Origin: a virus
DNA: 22,636 nt
Virus record (IMG/VR): IMGVR_UViG_3300035661_000347
Coordinates: 1 to 22,636 of that record
Reading direction: 5' to 3' (one strand)
The position numbers and the translations under genes were made by a program. Shown here one piece after another: positions 1 through 22,636 of this stretch. Numbering within the stretch: the stretch's first letter is position 1; each line of letters starts with the position of its first letter. The notes below the pieces were generated by a model, which ran no database searches, was not told the DNA's origin, and worked only from the letters and a program-made list of their open reading frames with translations.

Positions 1-507
1 TGGAAGGAATTGCTACAAGCTGAGTGGTCTACAACAGTACCTGGTAAAGATGATACTAGTTGGTCACGTGTAAATACTGTGTATCTAGCTATGGGCTTCT
101 ATTTACCTGGTACTGTATCTATGGCTGCAAAGCATGTCAATTTCTGTATTGATACTTCTGGATCTATTTCAGAAGAGGTTATTGCAGAAGCTGCTAGTGA
201 AGTAGCTTATTTAGCTTCCTCAATGCCTCCAGAGAGTTTAGATGTTATCTGGTGGGATACAGAGTCTCATGTACAATCTATCGATCCTAGCCGTTATAGC
301 TCCATTAAAGAGGACTTAATGCCTATGGGAGGAGGAGGTACTGATCCTACCTGTTTAGATGAATATATGAAAGAAGAAAGTGTTACTGTAATTCTTACAG
401 ATGGCTATTTCTCTAATTACACACCCCCTCAAGATAATACTATCTTCCTAATTATCCCAGGAGGTACGAGTAAATATATCAAGAAGGGGACTATCATTGA
501 AATGTAA
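1..507 (+). CDS. VWA-like domain protein (DUF2201/COG3864 type), 5' end outside the window
   Basis: The frame is open from base 1, so this is the C-terminal part (168 residues visible) of a longer protein; families of this type usually run to about 400 residues. The visible part carries a metal-ion-dependent adhesion site: DTSGS (D51, S53, S55 of the visible frame), a Thr after a Gly-rich turn (GGGGTDP, T114) and a late Asp in LTDG (D134). The stretch before it (tryptophan, then a basic/aromatic region ending in LPG) matches the linker of VWA-like proteins annotated as DUF2201. In N4-like phages such a gene sits beside an AAA+ ATPase gene in the middle region, so an ATPase partner just upstream of the window is expected; this is inference. 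A TTG at base 10 is not a credible start because no ribosome binding site can be seen and the family needs the missing N-terminus. Confidence 0.75.
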   Translation, partial: WKELLQAEWSTTVPGKDDTSWSRVNTVYLAMGFYLPGTVSMAAKHVNFCIDTSGSISEEVIAEAASEVAYLASSMPPESLDVIWWDTESHVQSIDPSRYSSIKEDLMPMGGGGTDPTCLDEYMKEESVTVILTDGYFSNYTPPQDNTIFLIIPGGTSKYIKKGTIIEM

Positions 508-937
508 ACCAAAGATTAAAACATTTGCAGAGCTATATATTGAAACCATACAGCATCTGGATGTTTATGTGAAGTTAGGTGTAATACCTCATGTTGAACT
601 TTATAGTGAATCCAAGAATCGGTATGAACTGCTCATACCTAAGAAGCATGGAGCTGCTATTATGGGGTACGCAGCTGTAGCTATACAAAGATTTAAACAA
701 GTATTTAAAGATGAGTGCTATATAGATAGGTCTATACCTGAATTAGTAGAAGCTTCTATTTTTGGAGCACCTACACCAGATACACCTGTACCAGCACATT
801 TCTTTTTATATCATCATTTTATAACTGTACTGGTATTACTTAATAAACTTAAAACTGTAGCACAAGAGGGTTTAATTAGAACTCAACTTATAGCAGCAGT
901 TAAGGAGTACAATCTTGAAATACAATCAGCAAGTTGA
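497..937 (+). CDS. Conserved phage protein of unknown function
   Basis: I do not recognise this 146-residue protein. It starts at TTG: an AAGGGGA Shine-Dalgarno motif at 484-490 lies 6 bases before it, and the first in-frame ATG comes only after about 55 codons. The start lies inside the end of the VWA gene (11-base overlap), so translation is probably coupled. The sequence is mixed alpha/beta in look, with a basic patch near residues 48-51 (PKKH) and a hydrophobic, His-rich C-terminal half (FLYHHF near 101-106). No signal peptide or clear membrane span. Its position between the VWA gene and other small unknowns suggests a middle-gene accessory role, with nothing firmer. Confidence 0.7.
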   Translation: MKCKPKIKTFAELYIETIQHLDVYVKLGVIPHVELYSESKNRYELLIPKKHGAAIMGYAAVAIQRFKQVFKDECYIDRSIPELVEASIFGAPTPDTPVPAHFFLYHHFITVLVLLNKLKTVAQEGLIRTQLIAAVKEYNLEIQSAS

Positions 938-1283
938 AGAACTCATCGAGTACTTTAAAGTACTAAAAGCTTTAGGGCAACCTGTAGATTTGTATACCTA
1001 TACAGTTCATTATGATCATAGAGTTGTTGCTAATGTTCGTAGAGCACTACTTAAAGATTTTAGCGTGGATAGTGTATGGAAATCTACTCTATTAGAATTT
1101 TTTACTATGTTAGAAAGTTCATTAGGAGATCAAGTTTTTAAATTATATGGCTATTGTTCCTTGTCTACCAAAAACAGTTGGTCTACTATGGAAGAAATAT
1201 CTACATTAAAAATACCTACTAATACTAATACGTTAACTATTGGTATGGTAATCAGTTTACATAAATCAATAACAAGAACCTAA
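915..1283 (+). CDS. Unknown phage protein, TTG start
   Basis: A 122-residue protein of unknown function. As with the gene before it, the start is a TTG, here preceded by a strong TAAGGAG at 901-907 with 7-base spacing, and it overlaps the upstream gene by 23 bases. The first third is rich in Glu, Lys and hydrophobics and is probably helical (residues 5-20); the middle contains YTYTVHYDHR around residues 27-36. No recognisable domain, membrane span or metal site. Two successive overlapping genes with TTG starts imply tight translational coupling and perhaps low expression of both. Confidence 0.65.
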   Translation: MKYNQQVEELIEYFKVLKALGQPVDLYTYTVHYDHRVVANVRRALLKDFSVDSVWKSTLLEFFTMLESSLGDQVFKLYGYCSLSTKNSWSTMEEISTLKIPTNTNTLTIGMVISLHKSITRT

Positions 1284-1294
1284 ATGGAATTAAT

Positions 1295-1564
1295 ATGAAT
1301 AAAGAACAACAAAAAGCTCTACTACAGTTAGAGCAAATTATTGAATTAGAACTCCAAGAAATGCGTAAATTTCTTCCTAGTCGTTTTACAAGATTGCAGA
1401 ATGCTATCAATACTTTACAAGCTACAAGTGCATCTTTAAGTTTAGAAACTGTAGAAGATTTGAGTGATAATGATTATAACGCATTTATTACATCAGCTTT
1501 TTTAGCTACTTTACTGAAAGATCTACCACCTTATGTATCTAATAAGCAAACTGCTCAAGAATAG
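1295..1564 (+). CDS. Small helical protein of unknown function
   Basis: An 89-residue, largely helical protein. The N-terminal half (residues 1-45) has regular hydrophobic spacing with many Gln, Glu and Leu residues, as in a short coiled coil; the C-terminal half is acidic, then ends in a polar tail. No domain is recognised. The start is an ATG with only a weak purine stretch (TGGAA) upstream. It sits 11 bases after the preceding gene and 13 bases before the next, so it is in the same transcription unit. Confidence 0.6.
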   Translation: MNKEQQKALLQLEQIIELELQEMRKFLPSRFTRLQNAINTLQATSASLSLETVEDLSDNDYNAFITSAFLATLLKDLPPYVSNKQTAQE

Positions 1565-1577
1565 TTGAGGTATTAAT

Positions 1578-1967
1578 ATGGGATATTACACAGATGTAGT
1601 ATTAGATGTGTACTCAGTAGCTAAAACTGATGAAGAAAAGGAAGCTGTAGCTACTACTATTGCATTGACACTAAAAGACGTGATAGATAAGTTTATAATT
1701 AAGTTAGAAAGTAATAGCTTGAATGTAAATCTAGATCTATCTTTAGAAAGTGAATCGATACTCTATTATTCAGAGTGTATTAAGTACTATTGGATTGAAG
1801 AAAATGTAAATACCTTAGTCACTAAACTTGAAGAATTATGTGAATTAGGTATACAAGTAGCTTACGAATTGATTACTTTAGGTGAAGATTATTCCGATAT
1901 TACTTCAGCATCTAGTAGTAATGCTGAACATCGTTGGTATATATCACGGAATATTGAGCGTTACTAA
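1578..1967 (+). CDS. Conserved phage protein beginning MGYYTD, unknown function
   Basis: A 129-residue acidic protein. The opening MGYYTDVVLDV resembles a group of small uncharacterised phage proteins that begin MGYYT followed by a beta strand; I recall the pattern but no function. After that come alternating helices and strands, with a Tyr-rich stretch (ECIKYYWIEE near residues 72-81). The start is preceded by TTGAGGT at 1564-1570, a usable ribosome binding site with 7-base spacing. No membrane segments or cysteine pairs. Confidence 0.65.
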   Translation: MGYYTDVVLDVYSVAKTDEEKEAVATTIALTLKDVIDKFIIKLESNSLNVNLDLSLESESILYYSECIKYYWIEENVNTLVTKLEELCELGIQVAYELITLGEDYSDITSASSSNAEHRWYISRNIERY

Positions 1968-1968
1968 T

Positions 1969-2169
1969 ATGGAACGAAAACATGTGTATGAAATGGATGT
2001 TCATAAATACATCATTACTAAACCTAAACCAGTAATCAAACCTTATACATTCAATTCTAACAGATCATTACGTTACTGTGAGTCTTGTAAATCACACCAA
2101 CCTAAGACTAGTAATAAGATGGTTAAAGGATGGAAATGTACTAACTGTAGGAAAAAGGAGGTAAATTAA
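1969..2169 (+). CDS. Small zinc-ribbon protein
   Basis: A 66-residue basic protein starting at the ATG one base after the upstream stop. The same frame is open further back to 1882, but that extension would lie entirely inside the neighbouring gene, so the ATG at 1969 is preferred. The C-terminal half has two CxxC knuckles, CESC near residues 41-44 and CTNC near 57-60, separated by about 12 residues, which is the layout of a minimal zinc ribbon. The N-terminal half is Lys/Pro-rich (KPKPVIKP), likely unfolded. Such small ribbons often bind nucleic acid or RNA polymerase; that role is inference here. Confidence 0.6.
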   Translation: MERKHVYEMDVHKYIITKPKPVIKPYTFNSNRSLRYCESCKSHQPKTSNKMVKGWKCTNCRKKEVN

Positions 2170-2307
2170 GTGTATAGGTCAACTAGAACAACTCTTAAAC
2201 AGAAAATAGTTAACTTAGAAAATCAACTAAAACAAACTGCACTTCATAATAGAATTACAGTCACACTAGCACTGGTAATTGGTTTTATTTTAGGAAAATT
2301 TTCTTAA
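2170..2307 (+). CDS. Very small membrane protein (45 aa, GTG start)
   Basis: A 45-codon gene starting with GTG immediately after the zinc-ribbon gene's stop codon. A near-perfect AAGGAGG at 2155-2161 lies 8 bases upstream, the best ribosome binding site in this part of the window, which argues that the gene is real despite its size. The product has a basic, polar, helix-forming N-terminal segment (about residues 2-30, with heptad-like Leu/Ile spacing at KQKIVNLENQLKQT) followed by one C-terminal membrane span (VTLALVIGFILG). It would be tail-anchored with its N-terminus in the cytoplasm. Function unknown; a membrane-bound inhibitor or host-takeover peptide is one possibility. Confidence 0.55.
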   Translation: MYRSTRTTLKQKIVNLENQLKQTALHNRITVTLALVIGFILGKFS

Positions 2308-2353
2308 ACAATTTATAGTGTTTTTAAATAAATCTTAATGAAAGGAATTAACC

Positions 2354-3115
2354 ATGCATTTTTTAAATTTATCTACATTTGAAGATGGTTTAAACATTCA
2401 TAATAATTTTGTCATGCAACGTATCCATGCATCTGAAATGGATTACACAACAAATACTGTAAAAAATTACTGTGTATCTAGATACTGCGAAAATGACGGA
2501 TCAATTAAACAATATCGTAATGATAAGTTAGTATCAATTTCTACACGTAATTCTTATACATTAGTTAAGAACTCTTATCCAGGCAGTATAAATTATATTT
2601 TTACTCCAAATGGATTTTTCTATAACGATAAATTTAAAACTGAAAGTGTCATTGTACTTTCGTATAAAGATCCTATTGACAGAAAAACCATAGTAGAAAA
2701 AACATATCTTGCTGAGAATCTAAAACTTGGAGATATGACTTGGGATGCTTCAGGAAATCTTCTAACTCCTGTAGTATCTAAATGGACACATTCTATTATT
2801 AATCTTAAATATGTGAATGCTTGGATTAAAAACAATATCCAAGAATTGGTACATATGCGAAATAATAATAAAAAATTGAATAACAATTTGAGTAATGTAA
2901 ATACAGTTGCTTATGTTACAGATGTATCTAGTTATCTTAGCAATAATGCTACAGAAGTAGTATTTGAAAGATTATTGAACACAGCAAATTTTAAAGAGCT
3001 TATAGCAAGCTATTTAAGCTACATAAATGATGAGAATGCTTATATTCATACGTACTTTGATACATACGAAGAACTCGAACAGTATAAATCCAGCAGACTA
3101 GGAAAAAAGAAATGA
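2354..3115 (+). CDS. Unknown phage protein, 253 aa
   Basis: I do not recognise a family. The start ATG has AAAGGAA at 2340-2346 upstream. The first 140 residues are rich in Asn, Tyr, Ser and Thr and look beta-rich (for example the stretch around TPNGFFYND near residue 83); from about residue 150 onward it becomes helical, with an Asn/Lys-rich linker (NNNKKLNNNL) at about 170-179 and an acidic Tyr-rich C-terminal tail ending in GKKK. A 46-base gap precedes it, the largest in this gene cluster, so it may have its own promoter. Its stop overlaps the ThyX start by 4 bases (ATGA). Confidence 0.7.
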   Translation: MHFLNLSTFEDGLNIHNNFVMQRIHASEMDYTTNTVKNYCVSRYCENDGSIKQYRNDKLVSISTRNSYTLVKNSYPGSINYIFTPNGFFYNDKFKTESVIVLSYKDPIDRKTIVEKTYLAENLKLGDMTWDASGNLLTPVVSKWTHSIINLKYVNAWIKNNIQELVHMRNNNKKLNNNLSNVNTVAYVTDVSSYLSNNATEVVFERLLNTANFKELIASYLSYINDENAYIHTYFDTYEELEQYKSSRLGKKK

Positions 3116-4101
3116 AAGTAGAATTACTTGAAAATACACAGGATGATACATTTATCGCAAATGTAGCTAGAGTTAGCTTTGATAAATGGAGTACAGAACC
3201 TCAAGAACGAGATGCAGGATTAATTAAGTATCTTGCTACTCATAAGCATATTAGTCCGTTTTTCCATGTAAGATTTACATTCGTACTCGAAAAAGATGAT
3301 ATCGACTTTAAATCTATTACAGATCCAACTCTATTAAGAGGATCTGTATGGGATTACTATGAATCAGAACAGAAGTTACTATTTCGTACTTCTTACTATG
3401 GATGGATTCGTTTAATTAGTTCAGGACACCTAAGTACTTTTGCAAGTAATAGTATTACTAAGTTACTCTTAGGTAAATCTAAACTAAAGTATTCAAATGA
3501 AGCTTATAACTTAACAGATAATCCTAATTTACCTTTAGAAATACAGCAAGGAATTGTAGCGAAGATTATAGATTGCAATTCTGCTTATCACTTTCCTTTA
3601 ACAGCTGAAATGGTAGATGTAAGCTTACGTATTACATGTGCTATTCCTGTAGCTAGACAGCTATTTACACATCGTATGTTTGATACTAATGAGATCAGTC
3701 GTAGGTATGTATCTGCTAGTCCTACAGTACACCTATTTGAAGAACTACGAGCTAAACCAGAAGGTAGTATTAAACAAGGTAGTACTGGAGTTCATCCTAA
3801 TAGTACTATGTGGAATAATGCTATGAAATACCATTACAAAGAGAATTTGGCTTTATATGACAATATGATTGCTGATGGTATAGCACCTGAGCAAGCCAGA
3901 TTCGCATTACCGCAAGCTATGGAAACTAGTATTATCTTTACTGGATCTATTGCTTCTTGGGCTAAGTTAGTACTTAATCGCACAGATTTACATGCTCAAC
4001 TTGAGATCCAAGATGTAGCTAAAAATATCCATCAAATTCTTAGTACTAATTCACAATATGCTGAACTGTATTTAAATGAAATTGATTTTACTAATATTTA
4101 A
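3112..4101 (+). CDS. thyX: Flavin-dependent thymidylate synthase ThyX
   Basis: Makes dTMP from dUMP using methylene-tetrahydrofolate, NADPH and FAD. Seen in the sequence: the early ARVSF segment (residues 19-23), HKHISPFFH (44-52), the ThyX signature FTHRMFDTNEISRRYV (185-200, equivalent to RHRx7S with Thr for the first Arg), and the C-terminal EQARFALP (260-267) and RTDLHAQLEI (290-299) motifs that line the flavin and dUMP sites. At 329 residues it is about 100 longer than typical ThyX (about 220-230); the extra length lies mostly between HKHISPF and the signature, about residues 62-165. It overlaps the preceding gene by 4 bases and leads a nucleotide-metabolism operon with RNR, so it supplies dTMP for an AT-rich genome. 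Confidence 0.93.
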   Translation: MKVELLENTQDDTFIANVARVSFDKWSTEPQERDAGLIKYLATHKHISPFFHVRFTFVLEKDDIDFKSITDPTLLRGSVWDYYESEQKLLFRTSYYGWIRLISSGHLSTFASNSITKLLLGKSKLKYSNEAYNLTDNPNLPLEIQQGIVAKIIDCNSAYHFPLTAEMVDVSLRITCAIPVARQLFTHRMFDTNEISRRYVSASPTVHLFEELRAKPEGSIKQGSTGVHPNSTMWNNAMKYHYKENLALYDNMIADGIAPEQARFALPQAMETSIIFTGSIASWAKLVLNRTDLHAQLEIQDVAKNIHQILSTNSQYAELYLNEIDFTNI

Positions 4102-4113
4102 AGGATACTAATT

Positions 4114-4734
4114 ATGTCATCTGAAACAAAATTAACAGATATTGCAGAATTTTTATACAAGCCTTACGTAAATGATATTGATACTTTTCTACGAATTACA
4201 GGTATGTACAATAATATTGAAGAATCCTTACAAAACCAAAATAAACAATTTGATGAAGAAGTTGAAGAGCTATATCAAGCTGTTTTGGCTAAAAATCCTA
4301 TTGAGGTTTTAGATGGTATTGGTGATTGCCTATTTGTGTATGCTTCAATTATCCTATTGAGAATCAAGCTGCAATATGAAGATACTCCTAGTAAAACTTT
4401 CTTTACTTTTCAGGGTCTTATTTCTTTGATTGGGCCTACACAAGAAGCAGCCAGTTACTGTCTAGATGCAGTAGTTAAATCAAATTTAAGTAAGTTTGAT
4501 GAAAATGAATATGAAGCATCTAATACTGTAGCTCACTATGCAACTCTAAATGTTGAAACAGAAGCATTATTCGATGCAGAATCTAACCTATGGTATGTCA
4601 AGGTACTTGAAGATTGTACGGATATTAATGGTAAAACTTATCATAAAGGTAAGATTCTCAAATCTGTAATTAATTATCGTGAACCTGCCTTTAGTCTTGC
4701 TTTAAAGGACCCAAAAGATGACAACTGCGCTTAA
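4114..4734 (+). CDS. MazG-like / PRA-PH-like NTP pyrophosphohydrolase
   Basis: An all-alpha NTP pyrophosphohydrolase of the MazG/HisE type found in many phages. The metal-binding motif is visible: EEVEE at residues 48-52 followed by ExxDxxxD at E64, D67 and D71. The second half contains VVKSNLSKF (about 121-129) and a GKILKS segment near 182, which are typical of phage MazG-like proteins. These enzymes hydrolyse (d)NTPs to monophosphates and pyrophosphate; some are thought to lower unwanted nucleotides or alarmone levels. It sits between ThyX and the RNR genes, which favours nucleotide-pool control. Its last 17 bases overlap the next gene. The exact substrate cannot be read from sequence. Confidence 0.85.
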   Translation: MSSETKLTDIAEFLYKPYVNDIDTFLRITGMYNNIEESLQNQNKQFDEEVEELYQAVLAKNPIEVLDGIGDCLFVYASIILLRIKLQYEDTPSKTFFTFQGLISLIGPTQEAASYCLDAVVKSNLSKFDENEYEASNTVAHYATLNVETEALFDAESNLWYVKVLEDCTDINGKTYHKGKILKSVINYREPAFSLALKDPKDDNCA

Positions 4735-4969
4735 TAGTCAAGTAGGTGGAGATCACTACAAAAATCTAGCTATTCAACCTGTAGAGTATATTACTGCTAA
4801 CAATATTCCTTATATTGAGGGAAATGTTATTAAGTATATTACTCGATGGCGTAGTAAAAACGGTATACAGGATCTACAAAAAGTAATTCACTATGTACAA
4901 CTATTAATCGAGTTAGAACAAACTAGAGCTTCTAATTTACAGAAATACAATGCAGATGAGTGGGTATGA
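4718..4969 (+). CDS. DUF3310 family protein
   Basis: An 83-residue protein matching DUF3310 almost end to end. The hallmark features are VGGDHYKNLAIQPVEYI (about residues 8-24), then EGNVIKYITRWRSKNG (about 34-49) and DLQKVIHYVQLLIE (52-65). The family is widespread in phages, often next to nucleotide-metabolism or replication genes, and its biochemical role is not settled; some entries carry a nucleotide-kinase-like label that I would not rely on. It overlaps the MazG-like gene by 17 bases and its stop codon overlaps the nrdB start, so it is embedded in the dNTP operon. Confidence 0.88.
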   Translation: MTTALNSQVGGDHYKNLAIQPVEYITANNIPYIEGNVIKYITRWRSKNGIQDLQKVIHYVQLLIELEQTRASNLQKYNADEWV

Positions 4970-6054
4970 TGAGTGTATTTAAACCAACAGAAACATCACA
5001 CCTAGAGCAGCCAATGTTTCTAGGTGAAGGAGTAGATGTAGCTCGCTATGATGCTATGAAATATCCTTGGATTGATAAGTTTACAGAGCGTCAATTAAGC
5101 TTTTTCTGGAGACCAGAAGAGATTGATCTGACTAAAGATAAACACGACTTTAATAAGCTTACAGAAGCTGAACAGCATATGTTTACTAGTAATCTTAAAT
5201 ACCAGATCCTCTTAGATTCGGTACAAGGTCGTAGTCCTAATCTAGCATTTCTACCTATCGTTAGTCTGCCTGAATTAGAGACTTGGATTGAAACATGGGC
5301 ATTTAGCGAAACTATCCATAGTAGAAGTTATACTCACATTATTCGTAATGTGTACCCTAACCCTACTGAGGTACTTGATGAAATTACATCTATTAGTGAA
5401 ATTTTAGAAAGAGCTGCTAGTGTTGGTAAGGAGTATGACTTACTGATCCAGATGAATACAACACCTGGCATTATGAAACTAAAACAGATGACTCAGATAT
5501 ACAGAACTTTGTTTAGTGTGTATGCACTTGAATCGGTTAGATTCTATGTATCATTTGCTTGTTCATTTAGTTTTAATGAACGTTCATTAATGGAAGGTAA
5601 CTCTAAGATTATCACTCTTATTGCTAGGGATGAAAGTCTTCATATGAGTGCAGTTCAGAATATCATTACAACACTTGCAAATGGCTCTGAAGGAGAGTTA
5701 TGGACTAGGACAGTAAATGCTAACTCTGCTTGGATTAGAGCAACTATGGACGCTATAATTGAGCAAGAGACTGCTTGGGCAGAGTACTTATTTAGTAAGG
5801 GTCCAGTTTTAGGTCTTAATGCAGAAATTCTCACACAGTACATCCGTTACATAGCTGACATTCGTATGAAAGCTATTGGGGTAGTTACAAACTATTCTGG
5901 AGATAAGAAAAAGAATCCAATCCCTTGGATTAACAAATACTTAAATTCAGATACAGTGCAAGTAGCTCCTCAAGAGACAGAAATTAGCTCTTACCTTACA
6001 GGTGCGGTTGATAGTACAATCGACAGCTCTTTATTTGGAGGTATGAGTTTGTGA
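4969..6054 (+). CDS. nrdB: Ribonucleotide reductase class Ia, beta subunit (NrdB)
   Basis: The radical-carrying small subunit that pairs with NrdA to reduce ribonucleoside diphosphates. Counting from MSVF, the di-iron ligands are D83, E114, H117, E188, E222 and H225, and the radical tyrosine is Y121 in ETIHSRSYTH; the neighbouring ETWIETWAF and LIARDESLH segments are close to E. coli NrdB. The C-terminal tail (ISSYLTG then an acidic linker) would dock on NrdA. The start is probably the ATG at 4969, which overlaps the DUF3310 stop as TGATG; ATG 4966 and GTG 4960 are also in frame. At 361 residues it has full length. nrdB precedes nrdA, the reverse of the usual cellular order. Its stop overlaps the nrdA start. 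Confidence 0.96.
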   Translation: MSVFKPTETSHLEQPMFLGEGVDVARYDAMKYPWIDKFTERQLSFFWRPEEIDLTKDKHDFNKLTEAEQHMFTSNLKYQILLDSVQGRSPNLAFLPIVSLPELETWIETWAFSETIHSRSYTHIIRNVYPNPTEVLDEITSISEILERAASVGKEYDLLIQMNTTPGIMKLKQMTQIYRTLFSVYALESVRFYVSFACSFSFNERSLMEGNSKIITLIARDESLHMSAVQNIITTLANGSEGELWTRTVNANSAWIRATMDAIIEQETAWAEYLFSKGPVLGLNAEILTQYIRYIADIRMKAIGVVTNYSGDKKKNPIPWINKYLNSDTVQVAPQETEISSYLTGAVDSTIDSSLFGGMSL

Positions 6055-8285
6055 TAATTAATGTAGTAAAAAGAAATGGCGAATCAGAGCCATTAGATAT
6101 CAAGAAGATTGAAAATGTACTTTCATGGGCAGCTGAAGGATTAGATGTATCTGTATCCGAAGTTGCTCTAAAAGCACATATTCAGTTAACTGATGGTATC
6201 AGTACTGATACTATTCATGAGCTATTGATTAAATCAGCTGCTGATTTGATTAGTGCTCAAGAACCTGACTATCAGTATATGGCAGCTAAGCTTGCTATGA
6301 TGGCTTTAAGAAAGCGTGTACATAACAGTAATAATCCAGCTTACTTCACTGATGTAGTTAAGTCTAACGTAGTACTAGGTAAGTATGATCCAGAAGTGTT
6401 GGAACTGTATTCTACAGATGAGCTTAATGAGTTAGCTGATCATATTGATTATGATCGTGATTACTTATTTAGCTATGCTGCAACAATTCAACTACTTACT
6501 AAGTATTTGGTACAAGATCGTGTTACAGGTCAACATTATGAGACTCCTCAAGCAGCTTATATGATGATTGCTGCAACACTATTTGGAAGATACCCTAGAG
6601 CTTCTAGAATGTTCTTTGTTAAAGCTTTCTATGATGCAGTATCACTTCACAAGATCAGCTTACCTACACCTATTATGGGGGGTGTAAGAACTCCTACACG
6701 TCAATTCAGTTCATGTGTCTTAATTGAATCAGATGATTCTCTGAAGTCAATTAATGCTACAGCAGCAGCAGTTATTAACTATATCTCTCAAAAGGCAGGT
6801 ATTGGTCTTAACGTAGGACGTATTCGTACTGAAGGTTCTAAGATTCGTAATGGGGATGCTAGGCATACTGGTGTAATTCCATTTATGAAACACTTCCATT
6901 CAGCTGTTAAAAGCTGCTCACAGGGAGCTATTCGTGGGGGTAGTGCTACTATGTTCTACCCATTATGGCGATTAGATATCATGGATCTGTTAGTTCTTAA
7001 AAATAACAGAGGTACTGAAGAAACTCGTATTCGAGGTAGTGATTATGGCGTACAACTAAATAAACTTATGTATCAACGTTTGTTAACAAATGGGGTCATT
7101 ACTCTATTCAGTCCTAGTGATGTACCTGGATTGTATGATGCTTTCTTCCAAGACCAAGAAGAATTTGAACGTCTATATGTGCAATATGAGAACGATAGTT
7201 CTATTCGTAAGGATGTAGTTAAAGCTTCAACTTTATTTGCTACTCTTATGCAAGAACGTGCTCAGACAGGACGTATCTACATTCAGAACGTAGATCACTG
7301 TAATACTAATAGTGCATTTATTGCTCAAGTAGATCCAATTAGACAATCTAATCTGTGTATGGAAATTACTCTTCCTACTAAACCAATGGGTACAGAAGAT
7401 GAAGAGATTGCTTTATGTACATTAGCAGCTATTAATTTAGGTGCTATTGATGGATTGTATGAATTAGAACACTTATCTGACTTATTGGTTAGAGGTTTAG
7501 ACGCACTGCTAGACTATCAAGATTATCCTGAAGAAGCAGCTTTAAAAGCTAAATCTCGTAGATCACTTGGTATTGGTGTAACTAACTTTGCTTACTATTT
7601 AGCGAAGAATGGTGTTTACTATTCAAACGGTTCTGCTAATAATTTAGTTCATAGAACTATGGAAGCACTTCAGTATTATCTTCTGAAAGCTAGTAATACA
7701 TTAGCTTTTGAAATAGGTGCTTGTGAATACTATTCAAATACATCATACTCAAAAGGTATTTTACCTATTGATCGTTACAAGAAAGATGTAGATACTATTC
7801 ATACACAGGAACTGTTATTAGATTGGGATATGCTACGTAGAAATATTGCAGCCTATGGATTGCGTAACTCTACTGTAACTGCTCAGATGCCTTGTGAAAC
7901 TAGTTCTGCAGTAACTAACTCAACTAATGGTATAGAACCTCCTAGAGGTCTTGTATCTATTAAAGCGAGTAAATCTGGTACGTATAACCAAGTAGTTCCA
8001 GATGTAGATAGTGTTAACTATGAGTTACTATGGGATATTCCTGACAATACAGGCTATATGGAGATTGTTGCTATTATGCAGAAATTTATCGATCAATCGA
8101 TATCTACTAATACTAACTATGATCCGATGCGGTTTGAAGGTGAAAAAGTTCCCATGAACATTTTAATTCGTGATTTAATTACCGCTTACAAGCTAGGCAT
8201 CAAAACTCTCTATTACCATAACACTCGTGATGGTAATAACCAAGACAGTGATGATGGCTGTGCTGGTGGAGCATGTAAGCTGTAA
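6051..8285 (+). CDS. nrdA: Ribonucleotide reductase class Ia, alpha subunit (NrdA)
   Basis: The catalytic large subunit, 744 residues, close in length and sequence to E. coli NrdA (761). An N-terminal ATP-cone (residues 5-90, starting VKRNG) implies dATP/ATP activity control. Active-site residues are all present: C222 (FSSCVLIE) and C456 (ALCTL) as the redox pair, N434, C436 and E438 in SNLCME, Y721-Y722 for radical transfer, and the C-terminal shuttle cysteines C737 and C742 (GCAGGACKL). No thioredoxin or glutaredoxin gene is seen here, so a host reductant may be used. The start is GTG with GGAGGT at 6037-6042, 8 bases away, overlapping the nrdB stop (GTGA). It ends the dNTP operon; a non-coding repeat region follows. 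Confidence 0.97.
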   Translation: MIINVVKRNGESEPLDIKKIENVLSWAAEGLDVSVSEVALKAHIQLTDGISTDTIHELLIKSAADLISAQEPDYQYMAAKLAMMALRKRVHNSNNPAYFTDVVKSNVVLGKYDPEVLELYSTDELNELADHIDYDRDYLFSYAATIQLLTKYLVQDRVTGQHYETPQAAYMMIAATLFGRYPRASRMFFVKAFYDAVSLHKISLPTPIMGGVRTPTRQFSSCVLIESDDSLKSINATAAAVINYISQKAGIGLNVGRIRTEGSKIRNGDARHTGVIPFMKHFHSAVKSCSQGAIRGGSATMFYPLWRLDIMDLLVLKNNRGTEETRIRGSDYGVQLNKLMYQRLLTNGVITLFSPSDVPGLYDAFFQDQEEFERLYVQYENDSSIRKDVVKASTLFATLMQERAQTGRIYIQNVDHCNTNSAFIAQVDPIRQSNLCMEITLPTKPMGTEDEEIALCTLAAINLGAIDGLYELEHLSDLLVRGLDALLDYQDYPEEAALKAKSRRSLGIGVTNFAYYLAKNGVYYSNGSANNLVHRTMEALQYYLLKASNTLAFEIGACEYYSNTSYSKGILPIDRYKKDVDTIHTQELLLDWDMLRRNIAAYGLRNSTVTAQMPCETSSAVTNSTNGIEPPRGLVSIKASKSGTYNQVVPDVDSVNYELLWDIPDNTGYMEIVAIMQKFIDQSISTNTNYDPMRFEGEKVPMNILIRDLITAYKLGIKTLYYHNTRDGNNQDSDDGCAGGACKL

Positions 8286-8296
8286 TCCTTTAGTAC

Positions 8297-8368
8297 CCCA
8301 GCTATGGGTAAATAGCGCTACTATGCCCAACTATGGGTTAAATAGTCCTAGCTATGGGTTAAATAGCT
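8297..8368. repeat. Three direct copies of a ~20-bp hairpin repeat
   Basis: Three imperfect copies of CCYARCTATGGGTTAAATAG lie at 8297-8315, 8326-8345 and 8347-8366, with start-to-start spacings of 29 and 21 bases. Each copy contains inverted arms (CTAT and ATAG) around a GGGTTAA-type loop; copies 1 and 3 extend to 5- and 6-bp stems (copy 3: AGCTAT 8350-8355 with ATAGCT 8363-8368). They fall between nrdA and tRNA-Arg and contain no credible gene. A role in transcription end, RNA processing or protein binding is inference. Confidence 0.75.
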
Positions 8369-8383
8369 TTGCTCCAACCGTTT

Positions 8384-8408
8384 GCTAGTTTAGGTTTATC
8401 AAACTAGC
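8384..8408 (+). terminator. Stem-loop upstream of tRNA-Arg, weak terminator or processing signal
   Basis: A perfect 8-bp inverted repeat, GCTAGTTT (8384-8391) and AAACTAGC (8401-8408), with a 9-base loop. It is followed by TTCTAATTT, which is only moderately U-rich, so termination would be weak. It could end part of the nrdBA transcript or mark the 5' side of the tRNA for processing. No convincing sigma-70 promoter is seen between it and the tRNA. Confidence 0.4.
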
Positions 8409-8426
8409 TTCTAATTTACTTATGAT

Positions 8427-8502
8427 GCGCTTGTAGCACAATGGATAATGCAACGGTCTTCTACACCGTATTATGGGGGTTCGAGTCCCTCCAAGCGCAC
8501 CA
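8427..8502 (+). tRNA. tRNA-Arg (anticodon UCU)
   Basis: A complete 76-base cloverleaf. The acceptor arms are GCGCTTG (8427-8433) and CAAGCGC (8492-8498); the anticodon stem ACGGT/ACCGT encloses the loop CTTCTAC with anticodon TCT at 8460-8462; the T arm is GGGGG-TTCGAGT-CCCTC with one G-U pair; the CCA end is encoded (8500-8502). The D stem has three standard pairs plus a C-A mismatch. It reads AGA (and possibly AGG), codons common in this AT-rich window and rare in many gammaproteobacterial hosts. Confidence 0.95.
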
Positions 8503-8541
8503 TAATTGAATTAATAACCATAAACAGATCTAAGGTATGCT

Positions 8542-11112
8542 ATGAAACAAATAACATTTGATGTTGATACGTCAGGTATCACTACCGCTATTTTAATCAA
8601 GTCAGATAACATGATTAAGCAGCAGTTAGAGTACTTCTACATCAAACCTTTAGAAAAATTAGGTGTTGATCCAAAGACTATAATTGCTTTTGAGCTAGCC
8701 TATACTGATGGTAAAGTTAGTGCTAAAGACGGTAAAGCTTATGTAACAGATCTTTTAAAGATGCTTAATTTTATGGGTATTCAACATATCATTGTTGCTG
8801 ATAGTAATTACTTTAAGTTTCTAACAGGGATCCAAAAAACTGCTACAGCTCGAGGATATGTACATAAGTGTAGTATCCATCCCTATAAGCATATGAATGT
8901 AATTTTATCTATGAACTATGGTGTGATTTACCATAATGATAGTGCTGTTGTTGATCTAGAACGTTCTCTAGTTACATATACTGGTTTAGTATTAGCAAAC
9001 CAAGAAAGTAACTTTAATCATAGTGTTATCCAAAATAGTTACTACCCAAGTAACTTATTTGATGTGTACACTCAACTTCAAAAATTACACTTACAGCCTA
9101 TGCTCACATGTGATATTGAGACTTTCTCATTACGTTTTGAAAAAGCAGGTATTGGTACTATTGCATTTGCATGGGACTTGCATAGTGGTATAGCCTTTGA
9201 AGTAGATTGTTTACGGTCTATGCAAGAGAATCACATTATTAGAGGTATGTTAAAAGACTTTTTTGATACCTACCAAGGTAAGCTTATTTTTCATAATGCT
9301 CTATTTGATGCGAAGATTTTAATCTATCAATTGTATATGGAACATGATGCAGACTGGGAAGGTTTAGAGAGAGGTCTTGAAGTCTTTAGTGATATCCATG
9401 ATTCAATGGTAGTGGCATTCTTAGCTACTAACTCTACTGCAGATGCTCCTCTTGGCTTAAAAGAACTTGCTTATGATTACGTAGGTGACTACGCAGAAGA
9501 TGTTAAAGACATTCGATTAGTAGATAAATCTAGATTATTAGAATACAACCTCACAGACTGTTTAGCTACTTGGTATGTATATAACAAGTACTATCCTGTG
9601 ATGGTGAATGATGATCAGATGGATTTTTACTATTCTATGGCTATACCTACTCTTAGAATATCATTAAAAATGATGCTTGTAGGTCTACCAATGAATATGA
9701 AGCAAGTATCTAAGACTAAAGATAAACTTACTTTACTTAACCTTAAATATGCATCGCAGATTGCTAATAATACTTATGTTCAGCAAGCTAGACATATGAA
9801 CAATGTAGCTAAATGGCGTAATGCTAATTCTAAGCTTAAAAAGAAAATCAGACCACTGTCTGACTTCAATGATCCATTCAATCCTAACTCTGATGATCAG
9901 TTAAGTATGTTGCTGTATGATGTGTTAAAACTTCCTATACTAGATACTACTAAATCAGGTGCTCCTAGTACTTCATCTAAAGTAATCAAACGTCTCAAAG
10001 ACCATGAGTTAGCACAACCTCATTTACAGTTACTAGATAGTATTATTGGGGTATCTGAAACAAGTACTGTCATTAATACATTCATTAGTGCCTTTGAATC
10101 TTATGCGTTTACTAGAAAAGCTCCTACAGAGTTTAACGACACTGTTTGGCTTAATGGTAACCTTAAGTCTACAGGGACTGTATCAGGTAGATATAGTAGT
10201 GGGGAACCAAACCTTCAGAACCTACCTAGCAATTCTGCATGGGGTAAACCTGTAAAAGAATGCTTTGTAGCTCCAGAAGGTTACTTATTTGTATATGCAG
10301 ACTTTGCAGCTTTAGAAGCAAAAATTAATGCTCTACTAACAAAAGATCCAAATAAAATTAAAGTATTTGCTGAAGGTTATGATTCTCATAGTCTGAATGC
10401 TTATACCTATTATGGCGATCAGATGGAAGGTATTGATCCAACAGATCCAGAAAGTATTAACTCTATTGCTGAAAAGTATAAGTCTTTACGTTCTAGAAGT
10501 AAGTCACCTACCTTTGCTTTACAGTATGGCGGTAGTTGGAAAACTCTAGTAAAAAACCTAGGTTTTAGTAGAGAAGAGGCTGAAAGTACTGAAGCTAGAT
10601 ATCATCGTATGTATGAAGTATCTAATACTCATGCTGCTTATGTTAACTTACAAGCTTCACGTAAAGGATACACAGATTTAGCTTTTGGTTTACGTCTAAG
10701 AACTCCTATCCTTAAAAATACAGTGATGAATGTAAAGAACTTACCCGCATTAGCTGCTGCTGAAGGAAGGACTATTAACAATGCTGAAAGTCAGTCTTAT
10801 GGTATGTTGTTAAACAGAGCACTTATTGAGTTAGATCAGCGTTTACGTAGGGATAACTTAACTAGCGATATTCTCATGTCTAACTGTATTCATGATGCAG
10901 CTTACTTCATTGTTAAGAAAGATCCTGAGATTATTTACTGGCTTAATCAGAACCTTATTGAGGTTATGAGTTGGCAAGAAGATCCAGCAATTAAAAGTAC
11001 AGAAGTACTGTTAGGTGCAGAGTTAGACATTGGTACTACATGGGCTAATGGTAAGACTATTCCTAATGATGCTTCAATTGAATATATAACAGAGTATTTG
11101 GAAAATTTATGA
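8542..11112 (+). CDS. Family A DNA polymerase with 3'-5' exonuclease
   Basis: The replicative polymerase. Residues about 1-185 form an N-terminal extension I cannot assign. The 3'-5' exonuclease follows: Exo I DIETF (D191, E193), Exo II HNALFD (N252, D256) and Exo III YNLTD (D339). The polymerase half has TGTVSGRYSSGEPNLQNLP (544-562), motif A YADFAALEAK (D587, E592), motif B R650xxxK654xxxF658xxxYG, and motif C IHDA (H784, D785, A786). Motif C is unusual: the second acidic residue of the usual HDE is Ala. Length (856) is larger than T7 gp5 (704), mostly from the extension. It opens the replication operon just after tRNA-Arg, with TAAGG at 8531-8535 as ribosome binding site, and overlaps the next gene by 4 bases. 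The corresponding gene in N4 is, as I recall, gp39. Confidence 0.94.
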   Translation: MKQITFDVDTSGITTAILIKSDNMIKQQLEYFYIKPLEKLGVDPKTIIAFELAYTDGKVSAKDGKAYVTDLLKMLNFMGIQHIIVADSNYFKFLTGIQKTATARGYVHKCSIHPYKHMNVILSMNYGVIYHNDSAVVDLERSLVTYTGLVLANQESNFNHSVIQNSYYPSNLFDVYTQLQKLHLQPMLTCDIETFSLRFEKAGIGTIAFAWDLHSGIAFEVDCLRSMQENHIIRGMLKDFFDTYQGKLIFHNALFDAKILIYQLYMEHDADWEGLERGLEVFSDIHDSMVVAFLATNSTADAPLGLKELAYDYVGDYAEDVKDIRLVDKSRLLEYNLTDCLATWYVYNKYYPVMVNDDQMDFYYSMAIPTLRISLKMMLVGLPMNMKQVSKTKDKLTLLNLKYASQIANNTYVQQARHMNNVAKWRNANSKLKKKIRPLSDFNDPFNPNSDDQLSMLLYDVLKLPILDTTKSGAPSTSSKVIKRLKDHELAQPHLQLLDSIIGVSETSTVINTFISAFESYAFTRKAPTEFNDTVWLNGNLKSTGTVSGRYSSGEPNLQNLPSNSAWGKPVKECFVAPEGYLFVYADFAALEAKINALLTKDPNKIKVFAEGYDSHSLNAYTYYGDQMEGIDPTDPESINSIAEKYKSLRSRSKSPTFALQYGGSWKTLVKNLGFSREEAESTEARYHRMYEVSNTHAAYVNLQASRKGYTDLAFGLRLRTPILKNTVMNVKNLPALAAAEGRTINNAESQSYGMLLNRALIELDQRLRRDNLTSDILMSNCIHDAAYFIVKKDPEIIYWLNQNLIEVMSWQEDPAIKSTEVLLGAELDIGTTWANGKTIPNDASIEYITEYLENL

Positions 11113-12089
11113 ATATACAATATACAAATGTAGGTGGCGTACCTTTAGCTATGCTACCTTGGTTAGTACATGATACCTATGATCACTCAGATGATCCAAA
11201 TCAGATAAGTGCTACTGGTCTTTTAAAACCTCTTAAGCAAGTTGTGCTTACCTCACGCATTACTGATGCAGCTGTAGAGGTTAGTACCCTTACAGCTTCT
11301 CGTATTGGTACTGCTATTCATGATGCTATTGAACGTTCATGGATGACACCAGAATCAGTACAAAAAGCATTTAAATTAGCTGGCTACCCTGCAAAAATCA
11401 TTAACTCAGTAGTAGTTAATCCTTCTGCTGATGTAGATCTAACTGATAAGTTGCCTGTGTATATAGAACAACGTGTTAATAAGGAATTCCTTGGATATAC
11501 ACTATCAGGTAAGTTTGACATTGTAATTGATGGTACACTAGGCGATTTTAAAAATACTTCTGTATTTACCTATATGAACCAAACCAATGCAGAAAAATAC
11601 ATCCAACAAGGGAGTATTTATCGCTGGTTAAATCCTACAATTATTACTCAAGATTACATGGAGATTTACCATCAGTTTACTGATTGGTCAGCACTAAATG
11701 CTCAAACTCAAAGAGACAAAGGATATCCACAAAGTAAGCTTATGACTGTTAAGTATGAGCTTATGTCTCTTAGAGATACAGAACGCTTTATTAAAGATCG
11801 TTTAAATAGCTTAGCAAGAGCACAATCTATGACTCAAGAAGAGTTGCCAGATTGTACTGATGATGAGTTATGGCGTAGTGAACCAGTATATAAATATTAT
11901 GCTGATCCAAACAAGTTAGGAAGATCTACTAAGAACTTTGATGACTATCTCAGTGCTCATACTCATTTAGCAAATATGGGTAAAGGTATTGTGTTAGAAG
12001 TTAAAGGTAAAGCTAAAGCATGTAATTATTGCTCAGCTAATCCAATATGCCTACAGGCAGAATCATTAAGACAACAAGGACTATTGTAA
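11109..12089 (+). CDS. PD-(D/E)XK nuclease, Cas4/RecB-like, with C-terminal Fe-S cysteines
   Basis: A 326-residue exonuclease of the RecB/Cas4 class. The active-site motifs are H71 in GTAIHDAIE, E120 in YIEQRV, D137 in SGKFDIVID, the D146-x-K148 pair in GDFKN, and the QxxxY motif (Q167, Y171) in QQGSIY. Four cysteines, C249 (PDCTDDELW) and C305, C308 and C314 (ACNYCSANPIC), match the layout of phage members with a 4Fe-4S cluster closing the C-terminal domain. It lies between the polymerase and the helicase-primase, overlapping the polymerase stop (ATGA), so it probably acts in replication-linked recombination or end processing. Other phages place a similar nuclease in the same position. Direction of digestion cannot be told. 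Confidence 0.9.
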   Translation: MNIQYTNVGGVPLAMLPWLVHDTYDHSDDPNQISATGLLKPLKQVVLTSRITDAAVEVSTLTASRIGTAIHDAIERSWMTPESVQKAFKLAGYPAKIINSVVVNPSADVDLTDKLPVYIEQRVNKEFLGYTLSGKFDIVIDGTLGDFKNTSVFTYMNQTNAEKYIQQGSIYRWLNPTIITQDYMEIYHQFTDWSALNAQTQRDKGYPQSKLMTVKYELMSLRDTERFIKDRLNSLARAQSMTQEELPDCTDDELWRSEPVYKYYADPNKLGRSTKNFDDYLSAHTHLANMGKGIVLEVKGKAKACNYCSANPICLQAESLRQQGLL

Positions 12090-12406
12090 TGTTAAATAAA
12101 ATCATGAATTCAATTAAATCAGTATTTTCTAAAGAACCAGAAGTAATGGATGCTTTAGTACCTACTACTACTGTTAAATCACGTAAAAAAACTGATAGAT
12201 CGAAACTTACTAGTTTTCAGGTTGCTGCAGGATATGCAGCTCTTATGAAGTATCAGCAAGATAAACTAGCGGGTAATGCTACTCATGCTACTTTAGAAGA
12301 TATGTATGCTGAACTTAATCAGCGTTTAGGTACTAATAAATCAAGATCTGCTTGGACTGTAGCTATTACAAAATATATGCGTTCTTTAGAACATAAAGGA
12401 GAGTAA
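12089..12406 (+). CDS. Small basic protein of the replication operon, unknown
   Basis: A 105-residue basic protein. The start is the ATG at 12089, which overlaps the nuclease stop (TAATG) and has AAGGA at 12076-12080, 8 bases upstream; the frame is open further back but only inside the upstream gene. The N-terminus is helical and amphipathic (KIMNSIKSVF), then a Lys/Arg-rich linker (KSRKKTDRSK, about 31-40), then a helical region (about 40-105) with a conserved-looking SRSAWTVAITKYMRSLE end. This could be a DNA-binding or replisome-accessory protein, but I see no diagnostic motif. It is flanked by the nuclease and the helicase-primase gene. Confidence 0.7.
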   Translation: MLNKIMNSIKSVFSKEPEVMDALVPTTTVKSRKKTDRSKLTSFQVAAGYAALMKYQQDKLAGNATHATLEDMYAELNQRLGTNKSRSAWTVAITKYMRSLEHKGE

Positions 12407-12407
12407 T

Positions 12408-14534
12408 ATGTACCATGCACGTTCAGAACAGATTGTAGATGTGCTGGCAGGACGTACTGGTGGAGAAGATCGACACTTCTTTCGTATCATGACAGCTTAT
12501 TATATGTCTTTAATTGCTTCTATGATGCGTACAGAGATTAAGACACATGATAGAGGTACTATTCCAGTAAATCTTTATGCATTGGCTTTACAACCTTCAG
12601 GAGCAGGTAAAACATTTACCATGACTACTCTTGAAGAGTTGCTAGTAGAACCCTTTAAAGATGATTTTATGGATGAAGTCTTTAATGTGAATGCTGCTAA
12701 AAACCTTAATGCTATTGCACTAAAGATAGCATCATCTACTGGTGATGATCCAGATCGTATCTTAGATAATTTAACCAGTGAGTATGAAGGTCTAGGGACT
12801 CTACCATTTACTTTTGATAGTGCCACTAGTGCTGCTATCAAACAACTTCGTAGAAAGCTTCTAATGGCTCGTACTGGTTCATTAAACTTAATTGTTGATG
12901 AAGTAGGTTCTAACCTAGCTGGTAATATGGAAGCTTTAGTAGATTACTTATCGTTATTTGATAAAGGTCTTATTAAGCAAAAAATTACTAAAAGTACTGC
13001 AGAGAACAAACGTTCTATAGAGATGAATGGTGCAAGTCCAGCTAATCTACTTATGTTTGGGACTCCTAGCAAGTTATTAAATGCTTCTAAAACAGAGGAA
13101 GAATTTGATGATTTACTTCGTACTGGTTATGCTAGACGTATGTATTTTGCATACACTCAGTCAGCTCGTAAAGCCGATACACGTACACCAGATGAAGTAT
13201 ATGATGCAATGACATCTACTGCTATGGTTACATCTGTACAAGACATTACAGACTGGTTTAATGAGTTAGCAGACTCTCAGTACTATAATGTAGCTCTCAG
13301 TATGGACAAAGCTACTAGTCTTAAACTTATTGAGTATAAGATTAATTGTGAACGTCTAGCAGAGACTATCCCAGAGCATAAAGAAGCTTTAAAAGCTGAA
13401 CTAACTCATCGTTATTATAAAGCGCTTAAGTTAGCTGGTGCATATGCATTTATTGATAAGGCTAAGTCTATTAGTCAACATCACTTAGATTGTGCAATTC
13501 AGTTAGCAGAAGATTCAGGTGAAGCATTTAAGTCTATTATGTATCGTGAGAAGCCTTACATTAAACTGGCTAAATACTTAGCTAATGTAGAACATCCAGT
13601 AACACATGCTGATCTACTTGAAGATTTACCATTCTATAATGGTGCTGAATCTCGTAGACGTGATCTAATGAACTTAGCGATTGCTTATGGGTATAAACAT
13701 AATATTGTTATTACTCGAAGTTTTGATAATACAGTTGAGTTCTTTAAAGGTGAATCTCTAAAAGAGACTAATCTAGAAGAAGTCACACTAGCTTATAGTG
13801 ACAATATCACTACTGGTTATGAAAATGTATTAGCTAACTGGAATGATTTACATGAGTTGGTTTGTAGTGATAATTTACATTTCACAGCACATCACTTACG
13901 TAATGGCTACAGAAATTCTGAAAGTGTTATACCAGGGTTTGATATGGTAGTTTTAGATGTAGATAGTGGTACATCCATTGATACAGTTAAAATCTTATTG
14001 CAAGATTATAAGTATCTGATCTACACAACTAAACGCCATACAGATGCTGTTAACAGATTCAGAATCATTCTACCTATGACTCACAAGCTCTTACTTGACC
14101 AAGAAGCCTATAAAGCTTTTATGGCTAACGTATTTGACTGGTTACCGTTTAAGGTAGATGAAGCTACTGCTGATTATGCTCGTAAATGGGCTACTAATCC
14201 AGGTACGTATTATTACAATGATGGTATGTTATTCGATGCTACTTTGTTTATTCCTAAGACAAAGAAAGCCGATGAACAAGCTACTTTTATTAATGAACAT
14301 AGTAATCTAAATAATTTGGAACGCTGGTTCGCATCTAAAGCCACAGAAGGCAGTAGAAGTAATACCCTCATTAAATATGCTTATGCACTAGTAGATAAAG
14401 GTTATGACTTAGATGTAATTAAGTCTGCTATCAATGAGTTTAACAGCAAATTACCTAAACCTTTGCCTGTATCTGAATTAGATACAACAGTGATGGTTAG
14501 CGTACATCGTAAATATATGGAGAAACGTGGATGA
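12408..14534 (+). CDS. Helicase-primase: N-terminal ATPase, C-terminal AEP primase with PriCT-like tail
   Basis: A 708-residue replication protein. The N-terminal part (about 1-250) is a P-loop ATPase: Walker A QPSGAGKT (62-69, the first Gly of the consensus replaced), Walker B LIVDE (161-165), then MFGTPS and an Arg-rich GYARRMYF that may give the arginine finger; it resembles DUF3987-type helicases. The C-terminal part looks like an archaeo-eukaryotic primase: VVLDVD (D517, D519) and TKRH (H544) followed by RFRIILP (550-556), then a PriCT-like helical tail (about 628-705, beginning NNLERWF). The primase follows the helicase, the reverse of common plasmid and phage AEP-helicase fusions. A good AAAGGAG at 12395-12401 sits 6 bases before the ATG. 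It overlaps the next gene by 4 bases. Confidence 0.82.
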   Translation: MYHARSEQIVDVLAGRTGGEDRHFFRIMTAYYMSLIASMMRTEIKTHDRGTIPVNLYALALQPSGAGKTFTMTTLEELLVEPFKDDFMDEVFNVNAAKNLNAIALKIASSTGDDPDRILDNLTSEYEGLGTLPFTFDSATSAAIKQLRRKLLMARTGSLNLIVDEVGSNLAGNMEALVDYLSLFDKGLIKQKITKSTAENKRSIEMNGASPANLLMFGTPSKLLNASKTEEEFDDLLRTGYARRMYFAYTQSARKADTRTPDEVYDAMTSTAMVTSVQDITDWFNELADSQYYNVALSMDKATSLKLIEYKINCERLAETIPEHKEALKAELTHRYYKALKLAGAYAFIDKAKSISQHHLDCAIQLAEDSGEAFKSIMYREKPYIKLAKYLANVEHPVTHADLLEDLPFYNGAESRRRDLMNLAIAYGYKHNIVITRSFDNTVEFFKGESLKETNLEEVTLAYSDNITTGYENVLANWNDLHELVCSDNLHFTAHHLRNGYRNSESVIPGFDMVVLDVDSGTSIDTVKILLQDYKYLIYTTKRHTDAVNRFRIILPMTHKLLLDQEAYKAFMANVFDWLPFKVDEATADYARKWATNPGTYYYNDGMLFDATLFIPKTKKADEQATFINEHSNLNNLERWFASKATEGSRSNTLIKYAYALVDKGYDLDVIKSAINEFNSKLPKPLPVSELDTTVMVSVHRKYMEKRG

Positions 14535-15280
14535 GTGATAACTCAAATACACAAGAAGAAGACGATATCCAGAATGACCACTTAGTATTGATTAGTGGTG
14601 CTTCTGCAACAGGTAAAAGTGCATGTCTTATGGGTCTTAAAGATCCAGAAGGTGTAATGTACTTAAATTGTGAATCTAAAAAATTACCATTTAAAAGTAA
14701 ATTTGATGAGTATCAAATTACAGATCCGTTGGAGATAATCCAAGGATTCGCAGCTGCTGAAGAGATGCCTCATATTCATACTATTGTAGTAGATACTTTA
14801 ACATTTCTGATGGACATGTTTGAATCCACTTATGTTATTAATAGTGCAAATACTATGAAAGCATGGGGCGATTATGCACAGTTTCTTAGGAATCTAATGC
14901 TTCAAACTGTAGCTAAATCTACTAAGAATGTGATCTTTTTAGCACATACACGTCAGATTATGAATGAATCTGAAATGGTATTAGAAACTAAAGTACCTGT
15001 TAAAGGTTCGTTAGCTAATGCTGGTGTAGAAGCTTTCTTTTCTACTGTAATTAGTACTAAAAAAGTATCTATGAAACAGTTGAAAGCTACTAACCCATTA
15101 CTGGAGATTACTCCAGAAGAAGAAGCTTTAGGCTTTAAGTATGTATTTCAAACACGCTTAACTAAAGAAACTGTAAATGAACGTATTCGTAGCCCAATGA
15201 AAATGTGGTCTATCGACGAAACATTTATTGATAACAATTTACAATATGTTATTGATCGTTTGCACGAATACTACGATTAA
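14531..15280 (+). CDS. RecA-like ATPase (AAA_24/Sak4-type)
   Basis: A 249-residue P-loop ATPase. Walker A is GASATGKS (residues 23-30) and Walker B is TIVVDTL with D88; a HTRQ-type segment (FLAHTRQIMNE, about 139-149) lies where RecA-family proteins carry a sensor. The size and arrangement fit the phage Sak4/AAA_24 group, short RecA-like proteins that work with a single-strand binding protein in annealing and recombination. The N-terminal 16 residues are acidic and probably disordered. The gene overlaps the helicase-primase stop (ATGA) and is followed after 56 bases by the SSB gene, which supports a joint role on single-stranded DNA. A DnaB-like helicase is less likely given the short length. 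Confidence 0.83.
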   Translation: MSDNSNTQEEDDIQNDHLVLISGASATGKSACLMGLKDPEGVMYLNCESKKLPFKSKFDEYQITDPLEIIQGFAAAEEMPHIHTIVVDTLTFLMDMFESTYVINSANTMKAWGDYAQFLRNLMLQTVAKSTKNVIFLAHTRQIMNESEMVLETKVPVKGSLANAGVEAFFSTVISTKKVSMKQLKATNPLLEITPEEEALGFKYVFQTRLTKETVNERIRSPMKMWSIDETFIDNNLQYVIDRLHEYYD

Positions 15281-15336
15281 CTCCAACTCTCAACAATTTT
15301 ACAAACTAAACTTTATCAATTACAAGGAATTCCACT

Positions 15337-16077
15337 ATGTCACTATTAGCTAATTTAAAACGTAGCGCAGATATTGAAGTTGCATCTGAACGTACTAAAA
15401 TGGCCCCAGGTATTCATAATATGACTATCGAAATGGCTTATTTAGAAGAATCTGCTAGCGAGGCTTTGGCAGTAGTACTGAAATTAGTATCTTCAACAGG
15501 TGCTACACTTAGTACTAAAGAGTATGTAACATCTGGTCGTGAAAAAGGTAAAAAACACTACTATATCGACAAACAATCAGGTGCTCAGAAGTACTTACCT
15601 AGCTTTACTACCATGAATGATATTGCTCGATTAACTACCGATCAAGAATTATTTGAACTAGTACCAGAAGACAAGACAGTTATGGTACGTAACTACGATC
15701 TTAATAAAGATGTACCTACTACTAAACAAGTTCTTGTTGATTTAATCGGTAAAGAAATTACTGTAGGTGTTACAGCTACTTTGGAAGATCAGTACAAAGA
15801 TCCTACAAAATCACGTACAGTCTTTAACATCGATAAAGTATTTCATACAGAAACAGGCTGTACTGTAGTAGAACTTGAGTCTGGTTTAACAGAAGGTGTT
15901 TATATTAAGTCATGGGCTGAACGTAATACACCTACCAGTGAAAATCCTAACTTGGGTACTAAGGATAAACGTGTACAGTCTAAAGTAGCTACAGGTACGT
16001 CTACGACTTCTACAGCTACAGCTGCACCTTTTTCAGGCGGAACTTCTATTGCTAGTAAATTCGGTAAAAAAGCTTAA
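15337..16077 (+). CDS. Single-stranded DNA-binding protein, N4 SSB type
   Basis: A 246-residue protein. Residues about 1-190 look beta-rich with scattered aromatics and a KKHYYID segment (about 72-78) suited to stacking on DNA bases; from about 195 it turns into a Ser/Thr/Ala-rich flexible tail ending SIASKFGKKA. Position (last gene of the replication operon, after the RecA-like ATPase, before an intrinsic terminator) and length match the N4 SSB gene. In N4 the SSB also activates host sigma-70 RNA polymerase at late promoters through C-terminal residues that I recall as one Ser and two Lys spaced +4 and +5; S240, K244 and K245 here have the same spacing. The start has AAGGA at 15324-15328, 8 bases upstream. 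It lacks the acidic DDDIPF-type tail of bacterial SSB. Confidence 0.8.
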   Translation: MSLLANLKRSADIEVASERTKMAPGIHNMTIEMAYLEESASEALAVVLKLVSSTGATLSTKEYVTSGREKGKKHYYIDKQSGAQKYLPSFTTMNDIARLTTDQELFELVPEDKTVMVRNYDLNKDVPTTKQVLVDLIGKEITVGVTATLEDQYKDPTKSRTVFNIDKVFHTETGCTVVELESGLTEGVYIKSWAERNTPTSENPNLGTKDKRVQSKVATGTSTTSTATAAPFSGGTSIASKFGKKA

Positions 16078-16102
16078 TTAACACTTGCCATGAGTGTGCC
16101 TT

Positions 16103-16135
16103 GCTCTCTGCTCATAACAGAGAGCTTTTTTATTT
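16103..16135 (+). terminator. Intrinsic terminator after the SSB gene
   Basis: A perfect 8-bp stem, GCTCTCTG (16103-16110) and CAGAGAGC (16118-16125), with a 7-base loop, followed directly by TTTTTTATTT. This is a textbook Rho-independent terminator and the clearest one in the window. A smaller 5-bp inverted repeat (ACACT 16081-16085, AGTGT 16093-16097) lies just before it. It would separate the replication operon from the dCMP deaminase unit. Confidence 0.92.
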
Positions 16136-16148
16136 AAATATCTTTTCT

Positions 16149-16168
16149 AGGATATTTCAGGATATTTA
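16149..16168. repeat. Tandem pair of AGGATATTT, possible operator or promoter element
   Basis: AGGATATTTC (16149-16158) is followed at once by AGGATATTTA (16159-16168), a tandem 10-base direct repeat with one difference. It lies between the strong terminator and the dCMP deaminase start, exactly where the next transcription unit would need a promoter, in a very AT-rich stretch. Use as a phage-polymerase promoter or an operator is inference. Confidence 0.4.
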
Positions 16169-16182
16169 GCTAAGGAATAGAC

Positions 16183-16599
16183 ATGAAACCATCAGATGTA
16201 ACTTTCTATTCTAGTATGGCTACATTAGTGGCCTCTAGAAGTCACTGTAAAAGACGCAAAGTCGGAGCAGTACTAGTTTCAGAAGATGCTAGTAATATCC
16301 TTGCCTACGGCTTTAACGGAAGTCCTAGAGGTATGGATAACTGTTGTGAAGACTCAGAAGGTATTACTAAGTCTACAACAATACACGCAGAACTTAATGC
16401 TATTTCTAAAGCAGCTAAGTTAGGTCATTCAACAGACAAAGCTATTATGTTTGTGACTCTAAGTCCATGCATAAACTGCGCTTTGTTGATTATTCAGGCA
16501 GGAATTAAAACTGTGTACTTTAATGAGTACTATAAAGATACTCTTGGTTTAAAACTACTACAAGATAGCGGTATTAAAACTAGGTTTGTCGGTAACTAA
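16183..16599 (+). CDS. Deoxycytidylate (dCMP) deaminase
   Basis: Converts dCMP to dUMP, the ThyX substrate. The zinc site is H68-A-E70 and PC(96)INC(99), the standard HAE...PCxxC of the cytidine/dCMP deaminase superfamily; the substrate loop GFNGSPRGMDNC (43-54) points to dCMP rather than cytidine. 138 residues is slightly short for the family (about 150-190), with no regulatory insert, although extra cysteines at 22, 54 and 55 could allow a second metal site as in T4 dCMP deaminase. The start follows AAGGAA at 16172-16177. It is the first gene after the terminator and is followed within 4 bases by a tRNA, so the two may be co-transcribed. Confidence 0.92.
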   Translation: MKPSDVTFYSSMATLVASRSHCKRRKVGAVLVSEDASNILAYGFNGSPRGMDNCCEDSEGITKSTTIHAELNAISKAAKLGHSTDKAIMFVTLSPCINCALLIIQAGIKTVYFNEYYKDTLGLKLLQDSGIKTRFVGN

Positions 16600-16602
16600 T
16601 AT

Positions 16603-16677
16603 AGGACTGTAATTCAAAGGTTAGAATAGGCGACTCATAATCGTTTAATCAGGGTTCAAGTCCCTGCGGTCCTACCA
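16603..16677 (+). tRNA. tRNA with CAU anticodon, most likely tRNA-Ile2 (reads AUA)
   Basis: A complete 75-base cloverleaf: acceptor AGGACTG (16603-16609) with CGGTCCT (16667-16673), D stem ATTC/GAAT, T arm CAGGG-TTCAAGT-CCCTG, and encoded CCA (16675-16677). The anticodon CAT is at 16636-16638. The anticodon arm GGCGACTCATAATCG is the same as I recall for E. coli tRNA-Ile2, in which C34 is changed to lysidine by TilS so that AUA is read; elongator and initiator tRNA-Met have different arms. The initiator feature of three G-C pairs flanking the anticodon loop is absent. Identity as Ile2 is therefore favoured over Met. Confidence 0.85.
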
Positions 16678-16705
16678 TATCAACACATTACTAAGAGGAA
16701 ATGAG

Positions 16706-16897
16706 ATGGGTGAAGATCTTGAAAGTGCGTATGAAGCGGCTAGTGGAATGTCTAAGCGTGAGATGTTTGCAGCAATGGCAATGCAAGGCTTTGTAGCATC
16801 GATGACAGAAGATGACAGTGATATTAGCGTAGAATCTATAGCTGTATACTCAGTGCGAGTTGCACATGCGCTATTAGCAGAATTGGAGAAGGACTAA
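16706..16897 (+). CDS. Small conserved phage protein (SKREMFAAMAMQG motif)
   Basis: A 63-residue acidic helical protein. The segment MSKREMFAAMAMQGFVAS (residues 15-32) and the C-terminal AVYSVRVAHALLAELEK resemble a group of small uncharacterised phage proteins that share KRE..AAMA.QG and a final ADALL-type helix; I know no function for them. A strong AAGAGGAA at 16693-16700 precedes the start; another ATG at 16701 is out of frame. It begins 28 bases after the tRNA and runs without a gap into the Tad2-like gene, so it heads the anti-defence cluster. Confidence 0.75.
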   Translation: MGEDLESAYEAASGMSKREMFAAMAMQGFVASMTEDDSDISVESIAVYSVRVAHALLAELEKD

Positions 16898-17398
16898 ATG
16901 TATACCACAACACATATTGGGTTAAAGAGTATTAAAGCTACCCCTATGACACGAGGGGCATACAATGAGTATCGTGGATGGACACTACCATCCGATGAAC
17001 AATATGATGATGATGGGTACTTAGTTGAATACGAACCTCGTGAAGGTGAAGCATCTAATGTTTCAGGACATGAGGGTTATATTTCATGGTCACCTAAACA
17101 TGTATTTGATGATGCCTATCATAGCATACATGATACATTACCTTTTGGACTAGCGTTAGAACTTGCGAAGCAAGGTCATAGTATTGCACGGAAGGGTTGG
17201 AATGGTAAAGGTTTAACGGTTTCTGTGAAACAACCAATAGAAGGCTCAGACATGACTTTGCCTTATATGTATCTTCATTATCCAGCTACGCCTGCAAGTG
17301 ATAATGCCCCTTCTAATCACTTAAACGCTAATGTACCTTGGTTGGCAAGTCAGACAGATGTACTTGCTGATGACTGGTATGTAGTAGAGAAGAACTAG
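16898..17398 (+). CDS. tad2: Tad2-like anti-Thoeris protein (DUF2829) with an N-terminal extra domain
   Basis: A 166-residue two-part protein. The C-terminal part (about 82-166) matches DUF2829/Tad2: FGLALELAKQGHSIARKGWN (83-102), then after a variable middle PWLASQTDVLADDW (147-160) and a final YVVE strand. Characterised Tad2 proteins form a tetramer that sequesters the glycocyclic ADP-ribose signal of Thoeris, so effector enzymes stay off; some members also bind other cyclic nucleotides. The N-terminal part (about 7-75) is a separate module with MTRGAYNEYRGW, GYLVEYE and HEGYISWSPKHVF, which I recall in other phage proteins but with no known function. The start has a GGAGAAGGA at 16885-16893. 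It directly precedes the Acb2/Tad1-like gene. Confidence 0.85.
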   Translation: MYTTTHIGLKSIKATPMTRGAYNEYRGWTLPSDEQYDDDGYLVEYEPREGEASNVSGHEGYISWSPKHVFDDAYHSIHDTLPFGLALELAKQGHSIARKGWNGKGLTVSVKQPIEGSDMTLPYMYLHYPATPASDNAPSNHLNANVPWLASQTDVLADDWYVVEKN

Positions 17399-17623
17399 AT
17401 GGAAAATCAACATCGTTTAATCCAAGGGTATCGGGAACTGAGCCAAGAAGAGATTGACTTGATGAATGATATCAAACAAGTGGGACAAACACTTGAGACA
17501 CTAATTCAGCGTTTAATAGATACAGACGTAACCGATAAACGTTGGTTATTTATTGGACGTAAAGATTTACAAACTGGTATTATGGCACTCGTCCGTAGTG
17601 TCGCTAAACCAACCTCTTTTTAA
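17399..17623 (+). CDS. acb2: Acb2/Tad1-like cyclic-nucleotide sponge
   Basis: A 74-residue helical protein fitting the Acb2/Tad1 hairpin family. The hallmark pieces are GYRELSQEEIDLMNDIKQVG (10-29), DKRWLFIGRKDLQTG (46-60) and MALVRSVAKP (62-71). Tyr11 and Lys26 fall at the same numbers as the residues I recall as contacting cyclic dinucleotides in phage PaMx33 Acb2. Family members form hexamers that bind cGAMP-type and cyclic trinucleotide signals of CBASS, and in Tad1 also gcADPR of Thoeris. The start ATG comes immediately after the stop of the Tad2-like gene, so the two proteins are made together. Which signal this member binds cannot be read from sequence. Confidence 0.85.
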   Translation: MENQHRLIQGYRELSQEEIDLMNDIKQVGQTLETLIQRLIDTDVTDKRWLFIGRKDLQTGIMALVRSVAKPTSF

Positions 17624-17644
17624 TTATCAGAAGGAAACACATAT

Positions 17645-17833
17645 ATGAACAACTTTAATTTATTACTGGAAGCTGTTAAACAACTTATTGCTCAAAATGA
17701 TAAGTACACAGCTAAACCAACAAAAGCTGAATCTAAGCGTATGCGCAATACTGTTTTAAATATTCAAAAACTTGCTGTAGAAGCTAAGCGTGATTTGCTT
17801 AAAGCTGATGAAGCTCTAGGTACAAAACAATGA
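17645..17833 (+). CDS. Small basic helical protein, unknown
   Basis: A 62-residue Lys/Ala-rich protein, probably two helices (about 3-18 and 28-58) joined by a KPTKAESKRMRN basic turn. The composition suits a nucleic-acid or small-histone-like binder but no family is diagnostic. The start follows AGAAGGAAA at 17629-17637, and the last 4 bases overlap the next gene (ATGA). It lies directly after the anti-defence pair and may belong to the same operon. Confidence 0.65.
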   Translation: MNNFNLLLEAVKQLIAQNDKYTAKPTKAESKRMRNTVLNIQKLAVEAKRDLLKADEALGTKQ

Positions 17834-18099
17834 TGTACTTACCGTTAGATGTTGAAATCGCTAGGGTAGATACAACTTTATCTAAAAGCCATAATACAGC
17901 TATTACGGTCATTACATTGACTACAGGCTTTGAAATGGTAGGTTCATCACAATTCGCTTTGTGTATTACGGATCCTACACCAGATGATTATGCACGTCTA
18001 AGATCTGCTTCTGTAATAGATGCCATGCGTAACATTTGTAACATTGATGAGCAATCTGAAGCTGTTCGTGAACTATTCTATGATCTACTCGCAGCATGA
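17830..18099 (+). CDS. Possible N4 gp49/Sf6 gp66 family protein
   Basis: An 89-residue protein. The core, TAITVITLTTGFEMVGSS (about 23-40), a Pro/Asp turn, then an Ala-rich helix and a C-terminal ELFYDLLAA, follows the pattern of the Phage_gp49_66 family (strand, NGF-type turn, G-S, then helix). The match is by eye and loose. The family has no assigned function. Position supports the call: in N4, gp49 sits immediately before the virion RNA polymerase gene gp50, and the same large gene lies just ahead here. Start at ATG 17830 overlaps the upstream stop; ATG 17833 is a near-equal alternative. It overlaps the next gene by 4 bases. Confidence 0.6.
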   Translation: MMYLPLDVEIARVDTTLSKSHNTAITVITLTTGFEMVGSSQFALCITDPTPDDYARLRSASVIDAMRNICNIDEQSEAVRELFYDLLAA

Positions 18100-18497
18100 T
18101 TAAACTAAACTTACCTGTCTACTATGATGAGGTATTTAAAACTAAGCCTACTAAGACTCATTTTGTAGGTATGAATATGTATAGAAATATACACTATCAT
18201 CTTAAGAATAAGATAAAAGCTCATTTTGAATGGCTCATATTAGATCAGTTACTAAAGGCTAACCCACCTAAAATACTAGGTAAATATGAAATCACATACA
18301 CATACTACTATAAAAGTAGTGTCAGTGATCTCATGAATGTAGTTAGTCTTACCAGTAAATTTACTAACGATGCTCTACAAACTTACGGTACAGTTGTAAA
18401 TGATAACGTTCAGCATTGTGTAAAGGAATCTGCCATAGTAGGCGGTCAAGATAAGCTTAATCCAAGAGTAGAAATAGAAGTAATTGCATTAACTTAA
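18096..18497 (+). CDS. RusA-like Holliday junction resolvase
   Basis: A 133-residue protein with the RusA layout: an N-terminal basic region (K20 to K41, including MYRNIHYHLKNKIKAHF), then SDLMNVV (D78), KFTNDAL (D92) and GTVVNDN (D103), and a C-terminal strand RVEIEVIAL. RusA enzymes cut four-way junctions as dimers using clustered aspartates. Here the usual DLDN reads DLMN, so one of the acidic residues is Met (M80), and the usual DD is ND. The fold is probable but activity is less certain. It would resolve branched replication or recombination intermediates before packaging. The start overlaps the previous gene by 4 bases. Confidence 0.7.
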   Translation: MIKLNLPVYYDEVFKTKPTKTHFVGMNMYRNIHYHLKNKIKAHFEWLILDQLLKANPPKILGKYEITYTYYYKSSVSDLMNVVSLTSKFTNDALQTYGTVVNDNVQHCVKESAIVGGQDKLNPRVEIEVIALT

Positions 18498-18507
18498 GGT
18501 CACTTAC

Positions 18508-18645
18508 ATGCGTTATTTGTTATTTATACTGGTATTCTTTATTCTTATTATGATTGGTTTATTCGTATTTTTTATAAAACCTATCCTATGGATACTCGCT
18601 TCTGGTGTAATAGCACTTATCGTAGTATCTGATTTTTCAACTTAA
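18508..18645 (+). CDS. Very small hydrophobic membrane protein (45 aa)
   Basis: A 45-codon gene with TAAGGT at 18495-18500 placed 7 bases before its ATG. The product is almost wholly hydrophobic: one span at about residues 4-22 (LLFILVFFILIMIGLFVFF), a short FIKP turn, and a second span at about 27-40, ending SDFST. The N-terminus has one Arg. A two-span hairpin of this size fits a small holin-like or membrane-perturbing peptide, but nothing in the sequence proves it, and the location among middle genes rather than a lysis cassette argues for caution. Confidence 0.6.
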   Translation: MRYLLFILVFFILIMIGLFVFFIKPILWILASGVIALIVVSDFST

Positions 18646-18659
18646 ACAAGGACTTCTAA

Positions 18660-18956
18660 ATGGATTTCGATTCCCTAATTTCTCGCGTAATTTTTTCTCA
18701 AATTATCCCTTCAGTGGGTAACTCTTTAACTACTGTCTATATTATGTTAGACAATGGTTTCGAGTACTCACAAGTATTCCGTACACTTCATAAAGAAGAA
18801 GCTCCTTCAGATATTACTACAGCTTATAGTAATATGATGAAAGCTACTATCAATGACTTGTTGGATCAAATTAATGTAGGTGATAATTTGTTCGCAGAAG
18901 AGTTTATCAACTACGAACATGTATACCAAGGTCTGCAAATCCCAACTATGGGATAA
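18660..18956 (+). CDS. Small acidic protein at the end of the rightward block, unknown
   Basis: A 98-residue acidic protein with a ribosome binding site AAGGA at 18647-18651. The segment TTVYIMLDNGFEYSQ (about 24-38) resembles the strand-NGF turn of the gp49-like protein encoded at 17830-18099, so the two may be distant paralogs; this is a weak match. The rest is helical (about 50-70) with a Tyr/Glu-rich end. It is the last rightward gene: its final 11 bases overlap the end of the leftward giant gene, and no terminator lies between them. Confidence 0.7.
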   Translation: MDFDSLISRVIFSQIIPSVGNSLTTVYIMLDNGFEYSQVFRTLHKEEAPSDITTAYSNMMKATINDLLDQINVGDNLFAEEFINYEHVYQGLQIPTMG

Positions 18957-21900
18957 GCATATCTGTAGTTTGTTTAACTGTTTGATATAAGCCTGGAGTT
19001 GTAAAATGCTCCAGGTGATCCAGTGGATTTAAATGTATCATTTGAGCATAGTTCTTAAAGAAAATAGAACTTTCTGTAATGTCATCTAAATCCAATCCTG
19101 GGAATGTTTGTACAGCTAAGTCTAATGCTAGGCTTGCTGTACGCTTCTTAGCTTGTCTTGCAATAACTTTTTGAATACCTACAAAAAACTTTGTAAACAT
19201 CATAAAGCCCATATCATTAAGAAATGTTAATGACTTAGGATCTGGCAAATCATAGTTAATAAATGTATCTAATACTATCTTATTACGTGCTTCTTTGGAC
19301 ATACTCTTATCTTTACCTAGATGTTGCATTAATGCATATCTAGCGATCAAATCACTATACTGAGTAGCTTTATTTAGTAATTTAAACACAGGACTATTAC
19401 CTGTGAGCATTACGTTATTAAACACAGCTTCTCCGAAATCTGTAGCAGCTTTGCCAACAATTTCTTGAGCATTCTTTTTAATATAGTTACCTAGATCATC
19501 CATGTAACCATATTGAAGAGTAGATGCATCTTCAGCTACTGTCTGGTACATGCCAGCTTCTACTAACTCATATATAGGGTTAGCCTTAACTTGCTTCTCT
19601 AATACATTAGCTCTAGACTGCATTACCTGTATGCTATGAGGTTGTAATGTTGTAGAGTTAATCTTAGCTTTAATAGCATACAACTCTTGCATAGCCTTCT
19701 CATAAGCTCTGATGTGTGTAAATGCATCTGTGTAATACTTCTGTATATCTACAGGAGCTAGACCTTCTACTAATAAGATATTAGTATTAGAGATTGTGTT
19801 GTTAACTACTACTTTAGGTGACTTTATTACGATAAATGTCTTATCTGAAGCTACGATTTCTTGCCAAACAGTTTGAGCTGTAGACACCCATTTCTTAATT
19901 GGGAAATCAGGGAACTTCTCTTGAGCATAATTAACTAACCAAGTGTCTGCTAAAGAGATTTTTCTACCACCAAACAGTATGTTAATAGCTGCTTTAGGCA
20001 CATGAATACCGTTTGGTATAAGCTGTCTAGTAGCACTAGGTAACATACGATAGTATTCTAAGGTCTCGTTAGGAGACCCATCAGCATTCTTCTCTTCACC
20101 ATGTACTAACGTAAACTCATGCTTACGTGTAGGATTGTCTCTATAGATCTTCTGGAGTTCTTTTACTACTACTGGATTCAATTCCATAGTAGCTTCTTTA
20201 GAAGCATTTGTCATATACATACTTTGGATCAAGTTTGATGCATTATAGCTTTTACCTAAGTATTTAACCTGTTCTACATCATTCATCACAATAGCGTAAT
20301 CAACAATGTTACTATTAGCATCTCTAATAGGTACATATCTATGAGAAGCACCTTTAGCATCCTTAGCAAATAAACCAAGGGTATTTTGGTTCTTAGCTAA
20401 TTGTGTTTGCTTATAAGTTAACTCATCTATATACGCTCTAATTTTAGCTGCATCAAATCCTTGGTTTTGAATTAACAGATCTGATAACTTAGTACCTCTG
20501 CTATGGAAACTATCTACACCAAATACACCTGATGTTAAAGCATCATTACTATTGATACGTTTAGTATAGAACTCTTTATCTACACCTGAGATAGGATCTT
20601 GCATACGCTTACCAGTTGGTTCCCAACCCTGTTTACGTAATTCTAGAGATTTAGATACATCAGCTACTGTATACTCAATATGTTTAGCATACATCTGAGG
20701 ATAGTGGCCCTTAGTAAGAAGTGCGTTTGAATTCTTAAATAAAGACTTCTTAGACTGTTCAGCATAACTATTAAGCATTAGATGCATATTGGTAATACCG
20801 TTATGAGTATTACTTTTACTAAACTCTCTATCCCAAATAGCTTTATAACTTGTTTGAGTACTATCATCTAATCTAGAGTACGCTACTAGCGTAGCTAAAC
20901 TATCCATAGCTTTGTATATGCTAGCTCTATTCTCTGCAATAGATTTATTCTTACCAAAAGTTTTAATAGTAGTATTAATAGCTACATCAATATTTCTTGC
21001 CGAATTAGCTAATGGAGTCTTATTATCTACCATCAAATAACCAATACTCTTAGCTTGATTTATAAGAGCTGTACTATGTGCTGTATTGGGTACTAGGTGT
21101 TCAATAGTAGATTGTAGTGAATAAATCTTAGTCTTAAGACTTTGAGGTGAATCAATGAATTCTCTAATCTCTTTATGGGTGTAATACTTAGTTAAAGACT
21201 GCATATCTGTAGCAAAACTTGCTCTACCTACAACCTCTTTATCTGTTTCAGTTAAAGGGAATAACCAAGCATTATCAAATTCATTCATAGCTGTATCACC
21301 AAAGTGTTTACGAACTACTTCACGTTTAGCTTTAGCCATGCTATGTAATTTAATAATTGGCTCTAGTAATGGATGTTCATTACGTAAAGCTCTCGATAGA
21401 TGTCCTATTAAACCAATACCATTAACTGCTTCGTGCATCAAGAAACTATTAGATCTAGCTACATCTTCCCAGCTATTAATATAACTTGCTTGAGTATTGG
21501 CTTGTAGATATGAAGCATTAGTCATAGCCATTGCTGTTTTAATGTATGCAGCTCTATACATAGATTTCTGTGTAGCTGTAAGAGTATCTTTACTAGATGA
21601 ACTGATAGGTGTACTGGCTGATGTATTAGATACAAAATCTAAAAATCTATCTACATTAGCATCTTTAACTAGTTTACTAACCTTATTGTTTAAAGGTTCT
21701 AGCATCTTTTCATTTAAGATATTAATACCCGTATTCTTAAGAACAGCTTCTATACGATTTTCTTGTACAGCATTCTGTTGATTAATCATAGCAGTTGCAA
21801 TGCCATAGAGCTTTTCATAACCATTGGCACTATTATTCTTACTTAATACATTAACCAAACGATCCACAGCAGTTAGGATAGCCTTAACGATTCTACTAAA

Positions 21901-22636
21901 TATAGAATCACCTTTAGGTGTTAAAGACTCTGCAATGGCTGAGGTAGTTGTAGTAGTATCTGCCATATTCTTCAAAGCATTAACCATATTCTCATTGGTT
22001 AAACCATAGGCTAGAAACTCTAGTAACCCTGAATTGATTTTATTGCTACCTTTAACATCTGTAGAGTTAAAGATATAGTCCCAAGTTTCTCTAGCAGCTT
22101 TGATTTCTTCAGCTTTATCTGTTAGATATACTGGATTGCCTGATGCATCTTTATGCAAGAATATCTCGTAACCTTTACCATTTTTATTTAATGTCTTAGC
22201 AGCTAATGCATGAAAGTTACTTAACTCAGTCAGTAACTTAGAATCTTCTAATAACAATGGCGGTAATACACCATGAAGTAATTCATGTATGTGTGCTTCT
22301 CTTAATGACATTCCAGGTAAAAGTTTACTAGCAGTAGAAGCGTATAGCTTACTTACTTTAGTTGCATAGTTAAATTCACCACCATTCATGATTCCGTTGC
22401 TTCGCATAACTTCAACGATTACTTCACCTAATCTACCAAAGCCTTGGGTAATAAGTGAATTGTTAATGTTATTTAAGTGCTCTGCGTGTTCTGTAGAGAT
22501 AGATAAGTTATCTAGTGTACTGACTACTGCATATGTTTCATTTAACGTATCCTGAGTAACTCTTAGAGTTTCTATAGGCATACCAAATCCATCTGTATCA
22601 AATGCAGATGATTTACTTGTATCAGGCTTCGGCTTA
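18946..22636 (-). CDS. Virion-associated RNA polymerase, C-terminal region (N4 gp50-like), 5' end outside the window
   Basis: The leftward frame is open to the window edge: upstream of the first Met (at 22581) it reads on as a Lys/Pro/Asp/Ser linker, and no ribosome binding site is seen there, so about 1229 residues of a longer protein are visible. The place, opposite and convergent with the replication/gp49 block, matches the vRNAP gene of N4 (about 3500 residues), whose polymerase core lies in the middle; this piece would be the C-terminal domain that is packaged in the virion. Numbering from that Met, HELLH (99-103) with E188 in LLEFLAYG looks like a zincin site. The far C-terminus, containing INYDLPDPK and NDMGFMMFTKFF, is of the kind I recall in N4-like vRNAPs. 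No polymerase motifs fall in this part, so the identity rests on context and size. Confidence 0.72.
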   Translation of the reverse strand, partial: KPKPDTSKSSAFDTDGFGMPIETLRVTQDTLNETYAVVSTLDNLSISTEHAEHLNNINNSLITQGFGRLGEVIVEVMRSNGIMNGGEFNYATKVSKLYASTASKLLPGMSLREAHIHELLHGVLPPLLLEDSKLLTELSNFHALAAKTLNKNGKGYEIFLHKDASGNPVYLTDKAEEIKAARETWDYIFNSTDVKGSNKINSGLLEFLAYGLTNENMVNALKNMADTTTTTSAIAESLTPKGDSIFSRIVKAILTAVDRLVNVLSKNNSANGYEKLYGIATAMINQQNAVQENRIEAVLKNTGINILNEKMLEPLNNKVSKLVKDANVDRFLDFVSNTSASTPISSSSKDTLTATQKSMYRAAYIKTAMAMTNASYLQANTQASYINSWEDVARSNSFLMHEAVNGIGLIGHLSRALRNEHPLLEPIIKLHSMAKAKREVVRKHFGDTAMNEFDNAWLFPLTETDKEVVGRASFATDMQSLTKYYTHKEIREFIDSPQSLKTKIYSLQSTIEHLVPNTAHSTALINQAKSIGYLMVDNKTPLANSARNIDVAINTTIKTFGKNKSIAENRASIYKAMDSLATLVAYSRLDDSTQTSYKAIWDREFSKSNTHNGITNMHLMLNSYAEQSKKSLFKNSNALLTKGHYPQMYAKHIEYTVADVSKSLELRKQGWEPTGKRMQDPISGVDKEFYTKRINSNDALTSGVFGVDSFHSRGTKLSDLLIQNQGFDAAKIRAYIDELTYKQTQLAKNQNTLGLFAKDAKGASHRYVPIRDANSNIVDYAIVMNDVEQVKYLGKSYNASNLIQSMYMTNASKEATMELNPVVVKELQKIYRDNPTRKHEFTLVHGEEKNADGSPNETLEYYRMLPSATRQLIPNGIHVPKAAINILFGGRKISLADTWLVNYAQEKFPDFPIKKWVSTAQTVWQEIVASDKTFIVIKSPKVVVNNTISNTNILLVEGLAPVDIQKYYTDAFTHIRAYEKAMQELYAIKAKINSTTLQPHSIQVMQSRANVLEKQVKANPIYELVEAGMYQTVAEDASTLQYGYMDDLGNYIKKNAQEIVGKAATDFGEAVFNNVMLTGNSPVFKLLNKATQYSDLIARYALMQHLGKDKSMSKEARNKIVLDTFINYDLPDPKSLTFLNDMGFMMFTKFFVGIQKVIARQAKKRTASLALDLAVQTFPGLDLDDITESSIFFKNYAQMIHLNPLDHLEHFTTPGLYQTVKQTTDMLIP

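What the first reader, a model, noticed from the sequence alone, without database searches (positions are those of the whole stretch)
18946..22636. HExxH metallopeptidase-like motif in the virion RNA polymerase C-terminal region
HELLH with a downstream E in LLEFLAYG (85 residues later) has the look of a zincin active site within a protein that should be injected with the DNA. A protease domain in the injected polymerase could process the polyprotein or act on host proteins or the peptidoglycan layer during entry. I do not recall a described protease in N4 gp50.
Basis: partly seen in the sequence, partly recalled or inferred. Interest (0 to 1): 0.58.

Follow-up and report, generated by a model that had tools for sequence, protein, structure and literature searches.

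The report
Zincin protease domain in injected polymerase
The giant RNA polymerase that N4-like phages inject into bacteria carries a zinc-protease-like domain, as others have already reported; here it sits in a second position where coliphage N4 keeps only a catalytically dead copy, so the predicted active site has changed place between two sister domains.

Summary
HELLH (22287-22273, minus strand) and a downstream Glu (22020-22018) lie in the cut-off C-terminal 1229 aa of a Schitoviridae virion RNA polymerase. Both are fully conserved in the orthologous domain of 32 relatives that have it, and the segment folds as a zincin. The basic idea is in print: a zincin-like metallopeptidase in N4 gp50 was described in 2017, and a conserved HExxH in its C1 domain in 2025.

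What the papers I saw do not describe is that this is not the N4 C1 domain. It is orthologous to the first ~215 residues of N4 "C2", a dead paralogue of C1. The window model's best PDB match is N4 2375-2592 (Z 10.3); its profile hits N4 2423-2665, with FQMVT where HExxH should be. Of 129 non-redundant vRNAPs, 88 have only site 1 live, 35 only site 2, 3 both and 3 neither. Live sites keep all three metal ligands in 91/91 and 38/38; dead site 2 keeps none in 83/88. One Vibrio phage has a whole extra live domain as a clean 218-aa difference. Zinc binding, proteolysis and substrate are untested.

The parts
18946..22635 (-). C-terminal 1229 aa of a virion RNA polymerase (N4 gp50-like); the 5' end, with the RNA polymerase domain, lies beyond the contig
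   Evidence: ORF; phrog_2206 E 7.8e-131; tblastn to 401 phage records
21868..22569 (-). zincin-like domain, 'domain 2' (open-frame residues 23-256), live in this phage
   Evidence: profile match 1e-51 (live domain-2 profile, which includes the window), 5e-13 (dead domain-2 profile, which does not); AF2 model; best PDB match N4 2375-2592, Z 10.3
22273..22287 (-). HELLH motif, residues 99-103 from the ATG at 22581
   Evidence: invariant H99, E100, H103; in helix 93-105 of the model
22018..22020 (-). Glu188, predicted third metal ligand, in LLEFLAYG
   Evidence: invariant in 33 of 33 rows; in helix 184-195 of the model; 38 of 38 live site-2 domains
18982..21321 (-). rest of the C2 region, used as bait for relatives without regard to the motif
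   Evidence: profile A1 matches open-frame residues 439-1218

Best explanation
Anatomy (shown by computation): the HELLH segment is an intact zincin-type metallopeptidase domain of a Schitoviridae virion RNA polymerase. The family has two neighbouring positions for homologous zincin domains between the T7-like RNA polymerase domain and the helical C2 region. N4 and most sampled relatives keep the first one live (N4 C1) and carry a second one that has lost its metal ligands. The window's lineage keeps the second one live and usually has no first one. Mechanism (inferred): the domain is delivered with the polymerase into the cell, where the two His and the Glu hold a zinc ion, the motif Glu activates water, and a peptide bond is cut in a host or phage protein met at entry. 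I put cutting another protein at about 0.45, cutting the vRNAP itself after ejection (for instance to separate the polymerase from its inhibitory C-terminal domain) at about 0.25, a non-proteolytic metal enzyme at 0.15, and a structural metal site at 0.15. The stated confidence is for the anatomy and for a metal-dependent catalytic site, not for the substrate.
For: Invariant H99/E100/H103/E188. Zincin-like model. Best PDB match N4 2375-2592, Z 10.3, 184 residues, 4.0 A; next lethal factor Z 7.4 and PPEP-1 Z 5.4. The domain-1 model from Vibrio phage phi 1 instead matches N4 2124-2358 (Z 7.6), so the two positions are told apart in both directions. Profile of live domain 2 hits N4 twice: 2423-2665 (i-E 7.6e-14, HExxH against FQMVT) and, weakly, 2223-2326 (5.7 bits, HELVH against HELVH). 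hhalign of live domain 2 against live domain 1: 98.7%, E 3.3e-16, with the HExxH and EFxAxGLTN blocks in register. Live domain 2 scores higher with the dead-domain-2 profile than with the domain-1 profile in 37 of 38; neither profile was built from these rows. Ligands are kept or lost together: 91/91 and 38/38 complete at live sites; 83/88 with none and 5/88 with one at dead site 2. Where neither position is live, L107 has an HEVVH at residue 278, near the N-terminus.
Against: No metal, no activity and no substrate has been shown here, and I saw none in the papers read. Foldseek itself gave no PDB match with E <= 0.001. The lethal-factor and PPEP Z-scores (7.4, 5.4) are in a range the tool calls common for chance arrangements. 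No Pfam family matches the window domain above its cut-off. Alteromonas phage AD45-P1 (L019) has EEVVH instead of HExxH and no other HExxH in the frames scanned; its gene is annotated as a potential frameshift. Recombinant N4 vRNAP, with a live C1, was purified without evidence of degradation, against spontaneous self-cleavage. L152 scores better with the domain-1 profile.
Confidence: 0.8

Rival explanations
1. Self-processing: the zincin cuts the vRNAP in the head or after ejection, releasing the polymerase from the inhibitory C-terminal domain or separating domains (proposed in general form by Iyer et al. 2017).
For: The domain lies at the join of RNA polymerase and C-terminal domain (median 131 residues from the end of the polymerase match to site 2 in the window type). 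The CTD inhibits transcription in N4. The JA-1 paper notes a discrepancy between the predicted 335 kDa and the observed mass of vRNAP from virions, which its authors put down to the gel.
Against: N4 vRNAP is packaged unprocessed (PMC5512222) and recombinant N4 vRNAP shows no degradation. The live domain changes place (site 1, site 2, N-terminus), which does not suit one fixed cut.
Confidence: 0.25
2. A non-proteolytic HExxH metal enzyme, such as the alpha-ketoglutarate-dependent HExxH oxygenases that the N4 structure preprint's citation points to.
For: The N4 preprint names zincins and radical-SAM-linked HExxH proteins together. The HExxH domain of ChlB appears among the structural matches (Z 3.6; Z 2.3).
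Against: Z is well below lethal factor (7.4) and PPEP-1 (5.4) in the same list. Residues specific to that class were not tested.
Confidence: 0.15
3. The same domain as N4 C1, with the apparent second position produced by misalignment.
For: A single HExxH domain between polymerase and C2 would look alike by position in either case.
Against: Window model to N4 2375-2592 and phi 1 domain-1 model to N4 2124-2358; two separate hits in N4; 37 of 38 live domain 2 closer to the dead domain than to domain 1; 3 of 129 proteins have both.
Confidence: 0.04
4. A chance HExxH without function.
For: 3.6% of shuffled versions of this protein contain an HExxH.
Against: Invariance of all ligands across domains 15-26% identical to the window's; joint loss of the ligands at the other site.
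Confidence: 0.01

Closest known systems
Zincin-like MPTase of the N4 virion RNA polymerase (Iyer et al. 2017; N4 residues 2130-2448 in that paper; C1, 2124-2375, in PMC12633501)
   Same: Same protein family, homologous fold and motif order: E-x3-HExxH, then Glu in an EFxAxGLTN-like helix
   Different: N4's live motif is at 2228 in C1; the window's is in the domain matching N4 2375-2592, where N4 has FQMVT at 2456 and no Glu at the third-ligand position
M34-type gluzincins: lethal factor catalytic domain and PPEP-1/2/3
   Same: Best non-phage structural matches of both models (Z 7.4 and 5.4 for the window; 6.4 and about 5 for phi 1 domain 1)
   Different: About 12-15% identity over about 140-150 aligned residues in those rows; toxin or secreted-enzyme setting against an injected phage protein; substrate features not tested
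PhiM1 ejectosome protein (PDB 8vb2, chain A, 268-503)
   Same: Structural match of the phi 1 domain-1 model, Z 7.2
   Different: Ejection protein of another phage; whether it has a live motif was not looked at

Membership tests
Zincin-like MPTase of polyvalent proteins (as defined in PMC5512222) | HEXXH in the first of two C-terminal helices | tested here: met
   HELLH in helix 93-105 of the model; invariant
Zincin-like MPTase of polyvalent proteins (as defined in PMC5512222) | Glu in the second C-terminal helix as third ligand | tested here: met
   E188 in helix 184-195, invariant in 33 rows
Zincin-like MPTase of polyvalent proteins (as defined in PMC5512222) | N-terminal helix and three-stranded sheet before the motif | tested here: met
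   H30-51, E54-61, E66-71, E76-82 in the model
Zincin-like MPTase of polyvalent proteins (as defined in PMC5512222) | Fusion to an N4-like RNA polymerase | tested here: inconclusive
   The window is cut before the polymerase domain; 33 of 35 site-2 proteins have it upstream by profile, and the two without are the window and L152
Zincin-like MPTase of polyvalent proteins (as defined in PMC5512222) | Zinc binding and peptide cleavage | not testable with these tools
   No biochemistry here
M34 family (lethal factor, PPEP) | Shared catalytic-domain fold | tested here: inconclusive
   Z 7.4 and 5.4, in the range where the tool warns of common arrangements
M34 family (lethal factor, PPEP) | Conserved active-site Tyr ahead of the third-ligand Glu (recalled) | not tested
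   Not counted formally; no Tyr is among the invariant columns of A5
alpha-ketoglutarate HExxH oxygenase | Shared fold with the ChlB HExxH domain | tested here: inconclusive
   Z 3.6, 2.3

The most novel reading that the evidence does not exclude
Schitoviridae virion polymerases need one live injected zincin, but not at a fixed place: the catalytic site has moved between two tandem sister domains (and in L107 to the N-terminus), the superseded copy surviving as a dead scaffold inside N4 'C2'; whole live domains can be plugged in or lost between near-identical phages (phi 1 against JA-1). A fixed requirement with a free position points to a protease acting on other proteins during entry.
Probability: 0.45. 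Interest if true: 0.75.

Novelty: new variant of a known kind. Interest (0 to 1): 0.55.

Why it matters
[quoted passage not shown] Recognising the first ~215 residues of C2 as a dead zincin explains part of that fold. Near-total retention of one live site across deeply diverged phages makes the injected zincin a likely essential or host-facing activity, which a single-residue knock-out in N4 on laboratory E. coli could test. Vibrio phages phi 1 and JA-1 offer a natural pair differing by one whole zincin domain.

Tried and rejected
Single-protein search of viral contigs with the first 412 aa found no relative; replaced by alignments of the downstream C2 region, which also avoids choosing relatives by the motif. 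A 21-row alignment was too diverse to search with. The first large MAFFT run timed out, and a run with faulty domain starts that left out the window was replaced. Pfam gave nothing above cut-off for the protein, and only scattered hits for the single domains, such as SprT-like in 9 of 57 domain-1 rows and DUF6782 in 5 of 57. Foldseek ranking alone was uninformative; VIA-align on the same candidates was clear. A second tree method and an AU test were not run. Which of the two positions was live first could not be decided: the tree (FastTree, C2 region only) is unrooted and has long branches joined, including the window with L022. Host assignment of the window was not attempted, nor a scan of bacterial genomes.
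Full report
WHAT IS THERE. The window is a 22,636-base virus fragment. Its plus strand carries a replication and nucleotide module of the N4 type (thymidylate synthase, MazG-like, ribonucleotide reductase, DNA polymerase, exonuclease, primase, Sak4-like, SSB, dCMP deaminase, RusA-like). At the right end, on the minus strand, is the C-terminal 1229 aa of a virion RNA polymerase. tblastn finds 401 phage records with it, all under 60% identity, so the phage is far from the isolates in that collection.

IS IT MORE THAN CHANCE. The bare motif is not (3.6% of shuffles). Conservation is: G68, H99, E100, H103, E188 and F189 are the only invariant columns in 33 domains, the other 32 being 15-26% identical to the window's. 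To avoid choosing by the motif, relatives were gathered with the C2 region downstream of it (A2, A3, A4; the A3 and A4 scans kept the best 80 of 106 and of 187, so group sizes reflect sampling, not abundance), together with 20 named phages taken from tblastn hits. Of 232 sequences with a C2 match (L139 gave none; L001, the window's own copy, was set aside), 212 reach upstream far enough to show site 2 and 20 do not. Clustering at 65% left 129 and dropped 83.

TWO POSITIONS. In the 129-row alignment HExxH falls in two columns: 88 proteins have it only at site 1 (N4 type), 35 only at site 2 (window type), 3 at both (L018 Vibrio 1.238.A, L027 Vibrio phi 1, L148) and 3 at neither. Of these 3, L107 has HEVVH at residue 278, near the N-terminus; L232 is cut before site 1; L019 (Alteromonas AD45-P1) has EEVVH at site 2, in a gene annotated as a potential frameshift. 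Over all 212 ORFs, four lack HExxH: L232, L209, L155 and L019; L155 has it in the preceding ORF of a split gene, and L209 is cut upstream. So L019 is the one exception that I cannot explain by truncation or splitting, apart from its possible frameshift.

LIGANDS MOVE TOGETHER. At live site 1 all three predicted ligands are present in 91 of 91, at live site 2 in 38 of 38. At site 2 of the 88 N4-type proteins none of the three remains in 83 and one in 5. The surrounding signature survives: Glu four before the motif in 84/91, 35/38 and 65/88; Phe after the Glu position in 86/88 dead copies. In N4 (L161) the live motif is 1273 and the dead site 1045 residues from the end, which gives 2228 and 2456 in N4 numbering.

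THE TWO DOMAINS ARE SISTERS, AND THE WINDOW HAS THE SECOND. Profile comparison of live domain 2 (A5) with live domain 1 (A6) gives 98.7% and E 3.3e-16. The A5 profile hits N4 twice, at 2423-2665 and weakly at 2223-2326. The window model matches N4 2375-2592 (Z 10.3), the phi 1 domain-1 model N4 2124-2358 (Z 7.6; that model is weaker, pLDDT 73.6). Live domain 2 scores better with the dead-domain-2 profile than with the domain-1 profile in 37 of 38 (medians 81 and 28 bits); L152 is the exception. In the window type the end of the polymerase match lies a median 131 residues before site 2 (33 of 35 measured), against 353 in the N4 type (87 of 88): in 26 of 33 there is no room for domain 1, in 7 (over 200 residues) it is undecided. 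No domain-1-like hit lies there; L043 has one near its N-terminus with HELVH at 371.

A NATURAL DOMAIN DIFFERENCE. The vRNAPs of Vibrio phages phi 1 and JA-1 are 96.3% identical apart from one gap: phi 1 has 218 extra residues between polymerase and domain 2 that form a complete live domain (HELIH ... IAELVTYGLTN). In a near-identity search of this stretch, 9 records of 5 phages match; only phi 1 (2 records) covers it, while 12VC501, JSF3, VCO139 and JA-1 lack it. The closest other sequences are at most 34% identical. A gain in phi 1 is the simpler reading, but loss is not excluded. G+C of the insert is 0.317 against 0.335 in the flanks.

HOW MANY SWITCHES. On a FastTree tree of the C2 region the N4-type label needs 3 changes, site-2 liveness 2 and site-1 liveness 4. 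The reciprocal pattern therefore rests on few evolutionary events, and the counts of proteins are not independent. Retention of one live site along many long branches is the stronger signal. The window groups with L022 at 31% identity; the tool warns that long branches meet there.

WHAT IT PROBABLY DOES. Shown: fold prediction and conservation. Inferred: metal binding, peptide cleavage, action after injection. N4 vRNAP is packaged whole and recombinant protein is not degraded, which speaks against easy self-cleavage. The freedom of position speaks for a substrate in trans. The N4 authors place polymerase and CTD in the host cytoplasm and leave the role of the CTD open. Peptidoglycan is unlikely on that placement. 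The JA-1 virion paper reports a mass discrepancy of vRNAP, put down to the gel; the observed mass is only in a figure that I could not see, so self-processing in window-type phages stays open.

WHAT IS KNOWN. Iyer et al. [quoted passage not shown] The passages found for 'inactive', 'tandem', 'degenerate' and 'MPTase domains' do not mention a dead second copy; its figures and supplementary alignments were not seen. PMC8472413 repeats the domain for N4 and Cbunavirus (passages). The N4 preprint sees HExxH in C1 and no structural homology for C2 (section). Searches of the library turned up no further paper on the point (listings only, apart from passages read). PDB entries 11gp, 11go and 11fw belong to work that I did not find.

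VERDICT. A real zincin domain; the basic claim is already published. The second, switched position with a dead counterpart in N4 is, as far as these searches reach, new.

Noticed in passing
L107, ORF residue 278; L043, ORF residue 371; L010, ORF residue 241: HExxH motifs near the N-terminus of three vRNAPs (HEVVH, HELVH, HEAAH); those in L107 and L043 lie in domain-1-like profile hits, so the zincin can also sit before the polymerase domain.
   Followed up: partly
PDB 8vb2 chain A, 268-503: A PhiM1 ejectosome protein matches the phi 1 zincin-domain model (Z 7.2), hinting at zincin-like folds in ejection proteins of other podoviruses.
   Followed up: no
L027:6123-6776: A clean 654-base in-frame block present in Vibrio phage phi 1 and absent from four close relatives.
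   Followed up: partly
L155 (IMG/VR copy of a 71,629-base genome): The vRNAP gene is split into two ORFs within domain 1, from a frameshift or a sequencing error.
   Followed up: no
H71, PQ898399.1: A 248,734-base record, Enterobacter phage SonariX, carries an N4-type vRNAP match, an unexpected size for that family.
   Followed up: no
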